Virus record (IMG/VR): IMGVR_UViG_3300010371_000042
Location: 1 to 56,859 of that record
Direction: 5' to 3' (one strand)
Length of the DNA: 56,859 bases
Source of the DNA: a virus
Shown here in pieces: positions 1 to 56,859 of the stretch; the first letter of the stretch is position 1; each line of letters opens with the position of its first letter. The notes beneath the pieces were generated by a model. That model worked only from the letters and a program-made list of their open reading frames with translations. It ran no database searches and was not told the DNA's origin. A program made the position numbers and the translations under genes.

Positions 1-11
1 ACGATCTTCAT
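1..11 (-). CDS. 5' end of a small leftward gene that continues across the window junction
   Basis: An ATG at 11-9 on the minus strand is preceded by a near-perfect Shine-Dalgarno (AAAGGAGG, 20-27) at 8-base spacing. Only M-K-I and two bases of a valine codon lie at this end. If the two ends of the window are joined, the frame continues through 56859-56751 as a 39-residue protein ending in TGA. It shares no family I recognise. It is driven by the promoter at 83-110. Confidence 0.6.
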
Positions 12-80
12 CGTACGGGCCTCCTTTCAGGACCGTGCCAGGCCCGGGGCGTTATCAGCGCCGCCGGGCTCTTTCACCCC

Positions 81-296
81 TCAACCTAGCACCGGGTTCC
101 GGTGTGTCAACCGGATAAGCATGCGGTGTCCTTCCGGCACGAGGTGCGGGTATCGGCGGATGAACTCCTGCTCGCACTCGAAGTGACAGTGCATGCCATC
201 GGGCCCCCAGCTCCACCGCTTCCCACCTTCTGCCATCGGTGCGCAACGCTCGCCGCATACGATACAGGTCTTCTCCTTGGTCTCAGGCTCGTGCAT
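81..296 (-). CDS. Small putative zinc-binding protein, last gene of the left early operon
   Basis: 71 residues from ATG at 296, preceded by AAAGGA about 9 bases upstream. A CxxC pair (CIVCGERC, near residues 11-18) followed by a Cys/His cluster (HCHFEC, residues 36-41) suggests a zinc finger or treble-clef fold. No known family was recognised. It is the promoter-distal gene of the minus-strand operon, separated from the previous gene by about 50 bases rather than overlapping it. A regulatory or nucleic-acid-binding role is inference. Confidence 0.65.
   Translation of the reverse strand: MHEPETKEKTCIVCGERCAPMAEGGKRWSWGPDGMHCHFECEQEFIRRYPHLVPEGHRMLIRLTHRNPVLG
83..110 (-). promoter_or_regulatory. 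Leftward sigma70-type promoter with a palindromic operator in its spacer
   Basis: On the minus strand there is a consensus -35 (TTGACA, 110-105), a 16-base spacer and a -10 TAGGTT (88-83). The spacer holds a perfect 6-3-6 inverted repeat, CACCGG-AAC-CCGGTG (90-104), so the promoter is probably repressible. Transcription would start near 76 and reach the ATG at 11 after about 65 bases. The promoter overlaps the 3' end of the early operon's last gene. Confidence 0.65.
109..123. repeat. 15-bp inverted repeat, left copy
   Basis: AACCGGATAAGCATG here is repeated exactly, in inverse orientation, at 56737-56751. On the circularised map the two copies flank the small leftward unit driven from 83-110. 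This copy abuts the -35 box and also encodes part of the C-terminus of the 81-296 gene. Confidence 0.6.
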
Positions 297-347
297 CTCG
301 TCCGTTCCTTTCCTTTGATTCCTGAGTTGAAGCGCGCACGCGGCGAT

Positions 348-476
348 TCATGTGTCCAACTCGATCCATCCCCTGAGCCCCTCCCACGCGCCGACGCGCC
401 ACGCGTGCAGCGCCGCGGCCGCGCGCGGGCGCAGACCGAACGCCAGCGGCACGCGGAAGGGGCCCAGGGCGATCAT
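348..476 (-). CDS. Hypothetical 42-residue protein
   Basis: The ATG at 476 overlaps the stop of the upstream gene as ATGA, the arrangement used throughout this operon, and this decides the start. The product is short, basic and tryptophan-containing with no recognised motif. Operon continuity is the main reason to believe it is real. Confidence 0.45.
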   Translation of the reverse strand: MIALGPFRVPLAFGLRPRAAAALHAWRVGAWEGLRGWIELDT

Positions 477-823
477 CGGTCCCCCGCGGCCGCAAGACGC
501 GCCTCGCGATCGGCGAGTCGCACCGCCGCGAGCCACGAGTGCACCGTCTTCGGAACCACGCCGTAGTCGCGGGCGACGTCGGCGACAGACGCTCCCTCGG
601 CCACGAGCCGCGCTGCTGCGCGCGCCCGGTCCGGCACCGACTGCTCGCCGCGGGGCGCGAACGAGCCGGGAAGGCGCTGGACGCTGCCCTCTTGCCAGAT
701 CCTACGCTCGCCATCCTGCATCTCCACGAGCAACTCGAACCCATGGACCTCAACGACGACGCCCACGCGGTCGGTGTGATGCAGGCGCACGCGGTCGCCG
801 GGGCTCAGCACGACGGGCCTCAC
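473..823 (-). CDS. Helix-turn-helix protein with an N-terminal KOW-like strand segment
   Basis: 116 residues from GTG at 823, overlapping the upstream stop as GTGA. Residues 1-50 are beta-rich (GDRVRLHHTDRVGVVVEVHG), like small SH3/KOW folds. Residues 65-115 form a transposase-type helix-turn-helix with the spacing of an HTH_23 domain (VADVARDYGVVPKTVHSWL). A DNA-binding role is likely; its target is unknown. Confidence 0.7.
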   Translation of the reverse strand: MRPVVLSPGDRVRLHHTDRVGVVVEVHGFELLVEMQDGERRIWQEGSVQRLPGSFAPRGEQSVPDRARAAARLVAEGASVADVARDYGVVPKTVHSWLAAVRLADREARLAAAGDR

Positions 824-1320
824 GTGCGACCCGCCAGCGCGGCGTCGATGCGCGTCCCGAGATCCGACGTCAACGACGTCGCCAGCTCTGCGCGGGCCTC
901 GCGCAGTAGCGCCTCCACTTCGGCGTACAGCCCCACGTGGAGGTCCCGCGACTCATTCGCCTCGTTGAGCGCTCGCAGCGCATCATCGCGTGCGTTCTCC
1001 GCGTCGGCGGCCCGACGTCCCAGTTCGCGATAGCCGTCGAGCCTCTCGTTGGCCGCGCGCTCGACCATGAATTGGACGTCCTCGCGCGCCTTGTCCCTCT
1101 CGGCGCGGAGCGCCTCGACCTCGGCGTCGACGGGCCCCATGACGCCCACCGGCCCCCGCGGGCACGCGATCGTGAACTCCCCCGCCTGGTCCTGCACGAC
1201 GGTGCGCACCAGGGCGTCGCGCGCTCGCGGAAGCTGCGTCACCTGGACGCCGAGGAGATCGAAGCCGAGGAGCGAGCACTCGGCTTGTAGCGCTACGATG
1301 GCTTTCTCGAGGGGAGTCAT
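820..1320 (-). CDS. Hypothetical coiled-coil protein
   Basis: 166 residues from ATG at 1320, coupled by ATGA to the upstream gene. Residues about 68-150 are rich in Glu, Arg and Ala with heptad character (EVEALRAERDKAREDVQFM), predicting a coiled coil. The N-terminal part is a mixed globular segment. No family was recognised. Its position beside the recombination genes suggests an accessory role in early DNA metabolism, but nothing in the sequence proves this. Confidence 0.65.
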   Translation of the reverse strand: MTPLEKAIVALQAECSLLGFDLLGVQVTQLPRARDALVRTVVQDQAGEFTIACPRGPVGVMGPVDAEVEALRAERDKAREDVQFMVERAANERLDGYRELGRRAADAENARDDALRALNEANESRDLHVGLYAEVEALLREARAELATSLTSDLGTRIDAALAGRT

Positions 1321-1871
1321 GCGGTCTCCGTCATGAAGTCGTCGTCACCAAACACCTCGTCATCGAACGGGGCACCGGTGGCGTCCTCGGGCGCCGACGC
1401 GGGCGGTGCGCCCGGTCGCGTACCGCTGGCTCCGGGTCGCCGCCCCGTCGGTCGCCCGCCGCCGCCAGGTCGCCCCGGCGCGGGCGCGCGGGCGTCCGAG
1501 CCCGGTCGCGCCCCCGACGCCGCGGGCTCGGGTGGCGTCCACCCCGAGCGCAGGCGCCGGGCCCACGTGCGCGCGCGGCGCGCGTCGATACGCGAATACG
1601 TCGCGTACTTCTCCTTGCCCGGCTTCGGGTTGTCGGCCGACCACGCGAGCGCCTCGGCGAGCACGTCGAGAAAGTCAGGCTCGCAGGCGCTGAAGTGCCG
1701 ACCGACGTGGTTCGCGCCGTGCCACGCCTTCGGCGAGAATCGCACCTCGGGGTCCGCGCGGGGCCCGCGCATCTCCTCGTCGCTCGCGAAGAGGCCCGAG
1801 GCGCGCTCGAGGTACGCAACGCGCGCCTGCAGCGCCGCGAAGGCCTCCCGGAGCTTCTCCTCGTCGATCAC
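1317..1871 (-). CDS. Conserved phage protein of unknown function, recombination-module neighbour
   Basis: 184 residues. The start is taken as GTG at 1871, which overlaps the stop of the nuclease gene as GTGA; a longer in-frame reading upstream would run through the nuclease gene. The N-terminal 115 residues contain WHGANHVGRHFSACEPDFL and a region of DARRARTWARRLRSG type. From memory these resemble a widespread phage protein found beside RecT-like and single-strand-binding genes. The C-terminal 65 residues are Pro/Gly/Ala/Arg-rich and probably disordered, ending in an acidic tip (DDEVFGDDDF). Such a tail is reminiscent of single-strand-binding proteins, but no OB fold is evident. Confidence 0.65.
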   Translation of the reverse strand: MIDEEKLREAFAALQARVAYLERASGLFASDEEMRGPRADPEVRFSPKAWHGANHVGRHFSACEPDFLDVLAEALAWSADNPKPGKEKYATYSRIDARRARTWARRLRSGWTPPEPAASGARPGSDARAPAPGRPGGGGRPTGRRPGASGTRPGAPPASAPEDATGAPFDDEVFGDDDFMTETA

Positions 1872-2998
1872 GCGGCCCGTCCTCGCTGCGGCTTCGGCGC
1901 GTTGACGGTGCGGACCTGCTTGATCTCGACGCTGTTGTAGCAGCCCGCGATCTGCTCCTTCGTCGCGCCGAGCTGCTCGAGGAGCGCGAGCGCCGCCTTC
2001 GCGCTGAACTGCTCCTTCGGATACGCGATGCTCTTCGCGGCGTGCATGCCGTCGGGCAGGAGCACCACGCCCACGCGGTGGATCCGACCCTTGAGCGAGT
2101 CGAGGATCCGCTCGAGCAGCGGCGCCGCTCGGTCGTGCGCCTTCTCCCACGCCGCCCCCACCTCGTGCGGCGTCATCGCCTCCACGCGCGCATCGAGTGC
2201 CGCGAGGTCCGACAGCATGGCGCGCGCGAGCCGCATCTTCGCCGGGCAGTGGTCGGACGCCGGGCAGTGGTCGCACCACGAGCCCTCGGCGACGTCCGGT
2301 GTCCCGCCAGCGAGGTACACGCGCCGCGCATCGTGCCCGCGCTCGAGCGCCGCCTCGTACTCGTCGAGGAAGAGATCCACGTCGAGGCGCGTGAAGACGA
2401 AGCGGTCGCGATCCCACACATCGCCGGAGGCGCGGACCTTGGCGATCCGAAACTCCACCTCGTCGACATCCCACTCCGTGAGCATGATCGCCGCGGCGAA
2501 GAAGAGACCCTGGCCGTTTCGTTCCGCGGGGGTGACGTCGAGGAAGCCCGTCTTCGTATCGAGCACGACGACGCGGCGCGGGATGGTGCGATGCCGCCCC
2601 TTGATGTCCAGGCTCCCGGGCACCTCCGTGTCCGCGAGCGGCGCGCCAGTTCGCGCCGCGGCCTGCTCGTAGCCACGCCCGATGTTGTGGCCGAGCATCC
2701 GCGCCGCGCGGGCGTGCACGTCGATCGCGTACGCGACCTCGCACTCGAGGTCCGCGAGATCCCCGCCGAGCGCCGACCAGTCGATGAGCACGCACGTCGC
2801 GCGGTACGCCGGCTCGACCTGCTCGAGCGCTTCGCGGGGATCGCGCCCGGTCAGGGCGTCACGGATGTAGCCGTGGAGCTGCGTGCCGCGCGCTGCCCAC
2901 GGGCCGGAGCGATCGACACGCGGGAACGCGAGCCACGCCGGGCACGCGAGCGTCCGATCGCTGGCCGACGCGGAGCCGTTCGGGAGGGCGGCGCTCAT
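1868..2998 (-). CDS. PD-(D/E)XK nuclease, Cas4/RecB-like, likely partner of the RecT-like protein
   Basis: 376 residues from ATG at 2998 (ATGA overlap). The RecB-nuclease signature is visible: H42 in GTQLHG, an acidic residue D131 and the D147-x-K149 motif in VVLDTKTGF. Cysteines at residue 19 (LACPAW) and near the C-terminal third (WCDHCPASDHCPAK) match the one-plus-three cysteine pattern that holds an iron-sulphur cluster in Cas4 and AddB-type nucleases. It probably resects DNA ends for the annealing protein encoded directly upstream, forming an exonuclease-annealase pair for phage recombination. Confidence 0.8.
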   Translation of the reverse strand: MSAALPNGSASASDRTLACPAWLAFPRVDRSGPWAARGTQLHGYIRDALTGRDPREALEQVEPAYRATCVLIDWSALGGDLADLECEVAYAIDVHARAARMLGHNIGRGYEQAAARTGAPLADTEVPGSLDIKGRHRTIPRRVVVLDTKTGFLDVTPAERNGQGLFFAAAIMLTEWDVDEVEFRIAKVRASGDVWDRDRFVFTRLDVDLFLDEYEAALERGHDARRVYLAGGTPDVAEGSWCDHCPASDHCPAKMRLARAMLSDLAALDARVEAMTPHEVGAAWEKAHDRAAPLLERILDSLKGRIHRVGVVLLPDGMHAAKSIAYPKEQFSAKAALALLEQLGATKEQIAGCYNSVEIKQVRTVNAPKPQRGRAA

Positions 2999-4056
2999 TG
3001 GGCCTGACCGAAGGGGGGCTCGGGGAAGTCGGGCCCGTCGTAGGCGTCGCCGCGCTTCTCCGGGGGCAGGTACTGGCCGCGCGGCTGCGTGGGCGCGGGC
3101 GTGGGCGTGGGCGCGGGCGCGGGCGCCACCTTTTTCGCCTCGCCGACGGTCATGTTGTAGAAGCGCTGGCACTCGTCCACGAGATCCTTCGGAGCCTCGG
3201 CCGAGAAGCGCTTGAACGTCTCGCGCATCGCCTTGATCCGATCGCGATCACGAGCCCCGACGGCGTCGGAGATCTCCTGCTTGAGCGCCTCGGCTTCCGC
3301 CGCGAAGTCGCGCGCGGGCGTCGCCGCGGCCTGGGGCGGCGCGGGCACGTGCGCGGGGATCTGCCCGCGGGTCGCCGCCTCCGCCGCGGCGCGGAGCTCC
3401 CGCTCGGAGCGCTCCTCGTCCTCGATGTCCTCGCGCGTGGCGAGCGAGTTGAGGACGTCCGCGCCGATGATGTCGCAGAGCCGCCCGCACGCGCGCCACT
3501 GCAGCATGGGCCCCGGGTGCCGGTCGTAGTTGTTGAGCGAGGCCCCGGCGGAGTTGGTGCGCCCGTCGCCACGCCCCACGAGGCCCGCGACGCGCGCGTC
3601 CTCGATGGTGAACCGGTACTCGATCGGCTCCTCGCCGGGGCCGACGCGCTTGGCCACCCAGATCGCCTCGTCGTCGCCGAGCTTCTTCGGGCGGATGTAC
3701 TCGATGACGTCCTTGCGCGACTGCAGGAGCGCGAGCTTCAGCTTCGCGTACATGCACGGCGTCTTGAGACCCGTCTTCTGGTTCTCGACGAGAGCGATCC
3801 CCTGGATCGAAGCCATCGCGGGGATGCCGAGGGGGCGGCCGATCAGGATGCGCGCATACGCCTCGTCGGGGGTCGCGGTCAGCGCCGACGCGGCGGCGGC
3901 CTGCGCGATCTCCCATCCCTCGTCGGGCGTCGTCGGCTCGAGCGCGAGGCGGTAGCGCTCCGTCTGGTCGTTGAACTCGAGGAGCGTCGGGTTGCGGCGC
4001 ACGATGGGCGCGGGCGCGGCGGGGGCGGTTCCGTTCTGCGGGGCGGTGGCAGTCAT
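2995..4056 (-). CDS. recT: RecT-like single-strand DNA annealing protein
   Basis: 353 residues from ATG at 4056, with AAAGGA upstream. The core (about residues 25-215) has the RecT pattern: a G-x-P-x-M-A-x-I-x-G stretch (GRPLGIPAMASIQGIALVE), a segment tied to substrate strands, and a late motif where an Arg-rich helix follows PGPMLQWRACGRLCDIIG. The C-terminal 130 residues are Glu/Ala-rich and end in a long Pro-Ala-Thr linker plus an acidic tip. It probably anneals the single strands made by the downstream nuclease. Assignment rests on motif pattern, so a neighbouring annealase family is possible. Confidence 0.75.
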   Translation of the reverse strand: MTATAPQNGTAPAAPAPIVRRNPTLLEFNDQTERYRLALEPTTPDEGWEIAQAAAASALTATPDEAYARILIGRPLGIPAMASIQGIALVENQKTGLKTPCMYAKLKLALLQSRKDVIEYIRPKKLGDDEAIWVAKRVGPGEEPIEYRFTIEDARVAGLVGRGDGRTNSAGASLNNYDRHPGPMLQWRACGRLCDIIGADVLNSLATREDIEDEERSERELRAAAEAATRGQIPAHVPAPPQAAATPARDFAAEAEALKQEISDAVGARDRDRIKAMRETFKRFSAEAPKDLVDECQRFYNMTVGEAKKVAPAPAPTPTPAPTQPRGQYLPPEKRGDAYDGPDFPEPPFGQAQ

Positions 4057-4093
4057 CGAAGTTGGATCCTTTCGTGGAGTGGCAAGTTGGGAG

Positions 4094-4288
4094 TCACGCC
4101 GCGCGGAGGCCCAGCGCGATCTCGACGTCACGGAGCGTCGTCGCGAGCACCGGGTCGGCGACGCGCGGCAGGCCGTCGTCGTCGATTGCGACCTGGCGGT
4201 TCGCGAGGAAGCGGAGCTTCACGCCCGGGTCGAGCGAGCGCCACACGGCGCGGTGGATGGGTTCGTGGTGGACGAGGCCGAGCTTCAT
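4094..4288 (-). CDS. Hypothetical 64-residue protein
   Basis: ATG at 4288 overlaps the upstream stop by one base (TGATG), which fixes the start. The product (MKLGLVHHEPIHRAVWRSLD...) is a compact mixed protein with no recognised domain. It lies immediately upstream of the RecT-like gene in the same operon. Confidence 0.6.
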   Translation of the reverse strand: MKLGLVHHEPIHRAVWRSLDPGVKLRFLANRQVAIDDDGLPRVADPVLATTLRDVEIALGLRAA

Positions 4289-4641
4289 CAGACGGCCTCC
4301 TTGACTGCGAGCGCCTCGACAGCAGCCACGGGCGGGAAGCACGCAGCCACGATCGCGTCGGCGAGAGCGCGGCGGCGCTTCCGGATCACGGGGCCCATCG
4401 CCCACGACTCGTCGTCGTCCAGATCGAGGCTCTCGAACCTGTAGAGAGACGCCACCGCCTTGAGGATGTCCGGGCGGTCCACCAACTCGTCGACCTGCGC
4501 TCGATCCGCAAGCACGCCGCCGACGTTGTCCCAGGCGCGCGCCAGGCGATGGGCGCTCTCCTCCTGGAGAGCCGGATACCGGGCGTTCCCCTTGTGCTCC
4601 TGCAGCGCGTTCACGAACTCGATGATCTCGGCGATGTTCAC
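4288..4641 (-). CDS. Hypothetical protein
   Basis: 117 residues from GTG at 4641 (GTGA overlap). It is helical and acidic in the middle (DLDDDESWAMG, near residues 74-84) with a hydrophobic Ala/Val-rich C-terminus. No domain was recognised. Coupling to both neighbours shows that it belongs to the early operon. Confidence 0.6.
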   Translation of the reverse strand: MNIAEIIEFVNALQEHKGNARYPALQEESAHRLARAWDNVGGVLADRAQVDELVDRPDILKAVASLYRFESLDLDDDESWAMGPVIRKRRRALADAIVAACFPPVAAVEALAVKEAV

Positions 4642-4871
4642 GTGTGGCTCCTTCCCCGCGCGGCGAGCGCGGTGCGGATCTTCGTTTCGGAGTCGGACGG
4701 CGGCAGGGAGTCGAAGGCGGCGGCCATGCGCCGGAGCGCGCCCTCCGCCGCGGCGCTCTGGCGCGGGTAGGCCTTCGCGAGGCCCTTGATCTCGAGCAGC
4801 CCGTCGAGCGCGGCCTGCGCGGCGGCGCGCCACTGGCGGCCGGTGGGCTTCGGGGTGCGGGCGCCGGTCAC
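4638..4871 (-). CDS. Hypothetical basic helical protein
   Basis: 77 residues from GTG at 4871, overlapping the upstream stop as GTGA. The sequence is Ala/Arg-rich and helical throughout. No motif was recognised. Confidence 0.55.
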   Translation of the reverse strand: MTGARTPKPTGRQWRAAAQAALDGLLEIKGLAKAYPRQSAAAEGALRRMAAAFDSLPPSDSETKIRTALAARGRSHT

Positions 4872-5050
4872 GGCCGGACCTCGCGCAGGAGCTTCGAGCC
4901 CTCGCAGGGCTCCGGGTAGAGCGAGACGACGAAGTGGTCGAGCGGATGCTCCGACTGCGCGAAGACGTAATACGACCTACCGGTCGCGCTCGCGCGGCGC
5001 TGCGCAGCGGCCAGCGCGTCGTCGAACTTCAGGAAGCGCGGGGGCCTCAC
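4868..5050 (-). CDS. Hypothetical 60-residue protein
   Basis: GTG at 5050 overlaps the upstream stop (GTGA). An N-terminal helix (FDDALAAAQRRASATG) is followed by strand-like segments (SYYVFAQSE, HFVVSLYPE), a small alpha-beta fold. The function is unknown. Confidence 0.55.
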   Translation of the reverse strand: MRPPRFLKFDDALAAAQRRASATGRSYYVFAQSEHPLDHFVVSLYPEPCEGSKLLREVRP

Positions 5051-5319
5051 GCTGCCCTCGCGCGCGCGGCCTCGCGCTCGTCGATGCGCGCCAGCTCGCG
5101 CCGGGCGAGGGCCAGCGCGGCATCGTAGGTGCGTCGCACGAAGAGGCGCCGAACGCCCGGACCGCGCTCCTCGATGACCACCATTTGGCGCCGGGTCCTC
5201 ACGAAGTAGACGGTGTGACCGTCCGAAGCGGCGCCGCGTTCGATGTCCGCGAAGCCGTACTCGCCGATGACGTGCACGCTCAACGGCGAGACGTAGAAGC
5301 GGCCGATGCGGCGGCTCAA
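5047..5319 (-). CDS. Hypothetical protein with a TTG start
   Basis: 90 residues. The start is TTG at 5319, chosen because it overlaps the upstream stop as TTGA like its neighbours; no ATG or GTG fits as well. The product has a beta-rich N-terminal half (YVSPLSVHVIGEYG, TVYFVRTRRQMVVIEE) and a helical basic C-terminus. No family was recognised. Confidence 0.55.
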   Translation of the reverse strand: MSRRIGRFYVSPLSVHVIGEYGFADIERGAASDGHTVYFVRTRRQMVVIEERGPGVRRLFVRRTYDAALALARRELARIDEREAARARAA

Positions 5320-5561
5320 GACGCCACCCCGAGCGCAGCCGCGCTCCGGGCCGCGCGGAGGCAGCGCACGCAGACCGCGCCGCCGGAGAGCGTCGCGACG
5401 GCCGGCATGCCGCAGCCGCGCGTGTCGCAGGGGACGACCGTCGCCGCGCGGGCCATCGCCTGCGCGCGCATCATCGCGACGAGGTGCGGACGGCCGCGGA
5501 GCTGCCCGCGGGCGAAGCGCGGGAGGCGCACCATCATGGTGCCGAGGGGGAGCCGGATCAC
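5316..5561 (-). CDS. Small putative zinc-ribbon protein
   Basis: 81 residues from GTG at 5561 (GTGA overlap). The C-terminal half carries four cysteines in two pairs (CDTRGC and CVRC), spaced as in a zinc ribbon. The N-terminal half is basic and hydrophobic. It is one of several tiny cysteine-pair proteins in this genome. Confidence 0.6.
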   Translation of the reverse strand: MIRLPLGTMMVRLPRFARGQLRGRPHLVAMMRAQAMARAATVVPCDTRGCGMPAVATLSGGAVCVRCLRAARSAAALGVAS

Positions 5562-5941
5562 GTCGCCACCTTCGGCGTCAGCGCGACGGAGATATCGCAG
5601 ACGACCATGCAGCCGCTCTCGATCACGAAGCCGCCGTAGAGGCTGCCGTCCTCGCCCACGAAATACCCCGACAGCTTCCCGGTGATCATCGGCGCGATGA
5701 GCGCGAGCGTCTTCTCGCTGACGTGATTGCCGTTGAACCAACACTGGTGCTTCGGGATGTCGACGCGTCCGTCCGGCATCCCGACATCGATGGCGTCATT
5801 CGCCGCGTTCCTCATGGCGTCGAGAAAGCTCGACTCGACGAAGGCGTCGCCCTTCGCAAGGGCTCGACGCGCCCTCCCGACGTCGATCGCCCTCATGTTC
5901 GCGGCGCACTCGATCGTGACCAATTGACCGCGGTAGCTCAC
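5558..5941 (-). CDS. Hypothetical protein
   Basis: 127 residues from GTG at 5941, coupled by GTGA. It has a helical N-terminal half and a C-terminal half predicted as beta strands (GYFVGEDGSLYGGFVIESG, CMVVCDISVAL). No catalytic motif or known family was seen. It is the second gene of the early operon, so it is made early. Confidence 0.6.
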   Translation of the reverse strand: MSYRGQLVTIECAANMRAIDVGRARRALAKGDAFVESSFLDAMRNAANDAIDVGMPDGRVDIPKHQCWFNGNHVSEKTLALIAPMITGKLSGYFVGEDGSLYGGFVIESGCMVVCDISVALTPKVAT

Positions 5942-6279
5942 GACACGGCCTCGAACGCCGGCGGCGGCGCGGGGATGGTGTCATGCGCGCGCGGCACCGG
6001 CTGGATCACGAGGTCGATGCGGGCGACGTCGGACGTGCGCCGGAGCGCGTCGAGCAGCTCCTCCAGGTCCGCGCGGGCGCTCGAGGGCCACGCGATGCAG
6101 CGACGCGGCGGCGAGTACTTGCCCGCGCCGACGAGGGGGAAGTCGTGATCCAAGTCGGCCCCGAACGCGTCGACGAAGTCGCGCAGCGTGTCGGGGTGGC
6201 CGGAGAGAACGACGGCGATTCCGCCGTCGCTCGTGGTCGGGGTCGCGGTGATCGGGTCCGTGGGGTGGCACCGTTCCAT
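5938..6279 (-). CDS. First gene of the left early operon; hypothetical
   Basis: 113 residues. The start is ATG at 6279, one base past the predicted transcription start of the promoter at 6287-6316. No Shine-Dalgarno precedes it, which fits a leaderless message. A TTG at 6288 could extend the frame by three residues but would lie in the -10 box. The N-terminus is Thr/Pro-rich and a central helical segment (DLEELLDALRRTSDVA) is clear. Function is unknown. As first gene in an operon repressed in the lysogen, it could act in the lytic switch. Confidence 0.65.
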   Translation of the reverse strand: MERCHPTDPITATPTTSDGGIAVVLSGHPDTLRDFVDAFGADLDHDFPLVGAGKYSPPRRCIAWPSSARADLEELLDALRRTSDVARIDLVIQPVPRAHDTIPAPPPAFEAVS

Positions 6280-6286
6280 GGGTGCC

Positions 6287-6316
6287 AATGTAACGCTCCA
6301 TACGGAACCGTGTCAA
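6287..6316 (-). promoter_or_regulatory. Left early promoter (PL-like), predicted leaderless, with operator in its spacer
   Basis: Minus strand: -35 TTGACA (6316-6311, consensus), 18-base spacer, -10 TACATT (6292-6287). Transcription would begin about 6280, adjacent to the ATG at 6279. The spacer contains the operator CGCTCC-N4-GGAACC (plus strand 6294-6309). The palindrome GGAACGTTCC (6319-6328) lies two bases upstream of the -35. The rightward promoter at 6776-6804 has the same arrangement. Confidence 0.7.
6294..6309. promoter_or_regulatory. Repressor operator in the left promoter spacer
   Basis: CGCTCC-atac-GGAACC is a near inverted repeat (half-site CGTTCC, 4-base centre). It matches sites at 6754-6769 and 6782-6797. 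Binding here would block polymerase between the -35 and -10. Repressor identity is inferred from the adjacent gene. Confidence 0.6.
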
Positions 6317-6318
6317 GC

Positions 6319-6328
6319 GGAACGTTCC
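6319..6328. promoter_or_regulatory. Second operator of the left promoter
   Basis: Perfect 10-bp palindrome GGAACGTTCC placed just upstream of the -35. The identical sequence sits at 6764-6773 at the same distance from the rightward -35. Confidence 0.6.
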
Positions 6329-6339
6329 ACGAAACCGCC

Positions 6340-6354
6340 AGCCCGTAGCGGGCT
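6340..6354 (-). terminator. Hairpin after the repressor gene
   Basis: AGCCCG-TAG-CGGGCT forms a 6-bp GC stem with a 3-base loop. It lies 17 bases past the repressor stop and before the left early promoter. The U-run after it is weak (TTT), so termination may be partial. Confidence 0.4.
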
Positions 6355-6370
6355 CCGTCTGGGAGACCGT

Positions 6371-6706
6371 CTACCGTCTGGCGATCATCGCGGAGGGCGG
6401 GATGGGCGTCTCGTCACTTTTAGGACGGGCGTCGGAGGGTCGATCCTCCTTCGCCCGAGCGCTCCGTCGTTGCAGCAGCTCCGCGAGCTGCTTTTTGCCG
6501 GCGATGTAATCGTTCAGGTCCGAAACCGAAATCCCGTAGCCACGAGCCACTGCCTCCAGTGACCTGAACTTGGAGAGCCCACGTTTCGCGGTCTCCCATC
6601 GGTTGTACGTCGTCCTGGACACGCCGCATCGCTCTGCGGCGTCGTCCTGCGACCAGCCGAAGGCTGCGCGCAGAGCTGTCAGGGGTCCGCTTCTCTCCGG
6701 CTTCAT
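6371..6706 (-). CDS. CI-like lysogeny repressor, XRE-type helix-turn-helix
   Basis: 111 residues from ATG at 6706; a GTG at 6745 in the same frame would add 13 residues but lies upstream of the likely promoter. Residues 8-62 are an XRE/Cro-CI domain (LRAAFGWSQDDAAERCGVSR, then TTYNRWETAKRG). The remaining 45 residues are basic and disordered-looking, with no LexA-type peptidase domain, so induction would not be by RecA-stimulated self-cleavage. Its position between two early promoters, reading leftward, mirrors lambda cI. It probably binds the CGCTCC-N4-GGAACG sites. Confidence 0.75.
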   Translation of the reverse strand: MKPERSGPLTALRAAFGWSQDDAAERCGVSRTTYNRWETAKRGLSKFRSLEAVARGYGISVSDLNDYIAGKKQLAELLQRRSARAKEDRPSDARPKSDETPIPPSAMIARR

Positions 6707-6725
6707 GTTGTTGCCCACGTTCCGA

Positions 6726-6753
6726 ATGGTACCTTTTTGGGACACCCAGTCAC
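6726..6753 (-). promoter_or_regulatory. Possible repressor-maintenance promoter (PRM-like)
   Basis: Minus strand GTGACT (6753-6748), 16-base spacer, TACCAT (6731-6726), giving a start near 6719, about a dozen bases before the repressor ATG. The -35 abuts the operator at 6754-6773, so bound repressor could contact polymerase. The boxes are weak. Confidence 0.35.
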
Positions 6754-6773
6754 CGCTCCACGCGGAACGTTCC
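6754..6773. promoter_or_regulatory. Repressor operator, composite site upstream of the right promoter
   Basis: CGCTCC-acgc-GGAACG runs directly into TTCC, so the inverted-repeat operator and the palindrome GGAACGTTCC (6764-6773) overlap. It lies between the predicted repressor promoter and the rightward -35. Confidence 0.65.
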
Positions 6774-6775
6774 CC

Positions 6776-6804
6776 TTGACGCGCTCCGAGTGGAACGTTA
6801 TGGT
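6776..6804 (+). promoter_or_regulatory. Right early promoter (PR-like), predicted leaderless
   Basis: -35 TTGACG (6776-6781), exactly 17 bases, -10 TATGGT (6799-6804); transcription is expected at about 6811, which is the ATG of the Cro-like gene. There is no Shine-Dalgarno. The spacer contains the operator CGCTCC-gagt-GGAACG (6782-6797). Confidence 0.7.
6782..6797. promoter_or_regulatory. Repressor operator in the right promoter spacer
   Basis: CGCTCC-N4-GGAACG between the -35 and -10, the counterpart of the site at 6294-6309 in the left promoter. Confidence 0.6.
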
Positions 6805-6810
6805 CCGCTC

Positions 6811-7113
6811 ATGCCTCGGGCTCGCACGTACGGACCGCACCTCACCGCTGCCGCGCTCGACCTGCGCAAGTACATCGACGCGCAGCACATGAGCGTCCCG
6901 ACCTTCTGCGAAGTGCACGGCCTCGACCGCATCCAGGTCCAGCGGATGCTCAACGGTCAACGCGAGCGCGTGTCCACGGCATTCGCGCAGGCCATCCAGA
7001 TCGCGACGAACGGCGCCGTGGTCTGGTCGCGCTGGAACGTGCGCGTCGCGCCGCCGCCGCGGGCCGACGAGAGCGGATCGCACGCGGCCGTGACGGTCGA
7101 GAGGGCGGGCTGA
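6811..7113 (+). CDS. Cro-like small DNA-binding protein, first gene of the right early operon
   Basis: 100 residues. The start is ATG at 6811, at the predicted transcription start, with no ribosome site; an in-frame GTG at 6790 lies inside the promoter and is rejected. A compact helix-turn-helix is visible at residues 15-65 (SVPTFCEVHGLDRIQVQRML). Position just right of the repressor and divergent from it corresponds to lambda cro. It may compete for the same operators; that is inference. Confidence 0.7.
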   Translation: MPRARTYGPHLTAAALDLRKYIDAQHMSVPTFCEVHGLDRIQVQRMLNGQRERVSTAFAQAIQIATNGAVVWSRWNVRVAPPPRADESGSHAAVTVERAG

Positions 7114-7114
7114 C

Positions 7115-7474
7115 ATGGGCGACTCGAAGCCTGCCATGCGGATCGAGGCTGCGCTGTCGTCGCCCGCGACGACTGAGCACCGCGCGAAGCGCATCGGCGG
7201 GGCGCCGTTCGTGTCTCCGTCGTACCGCCGCGCGAAGGCGCTCGTCGCCGACTCGCTGCGCGCGCGGATGCTCGCCGCGGGCGTCTCGCAGCGGGGCATG
7301 GCCTCCGCGGCCGGCGTGAATCTCCGGCTCGTGCAGGCGTGGATCGATCCGGCGGGCCCGAACGGCCTGCGTCTCGACCTCGCGCTGACCGTCGCCCTGG
7401 ACGGCGACGACGACGCGCGCGCTGCGATGGCGGCGGTCCTGCGCGACGTGCTCGCGGCAATCGAACGCGGGTAA
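7115..7474 (+). CDS. Helix-turn-helix protein, second gene of the right early operon
   Basis: 119 residues from ATG at 7115, one base after the preceding stop. The N-terminal 40 residues are Ala/Ser/Arg-rich. Residues 50-90 form a helix-turn-helix (LRARMLAAGVSQRGMASAAG, followed by NLRLVQAWID). A CII-like or other early regulator is plausible by position. No direct evidence ties it to a particular promoter. Confidence 0.65.
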   Translation: MGDSKPAMRIEAALSSPATTEHRAKRIGGAPFVSPSYRRAKALVADSLRARMLAAGVSQRGMASAAGVNLRLVQAWIDPAGPNGLRLDLALTVALDGDDDARAAMAAVLRDVLAAIERG

Positions 7475-7550
7475 CGAAGAAATCAAACGCCGTTCAGGTA
7501 CGGCTCCCGTGACGACTGAGACTCCGTTTCGCGCGTTCGAGGGATTTTCA

Positions 7551-7733
7551 ATGGGACATCGGCTCATGACCCTGACCGAGCTCTCTGACCTCTTGCTGTC
7601 TGCGTTGGACGACGAATGCGACCTCGCCGAATCCTCGGATACGCCCGCGTCTCCTCCGCCGAGCAGGCCGTCGGAACGTCGCTGTCGGACCAGCAAGCCG
7701 TCATCCGCGCGCACGCGGCGAAAGGTGGCGTAG
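7551..7733 (+). CDS. Leader ORF overlapping the integrase start
   Basis: 60 residues from ATG at 7551 with a good ribosome site (GAGGG, 7 bases upstream), overlapping the first 118 bases of the integrase gene in another frame. The first 23 residues (HRLMTLTELSDLLLSALDDE) look like a real helical peptide; the overlapping part reads as a Ser/Arg/Pro-rich shadow. The integrase ATG at 7616 lacks a ribosome site, so translation of this ORF may control integrase by coupling. It may also be an incidental leader. Confidence 0.4.
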   Translation: MGHRLMTLTELSDLLLSALDDECDLAESSDTPASPPPSRPSERRCRTSKPSSARTRRKVA

Positions 7734-9019
7734 TTGTCCACCGGATGTACGTCGAGGCCGAGTCGGCCGTGCACGAGAAGCTTGAGCGGCGGGAGCAGAT
7801 CCGCGCGCTGCTCGACGACGTGCGCGAGGGCGATCTGGTGCTCGTCGATAAGATCGACCGGTGGAGTCGCGATCCCGAATTCACCTATCGGAGCATTCGA
7901 GAGATCCTTGAGCGCGGCGCGAGCTTCTACGCGGTGGGCGACTCCTGCGATCCCTCGACCCCCGAGGGCGACACGATGCTCAACTTCCGCGTACTCTTCG
8001 CGCGCGAGGAGCACAAGCGAATCAAGACCCGCATGGTGGGAACCCGGAAGCTGCTGCGCGACCGGGGCTACTACGCCGACGGACTGCCCCCGTGGGGCTA
8101 CCGCCGCCAGGACGTGCGCGGTGCCGACCGCAACGTGCTGCTCGTCGATCCTGAGCAGGCGGACCGCGTTCGTGACGTATTCCGCCTGTGCATCGCCGGG
8201 TACTCGCTCGCGAACATCGCTTCTCGCGTGGGCGAGAACCGAGACCGCGTGGCTCACACGCTGCACAACCGCATCTACCTCGGCGAGGTGCGGGACGCGC
8301 GCGGGCAGTGGATCCGCGGACGGCACGAGGCCATCGTCGACGCACACACCTTTGAGGCGGTGCGGGAGTCGATGCGCTCGCGGATGCTGGGCGACCGCAA
8401 GCCGCGCAGCCAATCGCGCACGGCCACATGGTGGCTCCGTGACATCGCGTACTGCATCCACTGCGGCGGCAAGATGTCTGCGGTCTACGGTCGCAGCGGT
8501 ACCGACTGGGCTCGCGACTACTTGCGCTGCTACCATCGGTGCGCGGACGCGAAGCGCATGGTGCGCGTGCGGGAGCTCGAGCAGGAGTGCGACCCGATGA
8601 TCGCCGCGCGGCTCGTGGAGCTCCGCGATCTGCTAGCCGCGCCCCCCGCGGCGCGCCCGCGCGTAGCCGTCAATGTGGCGCCGGCGCTCGAGCGCTTGTC
8701 GCGGAAGCGCGCGCGCCTGCTCGAGACGTACGCGGACGGCGTGTCGACGCGCGAGGAGCTGCACGCGGCGCTCGCGAAGGTCGACGCGGAGCGCGACCGC
8801 CTTGAGGCATTGCGCTGCGGCCCCGCGCCGGTGAAGCCCGAAGAGAGGCGCGCCGCGCTGCGCGCCATCGACGAGGTCCGCCGCGCGTGGGCGAAGATTA
8901 CGGCGATGCAGCGTCGCCCGGCGGTGAACGCGATCGCCCGCCGGGTGCTCATTGGACACGGCGAGACGCCGCGGTTTGAGTGGTTCTCGCCCGACGAGTT
9001 GGCGCGGAGGCTTCCGTGA
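7616..9019 (+). CDS. int: Large serine recombinase (phage integrase)
   Basis: 467 residues. The N-terminal resolvase domain has the catalytic serine at S13 in YARVSS and the conserved DRWSRD region. A 'recombinase' domain follows (about 150-260), then a zinc ribbon with CIHCGG (near residue 280) and LRCYHRC (near 305). A coiled-coil-rich C-terminus (about 330-440) is typical of large serine integrases such as phiC31. It would catalyse attP x attB integration. No attachment site could be identified; in such phages attP is usually next to the gene, making 7475-7615 a candidate stretch. The start is ATG at 7616. Confidence 0.9.
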   Translation: MRPRRILGYARVSSAEQAVGTSLSDQQAVIRAHAAKGGVVVHRMYVEAESAVHEKLERREQIRALLDDVREGDLVLVDKIDRWSRDPEFTYRSIREILERGASFYAVGDSCDPSTPEGDTMLNFRVLFAREEHKRIKTRMVGTRKLLRDRGYYADGLPPWGYRRQDVRGADRNVLLVDPEQADRVRDVFRLCIAGYSLANIASRVGENRDRVAHTLHNRIYLGEVRDARGQWIRGRHEAIVDAHTFEAVRESMRSRMLGDRKPRSQSRTATWWLRDIAYCIHCGGKMSAVYGRSGTDWARDYLRCYHRCADAKRMVRVRELEQECDPMIAARLVELRDLLAAPPAARPRVAVNVAPALERLSRKRARLLETYADGVSTREELHAALAKVDAERDRLEALRCGPAPVKPEERRAALRAIDEVRRAWAKITAMQRRPAVNAIARRVLIGHGETPRFEWFSPDELARRLP

Positions 9020-9330
9020 ATAGGACGTCGTCTCAAACTTGTGCGGAGCGACGCCCTGTTGCAACGCGAAATCCCCGAGGGAAAGCTGAGATTTTCGGCT
9101 CGTCTGATGGCACCGACGCCCACCGTGATCCCAAGCCGGCCAACGTCGTCCTCTGCTCCGCATGCCGCGGCATCGCCGGAGCGCTCTGCGATCCGGACTG
9201 CCCGTGCCCACTCTGCGGTGGGGCCGATCCGGACCTGCTCGACGCTCCCGCCGGCCCCCTGCACGGAGCGCCTCCGCTTCGCTCCGCGGCGTACGTCGAG
9301 GGGCTCCTGGCCGCGCGGGGTGCGGCGTGA
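9016..9330 (+). CDS. Small cysteine-rich putative zinc protein
   Basis: 104 residues from GTG at 9016 (GTGA overlap with the integrase stop). The first 40 residues are polar and low-complexity. Residues 47-70 carry paired cysteines (CSAC, CDPDCPCPLCGG) suggesting a zinc knuckle or ribbon. It is coupled at its 3' end to the Gp37/Gp68-type gene. Function is unknown. Confidence 0.55.
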   Translation: MNRTSSQTCAERRPVATRNPRGKAEIFGSSDGTDAHRDPKPANVVLCSACRGIAGALCDPDCPCPLCGGADPDLLDAPAGPLHGAPPLRSAAYVEGLLAARGAA

Positions 9331-10370
9331 GCGGCCCGACGTCGATCGAGTGGACCGACGCGACCTGGAACCCGGTGCGCGGGTGCTCGCGCGTCTCGCC
9401 CGGCTGCGAGAACTGCTACGCGGAGAAGATCGCGGCGCGCTTCTCCGACCCGGGCATGTGGGGCCACGGGTATGCCGAGCGGGGGCCGCACGGGGGGCGC
9501 TGGACGCGCCGCGTGTCGTTGCTCGGGCAGGACGCCCTCGAGCTGCCCATGCGGTGGCGCGAGCCCCGGCGCGTCTTCGTCAACTCGACGTCGGATCTCT
9601 TCCACGAGTCGCTGACGAACGAGGACATCGCCCGCGTCTTCGGCGTGGCGGCGGCGTGCCCGCAGCACACGTTCCAGGTGTTGACCAAACGCGCGCGCCG
9701 GATGCGAGAGTGGTTCGAGTGGATCGCGCGGGAAGGACGAAGGGTGCCGGCGCTCGTCGGCGAGCCGATGCCACCTGGTACATCGGGAGAGGCATCGGCT
9801 TGCGTGATGCTCGCCGGATCACCGCTGCTCGGCGCCCGACGCTTCATCGAGACGTGCCAGGCCACGCCGTGGCCGCTCCCGAACGTGTGGATCGGCGTGT
9901 CGGCCGAGGACCAGCGGCGCGCCGACGAGCGGATTCCGGAGCTGCTGCGCGTGCCCGCGGCGGTTCACTTCGTGAGCTATGAGCCAGCGCTGGGCCCGAT
10001 CGCGTTCCGCGAGGAGTGGCTGCACGGCGCGTTCTCGCATTGCCCCGACGAGACGAACGACCCGAGGACGGACGAATGCGCGGGGTGCACGGGCATACCT
10101 GGCAATGGCGACTACTGCGGCGCGGTGCGCAGCCCGCGACTCGATTGGGTGATCGGAGGCTCCGAATCGGGACCCGGCGCTCGCCCGTGCGACCCCGCAT
10201 GGATCCAGGCGGCCGCTCTCCAGTGCGAGCGCACCCGCGTGGCCTTTTTCACGAAGCAGATCGCGACGCCGGAGGGGCGCGCGAACGGCTGCCCGAAGGG
10301 CGGCGACCCGCGGTGGTGGCCCAACGGCTACTGGCCGCGACAGTTCCCGGAGGTGCGCCATGCCCCGTGA
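9327..10370 (+). CDS. Phage Gp37/Gp68-family (DUF5131-like) protein
   Basis: 347 residues from GTG at 9327 (GTGA overlap). The start IEWTDATWNPVRGCSRVSPG followed by C27-E-N-C30-Y-A is the hallmark of this phage family. The three cysteines (20, 27, 30) recall a metal or iron-sulphur site, and later blocks include FVNSTSDLFHE, VLTKRARRM, WIGVSAE, FVSYEPALG and WVIGGSESGPGARP. Homologues are common beside replication and methylase genes in phages. The reaction is not established. Confidence 0.85.
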   Translation: MSGPTSIEWTDATWNPVRGCSRVSPGCENCYAEKIAARFSDPGMWGHGYAERGPHGGRWTRRVSLLGQDALELPMRWREPRRVFVNSTSDLFHESLTNEDIARVFGVAAACPQHTFQVLTKRARRMREWFEWIAREGRRVPALVGEPMPPGTSGEASACVMLAGSPLLGARRFIETCQATPWPLPNVWIGVSAEDQRRADERIPELLRVPAAVHFVSYEPALGPIAFREEWLHGAFSHCPDETNDPRTDECAGCTGIPGNGDYCGAVRSPRLDWVIGGSESGPGARPCDPAWIQAAALQCERTRVAFFTKQIATPEGRANGCPKGGDPRWWPNGYWPRQFPEVRHAP

Positions 10371-10899
10371 TGAGATCAAGGCCCGAGTGCGAGACAAGCG
10401 CTACCGAGAACAAAGGAAGATCGCCAAATACGGACCCGAAGCCGCTGGCCAAGACATGCGTGGACGGCATGGGAACCACGCGAAGGGAGAACGGAACCCG
10501 CGGTCACGTGGTGGCCGATTTGTCACGTCGCACGGTTACGTCGCCGTTCGCGTTGCGCCGGACCATCCTCACGCTTGGGGAGCCTCGCCCACGTGCCGGT
10601 ATGCCTACGAGCATATCCTCGTCGCGGAGTCCGCGATCGGACGTCCGTTGCTCGACAGCGAGGTCGTTCATCACAAGAACGAAAACAAGACCGACAATCG
10701 CCCCGAGAACCTCGAGGTCCTGACTGCGTCGTCGCACATGCGGGAGCACGCCGACCGTCGTGGGCGCGACGAACTAGGTCGGTTCCCGCCCGCGGACCTC
10801 CGCGTTCGCGAGTGGCCGATCGCCTGCGCCGCGCGCGCCGGCGTCGCATGGACCTTCGGTCTCAAGCCGGACGAGTACCGCCCGGAGGTGCAGACGTGA
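10360..10899 (+). CDS. HNH endonuclease
   Basis: 179 residues from ATG at 10360, overlapping the previous gene by 11 bases. The HNH core lies at residues 80-130: YEHILVAE, then HHKNENKTDNRPENLEVLT and a final H near 130, with a preceding strand motif GYVAVRVAPDHPHA. This is the HNH_3 type usual in homing nucleases. The C-terminal 40 residues are a separate small segment. It may be a free-standing homing nuclease lodged in the early operon. Confidence 0.85.
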   Translation: MPRDEIKARVRDKRYREQRKIAKYGPEAAGQDMRGRHGNHAKGERNPRSRGGRFVTSHGYVAVRVAPDHPHAWGASPTCRYAYEHILVAESAIGRPLLDSEVVHHKNENKTDNRPENLEVLTASSHMREHADRRGRDELGRFPPADLRVREWPIACAARAGVAWTFGLKPDEYRPEVQT

Positions 10900-10943
10900 T
10901 CATCCGGCGCTGCGCCGCCGAAGACCCGTTGGAGGTCGGCTGA
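10896..10943 (+). CDS. Possible 15-residue micro-ORF
   Basis: GTG at 10896 overlaps the HNH stop as GTGA, and the 15-codon frame ends at 10943, one base before the next ATG. It may serve only to carry ribosomes to the next gene. Confidence 0.25.
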   Translation: MIIRRCAAEDPLEVG

Positions 10944-10944
10944 C

Positions 10945-11124
10945 ATGCCCACGCCCGTCCAGTCACCCGCCGGACGAAAAAAGCCCGGCGCCGATCGACC
11001 GAACAAGTCTCTCCCGCTCGGCGCCGAGTACCTCGCGAGGCCGAAGACGGGCGAGATCGCGCCGTTCCTGCGCGACCCGGCGCTCCTGCCGCGCAAGCCG
11101 CCGACGCGCACGGGGCGGCCGTGA
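10945..11124 (+). CDS. Hypothetical 59-residue protein
   Basis: ATG at 10945; the stop overlaps the methyltransferase GTG as GTGA. The product is basic and proline-rich (GRKKPGADRPNKSLPLGAEY) and probably disordered. No family was recognised. Confidence 0.55.
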   Translation: MPTPVQSPAGRKKPGADRPNKSLPLGAEYLARPKTGEIAPFLRDPALLPRKPPTRTGRP

Positions 11125-11600
11125 CGAAGCAGGACTACGAGACGCCGCCGGAACTCGTCGAGGCGGTCGAACGCCGGTTCGGTCGCCTGACCGCGGACCT
11201 CGCGTGCACGCCGCGCAACGCCAAGATCTCGGATCCCGATGGCGAGGTGTTCTCGCTCGAGAACGGGACCGACTCTCTCGCGAACCCCTGGCCGACGCTC
11301 GGGCGCCTCTGGCTCAACCCGCCCTACGCGGACATCGCGCCGTGGGCCGCGAAGGCCTCGGCATGGCGCGGGGAGTTCGGCGCGCGGCTGCTGATGCTCA
11401 CGCCCGCGAGCGTCGGCGCCGCGTGGTTCCGCGACCACGTGCACGGGCGCGCGCTCGTCCTCGCGCTCTCGCCGCGGATTCGGTTCGTAGGGTCCAACGG
11501 CACCGATCTCCGCGACTACATCCTGAGCGTTTTCGGGGACGGCCCCGGATTCGACTGCTGGCGTTGGATGACTCCAAAGAAGAAAGGACAGGTTCAATGA
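11121..11600 (+). CDS. dam: DNA N6-adenine methyltransferase, phage Dam type
   Basis: 159 residues from GTG at 11121. The catalytic N-P-P-Y motif is at residues 66-69 in RLWLNPPYADI, and the N-terminal YETPPELVEAVERRFG plus LTADLACTPRNAKI match phage Dam-like enzymes. These are short (about 150-180 residues) and transfer a methyl group from S-adenosylmethionine to adenine N6. It probably protects phage DNA from restriction or marks it for replication or packaging. The target sequence is unknown. Confidence 0.85.
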   Translation: MTKQDYETPPELVEAVERRFGRLTADLACTPRNAKISDPDGEVFSLENGTDSLANPWPTLGRLWLNPPYADIAPWAAKASAWRGEFGARLLMLTPASVGAAWFRDHVHGRALVLALSPRIRFVGSNGTDLRDYILSVFGDGPGFDCWRWMTPKKKGQVQ

Positions 11601-11959
11601 ACGACACACCGCAATTGCGCAACTTCGGCCAGGTGCTGCAGTCCCTCGAGGACGGGCAGCTCATCGCCGACCTGACCGACAAGCTGCAGGAGCTGAACGG
11701 GAAGCTCGCCCGTCAGGCCGAGGCCCGCGGCAAGGCGAAGGGCGAGATCGTCCTGAAACTCAAGCTGCTGGCCGACGAGGGTGGGACCGTCCAGATCGAC
11801 GGCGAGATCGTGTGCAAGGAGCCGAAGGCCGCGCGCGCGCGGTCGGTGCTATGGCTCACGAAGGAGAACACCCTCGCGGGGTCGAACCCCAAGCAGATGT
11901 CGCTCCCCGTGCGTGACGTCTCCGCGGGGGTTCCCGCGGCGGCGGTGCGGAGCATATGA
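11597..11959 (+). CDS. Hypothetical early protein
   Basis: 120 residues from ATG at 11597 (ATGA overlap with the methylase). Residues 15-60 are helical (LQSLEDGQLIADLTDKLQEL); the rest contains a short beta-rich part (GGTVQIDGEIVCKEPK). It looks like conserved phage proteins found just ahead of DUF2303 genes. Function is unknown. Confidence 0.65.
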   Translation: MNDTPQLRNFGQVLQSLEDGQLIADLTDKLQELNGKLARQAEARGKAKGEIVLKLKLLADEGGTVQIDGEIVCKEPKAARARSVLWLTKENTLAGSNPKQMSLPVRDVSAGVPAAAVRSI

Positions 11960-11990
11960 AGAAGACGACGAAAGGCAAGAAGGAAACGCC

Positions 11991-12905
11991 ATGTCCCACG
12001 AACACGTCACGATCAATCACGCCGCGGAGGCCTCCGCCGTCGCGGAAATCGTTCGTCGCAGCATCGAGCCGCGCGTCGTCAAGGTGGACGATGGCACGGG
12101 CGCAAGGGAGATCCTGCTCACGCCTCCGGGCATGACGCCGACGAGCGCGAGGTCGCTGCTCGCCGAGTATCGGACCGCGCCTGAGCGCCGCAAGGGGCTC
12201 GCCACCCTCACGGATCTCGGCTCGTTCATCGAGCACACGAAGCGCTTCTCGGACTCCGATTCCGCCGTCTTCGTCGATCGCTCGAGCGACGCTCCGAAGC
12301 TGCTGGCCGTCATCGACTACCACCGCGCCGGCGCAGAGGGCGCGCCGCGATTCGGCCAGCACCGCGGTCTTTACGCCTTCCCGCTCTCCGACGAGTGGAA
12401 GGCGTGGACGTCACAGGGCGGCGCGCCGATGTCGCAGGAGGAGTTCGCGCGCTTCCTCGAGGACCACCTCGCGGATGTCGCTGAGCCCTCGACGGCCGGC
12501 GAGACGGCAAAGGACTTCGTCGCTCGGCTCTCGTGCGGGTTCGCGACGCCGGTCGCTCTCCTCGGCCTCTCCCGCGGCCTCGAGATCCGCGTGGGCCAGC
12601 GCATCAAGCAGGCGACGAAGCTCGAGAGCGGCGAGTCGAGCTTCGCGTTCGAGGAGCACCACACCGACGGCGCGGGCGCGCCGCTGAAGGTCCCCGCGGC
12701 CTTTCTGCTCGTCCTCCCCGTCTTCCGCAACGGCGCGCCGTACCAGATCGCGACGCGGCTGCGGTACCGGGTGAACGGGGGCGCCGTGTCGTGGTCGTTC
12801 GAGATGCACCGCGTCCAGGCGATCCTCGATCACGCGATCCGCGAGGCTACGGAGCGCGTCGCCAAGGAGACGGGGCTCCCGGTCTTCGAGGGGACCCCGG
12901 AGTGA
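11991..12905 (+). CDS. DUF2303-family (YfdQ-like) protein
   Basis: 304 residues from ATG at 11991, with AAGGAAA upstream. The order of blocks fits DUF2303: an N-terminal helix, LLTPPGM, LATLTDLGSFIEHTKRF, a D-R-S-S segment, LLAVIDYHRAG and PRFGQHRGLYAFPLSDEWKAW. A long domain ending in FLLVLPVFRNGAPYQIATRL follows. The family is widespread in phages and prophages, often beside recombination or replication genes. Its biochemical role is unknown. Confidence 0.8.
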   Translation: MSHEHVTINHAAEASAVAEIVRRSIEPRVVKVDDGTGAREILLTPPGMTPTSARSLLAEYRTAPERRKGLATLTDLGSFIEHTKRFSDSDSAVFVDRSSDAPKLLAVIDYHRAGAEGAPRFGQHRGLYAFPLSDEWKAWTSQGGAPMSQEEFARFLEDHLADVAEPSTAGETAKDFVARLSCGFATPVALLGLSRGLEIRVGQRIKQATKLESGESSFAFEEHHTDGAGAPLKVPAAFLLVLPVFRNGAPYQIATRLRYRVNGGAVSWSFEMHRVQAILDHAIREATERVAKETGLPVFEGTPE

Positions 12906-13030
12906 CGGATGTGGCCTTCCTCGTGTCTGGAAGGCCCGTCTGGAAGGTCGCCGCGCCCTTGGCGGCGCCCTCCCGGGCGAGGTGTGCGCGCGTCCGTGCA
13001 GCAGTTGTTCAGTCGTCGACGGAGTCCTGA
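12902..13030 (+). CDS. Possible 42-residue protein
   Basis: GTG at 12902 overlaps the upstream stop as GTGA. The frame stays open to 13030, three bases before the replication initiator ATG. The N-terminus (VAFLVSGRPVWKVAAPL) is hydrophobic. Support is operon position only. Confidence 0.35.
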   Translation: MTDVAFLVSGRPVWKVAAPLAAPSRARCARVRAAVVQSSTES

Positions 13031-13033
13031 CCG

Positions 13034-13939
13034 ATGATCTTTGCGAAGATCGATGTGACCCTACCGCGCCACCACCGCTTCCTTCGCGTCCCGAAGAAGG
13101 ACCGCGCGGCGACCTTCGGCGTGTGGGCGATGGCGCTCTGCTACACGCGGCAGCACGAGCTCGACGGCTTCTGCCCGATCGAGGAGATCGAATCGGTCGC
13201 GAGCGACGCCGTGCTCGCCCGGCTCGAGGAAGTGGGCCTGGTCGCCAGAGAGGAACAGGAGGGTGTGCATGGGATCCGCATCCTTCGGTACGCCGAGCAC
13301 AACGAGACGAAGGCCGCCATCGCTGGCCGACTGGAATACGATCGGAATCGTAAGAAAGGTCTGAAGAGGAATCCAGGCGGAGGGTCCGATCCTACTCCAA
13401 ACGGAGTACCATCGGATTCCGATCGGAATCCGTCGCCGGAGGCTGGCGGATTCCCTGACTCTGACTCTGGTTCTGACTCTGACTCTGGATCTGCAGCGAG
13501 AGATCCTGGCGACCTACCAGTCAGCGCAGCGCCGTCCGTCGCACCGTCGCCGCCGCCCTCAACCCCCGCACCACGCTCGGTCGCGAACGCCCTCGACGAC
13601 GGCTGCGAGGGCTCGGCGCTCGAAGCTTGGTGCGCCGGCGTGCGTGAGGCGACGTCGCGGCCATTCTCGGTCCCGTGGGGCCAACCGACGGTCATCGTCG
13701 TTCGGGCGCTCGTGGAACACTGCCCGGACGCCGGCAAGCGCGCCGAGTGGGCGCGGGAGCGCGGTCGAACTTGGGCATCGCAGCGGCTCGCCGAGGGCGC
13801 GGTGCTTTCGCCATTCAGCTTCCGTGACTGGCTGAATTCGGGCGCCCCGGCGCCGCGGGGGCGCGGTCGACGCGGTGGCGCGGAGGTGCAGCCTGTCGCC
13901 GCGACTGGACGCTCGTGGACCGTGGGAGACGGCACGTGA
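13034..13939 (+). CDS. Phage replication initiator / replisome-organiser-like protein
   Basis: 301 residues from ATG at 13034. The N-terminal 95 residues resemble the winged-helix domain of phage replisome organisers (FGVWAMALCYTRQHELDGFC, then VLARLEEVGLVAR). A low-complexity Asp/Ser/Pro linker (about 110-195) follows, then a C-terminal helical domain (about 200-275) that would contact the helicase loader encoded next. The DNA for the linker contains a 20-bp palindrome and a tandem repeat (13413-13488), so the origin may lie inside this gene, as in lambda O. Confidence 0.7.
   Translation: MIFAKIDVTLPRHHRFLRVPKKDRAATFGVWAMALCYTRQHELDGFCPIEEIESVASDAVLARLEEVGLVAREEQEGVHGIRILRYAEHNETKAAIAGRLEYDRNRKKGLKRNPGGGSDPTPNGVPSDSDRNPSPEAGGFPDSDSGSDSDSGSAARDPGDLPVSAAPSVAPSPPPSTPAPRSVANALDDGCEGSALEAWCAGVREATSRPFSVPWGQPTVIVVRALVEHCPDAGKRAEWARERGRTWASQRLAEGAVLSPFSFRDWLNSGAPAPRGRGRRGGAEVQPVAATGRSWTVGDGT
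13413..13488. other. Origin-like repeat block inside the initiator gene
   Basis: A perfect 20-bp palindrome (13413-13432, centre GATC flanked by CGGATTCC and its complement) is followed by two exact copies of CTGACTCTGACTCTGG (13455-13470 and 13473-13488). The segment is poorer in GC than its surroundings. Dyads, iterons and position within the initiator gene match the lambda-type origin plan. It could instead be only a low-complexity protein linker. Confidence 0.5.
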
Positions 13940-14700
13940 GCGCCCCGTTCTGCCATCGGTGCGAGCGGCACCACGAGGGCGACTGCCCGCCGGAGATCCC
14001 GCCGCGACCCGCCTCCGAGCCCACGCCGTCTCCGGAGACGCTCGAACAGATGCTCGGCCGCATCCGCCCCGCCTTCCGCCCGTGCTCCCGCTGCAGTGAG
14101 CCGACGAGCGGCGGGGGCGAGCCCCTCGTGTGCTGGGACTGCCGCGAGCGGGAGGAGCGCGCGGCGCGAGCTCGCGAACTGCTCGAGGGCGTGGTGCCCC
14201 CGGAGTTCGCATGGGCGTCGTTCGGCTCCCCCCTGCTCGCCCAGCGGTGCCGATTCGATCAGGGCGTGATCGGGCGCGCGCGCGAAGCCGTTGGCTCGCG
14301 CCGCGTGGTGCTCGTCGGCGAGTCCGGCGTGGGAAAGACCTCGCTCGCCGTCGCGATGCTCCGCGCCTGGGTCGAGAAGCGCGGCGCCCCGGCGCACTTC
14401 GCGCTCGCCACGGACCTCGCCTCGGCGCGCGCGCGGGCCCCGTTCGGGCGCGAGTCGACGGAGGTGAGCGACGCGATCTTTGCGCCGCTGCTCGTGCTCG
14501 ATGACCTCGGGAACGACCAGGACGTGCCTCGCAGCGCGGTCACGGAGGTGATCTTCAAGCGCCACGCCGAGCAGCGCCCGATCTGGGTAACGACGTGGAT
14601 GGGCCCCGAGCGGATGGCGGAGCGCTATGGCGACGGCGTCGCTCGGCGCATGTACGAAGGCGCGCGCGTCCTCGAGTGCAAGCCGCGGGGGTCGACATGA
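13936..14700 (+). CDS. DnaC/IstB-like helicase loader ATPase
   Basis: 254 residues from GTG at 13936 (GTGA overlap). The N-terminal 70 residues contain two cysteine-pair groups (CHRCERHHEGDC, CSRC and CWDC), probably zinc-binding. An AAA+ domain follows with Walker A GESGVGKTS (near residue 128) and Walker B LLVLDDLG (near 184), then a sensor-like WVTTWMG. With the initiator directly upstream it probably loads the host replicative helicase at the phage origin. No phage helicase gene was seen, which fits use of the host DnaB. Confidence 0.85.
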   Translation: MSAPFCHRCERHHEGDCPPEIPPRPASEPTPSPETLEQMLGRIRPAFRPCSRCSEPTSGGGEPLVCWDCREREERAARARELLEGVVPPEFAWASFGSPLLAQRCRFDQGVIGRAREAVGSRRVVLVGESGVGKTSLAVAMLRAWVEKRGAPAHFALATDLASARARAPFGRESTEVSDAIFAPLLVLDDLGNDQDVPRSAVTEVIFKRHAEQRPIWVTTWMGPERMAERYGDGVARRMYEGARVLECKPRGST

Positions 14701-14816
14701 TCCGTGGGCTGACGAAGGCGCCTGACCGCATCGTGTTCGCGTGGCTCATCGGCCTGAGCTTCCGCCTCTGGCCCATGACGTTCCCCCACGTCGCGCGGGC
14801 GCGAAGATGGTCATGA
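14697..14816 (+). CDS. Small hydrophobic protein
   Basis: 39 residues from ATG at 14697 (ATGA overlap), whose own stop overlaps the RusA-like ATG as ATGA. Coupling on both sides supports it. The middle (IVFAWLIGLSFRLWPMTF) is hydrophobic enough for one membrane segment. Function is unknown. Confidence 0.5.
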   Translation: MIRGLTKAPDRIVFAWLIGLSFRLWPMTFPHVARARRWS

Positions 14817-15181
14817 AGGCCGCGGTGTTCGTCCCCGGCGACTTCCCCAGCGTCGCGAACCGGCGCGAGCACTGGGCGGCTCGGCATCGGCGCGCGAAGC
14901 GGCACCGCGCGGACGCGGCGGCATACGTGCGCTGCGCAATCGGCGCCGAAAGCGAGGGCGTCAAGTTGGCGCTTCCCCTTACGGTGGTCCTCACGCGATG
15001 GGGCATCCGGACGCTCGACACGGACAACCTCGCGTCAGCGCTGAAGGCGCTGCGCGACGGCGTCGCGGACGCCCTGGGCGTGGACGACGGCGACTTGGGG
15101 GTGCAGTGGCTCTATCAGCAGGCGCGCGGGACCGGCGGCGTCCACGTGCTCATCACCGATGCCGCCGAGGAGGAGGGTTGA
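14813..15181 (+). CDS. rusA: RusA-like Holliday junction resolvase
   Basis: 122 residues. ATG at 14813 is chosen over ATG 14807 because it forms an ATGA overlap. The RusA acidic cluster is visible: D69-T-D71-N72, then KALRDGVADALGV and D91-D92, after an N-terminal segment with paired Arg/His residues. RusA dimers cut four-way junctions and would resolve recombination intermediates from the RecT/nuclease pathway before packaging. Confidence 0.8.
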   Translation: MKAAVFVPGDFPSVANRREHWAARHRRAKRHRADAAAYVRCAIGAESEGVKLALPLTVVLTRWGIRTLDTDNLASALKALRDGVADALGVDDGDLGVQWLYQQARGTGGVHVLITDAAEEEG

Positions 15182-15184
15182 GGC

Positions 15185-15817
15185 ATGTTTTCGCTCATCT
15201 CTGGATACGATCCGACAGCGTCCTCCCGGGACAAGGCCGCGCGCGGGCAACGGCACATCATGACCAAGGAGGAGAAGCGGCGGATGTGGGGCTTCGCGCC
15301 GCGCGTGCGCGTCGACTTCGATCGCGCCGCGGCGTACGGGAAGCTCCGATGGCTGCGCGACATCGATGGTGAAAAGCGGCGCGCCGTATTCGTCTGCGCG
15401 TGCGGCGCAGAGCGGCCGGCCGACATCCGGTGCGTGGTGCGCGGCATCTACACGTCGTGCATCGCATGCGCGCGGGTGGAGAGGAATGCGTCGGTCGATG
15501 CCAGCGAACCGCTACGCAAGCATGACGGGAGCGAGGCTATGAAGAATGCCAGCGTGGCGCTACGCAAGCATGCTCCGAACGATGCGAGCAAAGCGCTACG
15601 CAAGCATCGCGTGCCGCGCATCCCGAAGTCGGTTCGGGAGGCCATGGCGTTCCTCGGTCGCCTCGGCGGCAAGGCGCGGGCGGCGAACATGTCGGCGCGC
15701 AAGCGCTTGCTGGCTGCTCGAGCAGCGGCCGAGGCGCGTGCGACGTCGATGTCAAAGAGGCGCCGGTCGGAGATCGCGCGCGCGGCGGCGCGGGCGCGGT
15801 GGAGCGAGGCCGCCTGA
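15185..15817 (+). CDS. Zinc-ribbon protein with LRKH repeats and a basic DNA-binding tail
   Basis: 210 residues from ATG at 15185. Residues 70-100 hold four cysteines (CACGAE, CVVRGIYTSCIAC). Residues 103-140 contain three near-repeats of the type [ND]-A-S-x-x-L-R-K-H, each encoded by the same DNA word GCTACGCAAGCAT. The C-terminal 65 residues have two copies of a basic helix pattern (GGKARAANMSARKR and SMSKRRRSEIARAAARARW) seen in HNH-associated DNA-binding tails. It is probably a nucleic-acid-binding protein; no catalytic core is evident. Confidence 0.65.
   Translation: MFSLISGYDPTASSRDKAARGQRHIMTKEEKRRMWGFAPRVRVDFDRAAAYGKLRWLRDIDGEKRRAVFVCACGAERPADIRCVVRGIYTSCIACARVERNASVDASEPLRKHDGSEAMKNASVALRKHAPNDASKALRKHRVPRIPKSVREAMAFLGRLGGKARAANMSARKRLLAARAAAEARATSMSKRRRSEIARAAARARWSEAA
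15511..15607 (+). repeat. Three copies of the dispersed word GCTACGCAAGCAT(G)
   Basis: Exact copies at 15511-15524, 15559-15572 and 15595-15607 (the last lacks the final G). Each is read in frame as L-R-K-H with the rare leucine codon CTA. Flanks are similar (CCAGCG upstream of two). Two more copies lie at 20560-20573 and 28478-28491, all on the plus strand. Confidence 0.75.
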
Positions 15818-15825
15818 AGGGCCGT

Positions 15826-15960
15826 CTATTCGCTCGCGATCGGGGCTGGCTCTGGCTCGACGGGGCGCACGTTGCGGGGCCCGACACCGACGGCGAACCA
15901 CATCGCCAGCGTCAGCTCGATCGCGATCACAAGGGGGATGCTTCGCAGGGTCCAGTTCAT
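15826..15960 (-). CDS. Small single-pass membrane protein
   Basis: 44 residues from ATG at 15960, with AAAGG about 9 bases upstream. Residues 8-28 (IPLVIAIELTLAMWFAVGVG) form one hydrophobic helix, followed by a short Pro/Glu tail. It is the last gene of the second leftward operon. Function is unknown; a superinfection or host-membrane role is possible. Confidence 0.6.
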   Translation of the reverse strand: MNWTLRSIPLVIAIELTLAMWFAVGVGPRNVRPVEPEPAPIASE

Positions 15961-16008
15961 CGGATTTGCCTTTCGGATTTCAGGGTGAAATGGGCGGCCC
16001 CGGATTCG

Positions 16009-16206
16009 TCAGCCGGCGAGGCGGAAGTGCTTCCCGGCCTTCGGGGCCAACTCGATGTCGCTCCTGGTGCGACGACGATCCAGGGCCGCGACCGTGACGG
16101 CGCACGCGGGCGCGTCGTCGTCCGCCAAGTCATCGCCCGCGAATCGTTCGACCTCCCCAGGCGTCAGGTCGTGAAGCGCGGACGGCGCGTAGACGGACAG
16201 CTTCAC
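16009..16206 (-). CDS. Hypothetical 65-residue protein
   Basis: GTG at 16206 overlaps the upstream stop (GTGA). An acidic middle (DLADDDAPACAVTVAALDRR) precedes a basic tail. No motif was recognised. Confidence 0.55.
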   Translation of the reverse strand: MKLSVYAPSALHDLTPGEVERFAGDDLADDDAPACAVTVAALDRRRTRSDIELAPKAGKHFRLAG

Positions 16207-16394
16207 GGGGCCACCCGTTCCAGCGCGCGCGTCACGCCGGGCCCCAAAGGCTCGAAGCCGCGCCAGGCGTAGACGGCGCCGTGCACCTTGGCGCGCGCCT
16301 CTTCGGCGCTTCGGGCCCACGCGTTGAAGCGCAGACCGGAGGACGTGATTACGGTCCAAAAGCGGTAGAGCGGCGGGGGTCGACTCGGGAACAT
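16203..16394 (-). CDS. Hypothetical 63-residue protein
   Basis: ATG at 16394 with GAGAGG upstream; the stop overlaps the next gene as GTGA. The sequence reads as a small alpha-beta protein (YRFWTVITSSGLRFNAWARS, AEEARAKVHG). The 173 bases before it hold only a doubtful 50-codon frame at 16501-16349, which I do not call. Confidence 0.55.
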   Translation of the reverse strand: MFPSRPPPLYRFWTVITSSGLRFNAWARSAEEARAKVHGAVYAWRGFEPLGPGVTRALERVAP

Positions 16395-16567
16395 GGGAGA
16401 GCCTCTCGCCGGCGCGTGATGGCGCCGGAGCGGCCCTCGCACCTCGTGGCCCAGAGGTATGGCCACGCGACTGCGCCGCCCGCACCATGCGGGGGCGCCA
16501 TCGTTCGGTGCGGAGGCCGCGCCGGCGGGCGAGCGAGCTCGGGCTCGCCTTCGGCGGGGCGCGGGCG

Positions 16568-16918
16568 TCAACGGCGCGGGAGACCGTTGCGCCAGTCGGC
16601 GCGATCGGAGTTCAGCACGTCCACGTGGATCGTGGCCTTCGGCCCGACGACTGCGCGGATCGCGGATCGCAGCGCGCGCGCGACTTGATCAGCGGTCGAC
16701 GGCGGGTGGTAGTAGGGCGACGCGAGGCCCATCGCGAACTTCGCGAGCACGCCCACACCGTCCGGCGGCGCTCCCACGCTCGCGCGCGGCGACTCGTACG
16801 TCCAGCCGGCGGCGTGGAGGCTCGCGGTGTTCACGACATCCGCCATTGCAGCAATGACCTGCTCGACCGTCGCGCTCGTGTCGCACACGAAGACGTCGCA
16901 CACGTAGTCCGTGGACAT
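16568..16918 (-). CDS. Hypothetical protein
   Basis: 116 residues from ATG at 16918, preceded by GAAAGGA about 10 bases upstream. A strand-helix start (YVCDVFVCDTSATVEQVIAA) and a C-terminal part with VVGPKATIHVDVLNSD suggest a compact alpha-beta fold. No family was recognised. Confidence 0.6.
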   Translation of the reverse strand: MSTDYVCDVFVCDTSATVEQVIAAMADVVNTASLHAAGWTYESPRASVGAPPDGVGVLAKFAMGLASPYYHPPSTADQVARALRSAIRAVVGPKATIHVDVLNSDRADWRNGLPRR

Positions 16919-17002
16919 GACCTGTCCGTCCTTTCGTCGGCCGCTCGAATCGAGCGCCGCCCGCCGCGTCCCATCGCCGGGGCGCGGCAAGCGACACGCG
17001 AG

Positions 17003-17170
17003 TCACACGATCGCGATGCCGCGCCGTTGCGCTTCCGCGCGCGCGGCGCGCAGCCGATCGCCCTCGCAGCAGAGCCACCAGCGATGGGCCATCCTTCGCA
17101 GTGCCGCATCATCGATGCGGGCGCAGTAGGCCGCATCGCCCTCGTATAGACCCTGGAGTTCGGAGTTCAT
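17003..17170 (-). CDS. Small helical protein
   Basis: 55 residues from ATG at 17170, overlapping the upstream stop as ATGA. It contains RRMAHRWWLCCEGDRLRAA and a basic end. Coupling and codon pattern support it; function is unknown. Confidence 0.6.
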   Translation of the reverse strand: MNSELQGLYEGDAAYCARIDDAALRRMAHRWWLCCEGDRLRAARAEAQRRGIAIV

Positions 17171-17889
17171 GCGGCCTCCGAACGGACGTAGATGCGCGTG
17201 TGCTCCTCGTCCGGAGGGAGCATGGGGCCCGACTCGCGCGGCATCGCGGCCGGGAGCGAGACCACGCGGCCCCCGGCGCGCACGATCTCAGCGTGCTTGG
17301 TGCTCGCAAGCCTCGACGCGTTGAGGCGGTAGCCTCGCGCGCCGCCGCACCGAATCTCGAGGGCCGCGTGCGCGCCCGCGATCCGCACGTCGCACGTCCA
17401 GCCATCCTCCGGGGTGACCTTCGCGGCGTCTCGCACCGTCGCGACGCTCACAAACACGTCGCGATCCGCAAACGTGACCGCGATCGTCGCGGTCCGCGGG
17501 AGGGCCCGCGCGAGCTCCACGAGGGCCGCCGGGTCGACGCTCCAGGTGTGCGCGTCCAGGCGCACCGCGCCCGACGCGAGCCACGCCGCCGCGTCGTCTG
17601 CCTCGCTCGACTCCGCGGCGCGCCGGGCGTCGCGCACGCGCTCCCGCGTCGCCTTCGACGTCACGAGGTCGAGGAACGCGCGGGGCAGCCCATCGCGGCT
17701 GTAGCAGAGATAGATATCGCGCACGACCAGCGGGTCTACCGCCAGGCACTCTGCCAGCGCGTCCACGTGCCGGATCATCCACTTGTACATCGCCTCGCCC
17801 GCGCCCGCGTCGCCGCTTTCGGCGTCGTCGACGGCTTGCGCCGCGATCCGCTGCACCTTGGCGAGGGCCAGGACCACGGGGGCGATCAC
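17167..17889 (-). CDS. Hypothetical protein
   Basis: 240 residues from GTG at 17889 (GTGA overlap). The N-terminal 110 residues are helical (VVLALAKVQRIAAQAVDDAE, DIYLCYSRDGLPRAFLDLV); the second half is beta-rich (TIAVTFADRDVFVSVATVRD). It looks like two domains. No catalytic signature was seen. Confidence 0.6.
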   Translation of the reverse strand: MIAPVVLALAKVQRIAAQAVDDAESGDAGAGEAMYKWMIRHVDALAECLAVDPLVVRDIYLCYSRDGLPRAFLDLVTSKATRERVRDARRAAESSEADDAAAWLASGAVRLDAHTWSVDPAALVELARALPRTATIAVTFADRDVFVSVATVRDAAKVTPEDGWTCDVRIAGAHAALEIRCGGARGYRLNASRLASTKHAEIVRAGGRVVSLPAAMPRESGPMLPPDEEHTRIYVRSEAA

Positions 17890-18296
17890 GAGGCACCTCC
17901 CGTCGCATCCTCGATGCCCCAGGGCGCCGCATCGTAGCCCGGCAGCATGTGCACGAGGCTCGCGTAGATCGCCTCGCACGCCGCGCGAGCTTGGCTCTCC
18001 TGCCAGGCCTCGCGCTCGCACGCCTGGTATTCGTAGCAGTCGATCGACTTGACCAGCGCGATGGTCGGGAGCGAGCGGACGGTCTGCGACGGCATGTAGG
18101 CGTAGGCCGCGAGCGACTCTTTGTTGATCGGATCGCGGTAGCGCGCGGCGAGCGATGCCATGTTCTCGCGCCAGAGCATCCGCCCGAAGTCGGAATCGCT
18201 CATGTCGAGGAACACGTGGCCGTGACGTCGATTGACGATGTTGCGAGCCCAAACCAACGCGTCGATATGGGTTTTCGATACGAGAAAGGCGCTCAT
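17886..18296 (-). CDS. Conserved phage/bacterial protein of unknown function
   Basis: 136 residues from ATG at 18296, with a strong GGAGG 9 bases upstream. Blocks MSAFLVSKTHIDALV, FGRMLWRENMASLAARY, ALVKSIDCYEYQACE and LPGYDAAPWG resemble, from memory, a small family found in many bacteria and phages whose role is unknown. It is the first gene of a leftward operon of at least six small genes, with an operator-like palindrome upstream (18344-18358). Confidence 0.7.
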   Translation of the reverse strand: MSAFLVSKTHIDALVWARNIVNRRHGHVFLDMSDSDFGRMLWRENMASLAARYRDPINKESLAAYAYMPSQTVRSLPTIALVKSIDCYEYQACEREAWQESQARAACEAIYASLVHMLPGYDAAPWGIEDATGGAS

Positions 18297-18343
18297 GGTG
18301 TCGTGACCTCCGCTGGGACGTATCTGCTAACCGCGTGCCATAT

Positions 18344-18358
18344 GCGAACTATGTTCGC
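18344..18358. promoter_or_regulatory. Operator-like palindrome, type 2, site A
   Basis: GCGAAC-TAT-GTTCGC, a perfect 6-3-6 inverted repeat in the divergent region between the leftward operon (start 18296) and the rightward regulator gene (start 18481). The same site recurs at 18448-18462 (one mismatch) and 20138-20152. Confidence 0.6.
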
Positions 18359-18447
18359 TATGCTCGCAAGAGAGCGGAAGTGGGACCGGCGGACCTTCAG
18401 GCGTGGGTGGAACGTGATCCACTCCGGATCGCATCCGATCCAACATT

Positions 18448-18462
18448 GCGAACAAGGTTCGG
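18448..18462. promoter_or_regulatory. Operator-like palindrome, type 2, site B
   Basis: GCGAAC-AAG-GTTCGG (one mismatch in the right arm) ends 18 bases before the ATG of the helix-turn-helix gene. It could give autoregulation. A ribosome site (GGGAGG) lies between it and the ATG. Confidence 0.55.
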
Positions 18463-18480
18463 GCGTGGGAGGCTGACCGC

Positions 18481-18828
18481 ATGCCGCGACGGACGCGCGA
18501 GACGACGACGGGCCGGCCGGTGGAGCTCCCGGGCGCATGGGGCGAGCTGGCGCGCGCCGTCGGAGGCGTGTCGGCGCTCGCGCAGTCGTGCGGCGTGACG
18601 CCCCGAGCGGTGCAGTTGTGGGCCGCGAGAGCGCGGACGCCGGGGCCTCTCGTGCGCGCGCACGTGTCGCGGCTGGCGCGGCGGCATGGCGTCGCGGATC
18701 CGTGGGCCGAGGCGCGGACCACGCCCGCAGCCACGCCGCAACGTGACCTCCGCCCGGAGGCTCGTCCGCAGGCAGCCGCCCGGGCAGTGGCGGACGTCCT
18801 GGCAGACGACGACGATCCGGAGGAGTGA
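18481..18828 (+). CDS. Helix-turn-helix regulator of the accessory module
   Basis: 115 residues from ATG at 18481 with GGGAGG 8 bases upstream. Residues 18-70 form a helix-turn-helix (AWGELARAVGGVSALAQSCG, then VTPRAVQLWAARARTPG); the tail is Ala/Arg-rich with an acidic end. It is divergent from the 18296 operon, and the intergenic region has two copies of GCGAAC-N3-GTTCGC, so it is the best candidate for binding them. That link is inferred from position. Confidence 0.65.
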   Translation: MPRRTRETTTGRPVELPGAWGELARAVGGVSALAQSCGVTPRAVQLWAARARTPGPLVRAHVSRLARRHGVADPWAEARTTPAATPQRDLRPEARPQAAARAVADVLADDDDPEE

Positions 18829-19319
18829 GCACCTCCGATCGCCCGCCGCCGTCTACGTCCGACCCCTTCGCCGGCCTTCTCGCGCCGGAGCCCCGCACGC
18901 AAGCGCAGGTCGACCGCGACGCCCGCCAGTTCGCGCGCCTCGTGCGCAAGCCGCCCGATCTCCGAAAGGCGAACCGGCCGAAGTGCGGCGCCCGCTGCAG
19001 GACTCGCGGCGGCGCGCCGTGCCGCGCGCCGTGCGCCCTGCGCCCTGACGGGAGCATCGCGCCTCGGTGCCGGATGCACGGGGGGCTCGCGGGCGCGATG
19101 ACCCCCGAGCAGAAAGAGCGAGCGTCGGAGAATTTCGCCCTGGCGCGCCAGGCGTCAATCGCAGCGCGCAAGGTCCGCGCGGAGGAGCGGGCCGCAGCGC
19201 TCGAGCGCGCGCCGCGCCCTCCTCCCGAGACGAGCGCCGAGCGTGGCCCGCGCCCCATCCGCTCCAGCGCCTACGCCGGCGGATTCCGCGGACGGCCCTT
19301 CTGGGGGCCGCGGCGCTGA
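18825..19319 (+). CDS. HGG-motif phage protein with cysteine cluster
   Basis: 164 residues from GTG at 18825 (GTGA overlap). Residues 54-90 carry the cysteine-rich block CGARCRTRGGAPCRAPC and the CRMHGG motif of a common phage protein class (HGGxxxG), followed by a helical basic region. Its last 49 bases overlap a convergent minus-strand gene. Function is unknown; homologues often sit near terminase genes. Confidence 0.65.
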   Translation: MSTSDRPPPSTSDPFAGLLAPEPRTQAQVDRDARQFARLVRKPPDLRKANRPKCGARCRTRGGAPCRAPCALRPDGSIAPRCRMHGGLAGAMTPEQKERASENFALARQASIAARKVRAEERAAALERAPRPPPETSAERGPRPIRSSAYAGGFRGRPFWGPRR

Positions 19320-19438
19320 TCCACCTCCCACCCTTCGGGGCACGCGGCGTCGACCTCGCCGCTGTCGACGTCACCCCAGACCAGCACGCGCGGGCCAACT
19401 ACTTCGTTGGTCGGGTCCCATTCGATCGTCGTCACCAT
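19271..19438 (-). CDS. Small acidic/basic protein overlapping a convergent gene
   Basis: 55 residues from ATG at 19438, preceded by a strong GAGGAGG. The reading TIEWDPTNEVVGPRVLVWGD then SGEVDAACPEGW looks genuinely coding. Its 3' end overlaps the plus-strand gene 18825-19319 by 49 bases. It is the last gene of a three-gene leftward unit starting at 20069. Function is unknown. Confidence 0.6.
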   Translation of the reverse strand: MVTTIEWDPTNEVVGPRVLVWGDVDSGEVDAACPEGWEVDQRRGPQKGRPRNPPA

Positions 19439-19524
19439 CGCCTCAGCCTCCTCGCGGCTCGCTCGCCGCGGTCCGGACCGACGTCCCCCAGGACGCCTCC
19501 GGACCGCGAGGAGCGAACGTCAGC

Positions 19525-19710
19525 TCAACGCAGCCTCGTAGTTACGCGCCTCGCGCTCAGGACGGCTTCGCGCGACGCCTCGCGCGTGGCCTGACCGAGG
19601 CACACGTAGCATTGCTCTCGTCCATACGCTGCGGAGCGTGTGCAGCCATCGGTCGCGCACGTCCGTCGCAACCGAAGGTCACGACCCCGCCACGGATGAT
19701 CGCGCCTCAC
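19525..19710 (-). CDS. Small putative zinc-ribbon protein
   Basis: 61 residues from GTG at 19710 (GTGA overlap with the upstream gene). Four cysteines, CATDGC and CYVC, with the spacing of a zinc ribbon lie at residues 18-40; both ends are basic. A nucleic-acid-binding role is likely but unproven. Confidence 0.6.
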   Translation of the reverse strand: MRRDHPWRGRDLRLRRTCATDGCTRSAAYGREQCYVCLGQATREASREAVLSARRVTTRLR

Positions 19711-20069
19711 GAGTCTAGCTCCGCGCGCCGAGCTTCCGCCTGCTCACGCCGGCAATAGATCTCGACGTCGTCGCCTGAGAGGTCCAGGTCCGTCCGCGTG
19801 CCGCTCAGCCACGCCACCGTGGCGGTGGCACCATGCAGGCTCACGATCTGGCCCACGTCGCGGTCCTCGCTCGTGCGACCGGCCACGACCCAATCGCCCG
19901 TCACGTCGAGATACACGAGCCCAGGGTCCTGACTCGCGATCTCGCGGGACTCCGCCACCGTGAGCCCGTCGCGCGCCTCCGACGTCGGATCGGAGTACGA
20001 GCCGAGCACCCTCCCCGTCCGCTCCGCCGCCGCAATCGCCTCGCGCCCCGTCAGCCTCAGCCTCGCCAT
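19707..20069 (-). CDS. Hypothetical protein, first gene of the third leftward unit
   Basis: 120 residues. ATG at 20069 is preferred over ATG 20084 because GGAGGG precedes it at the right distance. The middle reads as strands with a small beta-barrel look (YLDVTGDWVVAGRTSEDRDV, GQIVSLHGATATVAWLSG), like KOW/SH3 folds. The operator-like palindrome at 20138-20152 lies upstream. Function is unknown. Confidence 0.6.
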   Translation of the reverse strand: MARLRLTGREAIAAAERTGRVLGSYSDPTSEARDGLTVAESREIASQDPGLVYLDVTGDWVVAGRTSEDRDVGQIVSLHGATATVAWLSGTRTDLDLSGDDVEIYCRREQAEARRAELDS

Positions 20070-20137
20070 CGTCCTACCCTCCATCGCGGCACCGAGCCGC
20101 TCACAGAGCGTAGCACTTGCGAGGTGCGTGCCAGTTT

Positions 20138-20152
20138 GCGAACCGCGTTCGC
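20138..20152. promoter_or_regulatory. Operator-like palindrome, type 2, site C
   Basis: GCGAAC-CGC-GTTCGC, a perfect 6-3-6 repeat 68 bases upstream of the 20069 start, matching sites A and B. It probably places this unit under the same regulator. Confidence 0.6.
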
Positions 20153-20269
20153 TATCCAGCGGGACCGCTGAATCACAGCGGAATCACATCGTCTGGCCCT
20201 CGCGCCTGGGCCTCTTGCGATCCACTCTCGGGGCTGCGGCGATCCACCGCCACTTGAGGGAGAGCAGTC

Positions 20270-20755
20270 GTGACGCCCCATCCGGACGCGACGGACCTGG
20301 GAGAGCCGGCGTCGTCCAACCGTCTTCGCTCCTCCCGCAAGCGTGGGGGAATCGGGAATCGCGCCTCTCACGAGGGACCCCGGGGCGCCCGCAGTACGCG
20401 ATTGACCCCTGGCCGGCGCAGGTCCGCGGCGGCCCCGAAGCTCCCGCTGGTCACGCACCGCTCGGTGTGCGTCCGGCAGCTCTCCCGGGTCCAGGGATAC
20501 CAGAGAAGAGCGCTCGCGGGTCTCGCATGTCAACTCCCCGCCCTCGCGGCATGCGTGCCGCTACGCAAGCATGGATCGCCTGGTAATCACGGGGTTTACG
20601 TTCAGTATTGGGGGGGTACCCACGATGCGCTGCGATCGAAAAAGGCCCCCACCCCCTCCCCCAATTCCGCCCCGTTTTCGGACTTTCTCCCAGAAATCGA
20701 CACAGCCATCGGCTCTCGTCGGGAAGCCCGATTACAGCGCCTTGGCGCCCCGTGA
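20270..20755 (+). CDS. Doubtful hypothetical protein containing the LRKH word
   Basis: 161 residues from GTG at 20270 with GAGGGAG 6 bases upstream. Composition is Arg/Ser/Pro-rich and third-position GC is lower than in neighbours. Around residue 98 the dispersed word is again read in frame (CVPLRKHG), which weakly supports the frame. No family was recognised. The surrounding 0.9 kb is otherwise poorly coding. Confidence 0.35.
   Translation: MTPHPDATDLGEPASSNRLRSSRKRGGIGNRASHEGPRGARSTRLTPGRRRSAAAPKLPLVTHRSVCVRQLSRVQGYQRRALAGLACQLPALAACVPLRKHGSPGNHGVYVQYWGGTHDALRSKKAPTPSPNSAPFSDFLPEIDTAIGSRREARLQRLGAP
20560..20573 (+). repeat. Dispersed word GCTACGCAAGCATG, copy 4
   Basis: Exact 14-base match to the copies at 15511 and 15559, same strand. 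If 20270-20755 is coding, it is again read L-R-K-H. Confidence 0.7.
20608..20664. other. Long-range G/C-tract hairpin
   Basis: TTGGGGGGG at 20608-20616 can pair with CCCCCAA at 20658-20664, and GGGGGT with ACCCCC at 20651-20656. Seven consecutive G are unusual here. Terminator, structured RNA or end-processing site are all possible. Confidence 0.3.
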
Positions 20756-21035
20756 ATGCGTCGTGAGGGATTCCGTCTGCTCCGCCACATAGGACCGCCC
20801 GAAGGCGTGCTACAACCGATTCCCCTACCCTGGGGCGTCGGGGCTACCCGCCTGCAGGAATGCCGAGTCCAAAGGAGCGTGACACGGCCGCTCACGGCAC
20901 CTGTGACGGACCCCGGCGTGCGTCAGGCTTCTGGGCCGGGCCATGTTCCGCGGTTCTCCGTGACGCGGTTCGCCCCTCGGTAGGCGCTTCTCGGCGAGTC
21001 GCAAGCCGGCGGCGCGCTGGGGCACGCTGCGGCGC

Positions 21036-21257
21036 ATGGAGATCGGGAGGCTGTTGCGCGCTAGAGGGCCGCTGGCGATGGTTCGCTGCCCCCTGTGCCC
21101 AACGTGCGTCGCCATTCCGATCCCGGAGGGCATGACGAAGTCGGAGCTCGCCGAGCGGATGCCGGACGCCTGCCACGTGTGCGGGACGGCATACGACCGC
21201 ACGGTCCCCGAGGGCGACCTCGCGTGGGGCTTGGACTGGAGCGCGCTCGGCAAGTAG
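21036..21257 (+). CDS. Small putative zinc-ribbon protein
   Basis: 73 residues from ATG at 21036; ATG at 21078 is a possible alternative giving 59 residues that begin just before the first cysteines. CPLCPTC and CHVCG are spaced about 25 residues apart, a classic four-cysteine zinc ribbon. No enzyme domain is present. Confidence 0.6.
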   Translation: MEIGRLLRARGPLAMVRCPLCPTCVAIPIPEGMTKSELAERMPDACHVCGTAYDRTVPEGDLAWGLDWSALGK

Positions 21258-21389
21258 CGCCCCGCTCCCGACCTGACGCACGCTGGGGTCTCAAACGCCG
21301 CCGCCGGTCCCTGCGTAAAACCTTCCTCCCTCGACGAACCTCCGTGCGCGGGGGGCCGGCGCGCGGCACTTCAAGCAAGGGAGACCCCC

Positions 21390-21761
21390 GTGCCCGACGA
21401 TCCGAGCGAGAACATCATCGAGGCCTGCGCCCGAGCGGCGCATGAAGTGAACCGAGCCTACTGTCTGGCGCTCGGCGACGAGTCGCAGCCCGCGTGGGAC
21501 GACGCGCCGGAATGGCAGAAGCGCAGTGCGCGCAACGGCGTGAAGGGTGCGCTCGACGGCGCGACGCCCGAGCAGAGTCATGTCTCATGGCTCGAGGAGA
21601 AGCGCCTCGACGGGTGGACGTACGGCCCCGTGAAGGACCCGGCGATGAAGGAGCACCCGTGCTTCATGCCGTACGAATGCTTGCCCCCGGCGCAGCGCGC
21701 GAAGGACCTGCTCTTCGTCGAGACGGTGCGCGGCATGGCGCGCGCCCTCGTGGCGGTCTGA
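21390..21761 (+). CDS. RyR-domain protein
   Basis: 123 residues from GTG at 21390 (AAGGGAG upstream). Residues 11-110 match the RyR repeat fold: an N-terminal helix with AHEVNRAYC, W36-D-D-A-P, a helix ending KGALDGATPEQSHVSWL, then GWTYGPVKDPAMKEHPCFMPY and a closing LLFVETVRGM helix. RyR domains, named from ryanodine receptors, occur in many phages as stand-alone proteins. A ligand-binding or defence-sensing role has been proposed for some but is not established for this type. Confidence 0.8.
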   Translation: MPDDPSENIIEACARAAHEVNRAYCLALGDESQPAWDDAPEWQKRSARNGVKGALDGATPEQSHVSWLEEKRLDGWTYGPVKDPAMKEHPCFMPYECLPPAQRAKDLLFVETVRGMARALVAV

Positions 21762-21764
21762 GTC

Positions 21765-22061
21765 GTGAACCCCTGGGACGAGCGCTGGCGGGTCGACGAC
21801 GGGACGCCGGCCTTTGGGGTCGCGGTGGTGCGCGACACGCCGGACCCGCGGCTGCGCGACCGCGTGGCGGACGTCGACGTGACCGATACGGCGGAGAACG
21901 CGAAGCGCCGGGCCGCGCTGATGGCGGCGGCGCCGGAGCTCTACGTGGCGATCAAGGAACTGCTGTCCATCGTACGAATTCCCTCGGGTCCGCAGCCGAC
22001 CCTTGAGGGTGTTGTGCGGGCGGCGGGTGATGCCCTCCGCAAGGCTCGAGGTGAACCGTGA
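21765..22061 (+). CDS. Hypothetical protein, paralogue A
   Basis: 98 residues from GTG at 21765. It starts NPWDERWRVDD and contains AALMAAAPELYVAIKELLSI and an end ALRKARGEP. The same three landmarks appear in the next gene, so the pair arose by tandem duplication. Short phage proteins with AAAPELY are common; function is unknown. Confidence 0.65.
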   Translation: MNPWDERWRVDDGTPAFGVAVVRDTPDPRLRDRVADVDVTDTAENAKRRAALMAAAPELYVAIKELLSIVRIPSGPQPTLEGVVRAAGDALRKARGEP

Positions 22062-22330
22062 AGCCGTGGGAGGAGACATGGATTGCGATCGACGACGACG
22101 TCTATGCCCGGATGGCCGATAGCGACTCGGTCGATATTCGGGCCACCCTACGGAACGCAGCGCCGGAGGGCTCCGAGGCGCTCATTGCCGCCGCGCCGGA
22201 CCTGTACCGAGCGCTGGAGGCCGTTCTAGCCAACACGCGGGATAACAACTCCGATTCGTCTTGGTGGGAGCGCAGGACCGCTGCTCATGCGCTGGCGGAA
22301 GCGGCGCTCCGCAAGGCGAGGGGCGAGTGA
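22058..22330 (+). CDS. Hypothetical protein, paralogue B
   Basis: 90 residues from GTG at 22058 (GTGA overlap). It begins KPWEETWIAIDDD, has IAAAPDLYRALEAVL and ends ALRKARGE, matching the previous gene over most of its length with divergent middle parts. Confidence 0.65.
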   Translation: MKPWEETWIAIDDDVYARMADSDSVDIRATLRNAAPEGSEALIAAAPDLYRALEAVLANTRDNNSDSSWWERRTAAHALAEAALRKARGE

Positions 22331-22737
22331 CGACGGTCCTCGACGAGCTGCGCGCCCTCGCGACGCGCTTCTTCCCCGCGGAGCTGTGCCCGTCGGTGCG
22401 CCGCGCCGGGGGCGACGACTACGTGGTGCGCCTGGAGCGCGGGGGCGAGTGGATCGAGACGGTGCTGGAGATCGACTCGCTCGAGGCGCTGCGGAGCCAC
22501 GGCGAGGAGCTGGCGCGCGAGCTGCGACGCATCGAGTTCCACCTGGTCAACCGGACGGAGAACCGTCGGCAACGTCGGGCGCGCCGTTCCATGGTGCGAC
22601 ACGAAGTCTGCACGTGCTGGTCGAAGGAGCCTATCGCCGTGCCGCCTGCGCTCGCGCGGCAGATCCGCGCCTCGTGCCCCGTGCACGGAGGCGGTCCGGT
22701 TCCTGACTTCCCGAACGACATCGTGGGCCGATCATGA
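22327..22737 (+). CDS. Hypothetical protein with C-terminal cysteine pair
   Basis: 136 residues from GTG at 22327 (GTGA overlap). The N-terminal 75 residues alternate helix and strand (VLDELRALATRFFP, YVVRLERGGEWIETVLEID). The C-terminal part contains CTCW and a later CPVHGG, a possible zinc site. Function is unknown. Confidence 0.55.
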   Translation: MTTVLDELRALATRFFPAELCPSVRRAGGDDYVVRLERGGEWIETVLEIDSLEALRSHGEELARELRRIEFHLVNRTENRRQRRARRSMVRHEVCTCWSKEPIAVPPALARQIRASCPVHGGGPVPDFPNDIVGRS

Positions 22738-22871
22738 GGGCCGAAAACTGTATCGCATGCGGCCATTTTACGAAGGACGGTGGTCGTCTTTGCCGGCGTT
22801 GCCTCAGGGGCGCATGTCGCGCGCTGCGCGAACCGTGGTGGTTGCGATTGCTTCGCTGGCTCGTGTCCTGA
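22734..22871 (+). CDS. Tiny zinc-ribbon protein
   Basis: 45 residues from ATG at 22734 (ATGA overlap). CIACGHFTKDGGRLCRRC gives a clean C-x2-C, x10, C-x2-C zinc ribbon, followed by a basic, tryptophan-rich tail. It ends 38 bases before the small serine recombinase. Confidence 0.6.
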   Translation: MRAENCIACGHFTKDGGRLCRRCLRGACRALREPWWLRLLRWLVS

Positions 22872-22909
22872 ACGGGAACTCCGACGACCCGGTGTGTGTC
22901 CACCCGGGC

Positions 22910-23593
22910 ATGACCGGAAACGGCAAGACGGCGGTGGCATACGTGAGGGTGTCGACGGAGGACCAGAAGCTCGGTCCGGAGGCGCAGCGGGCGGCGATCG
23001 AAGCGTGGGCGCGGGCCGAGGGCGTGACGGTGGTCGCGTGGCATGTGGACCAGGGGCTCGGCGGGGGCCTGGAACTCGAGGAGCGCGCGGGGCTCATCGC
23101 GGCGCTCGCGGACCTGAAGGCGCACCGCGCCGGGTCGCTCGTCGTCGCGAAGCGCGATCGGCTGGCGCGCGACGTGTACATCGCGGGGGCGATCGAGCGC
23201 GAGGTGGCCAAGACGGGGGCGCGCGTCGTCTCCGCCGACGGGACGGCGAACGGCGACACGCCGGCCGACGCGTTCATGCGGTCGATCCTCGACGCGGTGG
23301 CGCAGTACGAGCGGGCGCTCATCCGGGCGCGGACGAAGGCGGCGCTCGGCGCGAAGGCGGCGCGGGGGGAGCGCGTGGGGGAGATCCCGTACGGCTTCCG
23401 GCTCGCGCCCGACGGCGTGCGCCTCGAGCCCGACGAGGGCGAGCAGCACGTCGTCGCGACCGTGCGCGAGCTTCACGCGTCGGGCCTTTCGCAGCGCGGC
23501 ATTGTGCGCGCCCTGGCCGGCCGCGGCGTGGTGTCGCGGTCGGGCAAGGCGCTCGGCAAGACGCAGGTGGTCCGCATCCTCGAAGCCGCCTGA
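22910..23593 (+). CDS. Small serine recombinase (resolvase/invertase family)
   Basis: 227 residues from ATG at 22910. The catalytic serine is S15 in AYVRVSTEDQ; VVAKRDRLARD carries the conserved arginines, and a C-terminal helix-turn-helix is visible in GLSQRGIVRALAGRGVVSRS. Length and layout fit resolvases and invertases, not integrases. It might resolve multimers, invert a segment or act in transposition. No clear inverted or direct crossover sites were found nearby. Confidence 0.85.
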   Translation: MTGNGKTAVAYVRVSTEDQKLGPEAQRAAIEAWARAEGVTVVAWHVDQGLGGGLELEERAGLIAALADLKAHRAGSLVVAKRDRLARDVYIAGAIEREVAKTGARVVSADGTANGDTPADAFMRSILDAVAQYERALIRARTKAALGAKAARGERVGEIPYGFRLAPDGVRLEPDEGEQHVVATVRELHASGLSQRGIVRALAGRGVVSRSGKALGKTQVVRILEAA

Positions 23594-23648
23594 CGGCGAG
23601 TTGCGGCTCTCGCCGCGCCTGACGGAAGGTGGTCGTCGGCGAACCACG

Positions 23649-24170
23649 ATGACCTCCGCAAGCCCCGAGCAGCCCGACGCCTCTCCGCCCGATCCGATCG
23701 AAGTCGTCGTCCGCAAGGCGACGGCAGCGGACCTCGCGACGCTCGTCATCCCGAGCTGGCTCGCGAGCTACGCGCGATCGTTCCCCGCGAAGATGATGCG
23801 CGCCGACACCCGCCACGCCCCGGGGCGCGACCGATACTGGTCCGGCATGCGCGCGCGGATCGAGCGCGTGCTCTCGACATCGACGACGGCGGTGCTCGTG
23901 GCGGACGTCGCGGGCATGGCCGCGGGCTGGGCGTGCGAGGACCGATCGCGGCGCGAACTGCACTACGTCTACGTCCGCGAGAACTTCCGCCGCCAGGGCA
24001 TCGCGCGGCGTCTCTGCGGATGGATCGACGACGCGCAGGGCGATCTCGTTTTCCTCACGGCGCTGCCGCCGCCATGGTTCACGATGGGCGCGCGCGGCGC
24101 CGACGGCCAGCCGACGGGTCGCCCCTTGTGGCGCCCGCATCAGGTCATCGACACGATCACGAGCTTCTGA
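23649..24170 (+). CDS. GNAT-family N-acetyltransferase
   Basis: 173 residues from ATG at 23649. The acetyl-CoA motif is at LHYVYVRENFRRQGIARRLC (R-x-x-G-I-A), with preceding strands VLVADVAGMAAGWAC. Phage GNAT proteins of this type often lie just before the terminase. The acceptor substrate is unknown; modification of a host protein or of capsid components is possible. Confidence 0.75.
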   Translation: MTSASPEQPDASPPDPIEVVVRKATAADLATLVIPSWLASYARSFPAKMMRADTRHAPGRDRYWSGMRARIERVLSTSTTAVLVADVAGMAAGWACEDRSRRELHYVYVRENFRRQGIARRLCGWIDDAQGDLVFLTALPPPWFTMGARGADGQPTGRPLWRPHQVIDTITSF

Positions 24171-24187
24171 GCACGAGGGCAACGTCC

Positions 24188-24463
24188 ATGGGCAAGTCGA
24201 AGGGCGGCGGGAAGACGGAGACGCAGGGGCGCGAGGTGAGCAAGTCGGTCGCGGACACGCGCCACATCGCTCGCTCGCAGAGCACTCCGAAGAACAATGA
24301 CTTCGCGGGCAGCATCAAGCTCCCGAAGTCGCAGACCGAGAAGCTCCCCGCGGAGGCGACGCGGATGGAGTCGAAGGAGCTGAAGCTCCCTGGCGTCCAC
24401 GACAAGGGCATCGGCACGGTCGACACCTGGGATCAGAAGCGCGACCGCAAGGCCGGGGCCTGA
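24188..24463 (+). CDS. Hypothetical lysine-rich protein
   Basis: 91 residues from ATG at 24188. It is rich in Lys, Ser, Gly and Thr (MGKSKGGGKTETQGREVSKS) and probably disordered. No domain was seen. Confidence 0.55.
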   Translation: MGKSKGGGKTETQGREVSKSVADTRHIARSQSTPKNNDFAGSIKLPKSQTEKLPAEATRMESKELKLPGVHDKGIGTVDTWDQKRDRKAGA

Positions 24464-24464
24464 G

Positions 24465-24659
24465 GTGGCCATCACCGGCACGCAGAAGACACCCGGGGAG
24501 GCCGCGAAGGCGGGCAAGGGCGCGGCTCCGCGAAAGCCGCTCGCCCCCGAGCGACACGGCGGCGGCACGAACGCCAGCGCCATGCACGAGATGGGGAAGA
24601 CGGTCCCCAGCTTCCATGAAGAGCAGCACGCTCGTCTGGAGCGAAGCCGCAAGAAGTAG
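24465..24659 (+). CDS. Hypothetical basic protein
   Basis: 64 residues from GTG at 24465, starting just past the previous stop. Lys/Ala/Gly-rich with a helical end (SFHEEQHARLERSRKK). No family was recognised. Confidence 0.5.
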   Translation: MAITGTQKTPGEAAKAGKGAAPRKPLAPERHGGGTNASAMHEMGKTVPSFHEEQHARLERSRKK

Positions 24660-24695
24660 CTCTAGCTCCCGCACGAACGAGACAGGAGAACCACG

Positions 24696-24860
24696 ATGCC
24701 GCTGAAGAAGGGTACGAGCCGCGCGACGATGGGCCGGAACATCGCCGAGATGGAGAAGGCGGGGCACCCGCGCAAGCAGGCCATCGCCGCCGCGCTCCGA
24801 GAGAAGCGCGAGAGCGGCGGCAAGGCGCCGCGCGGGGGTCGCGGAGGCAGCGGGCGATGA
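24696..24860 (+). CDS. Small conserved phage protein (AIAAALR type)
   Basis: 54 residues from ATG at 24696 with CAGGAG upstream. The helix ATMGRNIAEMEKAGHPRKQA then IAAALREKR matches a very common short phage protein motif seen beside terminase and portal genes; its role is unknown. The stop overlaps the GroES-like ATG (ATGA). Confidence 0.7.
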   Translation: MPLKKGTSRATMGRNIAEMEKAGHPRKQAIAAALREKRESGGKAPRGGRGGSGR

Positions 24861-25273
24861 CGTCCTCGGTCTCCGAGTCGCTCACCCAGCGTCCGGCGCC
24901 GAAGCCGCTGCAGCCCGGGCGCCGGCTTAAGCCCCTGCACGACCGCGTGCTCGTCAAGCGGCCCCCGAATGCGCGCCAGGTCGGCACGATCGTGCTCGTC
25001 GGCGGCAAGCGCGAGGACGTCGTGATCTCCGAAGTCGTCTCGATCGGCACTCGCTGCTCGCTGCGACCCTGGGAGCTCGCCGTCGGCGACTTCGTGATGC
25101 ACCCGCGCGTGTGCGGCGCGAAGTACGACAACACGTTCGGTCGTCTCGACGATGACGGCGACCTCGTGTTCCTGCACGAGCAGGAGCTCATGGCCGTCGT
25201 GGACCCGGGGCTCGTCGTGACGGGACACGCCGTCTACGACGCGAACGGCGTCTGCGACTTCGCGCAGAAGTAG
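24857..25273 (+). CDS. GroES-like co-chaperonin
   Basis: 138 residues from ATG at 24857 (ATGA overlap). Residues 22-35 read RRLKPLHDRVLVKR, the classic Cpn10 opening strand, followed by GTIVLVGGKREDVVISEVVSIG and LAVGDFVMH (compare the V-x-x-G-D-x-V block of GroES). It is longer than host GroES (about 95 residues), with a 20-residue N-terminal extension. A mobile-loop-like stretch with T-I-V is present but not canonical. It probably works with host GroEL to fold capsid proteins, as T4 gp31 does. Confidence 0.75.
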   Translation: MTSSVSESLTQRPAPKPLQPGRRLKPLHDRVLVKRPPNARQVGTIVLVGGKREDVVISEVVSIGTRCSLRPWELAVGDFVMHPRVCGAKYDNTFGRLDDDGDLVFLHEQELMAVVDPGLVVTGHAVYDANGVCDFAQK

Positions 25274-25279
25274 GCCGTC

Positions 25280-25531
25280 GTGCGCGCGCATCTGCTGAAG
25301 CAAGCCCTCGACGCCGCACCGACCTCGATCGGCGAGTCGGAGCCGTGCGCCGCCTGCCGGACCCCGGGAGAGCGGAAGCTCTTTGATCGACTGGCCTCGG
25401 CGACTGGCCAGATGCACTACCAACTCCACGACATCCAGGCGCGAGCGCGCACGATGCGCGACTTCCGACGCCAGGTCGATCGCGCGGCTGCGGCCAAAGG
25501 TCGCACGATCGACTGGAACAAGACCCTCTGA
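25280..25531 (+). CDS. Hypothetical protein
   Basis: 83 residues from GTG at 25280. It contains one C-x2-C (CAACRTPGE) and two helices (FDRLASATGQMHYQLHDIQA and MRDFRRQVDRAAAAKG). Function is unknown. Confidence 0.5.
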   Translation: MRAHLLKQALDAAPTSIGESEPCAACRTPGERKLFDRLASATGQMHYQLHDIQARARTMRDFRRQVDRAAAAKGRTIDWNKTL

Positions 25532-25545
25532 CGAGCGAGACGACG

Positions 25546-26004
25546 ATGCGCATCCGAGCCTACCGACCCATCGGCTACTGCCCCGACCCCGTCACCCGCG
25601 GACCGCTCCAGTTCGTCGAGTCAGGGGCCGGCCCCGTGGCCCTCCGGCGCGACATCTTCGACGTGAAGGGTGAGGTCTACATCTTTGCTCGGCATCGAGA
25701 TGTGCGTCTCGTCGATCGGGAGGACGGCACGAAGCGCAGCGTCGCGCTCGACCTAGTGCTGTGCACGAAGATGAGCGCGCACGGAGCGAGCGAGATCGGG
25801 CCCGTGGAGGCGGCGGCGCTGCTCGAGGAGTTCGAGAAGCGATGGCCTCTACTCGAGGCGCCCATCCCGCCGGAGGAGCCGGCGCCGGAGCCCCTACCCG
25901 CGGCGGCCCCGCCGCCGCGCGCGCGCCGCCGCGCCGTGACGACGCCTCCCGCCGTCGAGGAGCCGGCGACGGATGCCGATCCGGAGCCGACGTCGGCAGC
26001 CTGA
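25546..26004 (+). CDS. Hypothetical protein upstream of the terminase
   Basis: 152 residues from ATG at 25546, overlapping the terminase start by 32 bases. A beta-rich N-terminal 85 residues (YIFARHRDVRLVDREDGTKR) is followed by a short helix and a Pro/Glu/Ala-rich tail. It has no helix-turn-helix, so it is unlikely to be the small terminase despite its position. Confidence 0.6.
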   Translation: MRIRAYRPIGYCPDPVTRGPLQFVESGAGPVALRRDIFDVKGEVYIFARHRDVRLVDREDGTKRSVALDLVLCTKMSAHGASEIGPVEAAALLEEFEKRWPLLEAPIPPEEPAPEPLPAAAPPPRARRRAVTTPPAVEEPATDADPEPTSAA

Positions 26005-27718
26005 ACGCGTCCTTCCGGGCGCCGACGTCGAGATCGACGACGCGCAGCGCCTCGCGCTCGCGCTCGAGCGACTGACGGAGCTCGAGCTCGCGCGCCTCTC
26101 CCGCCCGGGCTCGCGCTTCGTCGACTTCGCACCGGCCTTCCTGGGCCTCGAGCTGACCGAGGCGCAGGCGGCGATCACGAGCGTCCTCTTCGACGGGTGC
26201 GCGCCGCCGCCGAAGTACGTCGACAGCATCTTCGGCGGCCTGCGCACGGCGCCCGATCCGAGTGCCCTCGTGACGGTGGAGCACGTCGGCGGCCGCGGGG
26301 GAGGCAAATCGCGCGTGCTCATCGCCGGGCGCGCACTGCATCTCGCGCTCTCGGTCGACCTCTCGTCGCTCTCCGTCGGCGAGGCGGCCCTCGTTCCGAT
26401 CATCGCGCCCGATCAGCGCGCGTCGCGGCGCACGCTCGCCTTCGTGAAGGGTGTTTTCCAGGCGAAGCCCGTGCTCGCGCGGCTCCTGCACTACGAGGAG
26501 ACGCTCGACGTCGTCCGGATCGTGCGCCCCGATGGCCACCCGGTGACGATCGAGTCCCGCCCGGCGACGGGAGGCGGCAAGGCGGTGCGCGGTGCGCCCC
26601 TCGCGGGCGTCATGATGGAGGAGGCGGCTTTCTTCGGAGACGAGGGCTACGAGGTCTCCGACATCGAGATCTACCGCGCCGCGCGCCCGCGCCTCCTGCT
26701 AGGCGCCCAGATCGTCATCGTCTCGTCGCCGTGGGCGCAGGCGGGGCTCGTGTGGGATCTCTTCAAGGAGAACCACGGCGCGCCGAAGCGCGCGACGGTG
26801 TCGCGGGCCTCGACGCTCACCATGAACCCGTCGCCGGAGACGGAGGCGATGGTCCGTCTCGAGCGAGAGTCGGATCCGGACAACGCCGCGCGCGAGTTCG
26901 ACGCCGAGTTTCTCTCCGCCGACGCCGAGCGATTCTTCCCCGAGGCGCTCATCGAGCGCTGCATCGACCGAAGCCTCGTGGTGCTCGACGACGAGCCCGT
27001 GCTCGAGGTCCGACCGGGCGAGACGGTGCGGTTTGGCGGCGACTTCGCCTTCGACGTCGACTCGTCGGCGCTCGTCGGGTGGGTGCTCCGATCATTCTCC
27101 GAGGCACCGAAGCCGCCGATCGAGCGCTTCGTGTGCTGCGAGCTGCGTGAGTGGCGACCCACGCCGAGCATGCACCTCGTCCCGAGCGAGGTGGTGCACG
27201 ACGCCGCCCGGCGCGTGGCGCGCGCGGGGGCGAAGCTCGTCGTCGCCGACGCCCACTACCGGCGGGCGATCGAGGAGCACCTCGCGGAGCACTCCCTGGG
27301 GCTCGTGTCGACGCTCGGGACCACCGCGGAAGCGTGCCTCGTCGTGCGCGCGCTCATGGCGCAGGATCGCGTGCGCTTCCCGTCGCACCCGCGTCTCCTC
27401 CTGCAGCTCCGGCGCGTGCGATCGACCCACAAGCCCGGGGGGCAGATCTCGATCCATCAGCCGCGGACGCGCGACGGTGGGCACGGCGACATCGTCTCGG
27501 CGATGGTCGCCGGCCTCTCGGGGGTCGATCTGAAGTCCAAGGCCCCCGCCATCGCCCCCCGAACGCAGCTCGAGGCCGAGGTGCGCGCGAACGAGGAGCG
27601 CCGGCAGCGGATCTACCGCGAGCGCGAGAAGGAGCAGCGCCGGTCCGACCAGCGTCTCGCGCGGACCCTCCGGCGAGTTGTACCGTCCGCCCTGCTGCGG
27701 CAGCTTCGGGGCTCATGA
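25973..27718 (+). CDS. terL: Terminase large subunit
   Basis: 581 residues from ATG at 25973. ATPase: Walker A GGRGGGKS (near residue 106-113) and Walker B GVMMEEAAFF with the acidic pair near 216. Nuclease: acidic residues in GGDFAFDVDSS (about 355), VVADAHY (about 424) and RDGGHGDIVSAM (about 500). The last 50 residues are a Glu/Arg coiled region. It docks on the portal, drives DNA into the prohead and cuts the concatemer. Confidence 0.9.
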   Translation: MPIRSRRRQPERVLPGADVEIDDAQRLALALERLTELELARLSRPGSRFVDFAPAFLGLELTEAQAAITSVLFDGCAPPPKYVDSIFGGLRTAPDPSALVTVEHVGGRGGGKSRVLIAGRALHLALSVDLSSLSVGEAALVPIIAPDQRASRRTLAFVKGVFQAKPVLARLLHYEETLDVVRIVRPDGHPVTIESRPATGGGKAVRGAPLAGVMMEEAAFFGDEGYEVSDIEIYRAARPRLLLGAQIVIVSSPWAQAGLVWDLFKENHGAPKRATVSRASTLTMNPSPETEAMVRLERESDPDNAAREFDAEFLSADAERFFPEALIERCIDRSLVVLDDEPVLEVRPGETVRFGGDFAFDVDSSALVGWVLRSFSEAPKPPIERFVCCELREWRPTPSMHLVPSEVVHDAARRVARAGAKLVVADAHYRRAIEEHLAEHSLGLVSTLGTTAEACLVVRALMAQDRVRFPSHPRLLLQLRRVRSTHKPGGQISIHQPRTRDGGHGDIVSAMVAGLSGVDLKSKAPAIAPRTQLEAEVRANEERRQRIYREREKEQRRSDQRLARTLRRVVPSALLRQLRGS

Positions 27719-28080
27719 AGCGCACTTCGAAGAGCGCGCCCGGGCGCATGAGCGCCGACGACGTGCTCCGGCTCATGGCCGGCATGCGTCAGCACGGCGT
27801 CGCATGCGTCGAGTTCGAGGGCTGCAAGCTCGCGCTCGTGCCGGACCGCGCCGTCGGAGGCCAGCAGACGCCCGCGCCGCGACCGACGGCCGCGCTGGCG
27901 ACGGCCGGGATCGCGCAGGCCAAGGCGACGCTCGAGCAGCAGCGGATCGCGCGCGCCTCGCGCCGCGCCGGCGCCGACCTCGGCGCGCAGACCGGCAAGT
28001 CGCTCACGAAGCTCGTGGAAGACGTCGTCGACGAAGCCAGCAAGCCCGAGACGGAGACGCCCATCGCCCGCTCCCCGTGA
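27715..28080 (+). CDS. Hypothetical protein between terminase and portal
   Basis: 121 residues from ATG at 27715 (ATGA overlap), coupled to the portal by GTGA. It contains a small strand pair (VACVEFEGCKLALVPD) and a helical C-terminus (AKATLEQQRIARASRRAG). Function is unknown; a head-assembly accessory by position. Confidence 0.6.
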   Translation: MKRTSKSAPGRMSADDVLRLMAGMRQHGVACVEFEGCKLALVPDRAVGGQQTPAPRPTAALATAGIAQAKATLEQQRIARASRRAGADLGAQTGKSLTKLVEDVVDEASKPETETPIARSP

Positions 28081-30059
28081 TCGGCGGGTGGTCGTCGTAC
28101 TACGGGGCGGACGCGATCCGCTGGTGGCCCGACGTCGACGGGTCGGAGTTCGACGGCTCGCCGTCGACGCCTCGGCACGAAAAGCTCATCCCCGCCGCCT
28201 ACCTGGTGTGGATGCGCAACGCCGCCCGGCGGGCGCAGTGGTTCTACTACGCGCGCCTTTACGGGGGCTTCGACCAAGCGCTCGCGGGCCCCATCGGGGG
28301 CCTCGATCCGATCTCCACGATCCCGGGCAGCGCGCCGTACAACGTGATCCGGTCGACGACGAACACGCTCACCGCGAAGGTCATCAAGAACCGGCCGAGC
28401 CCCTACTTCTTGCCCGTCGACGCGGACTCCAAACTTCGCAAGCGGGTCCAGTACCTGAATCGCTTCAGTGTGGGCCTGCTACGCAAGCATGCCTACTACC
28501 GCAAGCGGCACATCCAAGTGCGCGACGCGGGCCTCTTCGGCACCGGTCATCTGCTCGTCGCCCGCGATCGACGTCGTATCAGCATCGAGAATCTTCTCCC
28601 GTGGGAGGTGAACGTCGACCCGTCGGAGGCCCGGTACAACGACCCGCGAACGCTCTACTTGATCCGCTTCCTGGACAAGGGCGTGCTCAAGATGCGGTAC
28701 CCGAAGCATGCCGACGACATCGAGTCGGCCCCGGTGCTCGACGAGGCCTTCCAGCCGGTCTCCGACGTCTTCGCGATGAGCAATCGGTGCACCGTCGTGG
28801 AGGCGATCCACCTCCCGAGTGGCCCCGGGGCGCTCGACGGTCGCCGCACAGTGTGTCTCCTCGACGCGACGCTGTCCGACAAGCGGTACGACCGGCCCGA
28901 CTTCCCGATTTCACGCCTCGTGAAGGACCCCTCGATCTCCGGGTGGTGGGGCCTCGGCATGGGCGATGAGCTCTCCGGATTCCAGGACCGGATCTCGATG
29001 ATGGACGAGCGCCTCGAGTACGCGCATCGCACGGTGGGCGGCCAGTTCTGGCTCGTGCCCGAGGGCTCCCAGATGCTCGACGCCGACTTCACCGATGACA
29101 TCGGCGTCACGATCCGGCACACGCCGGGCCTCCCTCCGGTGGCCGTCAACCCGGAGCCGGTGAACGAGCAGACGTACGACTACTTCCGCCAGCTCATCGT
29201 CGATCCGTACTCCTTCTCGGGCGTCTCCACGATGAGCGCCCAGAGCCAGAAGCCCGCGGGCGTGACGGCGGCGCTGGCGCTGCAGACGCTCGATGACATC
29301 GAGACGGACCGCTTCATCGGATTCCAGCGAGACGACGAAGAGTGCGTCCTCGACACGACGCGGCTTGCGCTCCACGAGGTGCGTGAGGTCGCGCGTCGGT
29401 ATGGCGACTTCGAGGTCCTCTCGGCGGGCCGCGGCGCCGGCGAGAAGATCCTCTGGAAGCGCGACGTCGACCTGGAAGAGGACAGCTACGTCGCGCAGGA
29501 GTGGGCGATCTCGCTGCTCCCGAAGACGCCCGCGGCGAAGCTGCAGCGCCTCCTCGAGCTCGGGGCGAATGGCTATTTCGATAAACCGACGGTGCTCCGA
29601 TACATGGAGCTTCCCGACACGACGCAGGAAGAGGCGCTCATGCTCTCGCCGCGCGACGTGTGCGACGCGCAGATCGCCGCGATGCTCTCGCACGAGGATC
29701 CGTTCTCCGAGCAAGCCTTCCTGCCGCCGAGCGAGCACCAGGACTGCGACTACGCGCTCCAGCGCGCGGACGCCTTCTACAACAAGATCAGCGCCGACGC
29801 AGTCGACAAGGGCACGTGGCACGACCCGCTGCTCCAGCGTCGCCTCAGGAACCTCGACAAGTACATGCAGCTCGCGAAGGCCATCGTCGACAAGGCGAAG
29901 GCCGAAGCCGCGGCGCTTCAGGCGCAGGCCGCTGCCGCGCAAGCCGCTCCCGCGGCCCCCGGCGGGCCGACCGCGCAACCCGCTTCTCCGCAGACGATCT
30001 CGCAACCAATCTCTCCGAATGCACCCGTGGCGCCGGCGCCCGCACTGGCCGCCTCCTGA
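28077..30059 (+). CDS. Portal protein
   Basis: 660 residues from GTG at 28077 (GTGA overlap). Its length and position after TerL fit the portal. Recognisable features are NVIRSTTNTLTAKVIKNRP near residue 90, a long central domain, a wing and stem with AHRTVGGQFWLVPEG, SAQSQKPAGVTAALALQTLD (the helix region typical of podovirus portals), and a disordered Ala/Gln/Pro-rich C-terminus. It forms the dodecameric DNA channel. It also holds the dispersed LRKH word (28478-28491). Confidence 0.85.
   Translation: MIGGWSSYYGADAIRWWPDVDGSEFDGSPSTPRHEKLIPAAYLVWMRNAARRAQWFYYARLYGGFDQALAGPIGGLDPISTIPGSAPYNVIRSTTNTLTAKVIKNRPSPYFLPVDADSKLRKRVQYLNRFSVGLLRKHAYYRKRHIQVRDAGLFGTGHLLVARDRRRISIENLLPWEVNVDPSEARYNDPRTLYLIRFLDKGVLKMRYPKHADDIESAPVLDEAFQPVSDVFAMSNRCTVVEAIHLPSGPGALDGRRTVCLLDATLSDKRYDRPDFPISRLVKDPSISGWWGLGMGDELSGFQDRISMMDERLEYAHRTVGGQFWLVPEGSQMLDADFTDDIGVTIRHTPGLPPVAVNPEPVNEQTYDYFRQLIVDPYSFSGVSTMSAQSQKPAGVTAALALQTLDDIETDRFIGFQRDDEECVLDTTRLALHEVREVARRYGDFEVLSAGRGAGEKILWKRDVDLEEDSYVAQEWAISLLPKTPAAKLQRLLELGANGYFDKPTVLRYMELPDTTQEEALMLSPRDVCDAQIAAMLSHEDPFSEQAFLPPSEHQDCDYALQRADAFYNKISADAVDKGTWHDPLLQRRLRNLDKYMQLAKAIVDKAKAEAAALQAQAAAAQAAPAAPGGPTAQPASPQTISQPISPNAPVAPAPALAAS
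28478..28491 (+). repeat. Dispersed word GCTACGCAAGCATG, copy 5
   Basis: Exact 14-base match inside the portal gene, read in frame as L-R-K-H (SVGLLRKHAYYRK) with codon CTA, as in the other coding copies. Confidence 0.7.
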
Positions 30060-30069
30060 AGGATCCGAC

Positions 30070-31173
30070 ATGTCCACGCCCGCCGACAAGCACAGCGCCG
30101 CGAAGGAGTCCCTGCTCGCGCGCCTGGAAGGAAAGACCGTTGTCATCCCCGGCGTCACGGGGCCGGCGCCGCAGCCGCGCGCCGAAGCGCTGTCGCCGCC
30201 GGAGGCGACCGCGCCCGCGGAGGCCGATGCCGAAGCCGGATCGGGAGATGGCGGCGAGGCGCCCGACGCAGCGTCATCCCCGCCCGCGTCCGATGGGGCC
30301 CGCGCCGAGCGACCCGCGAGCCGCCTGCAGCGCGCCGTGGAGCTCCAGCGTCGCGCGGATGAAGCGCGCACGCGCAGCCGACGGGAGGCCCAGAAGATCC
30401 GCGAGCGCGATCAGGCCTCGGAGGACCGTGCGCGCGAGGCGGAGAGTCGCGCGAAGCGCGCGGCGAACCTCGAGCGAGGCGTGCGCGAGCGCGAGGGCGC
30501 TCTTCAGCGCGAGATCGATCTGATCAGGACGAACCCGATCGAGTTCGCGCGTCGGCATGGCCTGACGCAGGCAGATCTCGTCGCGTTCGGGCGCGGCGAG
30601 CGTTCGCCCGCGGAAGCTCGCGTGGAGCTCGCGCTCGAGCGGTTCCGGAAGGAGAACGACCGCCAGCTCTCGGAGATCCGCGACGCGCAGAAGAGGCTCG
30701 AGTCGGCGCGCGAGGAGGAGAGCCTCTCGGCCGCTCGCTCCGCGTTCCTCGCGCACGTGACCGGCGACGAGAAGCGCTTCGAGGCGCTCAACACCATCTA
30801 CAGCCCCGAGGAGCTCGTCGCGAAGGCGGACGCCCTCGCCGAGAAGAACGAGAAGTTGCGGTGGGGCTGGGACGGTGACAGGCTCTGCGAAGAGCTCGAA
30901 GCACGGGCCCGCAAGGACCCGCGCTGGACGCGGATCCAGTCCCGCTTCGAGCCGCGACGCGCCGCGACCGGTCAGCCGAACGCCCCCGCTGCCAAGACAC
31001 CGAACGCACCCCGATCTGGCCGCGAAGCAGCGCCCTCCGAGGAAGTCGAGGAGGACGAGCCCGTCGCGCCGCCGCCCAGGCCTCGTGCCCCCGCACGGCC
31101 GTCGATGACTCCGCAGGAGAGGCATCGCCGGCACGTCGACCGCCTTGCCGGTCGTGTCGGGCGCATCGGCTGA
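30070..31173 (+). CDS. Scaffold-like coiled-coil protein
   Basis: 367 residues from ATG at 30070, with GAAGGA upstream. Acidic Pro/Ala N-terminus (about 30-90), a charged helical region (about 95-240, including EAQKIRERDQASEDRAREAE), a TNPIEFARRHGLTQADLV segment and a basic C-terminus. Position between portal and capsid, charge and helical content fit an internal scaffold that guides prohead assembly. Sequence alone cannot prove it. Confidence 0.7.
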   Translation: MSTPADKHSAAKESLLARLEGKTVVIPGVTGPAPQPRAEALSPPEATAPAEADAEAGSGDGGEAPDAASSPPASDGARAERPASRLQRAVELQRRADEARTRSRREAQKIRERDQASEDRAREAESRAKRAANLERGVREREGALQREIDLIRTNPIEFARRHGLTQADLVAFGRGERSPAEARVELALERFRKENDRQLSEIRDAQKRLESAREEESLSAARSAFLAHVTGDEKRFEALNTIYSPEELVAKADALAEKNEKLRWGWDGDRLCEELEARARKDPRWTRIQSRFEPRRAATGQPNAPAAKTPNAPRSGREAAPSEEVEEDEPVAPPPRPRAPARPSMTPQERHRRHVDRLAGRVGRIG

Positions 31174-31253
31174 CGCGCGCCGCCGAGTTCCCGCTGCCCA
31201 CGGCCTGAGACGTCGGAGCGGCTGCCCAGAGGGCGGCCCCGGGAGTTCGGCCC

Positions 31254-32525
31254 ATGGGATCGGGAGCGGAAACCACAACCAGTCTGAGTGCCCTCCTCAA
31301 GGAGGTGTGGCCTCAGGATCAGATTTACGACGAGCTGTGCTTTGGCATGGCGGGCTACGCCCTCATGCGCAAGGAGTTCGACCTGGCCAACGTCGTCCAC
31401 ACGGCGGTCGGCTACGGACCTTCGCAGGGCGTCAGCAACGATTTCTCGACGGCGAAGCGCAACAAGCAGCCGTCGAGCCTCGCGGGCTTCAAGATCACGC
31501 CCGGCGTCATCTACTCGCTCGAGTCGATCGACCGCCAGGCCATCGCGCTGTCTCGCGGGAACGTGCGCGCGATCATCGGGGCGCTCGACCGCGCCGCGCA
31601 GCAGGCCATCCTCGGCTGGAAGTTCTCGGCGAGCGAGCAGCTCTGGGGCAACGGCGGCGGATCGCTGGGCGTGGTCGCCAGCATCAACGGCAACCAGCTC
31701 ACGCTCACGAACGTCGACGATACGGTCAAGTTCGACATGAACATGACCGTCGACGCGGCGCCCGACGACGGGACTCCGGCGACGAACGGACCCACCGCGA
31801 CGCGAGGCGGGAGCGCCCGGATCGGAGCCGTCAACCGCGGCCTCTCGGCGACCTGGCACCTGCAGACCGCGAGCGGCAACTGGATGGATCAGTCGAACAT
31901 CCCCGGCCTGCAGGTCGGCGACTACCTCATGCGGGACGGCAACTACGGCAACGTCCTGCAGGGCATTGGCGCGTGGGTCCCCTTCGCCGACCCGGGGTCG
32001 ACCGACTCGTTCTTCTCGTGCAACCGCTCGAGCGATCCGCTCCGCCTCGCGGGCATCCGCATCGACGGGACGCGACTCACGCCGAAGCAGGCGTGCATGC
32101 GCCTCGTTCGAGAGGCCGTGCGGCATTCGGGCAACCCGACGCACGCCTTCTACAACCCGACGAACCTGGAGTCGCTCATGTTCGAGCTCCAGGCGGCCGG
32201 GAACATCCAGACCGTCAAGCAGGCGCCCGCGAGCATCGGGAGCCACGTCTTCGGCGAGCCCATCGACGGGATCCAGTTCCAGGGGACCGCGGGGCAGGTG
32301 AAGATCTTCGGCGACCCGCGCGTGCCGACGGGCAAGGTGTACGGCCTGGAGCTCGACTCCTGGTACATCTCGAGCACCGGCGATTTCCCGGTGATGGAAG
32401 CTGGCTCCGGCCTCGCGCTCTACCGCGAGGAGTGGGCGGACGGCTTCGAACTGCGAGTGCTCGCGGACCTGCAGGTCATCTGCCTGGCTCCGGGGCGCAA
32501 CGCCGTCATCAGCGTGAGCTCGTAA
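31254..32525 (+). CDS. Major capsid protein
   Basis: 423 residues from ATG at 31254. It lies after the scaffold-like gene and has capsid-type blocks: LLKEVWPQDQIYDELCFG, VSNDFSTAKRNKQPSSLAGF, RAIIGALDRAAQQAILGW, a beta-rich insertion (about 135-200) and HAFYNPTNLESLMFELQ then GIQFQGTAGQVKIFGDP. A HK97-like fold is likely, though the family was not named from sequence alone. Confidence 0.8.
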   Translation: MGSGAETTTSLSALLKEVWPQDQIYDELCFGMAGYALMRKEFDLANVVHTAVGYGPSQGVSNDFSTAKRNKQPSSLAGFKITPGVIYSLESIDRQAIALSRGNVRAIIGALDRAAQQAILGWKFSASEQLWGNGGGSLGVVASINGNQLTLTNVDDTVKFDMNMTVDAAPDDGTPATNGPTATRGGSARIGAVNRGLSATWHLQTASGNWMDQSNIPGLQVGDYLMRDGNYGNVLQGIGAWVPFADPGSTDSFFSCNRSSDPLRLAGIRIDGTRLTPKQACMRLVREAVRHSGNPTHAFYNPTNLESLMFELQAAGNIQTVKQAPASIGSHVFGEPIDGIQFQGTAGQVKIFGDPRVPTGKVYGLELDSWYISSTGDFPVMEAGSGLALYREEWADGFELRVLADLQVICLAPGRNAVISVSS

Positions 32526-32535
32526 GGAGGACGCC

Positions 32536-33060
32536 ATGTCTCTGACCGATCGCAGTCTTTTCAAGGCGGTTCTCCAGGGAAGCCTGACGGGGAATCGCAA
32601 CGTCTCGAACGCGGCGGACGTCGTCGCAAAGGACGCCCAACGCTTCGAGTCCGCGACCGTCGGCGACACCGCGTCGACCGCCGGCAGCGACTACGTCTTC
32701 CCGGTCGCGCGCGTCGACCGGGCAGTGATGATCAAAGAGGTGCGCGTGCTGCCCGCGGCGAACATCGCGATGGACGGAGCGAACGACCTCGCGAACTACG
32801 TGACCATCGCGTACGGGTACTCGAACGACAACAGCGGCCCGGGGCTGGGTACCACGCAGGGAAGCATCAACAACAAGCCGACGGCCAACGGTGGCGTCGG
32901 CAACATGACGGGGATGCAGAGCGTCGTCGTCGCGGCCAACTCCAACGTGAACCAGGTCGTTCCCGCGGGCAGCATGATCGCGGTCACCACGACCCACTCG
33001 GGAATCGGCATCGCGATCCCGGCGGGCACCAAGTTCCAGGTGCTCTGGGAAGAGGTCTAA
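32536..33060 (+). CDS. Probable capsid decoration or head-fibre protein
   Basis: 174 residues from ATG at 32536 with AAGGAGG upstream. The N-terminus is helical; the rest is Gly/Asn/Thr-rich and beta-like (VNQVVPAGSMIAVTTTHSGI). Position right after the capsid gene suggests a surface component. No family was recognised. Confidence 0.55.
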   Translation: MSLTDRSLFKAVLQGSLTGNRNVSNAADVVAKDAQRFESATVGDTASTAGSDYVFPVARVDRAVMIKEVRVLPAANIAMDGANDLANYVTIAYGYSNDNSGPGLGTTQGSINNKPTANGGVGNMTGMQSVVVAANSNVNQVVPAGSMIAVTTTHSGIGIAIPAGTKFQVLWEEV

Positions 33061-33063
33061 GCC

Positions 33064-33522
33064 ATGACCTTCGGCGTCAAGGCGATGCGGCGCTCCTGGG
33101 TGCCGGACCTCGTCGACATCGAGGGGTCGTTCGTCGTCTCGGGAGGAGCGATCCTCAACCCGTCGGCGTACGGCTCCACAAGCATCCGCCCGCACTGGGC
33201 GTCCGGCTTCGTGCTGGCGTACCTGGCGACAGGCGTCTACGGGGTGACGCTCGACGAGACGAGCTTCGCCTCGATCATCGACTCCTCGGCCTGGGTCAGT
33301 CCCGCTGCAGCCATCTCCGGCTCCGCGGTGCCGACCGCGAACCCCGTGCAGCTCATGATCACGGGGGACTTCCTGAGCTACTCGGCGGGCAACTACGCCG
33401 CCGACAGCACCAACTCCAAGCTCGTGATCTCGTCGACGACCGGCGGCGCGCTCGCCGACCCCTCGGCGAACTACCGCGTCTCGTTCGCGATCACGTGCTC
33501 GGAGAACCCGAACAGCCGGTGA
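33064..33522 (+). CDS. Hypothetical structural protein
   Basis: 152 residues from ATG at 33064. Beta-rich, Ser/Ala/Thr-rich sequence (GFVLAYLATGVYGVTLDETS) with one cysteine near the C-terminus. Likely virion component by position. Confidence 0.5.
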   Translation: MTFGVKAMRRSWVPDLVDIEGSFVVSGGAILNPSAYGSTSIRPHWASGFVLAYLATGVYGVTLDETSFASIIDSSAWVSPAAAISGSAVPTANPVQLMITGDFLSYSAGNYAADSTNSKLVISSTTGGALADPSANYRVSFAITCSENPNSR

Positions 33523-33530
33523 GGTGACCG

Positions 33531-33923
33531 ATGGCGGCGAAGGCGGCACTGATCGGGCTGATGGAGCGCATGGCCCCTCGCAAGGGGGGCCGGCGCTTCG
33601 CCGACGAGGGCGAGCCGGAGATGGACGACACGCGCGGGGGCGCATCGGCCGGGGAGCCTGACGACGACGAAGCCGAGGCCGACGAGGAGGGCCACGGCGA
33701 CGAGGGGGAGGACGCGGGCGGAGACCACCGCGCGCACTCCGACATGGCGCTTGAGGACCTCGCGGACATGGCCGGCATCGCGCCGGAGGACCGCGCGGAC
33801 TTCGGCGCTGCGCTCCGGGCCTTCGTCCACGCCGAGATCGCGGAAGCGATGAAGGGCGGCGACGACCCGGAAGAGGAAGACGAAGGCAACGAGGACGAGG
33901 AGCCCGAGCCCGAGGAGGACTGA
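33531..33923 (+). CDS. Highly acidic protein
   Basis: 130 residues from ATG at 33531. Two Asp/Glu-rich stretches (about 25-65 and 110-130) flank a short helix (LEDLADMAGIAPEDRADFGA). It could be a DNA mimic, a chaperone or a second scaffold; no direct support for any. Confidence 0.6.
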   Translation: MAAKAALIGLMERMAPRKGGRRFADEGEPEMDDTRGGASAGEPDDDEAEADEEGHGDEGEDAGGDHRAHSDMALEDLADMAGIAPEDRADFGAALRAFVHAEIAEAMKGGDDPEEEDEGNEDEEPEPEED

Positions 33924-33949
33924 CGGCGCGCGGGCGAGAGGTGTGACCG

Positions 33950-34720
33950 ATGGCCCGCACGCGCACGCTCCTGCAGCTCGCGACCGACGCCCTGCGTCTC
34001 GCGGACCTCGAGAACGCGACGTCCCGTTTCCCGACGGGCGTCGGTTCCGAGGTCTACGAGTACGTGAACAAGGGTCTCGCGCGCGTCTATGCCGAGATCA
34101 TCAAGGTCCAGGACCGGCCGTTCTACCTCACGGAGACGCCGGTCCAGATCATGCAGTCGCCCCCGCTGGGGGGAGCGTGCGTCGTGCCGCTCCCCCTCGA
34201 CTACATGCAGCTCGTGGGAGTGAACTGGGCGTCCGGCGTGAACGGCCCCTTCCTCCCCGTCGAGCCGTACCAGGACGAGGGTGAGCGCGCGCGGCTCCTG
34301 ACGAACAGCTTCGGCGGCATCGGCCTCGGAGGCTGCCGCTTCCGGTACGGCTTCGCCGCGGCGCCAGCGGCGCTCACGCAGGGCACCATCGCGACGACGT
34401 ACAGCCTGGAGATCCTGCCGACGCCCCCGGTCGGCTCGTGGCTCAGGGTCCGCTACGTCCCGACGTGTCCTCGGCTCGTCAACGACCTGGACACCTTCGA
34501 CGGGATCCTCGGCTTCGAGGACGCGGCGGCGACGTGGGCGGCGATCCTCATGCGTCGCAAGGACGACCTCGAGACCGCGGCGCTTCAGAGCGACTGGGGG
34601 CAGCACCTCGAGCGCATCCAGTCGATCGCTCGACGGCGGGACCGCTCACGGCCGCCGAAGACGCAGATCATCCGAGGGTGGGGAATGCGAGGGTTCCGAG
34701 GCCGGGGCGGACTGCTGTGA
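33950..34720 (+). CDS. Head-to-tail adaptor-like protein
   Basis: 256 residues from ATG at 33950 with GAGAGG upstream. TLLQLATDALRLADLENATSR and EVYEYVNKGLARVYAEIIKV look like the helical core of podovirus adaptors (gp4/gp11 class), followed by a beta-rich part and a basic C-terminus. It would extend the portal and dock the nozzle encoded downstream. Confidence 0.65.
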   Translation: MARTRTLLQLATDALRLADLENATSRFPTGVGSEVYEYVNKGLARVYAEIIKVQDRPFYLTETPVQIMQSPPLGGACVVPLPLDYMQLVGVNWASGVNGPFLPVEPYQDEGERARLLTNSFGGIGLGGCRFRYGFAAAPAALTQGTIATTYSLEILPTPPVGSWLRVRYVPTCPRLVNDLDTFDGILGFEDAAATWAAILMRRKDDLETAALQSDWGQHLERIQSIARRRDRSRPPKTQIIRGWGMRGFRGRGGLL

Positions 34721-34721
34721 C

Positions 34722-35333
34722 CTACGGACAGGCGAACAGCCATGGATTCCCGGGCGTAGCGTTGCGCGGCGTGCAGCAAGCGACGATGCCGGTGGGACCG
34801 GTTGCGATGCCGCCCTCGGGCGTGATCGGCACGCATGAGTCGTGCCCTGCGCACCAGCACGCTGGCTCGTACGGGAACCCGAGCCCTTGCGGAATGCTCG
34901 TCGAGTCGACGATGGCGGTCGCCGGTCCTCCGTTGCTCGCTGCGTTGCTTGGCGCGCAGAAATGCGGGTTCGCGGCGCTGCCTTGGGCGCCCATGCACAC
35001 GGGGCATGTCTTGGCGATGCCAGGCAGCGAGAAGGTATTATCGGTCGCGCCTTCAGCGGAAGGTCCCGAAAGAAACGCCGTCACGGTGCACGAGGCGCCG
35101 AGAGCGCAAGTCCCGTCGCACGAGGATGTCCACGCGGTACCGGCATCGTCCGTGCCGGTACAGCACATCGGAAGCATCACGGGTACGTCGGAGACCGAAT
35201 CGGTAGCTGCATCGGACGTATCGCTATCGGTACTAGTGGAGGCATCGGGAAGAAGTCGCGATTCGAGGATCGATTGGCCGCCGCCGCAGCCGGCAAACGC
35301 GCACGCGAACACGAAGAGCGTTGAGGGTCTCAT
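34722..35333 (-). CDS. Minus-strand lipoprotein (moron) inside the structural region
   Basis: 203 residues from ATG at 35333. A lipoprotein signal with lipobox FAGC (Cys16) is followed by an Asp/Ser/Thr-rich linker (about 28-52) and a cysteine-rich globular part (CCTG, SCDGTCALGASC, CPVCMG, CWCAGHDSC) probably held by disulphides. It faces opposite to its neighbours, has its own promoter (35342-35370) and lower GC, the signs of a lysogenic-conversion moron. It may coat the host surface or block superinfection; this is inference. Confidence 0.75.
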   Translation of the reverse strand: MRPSTLFVFACAFAGCGGGQSILESRLLPDASTSTDSDTSDAATDSVSDVPVMLPMCCTGTDDAGTAWTSSCDGTCALGASCTVTAFLSGPSAEGATDNTFSLPGIAKTCPVCMGAQGSAANPHFCAPSNAASNGGPATAIVDSTSIPQGLGFPYEPACWCAGHDSCVPITPEGGIATGPTGIVACCTPRNATPGNPWLFACP

Positions 35334-35341
35334 GGATCGAT

Positions 35342-35370
35342 GGAGTACGCGCCGCGTCCTGAAGTTCCAA
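35342..35370 (-). promoter_or_regulatory. Promoter of the minus-strand lipoprotein gene
   Basis: Minus strand: -35 TTGGAA (35370-35365), exactly 17 bases, -10 TACTCC (35347-35342). Predicted start is about 2 bases before the ATG at 35333, and no Shine-Dalgarno is present, so this message also looks leaderless. Confidence 0.5.
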
Positions 35371-35380
35371 GGGTGACCGG

Positions 35381-35803
35381 ATGAGCAAGCCCATCGTGCC
35401 CACCATCATCGACGCGCAGGGGAGACCATCGTCCGTCGAGCGTCACGCGCTGCGTCGTCTCCAGCCTCCCGCCCACCTGGACGACGAGACGAAGCGATTT
35501 CTTACGCAACTACAGGACAACATTGACGATGCTACCCGCGCGTCACGCAGCGATCCGACGCTCAACAAGGTCATTCTGCAGGCCCAGAAGGCCACCGGGA
35601 AGGCGGGGTCGCCGGCGACCATGACCATCCGGCATGGGCTCGGGCGACCGTTCACGGGCTACCGGATCACGCGCTCATACGCCGGGAGCGACGTCTTCGC
35701 GGCTGTCGACGCTGCGAGCAACGGAGGCAAGGACCCGACGCAGTACCTCGTCCTCTCGGCGAGTTGCACCGGCACCTACGACGTTGAGATTTTCGCGGGG
35801 TAG
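35381..35803 (+). CDS. Hypothetical virion protein
   Basis: 140 residues from ATG at 35381 with AAGGGTG upstream. The N-terminal 60 residues are helical and polar; the rest reads as strands (TIRHGLGRPFTGYRITRSYA, QYLVLSASCTGTYDVEIF). It probably sits between adaptor and nozzle or forms part of a fibre. Confidence 0.55.
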   Translation: MSKPIVPTIIDAQGRPSSVERHALRRLQPPAHLDDETKRFLTQLQDNIDDATRASRSDPTLNKVILQAQKATGKAGSPATMTIRHGLGRPFTGYRITRSYAGSDVFAAVDAASNGGKDPTQYLVLSASCTGTYDVEIFAG

Positions 35804-35806
35804 GAG

Positions 35807-38800
35807 ATGACCCTCAAGAAGCAGCCGCTCGAGGTCCCGATCCTGGGCGGTCTCGCTCAGAAGTTCGCGCCGCAGCGCATCCCGCGCGGCAAGGCCGCGA
35901 AGGCGCTGAACCTCGTCGCGAACAAGGCCGGTCGGCTCGAGAAGCGCCTGGGCTACTTCCCCCTCACGAAGACGGACCCCCTCGGCTCCGGCTTCACGCT
36001 GAGCGCCGGCCTCGCGCTCGGGCAGTGGAATGACGGCGCAGCGCCGGGCGACACGCTTCTCGTCCTTGGGCGCGGCACGGTGCCCTCGAGTGGGCAGGCG
36101 GCGACGGCGCTGCAGGCGTACTCCGACGACCTCGGAGGCCCGGTGCTGCGCGGCCCAGCGCCGGAGCTCTCGATCACGGGCGACAACGTCGCTGGCGCGT
36201 CCCTGGGGTCCACGTTCTCGCCGCAGTCGTCGCAGTACAACGACGTCCTCGTCACCGTCTGGATCGACCCGTCGACTGAGCCGCAGAAGGGCCTGCAGGC
36301 CGCCACGCGCATCATCGCGCAGCAGCCGGTATCCCAGGTCGGGACGCTCATGTGGTCGGCGCTCGAGGTGTCGACGGGCCGCCAGCTCGTGGGCCCCTCG
36401 GTCGTCGACTCGGCCGGCGGCATCAACACGCAGTTTGTGCGGCTCGCCAACGTCGGCGGGACATGGATCATCTGCTACTCGGTCACCGGCCCGCAGTCGT
36501 CGACGCCCGCGACCTACAACGGTCAGATACTCTTCAAGACGATGAGCTACGCCGCGCTGACGAGCGGCGCGGGTTGGGGCGGGACGGGCGCTGGGACGAA
36601 CATTCTGGCCGCCGGTGGGACCAGCAACGCCGCGTCTCCGCGGCCGTACGTGATGTCCAGCCTGCCCGTGCCGACGACGGGCAATGGCGGCTGGGTGCTC
36701 TGGGGCAACGCCTTCGACATGAAGGCGGTGCTCGGAGACCCAACGTCGTTCGTACTCGCGTACGAGACGGGGACATACACGCCCAATGGAGAGTTTCCGG
36801 GTACGTGGACCGGCACGGACATCGTCGTCGAGCGGCGCCCCATCTCGAATCCGACGACGACAACGGCTCAGTGGGTGGTCGCCGCCGCACCGGGCGGGAC
36901 GAACATCGTCTGCGGCTTCGGCGTGCGCGCCGACAACAACTTGGGGCTCGTCGCCGTCGCATGGTCGCAGGGGGCGGATCCAGGAACATCGACGCCGTAC
37001 ACGATCCAGGCATCCGCGGGCGGGTACCCGTCGATGACCGGGATCTCTACGGCGACGACCGTCTACACCGGGACCGACGCTTTCGAGACGGCGCCCTACT
37101 GGCTTGACGTTTCATATCAAGACAACGGCTTCGTGGTGAGTCACTCCCCTATGGGGTCGTGCTGGAACGCCGGATTCACTTCGGCGCAGTCCGCGGGCGC
37201 CGCCGGCTCCGGCGCGACGGCGCTCGCCGTCCCCGCGTACAAGGTCGAAGAGGTCCTCGTCACCACGATGTGGACATTCGTCGGCACCACGACGACGACC
37301 GCATCGCTCCCCAGCGGAGGGCCGTCGCTCACCACTGTGATGGACGGATCCAACGAGGCTCTCGTGAGCATCACCCTCGGGTCCGGCGCCACGTACTCGT
37401 ACAGTTCCGTCCCCAGCGTCTCCGTCCGGGCAAGCAGTACGCCCTTCACGACCGGTTCGGCCGAGGCGATCTGCCTCTGCAACGTCGGCTCGATCAACGT
37501 GACCGAAGGCGGCATGAACTACAGCGGCTCGGCGGAGCCGACCATCGTCTTCGACCGAGGAGGCAACCCGGGAACGCCGGCGTCGATCACCGTCACGCCG
37601 ACTGCCAGCGCCCTCACCGCGTCGATGTTCACGATCGGCACCGCCGGCGCCGGGTACACGTCGACGCCAGACGTCACAGTCGTGGACTCCGCGGGGCTCG
37701 CGTCGGGCGCCGTCGTCGAGGCAGTCATGGCATCCGACGGGGCGGGGAAGCTCAAGATCCAGTCGCTCAACGTGATCAACGGGGGCCAAAACTGGAATGC
37801 GAGCGGCGTCTCGGTCTCCGTGCTCGTCTCCGGCGGCGCGGCCGCGGGCGCGATCACGATCGACAGCAACGGCACGATCACGAATATCGCGGTCTCTAGC
37901 CCCGGCGCGAACTACCAGAAGCCGCCGAGCATCACATTCGTGCAGCCAGCGAACTTCGTAGGCCTCCAGCAAGGCGAAAAGAACCGCCTCAGTCTGCCCT
38001 CCTTCGGAGGCGTCTCGTCGGCCGAGACGGCCTCCTGGTTTCCCGCGAACAACGCCCGCATCATCCAAAACCAGTTCAGTGTCGGCGCATCGGGCAATCC
38101 CCTCACGCTTTATCCGAACGCCAGCGGGACGAACGCGATCATCACGCGCGGGGTGACGCTCGCCTCGTGTGGGCTCGAGGCGAACGGCATCGTCTACTAC
38201 TTCGGGTGGATCCCGAGCCTCACGCAGGGCGGCTTCCTTGTCCTCGCGCTCGATCTCGCCGCGAACCCTAACTCGACGATCACGGGCGCCTACTTCCCCA
38301 TGCGCCCAGTGGGCAACCTGCAGACGCGCACGGCGCTCGCGGACCCGGGATGGGGCTTCCAGCCGGCCGACGTCATCACGTTTCCTTCGTCCTATGCGTA
38401 CGTGTACCAAACGCCCGTGGCGCCGAATTGCTGGACCGGGGGCTCGTCATGGACGCTCGGCACCGATGCGTATGGGACGGCGACCGTCGGCTATGTGAGC
38501 TCGGGCCAGAACGGCCGCCTCTCGCCCGCATATGGCGTGATCCAGACGCAGCCCCGGCGCGGCTTCCCGATGGCGAAGTGGGGCGAGCTCACCGCGGTCG
38601 GCGGCGCTCTCCCCTCGGTCTACGACGGCCAGAACGTGCTCGAGATGGGCTTCCTCTGGACGATCGAGAGCGTGCTGGCGCAGCCCATCACGGGCAACCT
38701 GACATGGTCGGAGCTCGACGACTCCTACTCGTGGATCTTCACGTGGGAGCACTTCGACGCGCAGGGCAACTTCCACATCAGCGCGCGCTCCACGCCGGTC

Positions 38801-40483
38801 GCGGTGACGGGGCAGGACATCGTCGACCTCCTCGGCGTCGGCTCGATGGGGCAGTCGGCATCGGGGCTGCCGTCCGGCCTCCAAGTGCCGGCGCAGATCG
38901 GGGGCGGCAACACGTGGACGGGCGGCGTGCAGTTCACCATCCCGCCGCTGGGCGTGACGAACCGCCAGTGGCCCGGAAACGGCCCGCAGCCGCCGAGCGC
39001 CTTCGGGCACGACCTGCGCGCCTTCTGCGCGGGACCGACGGCGCCGGTGACGCTCGGCGTGTACCGCACGGAGAAGAACGGCTCCGTCTACTATCGAATT
39101 TACGATCGCCAGTTCAACGGCGACGATATCGGCGACAGCGGCTTCACACTCGCTCCGCCCGTATACAACGGCTTCGGTGGATCCAGCATTGTCGTGACTG
39201 ACGGCCTCGCCGACGACATCCTCAACGGGACGAACGCGGCGTCGCCCTTCCCGCGGCTCTACGGCGACGGCACGAACGGACTTCCGGGGAGCGCCGACAA
39301 CTTCTGTCCCCCGGCCAGCCTCGTGATGGTGAATCACAAGGACCGGCTCTGGATGGCGCGCGGCAACGAGCTTCTCTTCACGAAGGTGCGAGCCGCCGGC
39401 GAGGGTCCAGGCGTCAACGAGGAGCTCCAGGCCGTCGTCGCCGGCGCCGACGATCCGATCGTCAACGTCGCCTCGATGGACGACCGACTCGTCATTCTCA
39501 AGTCGGCGGGGAACTACTGCGTCTCCGGAGACGGCCCCGCCGACGACGGCTCGGGTCAGACCTTCGGCGCTCCGGACCCGATCCCCACGGACCTCGGCGT
39601 CGTCTCGGCGCAGTCGGTCATTTCGACGCCGGAGGGCGTCTACTACCAGTCCGCAATCGGGATGCGCCTGCTCGACCGTGGGCTGCAGGTCCGGTACGTG
39701 GGCGGACCGATCGAAGACGAGCTCGCGACCTACCCCACGGTCCTCGGCGCCGCGCTCTATCCGCAGAACAACCGGATGCTGCTGCTGGCTGCGGCGGCCG
39801 ACACTCCGAGCGTGACGACGCACGAACTGGTCGGAGAGATCGCACAGCGAGACTACGCGCTCGACGTGTGGACGACCGCGGTCGTCGAGAATGGCTCCGC
39901 GCAGACGGGCTTTTGCTCGGCGGCGGTGGCATATGGCAAAGGCGCAGGAGGGGGATCGCCTTCGGTCAACGTGTACCGCACGACGATGAACCTCCTCGCC
40001 GCAGACGGCACCGTGTGGCGCGAGCACGCTCCAAACGACTCGGGTCCGTATTACGACAACGACACCTATGTCTCGTGGACATGGCTCTCGCCCGTCATCC
40101 GCGTGCCGTCGAGCAGCGACGCGGAGGAGAGCCTCCAGGGCCGCTTCCGGACCTACGACATCCTCGCGATCCTCGATTCAATGGATCCGCACGGGCTCCA
40201 GATCTCCGTCGGCATCGACTATGGCTCGCTCGCGTCGAACCGGTCGTGGGTCTGGAACAACGGCACGTCGCAGGGCTCGATCGCGCCCGGGGGCGTCGTG
40301 CCGACCCCTCTGACGCAACTCCGCACCTACGATGGTAGAATGGCGGAGGCGTTCCAGTTCCAGCTCCAGGACGTCAGCGACCCCGCTTCGGTCTCCGGGC
40401 AGGGCAGTCAACTCCTCGGCCTCACGCTCTCCATCGGCGTCATGCCGGGCCCGTACAAGCTCCCCGCGTCGGCGACGCAGTGA
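35807..40483 (+). CDS. Tail nozzle-like protein (gp12/tubular B class)
   Basis: 1558 residues from ATG at 35807, nearly twice the usual length of such proteins. The N-terminus (PLEVPILGGLAQKFAPQRIP, KALNLVANKAGRLEKRLGY) and C-terminal propeller-like blocks (VNHKDRLWMARGNELLFTKV, VNVASMDDRLVILKS, GVYYQSAIGMRLLDRGLQV) match podovirus nozzle proteins. Residues about 525-712 hold five Gly/Tyr/Pro repeats of the G-x-x-Y-x-x-x-P-x-V type (for example GAGYTSTPDVTVVD), an extra beta domain. It forms the tail tip that the DNA passes through. Confidence 0.7.
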   Translation: MTLKKQPLEVPILGGLAQKFAPQRIPRGKAAKALNLVANKAGRLEKRLGYFPLTKTDPLGSGFTLSAGLALGQWNDGAAPGDTLLVLGRGTVPSSGQAATALQAYSDDLGGPVLRGPAPELSITGDNVAGASLGSTFSPQSSQYNDVLVTVWIDPSTEPQKGLQAATRIIAQQPVSQVGTLMWSALEVSTGRQLVGPSVVDSAGGINTQFVRLANVGGTWIICYSVTGPQSSTPATYNGQILFKTMSYAALTSGAGWGGTGAGTNILAAGGTSNAASPRPYVMSSLPVPTTGNGGWVLWGNAFDMKAVLGDPTSFVLAYETGTYTPNGEFPGTWTGTDIVVERRPISNPTTTTAQWVVAAAPGGTNIVCGFGVRADNNLGLVAVAWSQGADPGTSTPYTIQASAGGYPSMTGISTATTVYTGTDAFETAPYWLDVSYQDNGFVVSHSPMGSCWNAGFTSAQSAGAAGSGATALAVPAYKVEEVLVTTMWTFVGTTTTTASLPSGGPSLTTVMDGSNEALVSITLGSGATYSYSSVPSVSVRASSTPFTTGSAEAICLCNVGSINVTEGGMNYSGSAEPTIVFDRGGNPGTPASITVTPTASALTASMFTIGTAGAGYTSTPDVTVVDSAGLASGAVVEAVMASDGAGKLKIQSLNVINGGQNWNASGVSVSVLVSGGAAAGAITIDSNGTITNIAVSSPGANYQKPPSITFVQPANFVGLQQGEKNRLSLPSFGGVSSAETASWFPANNARIIQNQFSVGASGNPLTLYPNASGTNAIITRGVTLASCGLEANGIVYYFGWIPSLTQGGFLVLALDLAANPNSTITGAYFPMRPVGNLQTRTALADPGWGFQPADVITFPSSYAYVYQTPVAPNCWTGGSSWTLGTDAYGTATVGYVSSGQNGRLSPAYGVIQTQPRRGFPMAKWGELTAVGGALPSVYDGQNVLEMGFLWTIESVLAQPITGNLTWSELDDSYSWIFTWEHFDAQGNFHISARSTPVAVTGQDIVDLLGVGSMGQSASGLPSGLQVPAQIGGGNTWTGGVQFTIPPLGVTNRQWPGNGPQPPSAFGHDLRAFCAGPTAPVTLGVYRTEKNGSVYYRIYDRQFNGDDIGDSGFTLAPPVYNGFGGSSIVVTDGLADDILNGTNAASPFPRLYGDGTNGLPGSADNFCPPASLVMVNHKDRLWMARGNELLFTKVRAAGEGPGVNEELQAVVAGADDPIVNVASMDDRLVILKSAGNYCVSGDGPADDGSGQTFGAPDPIPTDLGVVSAQSVISTPEGVYYQSAIGMRLLDRGLQVRYVGGPIEDELATYPTVLGAALYPQNNRMLLLAAAADTPSVTTHELVGEIAQRDYALDVWTTAVVENGSAQTGFCSAAVAYGKGAGGGSPSVNVYRTTMNLLAADGTVWREHAPNDSGPYYDNDTYVSWTWLSPVIRVPSSSDAEESLQGRFRTYDILAILDSMDPHGLQISVGIDYGSLASNRSWVWNNGTSQGSIAPGGVVPTPLTQLRTYDGRMAEAFQFQLQDVSDPASVSGQGSQLLGLTLSIGVMPGPYKLPASATQ

Positions 40484-40493
40484 GAGGCGCACC

Positions 40494-43016
40494 ATGAGCA
40501 ATCCGGTCGGGGCACTCGGCAGCATCACGCAGGGCATCTTCGGAGGCCCGAACCAGAACCAGGCTGCGCCGACGATCGACACGTCGGGCACCAATGCGTG
40601 GCAGGGCAACCCGGGCAACGTCGCCGGGAACGAGGCTGCGCAGCAGCAGGCCATCGCGATGGCGCAGCGCACGGCGGCCGGTCAGGGGCCTTCGGCCGCG
40701 ACCTCGCTCCTCAACGAGCAGACGAAGCAGGCGCAGGCGCAGGCCGGCGCGATGGCGGCGTCCGGCCAGGGCTCCACGGGTCAGGCGCTCGCGCGGCGTG
40801 ATGCGATGATGGCTGGCGCGAACGCGACGCAGGAGCTCGGAGGCCAGGCGGCGACGGCGCGCGCGCAGGAGCAACTCGGAGGCGAGCAGCTCGCCGGGAG
40901 CCTCGCAAGCGGCGCCCGGGGCCAAGACCTCACGGCCGCGGGGCAGCAGGCGGGGCTCGCGCAGTCGCAGGGCCAACTCCAGGAACAGCAGAACCAGACG
41001 AACGCGCAGTCCGCGACGTCGAACGCGACCTCTGCGGGCAACACGCTCACCTCCATGGCGGGGATGGCTGCGGGCGCCCTCATGTTCGCGGACGGGGATG
41101 CGCGTGGCACGCCTCCGGGCGGCGCGCGCGTGGGCACGAGCAACTTCAAGGAGCCCGGCGGCGCAGCCGAGTGGACGCTCCGCGAGGAGGACAACTTCCT
41201 GCTCGCCGTGAACCGGCGCACCGGGCAGCGCTTCAAGGTCGCGATGCAGCACCTCACTCCGGCGGAAGAGCGGGAGGCGCAGGCACCGCACGGCGCCGGT
41301 CCCATCGACGCTCCGCCCGGGCAGCGCGCCGCGAAGCAGATGGCCGACGGGGACCTCGGGAGCGATCCGCGCTTCGCGCAGCTCGTGCGCGCGGCGCACC
41401 CGGGCCTCTACCGAGCCGCGTCCGCGGGCGGCTCGTACGCCGACGGCGACATGGGGACCGAGGGAGAGTGGGCCCGGGCCACGGAGCTCGCGACGAATGC
41501 CGCCGGCATGGGCAAGGGCGACGAGGGCGAGTACGGCAAGGGCTGGGATGACGTGATCCACGCGCGCGGCGGGAGCGCGCCGGGCGATCCGGACGCGCCG
41601 TCGCCCGCGCAGAGCGGCAAGGGCGGCGCGCTGGCGGGGGCACTCCTCGGCTGGTCGAACCCGGGCGCGCTCGGCAAGATCGCTGCGGCGCGCGCGTCGT
41701 CCGCGGGGAAGGGCTATCAGCGGTCCGGGCCGACAACGACGGACGCTCCTCCCCCCGAGGCGCCCCCGTCGACGTACACCGACGCGCTGGGCAACACGGC
41801 GCACTACGGCGACGCGGACCTCTCGGAGCCCGTGATGGCGGGCTTCCGGAAGATCGAGGGCGCGCGCGCCGCATATCAGGCGCCGGCGGCGATGGATGCC
41901 GTTGCGCGGATGCGCCGCGAGGCCCTCTCCGACATCGAGGCGGGCCCGAACCTCGCGCGGTCCGGCGGGGGCGACGACACGACGCGGCTCTTGAAGGACC
42001 GGGCCCCGCGGGCGCGCGTGGTGCTCGACTCGGAGCGGAACGGCCGGGAGCTCGAGGGGCTCGGCCTGGGATCGGGCCGCGTGCCGACGGAGAGCGGCGG
42101 TTACGCGCCCTCGCTCGTACGCGGCAGCCGAGGCTACGTCGACGTGTCGCGCGGGGGACAGCACGCGTCGATGCCGATGGCGGACATCCCGTCCTCGGCC
42201 GAGGCGGCGGTAAACCGGCGCGCGTTCGCGCCCGCGGCGCACGAGTACCAGGACGCCGATCTCGGTTCGCGCGACAACCCCGTCGACCTCGACGATCCCG
42301 TCGCCGTCCAGAAGGCCTCCGAGCAGCTCGCAGATCGCGCGCGTCCGGGATCCAGCGCGAACCCGGTCGATATCGACGCGTGGAAGCCGGACATCGATAT
42401 CGGCGACCGTGGCTTCGGTGGTCGCGACGCTCCGGTGGACCTCGACGATCCGATGGCCGTCTGGGACGCCGAGATGCGGCTCAGCGAGCCGGCGCGACGC
42501 CGGTACGAGGCCGCCGAGATCGCGGCGATGAACCCGTACGAGACCAAGCCGACACCTGCCCGTGCGCCGGCCCTGGCGACGCTCTTCTCGGTGCCGAAGT
42601 CGAAGCCGAACGCGGGACCGACAGACTTCCTGAGCGTGATGCGCGCGCGCGGGCGCGCGTTCGATCGCGCGGGCGGCCTGCGCTCGGCGGCGCAGGATTG
42701 GGAGCGCGACCAGGCCGCGGAAGCCGAGGCGGAGAACACGCTGAACCGGCGCGGATTCGACCTGGTGCCCGGCGAGGCCGAAGGCATCAACCTGAAGGAG
42801 GCGCGACGCCGCACGAAGTCGCGCAACGACGTCCGCGCGCTGATGCGCATGTGGGCCGACGAAGCGCGCGGACGCCCGCGCGGTCCCGAGAACGACGAGC
42901 GCGAGATGGTCGCGAGCTACCCGGACGCGGACCTCTCGCCGAAGCGCCAGAAGGCGTCGGCGCTGGGGCGCACAATGGCGCGCAAGGGCAAGAAGGGGCG
43001 GAGGGCCGCGGCGTGA
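40494..43016 (+). CDS. Ejection-type internal virion protein 1
   Basis: 840 residues from ATG at 40494. The first 180 residues are Gln/Ala-rich and helical, ending in a hydrophobic stretch (TLTSMAGMAAGALMFADGD). The rest is polar and disordered-looking, with six scattered copies of a short acidic motif ([FY]-x-[AD]-D-[GA]-D-[LM]), e.g. FADGD, YADGDMG, YGDADLS, YQDADLG, YPDADLS. Size, order and low hydrophobicity fit proteins injected with the DNA. Confidence 0.6.
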   Translation: MSNPVGALGSITQGIFGGPNQNQAAPTIDTSGTNAWQGNPGNVAGNEAAQQQAIAMAQRTAAGQGPSAATSLLNEQTKQAQAQAGAMAASGQGSTGQALARRDAMMAGANATQELGGQAATARAQEQLGGEQLAGSLASGARGQDLTAAGQQAGLAQSQGQLQEQQNQTNAQSATSNATSAGNTLTSMAGMAAGALMFADGDARGTPPGGARVGTSNFKEPGGAAEWTLREEDNFLLAVNRRTGQRFKVAMQHLTPAEEREAQAPHGAGPIDAPPGQRAAKQMADGDLGSDPRFAQLVRAAHPGLYRAASAGGSYADGDMGTEGEWARATELATNAAGMGKGDEGEYGKGWDDVIHARGGSAPGDPDAPSPAQSGKGGALAGALLGWSNPGALGKIAAARASSAGKGYQRSGPTTTDAPPPEAPPSTYTDALGNTAHYGDADLSEPVMAGFRKIEGARAAYQAPAAMDAVARMRREALSDIEAGPNLARSGGGDDTTRLLKDRAPRARVVLDSERNGRELEGLGLGSGRVPTESGGYAPSLVRGSRGYVDVSRGGQHASMPMADIPSSAEAAVNRRAFAPAAHEYQDADLGSRDNPVDLDDPVAVQKASEQLADRARPGSSANPVDIDAWKPDIDIGDRGFGGRDAPVDLDDPMAVWDAEMRLSEPARRRYEAAEIAAMNPYETKPTPARAPALATLFSVPKSKPNAGPTDFLSVMRARGRAFDRAGGLRSAAQDWERDQAAEAEAENTLNRRGFDLVPGEAEGINLKEARRRTKSRNDVRALMRMWADEARGRPRGPENDEREMVASYPDADLSPKRQKASALGRTMARKGKKGRRAAA

Positions 43017-44752
43017 GCACGTCGTACGATCCGCTGGCGGGCAAGCTCCTGCCGATGGAGAGCCCGGCGCCGGGGTCGTCGCCGGCGCTCGCGGTTGACG
43101 CGGACTCGCCGGCGCCGGCGCGCCCCGCGCCGTCCCCATTCGTCCCGCCGCCGATGCCCGATCCGGTGCTGGCCGATCTCGCAACCGTGTCCGACGCGGA
43201 CCGCGATCGGATCGCCGCGAACCACGACGCCGACGTGGCGCAGAAGTGGGCGGAGTACCAGGGGCGCGTGCTCGGCCTCGGCCCCGAGGACCGCACGGCG
43301 CTCCCGCCGGACTACATCACCGCGCGCCAGGTCGTGGCCGATTCGCGCAAGCACCACGGGCTCTTCCCGGAGGAGCTGCAGCCCGACAACCCGCCGGCGG
43401 ACCCGCGCGACGATTTCCGCGAGCCGACGCAGTTCACCTTCGGCCGGGCAGCGAACCAGGCGCTCGACGCGCCGGCGCCGCCCGACCGCGCGCAGCCCGT
43501 CGCTCCTGCGCCGCGCCCGAGCGGTGGCGGCGTCGGTCCGCCCGCGCACGACTACGGCGCGGATTGGTCGAACGCCTTCGACGACCGGATCCGCGCGATG
43601 GAGGACGAATCGCGAGCTCGCGTCGCTGGCGCCTCGGATGTCGCTGGCGCCTTCGAGAACGCCGCGGAGGAGCAGCGCGGCGAAGGCCTTGCGTCGATGG
43701 CGCAGGCGAAGGCCAACGCCGACGCACAGCGCGCGCGCATCGCGGAGGTCGACCAGCTCAATCGTGACTACGCCGCGGGGCAGATCGATCCGAACCGGTG
43801 GTGGTCGGAGCGCAACGTCCCGCAGAAGATCGCGGCGGTGCTCGGCGGGATGCTCGCGGGCATCGGCGGGGGCGTGCGCGGCGCCGTCGACTTCCACAAC
43901 CAGCTCGTCGACCGCGACATTGCACTCCAGCGGGACGATCTCGAGCGCAAGTACAAGGCGGGGATGCAGGCGGACAACCTGCTCGCGTCCTTCATGCGCA
44001 CGAGCGACTCCGAGCAGGAGGCGATGGACAAGGCGCGCGCGGCGCTCATCGGGTCGTCGATCACGGAGGTCGAGCATGCGCAGGCCGCGGCGAAGGGACC
44101 CGTCGAGAAGGCCCAGATCGACCAGCTCATCGCCGACATGCGGGCGACGCGCGCGCAGACGCTCGCGAAGATCCAGGCGCAGCGCCAGGCCGGCGCAGCG
44201 GCGTCGCAGGTGCGCGGCCTCGAGATCGACCCCAACATGCTCGTTACGAGCCGCGGGGAGCAGTTCCTCGTGCCGCACGGCGACGCGGAGGCCGTGCGGC
44301 AGAACCTCGACGCGTACGACCGGCTCGAGGACAACCTGCGCGAGGGTCTCGACCTCCTCAACCGACGCGGCGCGCTCGACTACCTGCCCACGAGTGCGAA
44401 CATGCGCGAGGCGAGCAGCGTCGACGCGAGCGTGGCGCAGAACCTCGCGCGACTCGCGAATGCCCGCGGCATCCCCCCGAGCATCGCGCAGCTCGCGAAG
44501 GAGGAGGCGCCGAGCTTCGGCTCGACGTTCGCGAAGCTCGACGTGCCGAAGGCGCAGCGCATGCTCCGGATGCTGAAGCAGTACCGGGGTGACATGCTGC
44601 AGGGGTCCGTCCCGGTCGACGTGCAGACGGGACCGGGGGTCGGCAAGGAGGCGAACAAGCTGACGTACTGGGCGACCCCGCGCGCGCTGCGCCCCGCAGC
44701 CGAGCCGGAAGATGCGCTCGACCGTCCCTCGCCTGGTGCAGTCCCTAGGTGA
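43013..44752 (+). CDS. Ejection-type internal virion protein 2
   Basis: 579 residues from GTG at 43013 (GTGA overlap). A Pro-rich N-terminus is followed by helical segments and, near residues 270-300, IAAVLGGMLAGIGGGVRGAV, a glycine-rich hydrophobic helix common in podovirus ejection proteins (gp14/gp15 type). The remainder is coiled-coil and amphipathic helix. It may form part of the periplasmic conduit. Confidence 0.6.
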   Translation: MSTSYDPLAGKLLPMESPAPGSSPALAVDADSPAPARPAPSPFVPPPMPDPVLADLATVSDADRDRIAANHDADVAQKWAEYQGRVLGLGPEDRTALPPDYITARQVVADSRKHHGLFPEELQPDNPPADPRDDFREPTQFTFGRAANQALDAPAPPDRAQPVAPAPRPSGGGVGPPAHDYGADWSNAFDDRIRAMEDESRARVAGASDVAGAFENAAEEQRGEGLASMAQAKANADAQRARIAEVDQLNRDYAAGQIDPNRWWSERNVPQKIAAVLGGMLAGIGGGVRGAVDFHNQLVDRDIALQRDDLERKYKAGMQADNLLASFMRTSDSEQEAMDKARAALIGSSITEVEHAQAAAKGPVEKAQIDQLIADMRATRAQTLAKIQAQRQAGAAASQVRGLEIDPNMLVTSRGEQFLVPHGDAEAVRQNLDAYDRLEDNLREGLDLLNRRGALDYLPTSANMREASSVDASVAQNLARLANARGIPPSIAQLAKEEAPSFGSTFAKLDVPKAQRMLRMLKQYRGDMLQGSVPVDVQTGPGVGKEANKLTYWATPRALRPAAEPEDALDRPSPGAVPR

Positions 44753-44755
44753 CGC

Positions 44756-47700
44756 ATGGCTGACATCCCGGCCATCGACGTCGCGAGCGGTCAGCCGACG
44801 CAGGTCCCGCAGGAGGCGGCGGCCGCGGCATACCGCTCAGGAAAGATCCGCTTCGCGCCTGGAACCAGCGTTCCGATCACATGGCAGGGCCAGTCGTGGT
44901 CGGTGCCCGGAGAGCAGGTCGATACGGCGTTGCAGAACGGTGCGGAGCTGGACGTCGATCCGACGGGCGCCGTCAAGGCGGCGGCGGCCGGCGCAGCCCG
45001 GGGCGTTTCGCTCGGAGCGTCCGACTGGCTGGCGATCGAGGGCACCCGGCTGCTCCACGGCGACGACGCGGCGGAGCGCACGCGCCAGCAGCTCCAGGGG
45101 CTGCGCGAGGAGCACCCCGCCGCGAGCATGGGGGCCGAGGCGGCCGGCGCCATCGCGCCAATGCTCGTCCCGGGCGCCCAGGAAGCGGAGGGCGCGGAGC
45201 TGCTTGCCGGAGCGGGCGAAGGGGCGTCTGGCGCGGAGGGCGCGCTCGCCGCGCGCGACGCCGCCGAGACCGGAGAGGCCGCGCAGGCCGCAGCGCAGAT
45301 CCGCGCCGCCGCCGACCAAGCGACCGCGGTCGCGCGCGCGGACGAGGCGTCGGGCCGCACCGTCGGGAGCGCGCTCGGCTCGCTCTTCCGCCACGCGAAC
45401 CCCAACGAGATCGTCGGCCGGATCGGCGAGGGCGCCGAGGACTACATCGGTCGTCTCTTCGGAGAGAGCGGCCTCGCGGGGCCCGCGGGCACGCTCGGTC
45501 GGTGGACGGCCGAGGGCGCGATCGTAGGAGCCGCGAACGCCGCGGACGAGTCGGAGCTGGGCGACACGGACCTCACGGGAGAGTCGCTCTTTGCCAGCAT
45601 GGAGCACGGCGCGCTCTGGGGCTCGGCGCTGGGGCTCGTCGGCGCGGGGGTCGAGCGCGGGATCTCCGCCGCGGGGAGCCTCGCCGCGCGCGTCGCGGAG
45701 GGTCGGCTCGGCGCGAGCGCGGGGCAGTACCGGAGCTTCCTCGCACGCCATGGCCCCGGCACGCTCGGTATGCGCTCGCTCGAGGAGGGCATCGAGCGTC
45801 CGTTTGCGACCGGCGCCCAGAAGTACGAGCGCGCGCAGGAGGTCGTGGAGCGCGACGGGCGCATGCTCGACGGGATCGTGCGCGAGGCCGATCCGGACTT
45901 CAATGGCGCGAGCGCGCCCGAGGTCGTGCAGCACTTCGACCAGGCCGTCGACGAAGCGGTCGAGAAGGGCCGCATCTACGGCGCGAACCTGGACGCCGCG
46001 GGCGCGCAGCTCAAGTCGGAGATCCGCAAGGGCGTCGGCTGGCGCGACGATCCGGCACCCCCCGAGCCGCTCCCGGACGGCGCCGCGGAACGGCTGTACC
46101 AGGACGCGTGGCAGCGCGAGGGGCTCATCGATCCATCGAGCCCCGCGCCGCCCCCGGTGACCGGCGCGCGGGTGCGTGCGCGCTGGCGCGATCTCGCGGA
46201 CGAAGCGGGCCTCGGCACGAAGCTCGAGCGCCCGGCGAAGCGCCTGCGACCGGCGGATCTCGAGGCCTACCGCCAGAAGCTCGTGGCGCAGTTCCAGGCG
46301 ACGCGCGATGTCGCGGAGAAGCAGCGCCTCGGCGTCGTCCTCGGCACGCCCACGGCGCTCGAGGAGGGCGCGCTTCAGGACGTGAACGCGGCGGTGGCAG
46401 CGCGGAACTCGCAGCGGTCCACCCTGCGCGACCAGGCCGCGCGCGAGCTCGACGCGGTCTACCAGGAGCAGCGAGGGGCCTTCGAACAGCAGATGCAGCG
46501 CCACGAGGAGCTTCGCGCCGCCGCGGGCGATCGCGTCTCGCAGATCCACGCGGAGCGCGATCGGACGTACGCGCACATGGTGTCGGCGGTGCGCCGGTCG
46601 AACCAGGAGCTGCGCGTCCCGATCGCAGCCGTGCGCGGGGTGCGGTCGAAGATCGACGAGGTGATCCCGTACAACCGCGCGAGCGACGCGCTCACGAACG
46701 CCGCGGTGGAGCTCAAGAAGGCGGCCCGTCGGTCGCTCGAGTCGCGCGTCGAAGCTTCGATGGATCGCGCCGCGCGCGACGCCGGGAAGCCGGAGCTCTT
46801 CGCCCGGTACGTCCACGCGAAGGCGCGCTACGGGCAAGCGAAAGACATCGAGGCCGCGCTCGAGCGACAGCGTGCGCGCGAGGTGTCGCGCTTCGGGCGC
46901 GAGGTCTTCGGGCACTCGGGAGGCATCGTCGGCCACGCGATCACGGGCCTCGTGTTCGGGCATCCCCTCGGCGGCGCCGCGGCGGGGGTCGCGCGCCAGT
47001 ACGCTCCGACGCTGGCGGCGTTCCTCGCCCACAAGGTGGCGCGGTTCGCGGAGATGCGCGCGCTGCGCACCGAGATCCAGATCGCGATGCGCCGTAGCGC
47101 GCGCGCGGCCGTCACCGGCGACGCGGTCCCGCGGTTCGCCTCGATCGAGGTGCCCGACCTGCCCCCGCACGCCGCCCGGGCGACGGCCGCTGCTGCGATG
47201 AACGACGTCCTCCGGTCGGCCAAGGGTACCGACCTCGGAGAGCGGCTGGCGGCCCTCGACCCGGGCCTGTCCCTCTTCGCCCCCCGCTCCGCCGCGGCGC
47301 AGGAGGGCGTCGCGCGGCGCGCGCTCGCGTGGATCCTGACGAACATCCCCGCGCGCCTGCAGCAGCTCGTGGGAACGGGGCAGGACATCGAGAGCAGCGA
47401 CATGTCCGACACCGAGGCGCGGTCCTTCCTCGAAGCGTCCGCGGTGGCGCACGATCCGCGCGTGGCGACCGACGCCATGGCCCGCGGGGAGCTGACGCCC
47501 ACGCTCGCAAGGGGCTTCGTGGTGGTGGCGCCGAAGCTCGCGGAGCAGACCAAGCTCACTACGCAGCGGCTGCTGGCGACTGACCGCGGGGCGCGCCTGA
47601 CGGCGGGTCGCCGCGCGCAGCTCGGCCTCCTCGGCATCGAGCCGATGCCGGTGCCCATGGGCATGACCGCCGCGCTGCAGGCTTCGGCTTCGAGCGCCGC

Positions 47701-47863
47701 CTCCGGGGGCGCCGCGATGGCGCAGCCATCCGGGCAGGTGCACGCGGCGAGCGGACTGAGTAAGCTCAACGTCGCATCGATGCTTCAGACCGAGACTCAG
47801 GCGGCCGAGAACACCTCGCCGGGCCGACGCGGACGACGCGGCGCCCCGGTGGGCGGCCCCTGA
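44756..47863 (+). CDS. Large ejection-type virion protein 3
   Basis: 1035 residues from ATG at 44756. Mostly Ala/Glu/Arg helices with long coiled-coil sections (about 500-700). A short Gly/Ala membrane-like region near 725-755 (GIVGHAITGLVFGHPLGGAA) lies in the last third. It follows two other internal proteins, matching the usual three-protein ejection set. No lysozyme or peptidase motif was seen, so degradation of peptidoglycan on entry is not indicated. Confidence 0.6.
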   Translation: MADIPAIDVASGQPTQVPQEAAAAAYRSGKIRFAPGTSVPITWQGQSWSVPGEQVDTALQNGAELDVDPTGAVKAAAAGAARGVSLGASDWLAIEGTRLLHGDDAAERTRQQLQGLREEHPAASMGAEAAGAIAPMLVPGAQEAEGAELLAGAGEGASGAEGALAARDAAETGEAAQAAAQIRAAADQATAVARADEASGRTVGSALGSLFRHANPNEIVGRIGEGAEDYIGRLFGESGLAGPAGTLGRWTAEGAIVGAANAADESELGDTDLTGESLFASMEHGALWGSALGLVGAGVERGISAAGSLAARVAEGRLGASAGQYRSFLARHGPGTLGMRSLEEGIERPFATGAQKYERAQEVVERDGRMLDGIVREADPDFNGASAPEVVQHFDQAVDEAVEKGRIYGANLDAAGAQLKSEIRKGVGWRDDPAPPEPLPDGAAERLYQDAWQREGLIDPSSPAPPPVTGARVRARWRDLADEAGLGTKLERPAKRLRPADLEAYRQKLVAQFQATRDVAEKQRLGVVLGTPTALEEGALQDVNAAVAARNSQRSTLRDQAARELDAVYQEQRGAFEQQMQRHEELRAAAGDRVSQIHAERDRTYAHMVSAVRRSNQELRVPIAAVRGVRSKIDEVIPYNRASDALTNAAVELKKAARRSLESRVEASMDRAARDAGKPELFARYVHAKARYGQAKDIEAALERQRAREVSRFGREVFGHSGGIVGHAITGLVFGHPLGGAAAGVARQYAPTLAAFLAHKVARFAEMRALRTEIQIAMRRSARAAVTGDAVPRFASIEVPDLPPHAARATAAAAMNDVLRSAKGTDLGERLAALDPGLSLFAPRSAAAQEGVARRALAWILTNIPARLQQLVGTGQDIESSDMSDTEARSFLEASAVAHDPRVATDAMARGELTPTLARGFVVVAPKLAEQTKLTTQRLLATDRGARLTAGRRAQLGLLGIEPMPVPMGMTAALQASASSAASGGAAMAQPSGQVHAASGLSKLNVASMLQTETQAAENTSPGRRGRRGAPVGGP

Positions 47864-47940
47864 GACGACGCTCCCGACCCTGACGATCGCGCCGCCGATA
47901 CGGCGGAAGGAGCGCGCCCCGCCCGGGCGCGACGCGGGCC

Positions 47941-48414
47941 GTGAGCCTCAAGGCCGAGCAGCAGTACCAGACGGTTCTCCCCCCCGTGGCAGGCGCCTTC
48001 GCGGCGGTCAACTGCAGCACCACGCCCACGGTCGTCGACCTGACGTCGTTGCCCGCGGACCCCGCTGCGCAGGGCGGCGGCGATCCGGGCGAGAAGAACC
48101 CCATCGGCAAGTACGTCCGCGTGACCGCCGACGGCGGGAGCATCTACTTCGTCACCGGGAGCAACATCAACGCGCTCAACGCGATCCCGAACACCGCGAT
48201 CTACTCCACGGTGAACGCGACGACGGGCGCGGTGACGGTATCCGGGAACGAGCTCGACGTGATACCCGCGGGGACCTTCAAGGACGTCTTCGTCGTCGCC
48301 GGCGCGACGCCCCAGACTGAGTTTCCGCCCGGCAAGTCCTCGCCCTCCCGCTACATCGCGTTCATGACCGCCTCCGGAAGCGCGGTCGCCCGCTTCGGGC
48401 AGGCATCTCCGTAA
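47941..48414 (+). CDS. Hypothetical virion surface protein
   Basis: 157 residues from GTG at 47941; an AAGGAG lies too far upstream (about 30 bases) to be certain of the start. Beta-rich sequence (NPIGKYVRVTADGGSIYFVT, TFKDVFVVAGATPQTEFPPG) of the kind found in small fibre or decoration proteins. Confidence 0.5.
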   Translation: MSLKAEQQYQTVLPPVAGAFAAVNCSTTPTVVDLTSLPADPAAQGGGDPGEKNPIGKYVRVTADGGSIYFVTGSNINALNAIPNTAIYSTVNATTGAVTVSGNELDVIPAGTFKDVFVVAGATPQTEFPPGKSSPSRYIAFMTASGSAVARFGQASP

Positions 48415-48425
48415 CGGAGCGAACG

Positions 48426-49127
48426 ATGCTCGGTCGTCGAGGAGGAGCCGACCGTCGGGTCCCGACGTTCGCGGGATTCAAGCCGACGCAGGTCCCCGGC
48501 TGCATGCTCTGGCTGCGCGCCGACATGGGCATCACGCTCGGCACGGGCGTGAGCGCGTGGGCCGACCAGAGCGGGAACGGCAACTCGCCGACCCAGGCCA
48601 CCGGCTCCTCTCAACCGACGCTCGTGCAAAGCGCCATCGGGGGACAGCCAGCGCTCAGCTTCAACGGCACGAGCGAATACATGATCACGCCGTCCGCGTT
48701 GACGGCTGCGCCAATGACCATCTTCGCCGTTGGACAAACGGCGACGCAGAGCGTTGAGCACGCGATGATGGCCGACATCAGTGGAACTTACAATTACATC
48801 TATAGTTTTAATCCCAATTTCATTGTAGCAAATAGCGGCGGATCGCAGTTCAGCAAATCACCGACCGACACCACCATTCCGCACGTCTACGGCGTCACCA
48901 TTAACGGTGCGGCCAGCGGACTCTATGTGGATGGGGTCAAGACGACTGGCACGCTTGGCGCGAGCGCTGCAAGCAGGCAGCTATTTGGGGCCTACCCGGG
49001 ACCAACGGTCTATTGGGACAAGTACATCGCTGAGGTCATCTTCTACACCTCTGTTCTCAGCGCTGCGAACATCTCCCAGGTCGGCAAGTACCTCGCATCG
49101 CGATACGGAATAGCGGGTAGCTGGTGA
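48426..49127 (+). CDS. LamG/ConA-like lectin-domain protein, receptor-binding candidate
   Basis: 233 residues from ATG at 48426. The LamG-type pattern is clear: LWLRADMGITLG, VSAWADQSGNGN, ALSFNGTSEYM, MTIFAVGQ, then GLYVDGVKTTG and a closing VIFYTSVLSAANISQVGKYL. The part encoded by 48780-48850 is strikingly AT-rich compared with the genome, a sign of recent exchange. It likely binds host surface sugars as part of a tail fibre or spike. Confidence 0.7.
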   Translation: MLGRRGGADRRVPTFAGFKPTQVPGCMLWLRADMGITLGTGVSAWADQSGNGNSPTQATGSSQPTLVQSAIGGQPALSFNGTSEYMITPSALTAAPMTIFAVGQTATQSVEHAMMADISGTYNYIYSFNPNFIVANSGGSQFSKSPTDTTIPHVYGVTINGAASGLYVDGVKTTGTLGASAASRQLFGAYPGPTVYWDKYIAEVIFYTSVLSAANISQVGKYLASRYGIAGSW

Positions 49128-49429
49128 TGCAGGCCTTCATCTTCAACAGCCTCGCCGCCGCGCAAGCGGCCGTCGCCGCGGTCGATCCGCCGCTTGGGAT
49201 GCCCATCGCGGGACGCGACGTCGGCGGAGGAGCGCACGTCCCCGCGTCCGAGTCGGTCACGCAGACTTACGCGGCCATCTTCCAGAACGCGACCGGAGCC
49301 CTCTGGGCTCTCCTCGCCGACGCCAAGACGACGCCGCATGCCTCGGTGCATGCGGTGAGCGCCATCCCGACGCCGATCGACATGAGTAGCACCGGAAACT
49401 GGGCGAACGCAGTGCAGGTGTGGCCATGA
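49127..49429 (+). CDS. Hypothetical tail-associated protein
   Basis: 100 residues. The start is taken as ATG at 49127 (TGATG overlap); GTG at 49124 is the alternative. A helix (FIFNSLAAAQAAVAAVD) precedes a Gly-rich section. Position after the lectin-domain gene suggests a fibre chaperone or tail component. Confidence 0.5.
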   Translation: MQAFIFNSLAAAQAAVAAVDPPLGMPIAGRDVGGGAHVPASESVTQTYAAIFQNATGALWALLADAKTTPHASVHAVSAIPTPIDMSSTGNWANAVQVWP

Positions 49430-49635
49430 GCCTCGACCACCTCGACGCCCACGACACGGTGCGATCCGTCGCCTTGGGCCTCGGCGCTGGCATCGTCGCG
49501 CTGCTCGAGGAAGCTGGAGGCATCGCGGAGAAGATCCTGATGGCCGCCGTCCTGGCCCTCGTCACTGGCTTCGCGGCGAAGCTCGGGCAGCACCTCTGGG
49601 CGCGCCTGCAGGCCCGCTTCTTCCCCCCGAAGTGA
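49426..49635 (+). CDS. Small single-membrane-segment protein
   Basis: 69 residues; ATG at 49426 is chosen over GTG 49420 because it gives an ATGA overlap. Residues about 14-50 include two hydrophobic stretches (SVALGLGAGIVALLEEAGG and ILMAAVLALVTGFAAKLG), the second long enough to span a membrane; a basic C-terminus follows. It could be a small holin or a virion-associated membrane protein. Confidence 0.5.
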   Translation: MSLDHLDAHDTVRSVALGLGAGIVALLEEAGGIAEKILMAAVLALVTGFAAKLGQHLWARLQARFFPPK

Positions 49636-49638
49636 CCC

Positions 49639-50262
49639 ATGGGCAAGCCCTCCAGCGCGCAGCGCGAGAAGATGACCGGCGACGCGAAGCGAACCGCCTT
49701 CAGCGAGGGCGCCGCGCTCCGCGCATCGCTCCCACGAGGCCCCGGCGGCGACGCGCTCCTCTGCCAGGAGACGATCGCCGCCATCGCCATGGTCGTGAGC
49801 GAGGGACTGCCCGTTGAGAGCGCGGCGAAGGTCGTGGGTCTCACGCGCACGACGCTCCAGCGGTGGATCGCCGAGGGCGGACAGGCCGTCGCCGCGGGCA
49901 AGGACACGCTCCAGGCGCGACTCTGCTGGGCGCTCGACGCGGCGGCCGGCGACTCCGAGCGCGCGCTCGTGCGCATGGCGATGCGCGGCGCCGAGTCGGA
50001 CCCTCAGGTGGCAATGGGCATCCTCGCTGTCCGCCGCCCGGACCACTGGGCCCCCGCGCAGCCGGAGCGCGACGATCCGAAGAAGCTCTACGCCGGCATG
50101 ACGGAGGAGGAGCTCTTGGCGGAGGTGGACCGCCTACGGCATGCGCGACGGGGACTTGCAGCGCTTCCTCCGTCGCGAGAAGTAAAGATGGATGGCGGCA
50201 ACGGCGACGCTGCAGGTGCTTCTCGCGATGGCCAACAGCACGTCGTACGCGAGCCTCAATGA
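49639..50262 (+). CDS. Candidate small terminase (helix-turn-helix protein)
   Basis: 207 residues from ATG at 49639. Residues 42-80 form a helix-turn-helix (AIAMVVSEGLPVESAAKVVG then TTLQRWIAEG); an oligomerisation-like helical block (LQARLCWALDAAAGDSERAL) and a closing AVRRPDHWAP, where small terminases often have a R-x-P-x-x-W end, follow. It lies 22 kb downstream of TerL, which is unusual, so another DNA-binding role remains possible. Confidence 0.5.
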   Translation: MGKPSSAQREKMTGDAKRTAFSEGAALRASLPRGPGGDALLCQETIAAIAMVVSEGLPVESAAKVVGLTRTTLQRWIAEGGQAVAAGKDTLQARLCWALDAAAGDSERALVRMAMRGAESDPQVAMGILAVRRPDHWAPAQPERDDPKKLYAGMTEEELLAEVDRLRHARRGLAALPPSREVKMDGGNGDAAGASRDGQQHVVREPQ

Positions 50263-50590
50263 CCAGGAGACGGTCCTACTCTCGCAACTCGCCAACAGCC
50301 CGATCATCCGCACCACCAAGCCGCTGAGCGTCGGCGACAACACGATCACGCCGCCGCAGTCGCCGCTTCCGACGGCGACGTGGGCGCTCCTCGTCATCCC
50401 CTCGGGCGGCAACCCGGTGCTCAAGCTCAAGGGTGCCGCGGGCGACACCGGCTACACGCTGGGCGTCCCGTCCTCGGGTCAGAACCTCGTGCTCCTGCCT
50501 CTCGGAACGGCGACGGGCCCCGACGGCAATGTCGGAAGCTTCATCGTCAACGCGAACGAGATCGCGGCGCTGCTCATTTATTGGATCTGA
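50192..50590 (+). CDS. Hypothetical beta-rich structural protein
   Basis: 132 residues from ATG at 50192, overlapping the preceding gene by 71 bases; ATG at 50228 is an alternative start that halves the overlap. The sequence is strand-rich (TWALLVIPSGGNPVLKLKG, NLVLLPLGTATGPDGN) and resembles small virion decoration proteins. Confidence 0.5.
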   Translation: MAATATLQVLLAMANSTSYASLNDQETVLLSQLANSPIIRTTKPLSVGDNTITPPQSPLPTATWALLVIPSGGNPVLKLKGAAGDTGYTLGVPSSGQNLVLLPLGTATGPDGNVGSFIVNANEIAALLIYWI

Positions 50591-50617
50591 TCCATCCATC
50601 GAAGGACCTCGACGCCC

Positions 50618-52246
50618 ATGTCCAACGACACGATACCTGCGCCCCCGGAGTCAGCGAAGAAGCCCCACCTCTTCGTCGCGGTGCTCGCCGGCGGGGGCCG
50701 AGTGGCCTGGACGCACGGCCCCTTCACGCACGAACTGCGCTCAATCTGCGCCATCAACGGCATCGACCTGACGATCCAGTATGACCCGGGAACAGGCGTC
50801 GACCGGGCGCGCAACAAGCTCGCCTCGCGCATCGTCGATGACGAGTCGTTCACGCACATGCTGCAGCTCGACGACGACATCGTGGCCAAACCGCACGACA
50901 TCGTGAAAATGGTCCGCACGGGGCTCGACGTCGTCTCGGGCATCTACCCTCGAAAGACGATCGAGTGGGCGCAGGTCGCCGACGCCGTGAAGCGAGGTGT
51001 CCCGGTCGAGGAGCTCGAGGACTACTCGTGCTCCTTCATCTTCAACCAGATCGTGGACAACGAGGGCCGCGCGAACGCCCGCGACTTCGGCCATCTGGGG
51101 ACCTTCGTCGAGGTCGAGGAGGTCGGCACAGGGTGCCTGATGGTCACGCGTGAGGCGCTCCTCCGGTACATCGAGCACTACCGCGAGCGCATCGAGTACG
51201 TGACCGACTACGCGCCTCGCGACCGAGTGCACCACAACGTCTTCCTCTGCCAGAACGACCCGGGCGCAGAACGGGAGCGGGCGGCGACGGCGCTCCTCGA
51301 AGCAGCAAAGCTGGAGCCCGACGGAAGCGGAGGTGCGTCGCTCGAACTGGGGGCCACGGCGCGCGCGTACCGCGAGGCCGCCGCGAAGCCCGCGTCGATG
51401 GGCCGCCTCCTGACCGAGGACTACAGCTTTTGCCGACGCTGGCGCCTGATGGGGGGCAAGGTCTACGCGGGCATCGACATCGAACTTCAGCACGTCGGCG
51501 GCTACGTCTTCAAGGGCAAGCTCCGGAAGACGCTCGGCCTGAACGTAGTCGATCCCGAGAAGACGCCGACGCTGAAGGTCTGTCCCCCGGAGCACGCGGG
51601 CGTGATGAGCGTTCTCGCGGGCTCCTACGATGTGCCGGAGTTGGACGCCCTTGAGAAGCCCTGCGTGCTCGACATCGGCGCGAACATCGGCGCCTTCAGC
51701 GCGTGGATCGCGAAGCGACGCCCGGGCTGCACCATCGCCGCGTTTGAGCCCCACCCCGACCACGTCGCACTGCTTCGCCAGAACGTGGAGGGGACCGATT
51801 GCGACGTGATGCCGTTCGCTGTGGACGCTCGGCGTGAGCGGGGTCGGTCGATGCTCTTCGACGGGATGCACAACCCGGGGGAGCGTTCGCTGAAGCAGAT
51901 GGGCGAGCAGCTCTCCACGGGCGTCGTCGTCGACACGTTCCCCGCCGCGAACCTGCCGACGTGCGACGTGATGAAGCTCGACACCGAGGGGTGCGAGGTC
52001 GACATCCTGCGCGCGTATCCGCATCTCGCAAAGGTCCGGGTGCTGATGCTCGAGTGGCACTCGAAGGAGGACTACGCGCTCCTGACGGCGTGGCTCCCGG
52101 CGATGGGTCTTCGGCTTGTGCGAGACGACACGAAGGGCGTCTGGGCGAGGGACCGCAATCTCGTGTTCGTGCACGACAACTCGACCCAGACGAGGGCGAC
52201 GAACGTCGTGGAGACCTCGTACGGGCCAGGAGACGATCGCGCGTAG
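50618..52246 (+). CDS. Glycosyltransferase-FkbM methyltransferase fusion
   Basis: 542 residues from ATG at 50618. The N-terminal half is a GT-A-like glycosyltransferase with D-D-D at 85-87 (MLQLDDDIVAKPHDIV) and a C-terminal W/H region. The second half (about 340-530) is a FkbM-family methyltransferase: VLDIGANIGAFSAW (SAM site, near 349), IAAFEPHPDHVALLRQNV and MKLDTEGCEVDIL (near 451). It probably builds and methylates a sugar on a phage tail, on phage DNA, or on host surface glycan. The donor and acceptor cannot be read from sequence. Confidence 0.75.
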   Translation: MSNDTIPAPPESAKKPHLFVAVLAGGGRVAWTHGPFTHELRSICAINGIDLTIQYDPGTGVDRARNKLASRIVDDESFTHMLQLDDDIVAKPHDIVKMVRTGLDVVSGIYPRKTIEWAQVADAVKRGVPVEELEDYSCSFIFNQIVDNEGRANARDFGHLGTFVEVEEVGTGCLMVTREALLRYIEHYRERIEYVTDYAPRDRVHHNVFLCQNDPGAERERAATALLEAAKLEPDGSGGASLELGATARAYREAAAKPASMGRLLTEDYSFCRRWRLMGGKVYAGIDIELQHVGGYVFKGKLRKTLGLNVVDPEKTPTLKVCPPEHAGVMSVLAGSYDVPELDALEKPCVLDIGANIGAFSAWIAKRRPGCTIAAFEPHPDHVALLRQNVEGTDCDVMPFAVDARRERGRSMLFDGMHNPGERSLKQMGEQLSTGVVVDTFPAANLPTCDVMKLDTEGCEVDILRAYPHLAKVRVLMLEWHSKEDYALLTAWLPAMGLRLVRDDTKGVWARDRNLVFVHDNSTQTRATNVVETSYGPGDDRA

Positions 52247-52291
52247 AACGGCGAGTGGCGAGTCCGACGTGAGGCGTCGCAAGCTCGGGGC

Positions 52292-52858
52292 ATGAACCCG
52301 ACGCCCACGCCCCCGCTCACGTATGTCAAGCTGGCCATCGTCGCCCTCGCGCTCGTCGGAGGCTTCGTCCTCTGCGCCCTCGGCAAGATCGACGCGTCGT
52401 CGATGTTCGACAAGACGAGCACGATGATCGGCGCCCTCGTGGTCGCCCTGGGGATCTCGGGCGCCGGGGCGGCGATCGCCGGCAAGCTCGCGTCGACTTC
52501 GCCCTCCTCTCCGGTCGACTCGAAGTCCTCGCAGCGGGGCTTCAGCGCGTACGGCGTTCTCGTGGGGGTCTCCTTCGGCGCCCTCGGAGCCGCGGTGTTG
52601 GCCGCCTGCCTCTCCGCGTGCACCCCGCAGCAGGCTGTGAACGTGGAGAACGCTGTCTTCACATCGGCCGACGTCGCGTGCATCGCGGCGAACTCCGGGC
52701 TGCTCGGAAACTCGACGGCCGTGCAGGACATCATGAACGCCTGCCAGATCGCGCCGGCGCTACAGGGGCCGGTCACACAGCTCGTGAACGACTTCGTGAC
52801 GGCGAAAGCTGCGCAGCTTCACGCCCCCTCGACGGTGGACGGCGGGGGCTCGCGGTGA
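52292..52858 (+). CDS. Three-segment membrane protein, holin candidate
   Basis: 188 residues from ATG at 52292. Three hydrophobic helices at about 11-31, 44-64 and 86-108 are followed by a polar C-terminus (about 110-188). A LAACLSAC stretch near the third segment resembles a lipobox but is probably in the helix. It opens the lysis cassette, with three membrane segments typical of class I holins, although it is longer than most. Confidence 0.55.
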   Translation: MNPTPTPPLTYVKLAIVALALVGGFVLCALGKIDASSMFDKTSTMIGALVVALGISGAGAAIAGKLASTSPSSPVDSKSSQRGFSAYGVLVGVSFGALGAAVLAACLSACTPQQAVNVENAVFTSADVACIAANSGLLGNSTAVQDIMNACQIAPALQGPVTQLVNDFVTAKAAQLHAPSTVDGGGSR

Positions 52859-53601
52859 GCACCTGCTGCGTCATCATCATCGAGGCGACGACGTCGCCGC
52901 TCATTCCCCAGGTCACGGCGGCATGGCTCGCGCGGTGTGCGCAGGCGTGCGCCACGCAACTCAATCGCGACGTGGCCCCGATCTGGGGCGGCGGCTCCTG
53001 GGGCGTGCGCGTCGGCTCTGGGCCCACGGACGTGCACCCAGGCGAGATGGTGTTCTCGATCGTCGACCAGCTCCCGGACGCGCCGGGCGCGGTCGCGTAC
53101 CACGACGTCGCCGGCGCTGCGGTGCCGGTGGCGTTTCTCGCGCTCGCGACCTGCCAGACGCTCGACGACGTCTCGACGGCGATCTCGCACGAGCTCTGCG
53201 AGACGGCCGGCGACGAGGCGTGCAACCTGTGGGCGGACGACGGCGCGGGCCACGAGTGGGCTCGCGAGCTCTGCGATGCGGTCGAGAGCGGCTGGTACAA
53301 CGTGGACCTCGGCGAAGGACAGTCGCCGATCAAGGTCTCTGACTTCCTGCTCCCCGCGTTCTTCGCGCCGGGCGCCACCGGCCCACTCTCGTTCGTCGCG
53401 TCGACAAGCCCCGCGAGCGCCAGCTTTCCTTCGGCCCCCTTCGCGACGGCCGCCGGCGGCTACCAGCTCCAGCGCTCGAGCGGCGCGGGGGAGACGCAAG
53501 TCACCGCGGACAGCGCGAGCCGACGCGGGGCGCTCGCGCGCGCGCGGAAGCACCACTGGAGCTCGCGTCCCGCGCGGCGCGGTCTGCGGCCGTCGCCGTG
53601 A
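52855..53601 (+). CDS. Putative metallopeptidase-like phage protein
   Basis: 248 residues from GTG at 52855 (GTGA overlap). A metal-type motif ISHELCETAGDEACN (H112-E113-x-x-E116, D120) is followed by HEWARELCDAVE and VSDFLLPAFF, an order I associate with a phage protein family found near lysis genes. The fold and activity are unproven. C-terminal 70 residues are low-complexity. It may process peptidoglycan-linked proteins or a host protein. Confidence 0.55.
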   Translation: MSTCCVIIIEATTSPLIPQVTAAWLARCAQACATQLNRDVAPIWGGGSWGVRVGSGPTDVHPGEMVFSIVDQLPDAPGAVAYHDVAGAAVPVAFLALATCQTLDDVSTAISHELCETAGDEACNLWADDGAGHEWARELCDAVESGWYNVDLGEGQSPIKVSDFLLPAFFAPGATGPLSFVASTSPASASFPSAPFATAAGGYQLQRSSGAGETQVTADSASRRGALARARKHHWSSRPARRGLRPSP

Positions 53602-53915
53602 AGCTCCACGTCCTCGCGTTCCTGCCGCTCCTGCTGATGCCCTGGGTGGCGCTCGGCATCCTCGGGGCGGCGGGTCTCATCGCGGGCGGCTGCGCGTCGT
53701 CGCCCGATCTGCCGCCGCCTGCGCCGGCGCCGGTGCTCGTGCAGGACGATCCGCACTGGCGCGAGCACCCGGACTGCCTGTGGTGTCGGGAGCAGTGCTG
53801 GCTGGACATCGAGTATCGGTGCGTGGGCTACGCCCAGACCGCCGACGATATCACCCGATGCCAGGCTTGGGACGGCAGCGCACCGGCGCCGGTCGATGCG
53901 GGGTGTGCGTGGTGA
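53598..53915 (+). CDS. Cysteine-rich lipoprotein, spanin-like candidate
   Basis: 105 residues from GTG at 53598 (GTGA overlap). A hydrophobic signal (VLAFLPLLLMPWVALGIL, then GAAGLIAGGC) precedes a Pro-rich segment and a cysteine-rich domain (CLWCREQC). The AGGC cleavage site is a loose lipobox. An outer-membrane spanin role is possible by position but not proven. Confidence 0.55.
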   Translation: MKLHVLAFLPLLLMPWVALGILGAAGLIAGGCASSPDLPPPAPAPVLVQDDPHWREHPDCLWCREQCWLDIEYRCVGYAQTADDITRCQAWDGSAPAPVDAGCAW

Positions 53916-54424
53916 CCCGCGGTCTCGTGGCCATCATCGCAGTGGCATGGACGCTCGCCGGCTGCGCGACCACGACGACCACGCACGGCGTCCCGAACCT
54001 GCACCAGGTCGAGGGGACCGTGTGGCGCTCCGGTCAGCCATCGACGCCGGAGGCGTGGCGCTACCTGCGCTCCCTCGGCATCACCACGGTCGTGAAGCTC
54101 AATCGCGAGTCGGAGGGCAGCGACGCTGGCGCCGTCGCCGCGGGGATGACTGTCATCGCGATCCCCATGCCGCCGTCGGACATCTGGGAGACGCTCACGC
54201 AGCCTGCGCAATCGGACATCCGGCGCGCCGTCGCCGCGATGCGCGAGGGCCATGCGCTCGTGCATTGCACCCACGGCGAAGACCGCACGGGGCTCGCCGT
54301 CGGCGCGTATCGCGTGTGGGTCGACGGGTGGCCAAAGCGCGCCGCGCGCCGCGAGATGGACGCCGACGGGTTCCACCAGGAGCTCGTGGGGCTCGACGAG
54401 GCGTGGGAGGCGCTGGCGCCGTGA
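53912..54424 (+). CDS. Lipoprotein dual-specificity/tyrosine phosphatase
   Basis: 170 residues from GTG at 53912 (GTGA overlap). A signal peptide with lipobox TLAGC (Cys18) is followed by the phosphatase motif HCTHGEDRTG, i.e. H-C-x5-R with C119 and R125, and a substrate-recognition region YLRSLGITTVVKLN. Secreted and membrane-anchored phosphatases are unusual in phages. It may act on a periplasmic or surface phosphate, or on extracellular polysaccharide intermediates. Confidence 0.75.
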   Translation: MTRGLVAIIAVAWTLAGCATTTTTHGVPNLHQVEGTVWRSGQPSTPEAWRYLRSLGITTVVKLNRESEGSDAGAVAAGMTVIAIPMPPSDIWETLTQPAQSDIRRAVAAMREGHALVHCTHGEDRTGLAVGAYRVWVDGWPKRAARREMDADGFHQELVGLDEAWEALAP

Positions 54425-54714
54425 CCCGCGCTCTTGTCGCCCTGCTCGCGGTGACGCTCGTCGCCGCGGTCGTCGCCGCCAGCGGCGATCTGCTGCTCGG
54501 GTGCGGCGGCAACGGGTGGACGCCCGCCGACAGCAAGAGCGCCCGCGATGCGCTCAGCGCGCAGCGCACGCTGCTCGACGTGTGCTCGAGCGACGCCGGG
54601 TGCACGCCGCCGATGGTGCGCGCCGTCGAGCGCGCGAGCACCTGCAACCTCGCGTCGATGCTGCACCGGCACGGGGCGGACGTGGCGGATGCTGGGGATG
54701 GGTGCGCGCCTTGA
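54421..54714 (+). CDS. Small lipoprotein
   Basis: 97 residues from GTG at 54421 (GTGA overlap). A signal helix ends at lipobox LLGC (Cys28). The short mature part is charged and helical with several cysteines (VCSSDAGC, STCNL). It is a second spanin-like or surface-anchored candidate. Confidence 0.55.
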   Translation: MTRALVALLAVTLVAAVVAASGDLLLGCGGNGWTPADSKSARDALSAQRTLLDVCSSDAGCTPPMVRAVERASTCNLASMLHRHGADVADAGDGCAP

Positions 54715-54920
54715 GCCAGGAGCATGCCTACATCGACGATTCCCCGCTGTGCAGGCACTGCGGCAGTCCACTGCTGGCCAAGAACCTGCGGATCGCGGAC
54801 GGATGCCCGTGCAACTCCGTACGTGGCGTCAATCATGGGCTGGTGCCCACTAACACGTGCACATGCACCGAGTGCGATCCGATGCAGAGCGGAAGCACGA
54901 GGTGGTCAAACGCCGACTGA
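54711..54920 (+). CDS. Small putative zinc-ribbon protein with TTG start
   Basis: 69 residues from TTG at 54711, chosen because it overlaps the upstream stop as TTGA. CRHCGSP, a later CPC, then CTCTEC give a four-to-six-cysteine metal site. An ATG in another frame at 54724 leads only to a shadow reading. Function is unknown. Confidence 0.5.
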   Translation: MSQEHAYIDDSPLCRHCGSPLLAKNLRIADGCPCNSVRGVNHGLVPTNTCTCTECDPMQSGSTRWSNAD

Positions 54921-54930
54921 GGAGAAGACC

Positions 54931-55263
54931 ATGGGAAACTGGGTAATCGTGATCGAGGGTTGCGGGTGCCACCACAACGACGAGGCGCACGTGGTCGATG
55001 CGAATCGGCAAGCCGCGGAGTTCGTCCAGGCGCTGCGCGACGCCGGCCACACCGTTGGGCGCGCGACCTTCACGACCGGCGGCGTCGACGACATCTCGTC
55101 GCCAAAGCGCTATCTCGACGACCGTAACGCGGTCGGGAAACTCCCCCGGGGACCGCAGTGTGGAAAGCCGGCGAAGGCGCCAATCGTCGGGCAGGACGAC
55201 GGCCCCTGCCGGCTCGTCGAGGGCCACGAGGGCGATTGCGAAGGGCCGGTGAAGTGGACGTGA
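54931..55263 (+). CDS. Hypothetical protein
   Basis: 110 residues from ATG at 54931 with a strong GAGGAGAA upstream. N-terminal GNWVIVIEGCGCHHNDEAH, a helix (ANRQAAEFVQALRDAG) and a C-terminal set of cysteines (QCGKP, CRLVEGHEGDCEGP) suggest metal binding. Function is unknown. Confidence 0.55.
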   Translation: MGNWVIVIEGCGCHHNDEAHVVDANRQAAEFVQALRDAGHTVGRATFTTGGVDDISSPKRYLDDRNAVGKLPRGPQCGKPAKAPIVGQDDGPCRLVEGHEGDCEGPVKWT

Positions 55264-55529
55264 CCCCCGACCAGCGCGCCGCCGCGATTGTGGAGCTGGG
55301 GGAGCTGACGCATCTCGACGCCGCGAAGCGCGACGAGATCGTCGAGTGCGCCGAGCGCGCGCCGCAGCTCCTGTCGGCGATCCTCGCGAACTACCAAGAT
55401 CAAGACTGGTCCGATCCGTCGACTCCCGCGGGCGCGCGATTCCTCGCAATCGTCCAGGCCCTCGGCGGCATCGCGGGGGCGGTCGGCGCGGTCGCTGGTG
55501 CCGCGGCGGGCGTGCGGGGGGCCGTCTGA
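55260..55529 (+). CDS. Small protein with hydrophobic C-terminus
   Basis: 89 residues; GTG at 55260 overlaps the upstream stop as GTGA, and GTG 55254 is the alternative. The first 55 residues are acidic and helical. The last 30 (FLAIVQALGGIAGAVGAVAG) form a Gly/Ala-rich hydrophobic helix, possibly membrane-inserting. It may act in lysis. Confidence 0.5.
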   Translation: MTPDQRAAAIVELGELTHLDAAKRDEIVECAERAPQLLSAILANYQDQDWSDPSTPAGARFLAIVQALGGIAGAVGAVAGAAAGVRGAV

Positions 55530-55615
55530 TGCTCCGCGACTTCGTCCTCCGCCTCGCCCTCGCGCTGGTCGCCTCGGGCGCCGTGATGGCCGTCTACGGC
55601 GTGGGGAAGCTCTGA
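55529..55615 (+). CDS. 28-residue membrane peptide
   Basis: ATG at 55529 overlaps the upstream stop by one base (TGATG). The peptide is a single hydrophobic helix (FVLRLALALVASGAVMAVYG) with a basic N-terminus. Its place just before the endolysin suggests a micro-holin or a lysis regulator. Confidence 0.5.
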   Translation: MLRDFVLRLALALVASGAVMAVYGVGKL

Positions 55616-55626
55616 GGGGGAGCGCC

Positions 55627-56196
55627 ATGACCGAGGCCTGCCTCCCCGACCAGCTCACGCCCTGCGCGCCGTCGGACCTCTACGCGGCGCTCGGCGGGGC
55701 CTGGTCGCGCATCATGCCGACCGAGCCATGCTCGCGCGCGTCGCTGCTCCTGCTCGTCGCCCACTGGGGTCTCGAGACGGGGTTCGGGCACTTCTCGCAC
55801 CGCTGGAACATCGGCAACATCAAGCACCTATCCGGCGATGGTCACGACTACGTGATGGTGCGCCTGAACGAGGTCAAGGACGGCCAGGTCGTCTGGTACG
55901 ACCCGCCGAACCCCGCGACGTGGCTGCGCGCGTACGCTGACCTCGACGGGGGCTGCGTCGACTACCTCTGTCGGCTCCGCGCCGAGTTCCGGGCGGCGTG
56001 GCCGTTCGTGGCCGGGGGGGACGTCGCGGGCTTCTGCCACGCGCTGAAGGTCTCCGGGTACTACACCGCCGACGAGGCGCTCTACACGGCCGGCGTCGAG
56101 CGCTGCTACCGCCAGCTCGACGCGGCAATCCCTGACGTCGAGACAGCGGTTCCCGACGTCGAGCCGCACGTGGACCCCACGGAGCCCCACGTATGA
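55627..56196 (+). CDS. Endolysin, glucosaminidase-type
   Basis: 189 residues from ATG at 55627 (GGGGGAG upstream). HWGLETGFGHFSHRWNIGNIK carries the catalytic-type Glu (E50) and the N-I-G-N-I-K block typical of glucosaminidase/muramidase endolysins. The rest completes the lysozyme-like fold, with a C-terminal tail of D-V-E repeats. No signal sequence is present, so it would need a holin. Confidence 0.75.
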   Translation: MTEACLPDQLTPCAPSDLYAALGGAWSRIMPTEPCSRASLLLLVAHWGLETGFGHFSHRWNIGNIKHLSGDGHDYVMVRLNEVKDGQVVWYDPPNPATWLRAYADLDGGCVDYLCRLRAEFRAAWPFVAGGDVAGFCHALKVSGYYTADEALYTAGVERCYRQLDAAIPDVETAVPDVEPHVDPTEPHV

Positions 56197-56663
56197 TGCG
56201 CGTCCTCGTCGCCCTTTGCATGGCCCTCTGGGCCGCCATCGCGCCGGGCCTCGAGCGCGCCGGCGACGCCGCGGCCATCGCTCTGGCTTCCGCGCGCGCG
56301 GTGCTCGCCGACGCCGCCGGACCGCCGGCGCTCACGTCGCACGCGGAGGACCTGGCGGCGCTCGCATACCTCGCATACCGCGAGTCGTCGCTCCGCGCGC
56401 GCGCGCGTGGCGATAGGGGTCTCGCTCGCGGCCCCTGGCAGCTTCACGGCGCGTGTGGCCTGCGCTCGCTCGACACGCAGGCTCGTTGCGAGTTGGCGAT
56501 GCTCCACGCGGGCGCCGCGCGCTGCGCGGAGCCGCTCGCGATCCTCTGGGGCGGCTGCCACCTGCGCGATCCGCTCACCGGACGCGACGTCGCCGAACTG
56601 GCCTCGGAGCGCAGTCGTCGCGTGCGGGAGCTGCTCGTGCGGACGCTCGCGATGCTGCGATGA
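56193..56663 (+). CDS. Second muralytic enzyme, transglycosylase/lysozyme-like with signal
   Basis: 156 residues from ATG at 56193 (ATGA overlap). A hydrophobic N-terminus (VLVALCMALWAAIAPG) could be a signal or anchor. ALAYLAYRESSLRARARGDR then G-L-A-R-G-P-W-Q-L-H-G matches the E-S-S ... G-x-x-G-x-x-Q pattern of soluble lytic transglycosylases, with E64 as the likely catalytic acid. A 6-codon frame after it (56660-56680) is probably not a gene. Confidence 0.7.
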   Translation: MMRVLVALCMALWAAIAPGLERAGDAAAIALASARAVLADAAGPPALTSHAEDLAALAYLAYRESSLRARARGDRGLARGPWQLHGACGLRSLDTQARCELAMLHAGAARCAEPLAILWGGCHLRDPLTGRDVAELASERSRRVRELLVRTLAMLR

Positions 56664-56680
56664 GCGCGACTGACCGTTGA

Positions 56681-56697
56681 AGCGCGCATCACGCGCT
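56681..56697 (+). terminator. Hairpin at the end of the late operon
   Basis: AGCGCG-CATCA-CGCGCT, a 6-bp stem with 5-base loop, 17 bases after the last gene; no clear U-run follows. A second stem, GACCGC-N10-GCGGTC (56708-56729), lies just downstream. Together they could separate the convergent late and junction units. Confidence 0.4.
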
Positions 56698-56754
56698 GGG
56701 TGTGAATGACCGCTGAGGACCCCGCGGTCGGTGTCCCATGCTTATCCGGTTCAT
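56689..56754 (-). CDS. Possible 21-residue micro-ORF after the junction gene
   Basis: ATG at 56754 overlaps the junction-gene stop as ATGA. The 21-codon basic product (MNRISMGHRPRGPQRSFTP...) is encoded partly by the 15-bp inverted repeat. Support is coupling only. Confidence 0.3.
   Translation of the reverse strand: MNRISMGHRPRGPQRSFTPSA
56708..56729. terminator. Second hairpin between convergent units
   Basis: GACCGC-TGAGGACCCC-GCGGTC forms a 6-bp stem with 10-base loop. It lies between the late operon (plus) and the leftward junction unit, and could work in either direction. Confidence 0.35.
56737..56751. repeat. 15-bp inverted repeat, right copy
   Basis: CATGCTTATCCGGTT is the exact reverse complement of 109-123. 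On the joined map the copies lie about 230 bases apart and bracket the junction unit. Confidence 0.6.
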
Positions 56755-56859
56755 GCACTTTCACGGATCTCTCCGGGGTGCGTGGGCCTTCCGGCGTACA
56801 GCCCCGCGTATGTGTGCGCCTCCGAATCTGCTGCGATGCCGAGCAGCGAGCGGAAGCTG
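56751..56859 (-). CDS. 3' part of the junction-spanning small gene
   Basis: Read leftward from 56859 this completes the frame begun at 11-1, giving M-K-I-V then SFRSLLGIAADSEAHTYAG and LYAGRPTHPGEIRESA. It stops at 56753-56751 (TGA, overlapping the next ATG). The first part has a short hydrophobic helix. No family was recognised. The continuous frame, strong ribosome site and promoter argue that the window ends are contiguous. Confidence 0.5.
   Translation of the reverse strand, partial: SFRSLLGIAADSEAHTYAGLYAGRPTHPGEIRESA

Follow-up and report, generated by a model that had tools for sequence, protein, structure and literature searches.

In phage lambda, the repressor gene of the immunity region is situated between outward promoters sharing operators; operators lie within the promoter spacers and recombination genes follow PL. 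One lambda operator abuts the -35 region of the weak promoter PRM and another lies over PRM.

The lambda cI and PaaR2 mRNAs are leaderless (PMC8630535). In the immB region of the telomere phage PY54, the divergent cI and cro mRNAs were both found to be leaderless by RACE (PMC4488713). The divergent SigA-like promoters PL1 and PR2 of Corndog (cluster O mycobacteriophages) are both predicted to give leaderless messages (PMC4351075). The mycobacteriophage BPs (Prep/PR, gp33) carries an operator between the -35 and -10 regions of PR and a second one at the start of the repressor promoter (PMC4557955).

We analyzed an IMG/VR virus record of 56,859 bp with 70% GC, the whole of which is called the window. 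As recognized in an earlier sequence-only reading, it contains a lambda-like immunity region. A short XRE repressor gene lies between outward promoters sharing an operator family; RecT and exonuclease genes are found to the left, and to the right an HTH gene in the Cro position precedes a serine integrase gene. Lambda and the window have in common the outward promoters flanking the repressor gene, operators in spacers, the OR2/PRM layout, a leaderless repressor mRNA (predicted here) and recombination genes beyond PL. Unlike in lambda, the PL and PR messages of the window are also predicted to be leaderless, the repressor is short and without a cleavable domain, the left side has two good operators instead of three, operator sequence and spacing differ, and a serine integrase is encoded in the right arm. 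The leaderless pair of PY54 comprises the cI and cro promoters, whereas the window adds PL (predicted); host, repressor and operators differ as well. For PL1/PR2 of Corndog, the description of the two promoters mentions no shared operators or repressor (PMC4351075), whereas the window has a repressor gene between the promoters and recognizable putative operators. BPs resembles the window by its short repressor, the operator in the PR spacer and the operator at the repressor promoter start, but its immunity is integration-dependent, its repressor is a tetramer and its operator combines a 12-bp palindrome with a variable half site (PMC4557955). The view that a pair of leaderless lytic messages is unusual is weakened by the PY54 and Corndog precedents, and an operator in the PR spacer is known from BPs. 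Each part of the locus has precedents in known phages, and the combination sits in an undescribed lineage.

Early promoters and genes of the two arms

The following early promoters were identified:

6287-6316, minus strand: promoter PL (TTGACA 6316-6311, 18-bp spacer, TACATT 6292-6287), 7 nt to ATG 6279, message predicted leaderless
6776-6804, plus strand: promoter PR (TTGACG 6776-6781, 17-bp spacer, TATGGT 6799-6804), 6 nt to ATG 6811, message predicted leaderless

They were the only sigma70-like sites in a scan of the whole window and lie exactly where two promoters pointing outward from the CI-like gene had been placed before. Since approximately 1.6 sites were expected (obtained by shuffling the thirds of the window separately and summing), the count itself is unremarkable, and the position of PL and PR tells more than their number. 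The 571-bp immunity region harbors two promoters, whereas its shuffles average 0.06 (P(≥2) = 0.002). Local alignment of PL with PR scored 25.5, and the best of 3,000 shuffles reached 16. No further promoter was detected near PL or PR by the sigma70-type scan. The arms contain the following genes:

1868-3172, minus strand: exonuclease, PL operon (phrog_69, E = 6.5e-17)
2995-4131, minus strand: RecT-like annealing protein, PL operon (phrog_4171, E = 1.9e-12)
5938-6279, minus strand: first gene of the PL operon, 113 aa, ATG 6279, coding GC3 profile
6811-7113, plus strand: 100-aa HTH protein in the Cro position (weak PHROG match to phrog_925 HTH, E = 1.1e-5; no Pfam match)
7115-7474, plus strand: second gene of the right arm, 119 aa, without a family match
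7616-9019, plus strand: large serine integrase, right arm (phrog_95, E = 2.6e-71)

The product of 5938-6279 matched no Pfam or PHROG family. PL would drive the leftward operon with the exonuclease and RecT genes, and PR the rightward operon with the Cro-position HTH gene at its head; the gene content of both arms fits early-left and early-right operons. Elsewhere in the window, 22757-23593 encodes another serine recombinase (phrog_95, E = 2.8e-41), which with 278 aa is shorter than the integrase and possibly represents a fragment or a second recombinase. In the late region, 50618-52246 encodes an FkbM-type methyltransferase domain after a domain of unknown function (phrog_1574).

Predicted leaderless messages in the window and its relatives

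Leaderless genes are marked by a TANNNT -10 region whose first T lies approximately 12 bp before the start codon (PMC3160421). Both early promoters of the window have a -10 region of this form, with distances from its first T to the start codon of 13 (PL) and 12 (PR). The -10 regions end 7 and 6 nt ahead of the ATGs, and no Shine-Dalgarno sequence precedes the 6279 gene, the 6811 gene or the repressor gene; the geometry thus agrees with the earlier statement that the predicted starts fall within a base or two of ATGs lacking a Shine-Dalgarno sequence. Many structural genes do carry one (e.g., AAGGAGG, GGAGGTG). At least five Shine-Dalgarno-matching bases were found for 26% of 47 genes versus 7% of random positions, several gene starts in this count being uncertain.

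A third leaderless promoter, claimed to drive a lipoprotein moron, could not be recovered, as several searches of the window yielded no lipobox ORF with such a promoter. The nearest candidate start, ATG 48778 (minus strand), opens a 55-aa frame lying antisense within the plus strand gene 48426-49127. The only convincing lipobox frames detected in the window are at 52562, 53598 and 53912-54424, none of them with a leaderless promoter. The last one (plus strand) overlaps the end of the preceding gene, and its lipobox protein includes a phosphatase-like stretch, HCTHGEDRTG.

Single-sequence IMG/VR scans with the repressor, Cro-position protein, terminase and integrase disclosed no close relatives, nor did a single-sequence scan of genome contigs with the integrase, and the window showed no DNA similarity to phages. 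Alignment of the terminase against genome contigs revealed no prophage, and therefore no host was assigned. A collection scan for GGAACGTTCCNNTTGAC gave 17 loci, none of which exhibited the promoter/operator anatomy on inspection. By terminase alignment, distant IMG/VR relatives with up to 41% identity were found.

One of these relatives, G004, contains two TTGACA promoters in back-to-back arrangement, with an ATG at 6-7 nt from each and a YdaS-like Cro gene after one of them; the Cro homologue of G002/G003 matches the G004 Cro at 64%. G002/G003 harbor four TTGTC-N5-GACAA dyads, located at cro/CI and, beyond CI, at a leaderless-type promoter, and nowhere else in the record; one of these dyads fills a promoter spacer. 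All three records share with the window the leaderless start geometry and Cro/CI-type genes, and G002/G003 also the dyads in a promoter spacer and a CI gene flanked by two operator clusters. They differ from the window by unrelated operator sequences and the YdaS-like Cro, and G004 also by its back-to-back promoters with no CI between them. As G004 and G002/G003 share the layout while the dyads are unrelated, topology and geometry recur and operator sequences do not. G006, G007 and G008 revealed no repeated dyad set of comparable strength, and the design is therefore not shared by all terminase relatives; G008 has one leaderless-type promoter.

At the strong promoters of the window and its relatives, the ATG follows the -10 region after 6 nt in seven cases and after 7 nt in two, while other offsets occur about 0.5 times each. 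Since G002 and G003 are near duplicates, about eight of these nine cases are independent. Because 6-7 nt is the prevailing distance between -10 region and ATG across the lineage, leaderlessness looks like a habit of the lineage, and to judge from this spacing, leaderless translation of first genes appears to be usual for these phages. There is a somewhat better than even chance that leaderlessness, though real, has no regulatory meaning and is a common host or lineage mode for operon-first genes, as in Actinobacteria, where leaderless genes average 19% (PMC3160421). Two promoters of G004 outside the immunity region are leaderless-type too, and there are more in G002/G003 and G008, whereas in the window a good -35 region combined with a predicted leaderless start is confined to the immunity region. 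This explanation is compatible with a lysogeny switch built from leaderless early messages and merely denies that leaderlessness has a special significance.

Some further features of the relatives were noticed. In G004 (L056), near-identical leaderless-type promoters at 35743 and 36496 (minus strand; TTGACT, a 17-bp spacer containing CCGGATTGAATCCG or CCGGAATCAATCCG, AATACT, and 6 nt to the ATG) each drive a small gene, the two genes being unrelated, and their spacers possibly represent a second shared operator in G004. A small cysteine-rich TGG-repeat lipoprotein-like gene lies close to the immunity region in L045 (2906-3271, plus strand) and L047 (959-1531, minus strand); as an impression only, its style suggests a myxobacterial host. 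By eye, the single protein of L045 5017-6453 (G002), downstream of the leaderless-type PL, looks like a fusion of a 5'-3' exonuclease with a RecT-like part, which would parallel the exonuclease and RecT genes of the window.

Putative operators

The palindrome GGAACGTTCC, reported to precede each -35 region, was indeed found at 6319-6328 and 6764-6773, two bases ahead of the -35 regions of PL and PR. With at most one mismatch, two sites occurred versus 2.0 expected; it is thus not enriched by number, and placement is what counts. The second proposed element was a spacer operator CGCTCC-N4-GGAAC. Sites resembling CGCTCC-N4-GGAACG with three mismatches occurred at chance level in the window, and for this reason a stricter dyad count was adopted. 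In a blind dyad scan covering every 6-mer half-site of the region with spacers of 0-8, CGTTCC-N4-GGAACG ranked first, with five sites in the region and three elsewhere in the window (10003, 45004 and 50494). When the whole dyad search was repeated, an equal score was reached by 1 of 200 shuffled regions and by none of 59 other phage stretches. Strong as it is, the dyad signal is not unique, and in three of the five dyads just 10 of 12 positions match. Spacings other than 4 yielded zero or one site in the region at 10/12 matches. The sequence GGAACGTT exists in five copies in the window, all of them in the immunity region, a number reached in 0 of 100 shuffles. On the basis of the blind scan, the shuffles and the spacing test, the operator is better read as the 16-bp dyad CGTTCC-N4-GGAACG. 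Dyads of this form fill both spacers, and the proposed operator unit had to be redefined to one present in five copies. The dyads and the candidate PRM promoter are:

6294-6309, plus strand: putative operator OL1, CGCTCCATACGGAACC, 10/12, within the PL spacer
6309-6324, plus strand: putative operator OL2, CGTGTCAAGCGGAACG, 10/12, over the PL -35 region, including part of GGAACGTTCC 6319-6328
6718-6733, plus strand: putative OR3-like dyad, CGTTCCGAATGGTACC, 10/12, over the -10 region and start of PRM
6726-6753, minus strand: candidate weak PRM (GTGACT 6753-6748, 16-bp spacer, TACCAT 6731-6726), 7 nt to GTG 6718, message predicted leaderless
6754-6769, plus strand: putative OR2-like dyad, CGCTCCACGCGGAACG, 11/12, abutting the PRM -35 region, centre at about -43.5 from GTG 6718
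6768-6783, plus strand: weak dyad, CGTTCCCCTTGACGCG, 9/12, over the PR -35 region, equivalent to OL2 in register
6782-6797, plus strand: putative OR1-like dyad, CGCTCCGAGTGGAACG, 11/12, filling the PR spacer

All five dyads overlap or abut promoter elements. One dyad family thus occurs at PL (two sites) and at PR and the repressor promoter (three sites), and the right-hand dyads have the order OR1-OR2-OR3 of lambda. Their centres are 28 bp (OR1-OR2) and 36 bp (OR2-OR3) apart, compared to approximately 23-24 bp in lambda, where OR2 is centred about 42 bp upstream of the PRM start.

At both locations GGAACGTTCC fits half-sites of the 16-bp dyads, and it is better read as mostly the junction where half-sites of neighboring putative dyads meet. 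It is rather unlikely that it serves instead as an operator of its own, bound by another factor, or reflects a second binding mode: its position is equal in both promoters and no complete dyad adjoins the left copy on the outer side, but no further copies exist in the window.

The repressor candidate and proposed regulation of the switch

The repressor gene between the two promoters is:

6371-6706, minus strand: CI-like repressor of 111 aa with one XRE/HTH_3 domain at residues 11-64; GTG 6718 is a possible in-frame start further upstream

The HTH is the only domain recognized among the 111 residues; an S24/LexA-type C-terminal domain for cleavage or dimerization is absent. As nothing recognizable follows the XRE domain, we do not expect cleavage of the RecA type known from lambda. 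The AlphaFold model was of low confidence (pLDDT 65), too weak for use, and gave no PDB fold match at E ≤ 0.001; the sequence had no match among PDB sequences and could not be aligned with the G002 repressor. The elements of PRM match at only 8 of 12 positions. GTG 6718 is in frame with the repressor, and the repressor's own promoter is a third candidate for a leaderless start.

We consider it likely that a temperate phage has its lysogeny switch (immunity region) here, in the layout of lambda imm, that the repressor binds the five dyads and that the early messages are leaderless. The product of 6371-6706 is the most probable ligand of the 16-bp dyads. Bound to OL1 and OR1 in the PL and PR spacers, it would exclude RNA polymerase and silence both arms. 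As OR2 abuts the -35 region of PRM and OR3 covers its -10 region and start, both positive and negative control are plausible: occupancy of OR2 could activate the weak PRM, and occupancy of OR3 could limit it. We think it rather improbable that the Cro-position protein 6811-7113 is the main ligand of the dyads or that both regulators share them, in which case lytic autorepression would run the switch. An HTH gene does follow PR directly, and in lambdoid phages Cro and CI share operators; however, the 6811 product is only a weak HTH match (E = 1.1e-5), and it is a lysogenic repressor that would be expected to have sites at all three of PL, PR and PRM.

At all three promoters of the proposed switch, the predicted start coincides with a start codon or is about one base away from it, and the first genes are therefore predicted to be translated from leaderless mRNAs. 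Promoters called from sequence alone in GC-rich DNA are unreliable, yet it is unlikely that the true starts lie upstream at another promoter, or the true start codons downstream, with the -10/ATG spacing a coincidence, as neither ATG is preceded by a Shine-Dalgarno sequence, the first 25 downstream codons of the 6279 and 6811 genes contain no in-frame ATG, GTG or TTG, no alternative promoter lies close by in the sigma70-type scan, and the same spacing occurs in relatives whose operators are unrelated.

Implications

It is a long shot, but the standard early-control unit of the lineage may be a fused cassette of approximately 45 bp, comprising operator, promoter and start codon, in which operators would turn over freely while the promoter-to-ATG geometry stays fixed, leaderless entry freeing the first genes of the lytic and lysogenic programs from Shine-Dalgarno competition. 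The locus provides an uncultivated phage group, which lacks close relatives in the public phage collection, with a readable lysogeny switch, consisting of a five-site putative operator set and three predicted leaderless messages, and in such phages the operator set can be called from the sequence. Relatives with other operators but equal promoter-to-ATG spacing make selection for leaderless early messages directly testable.
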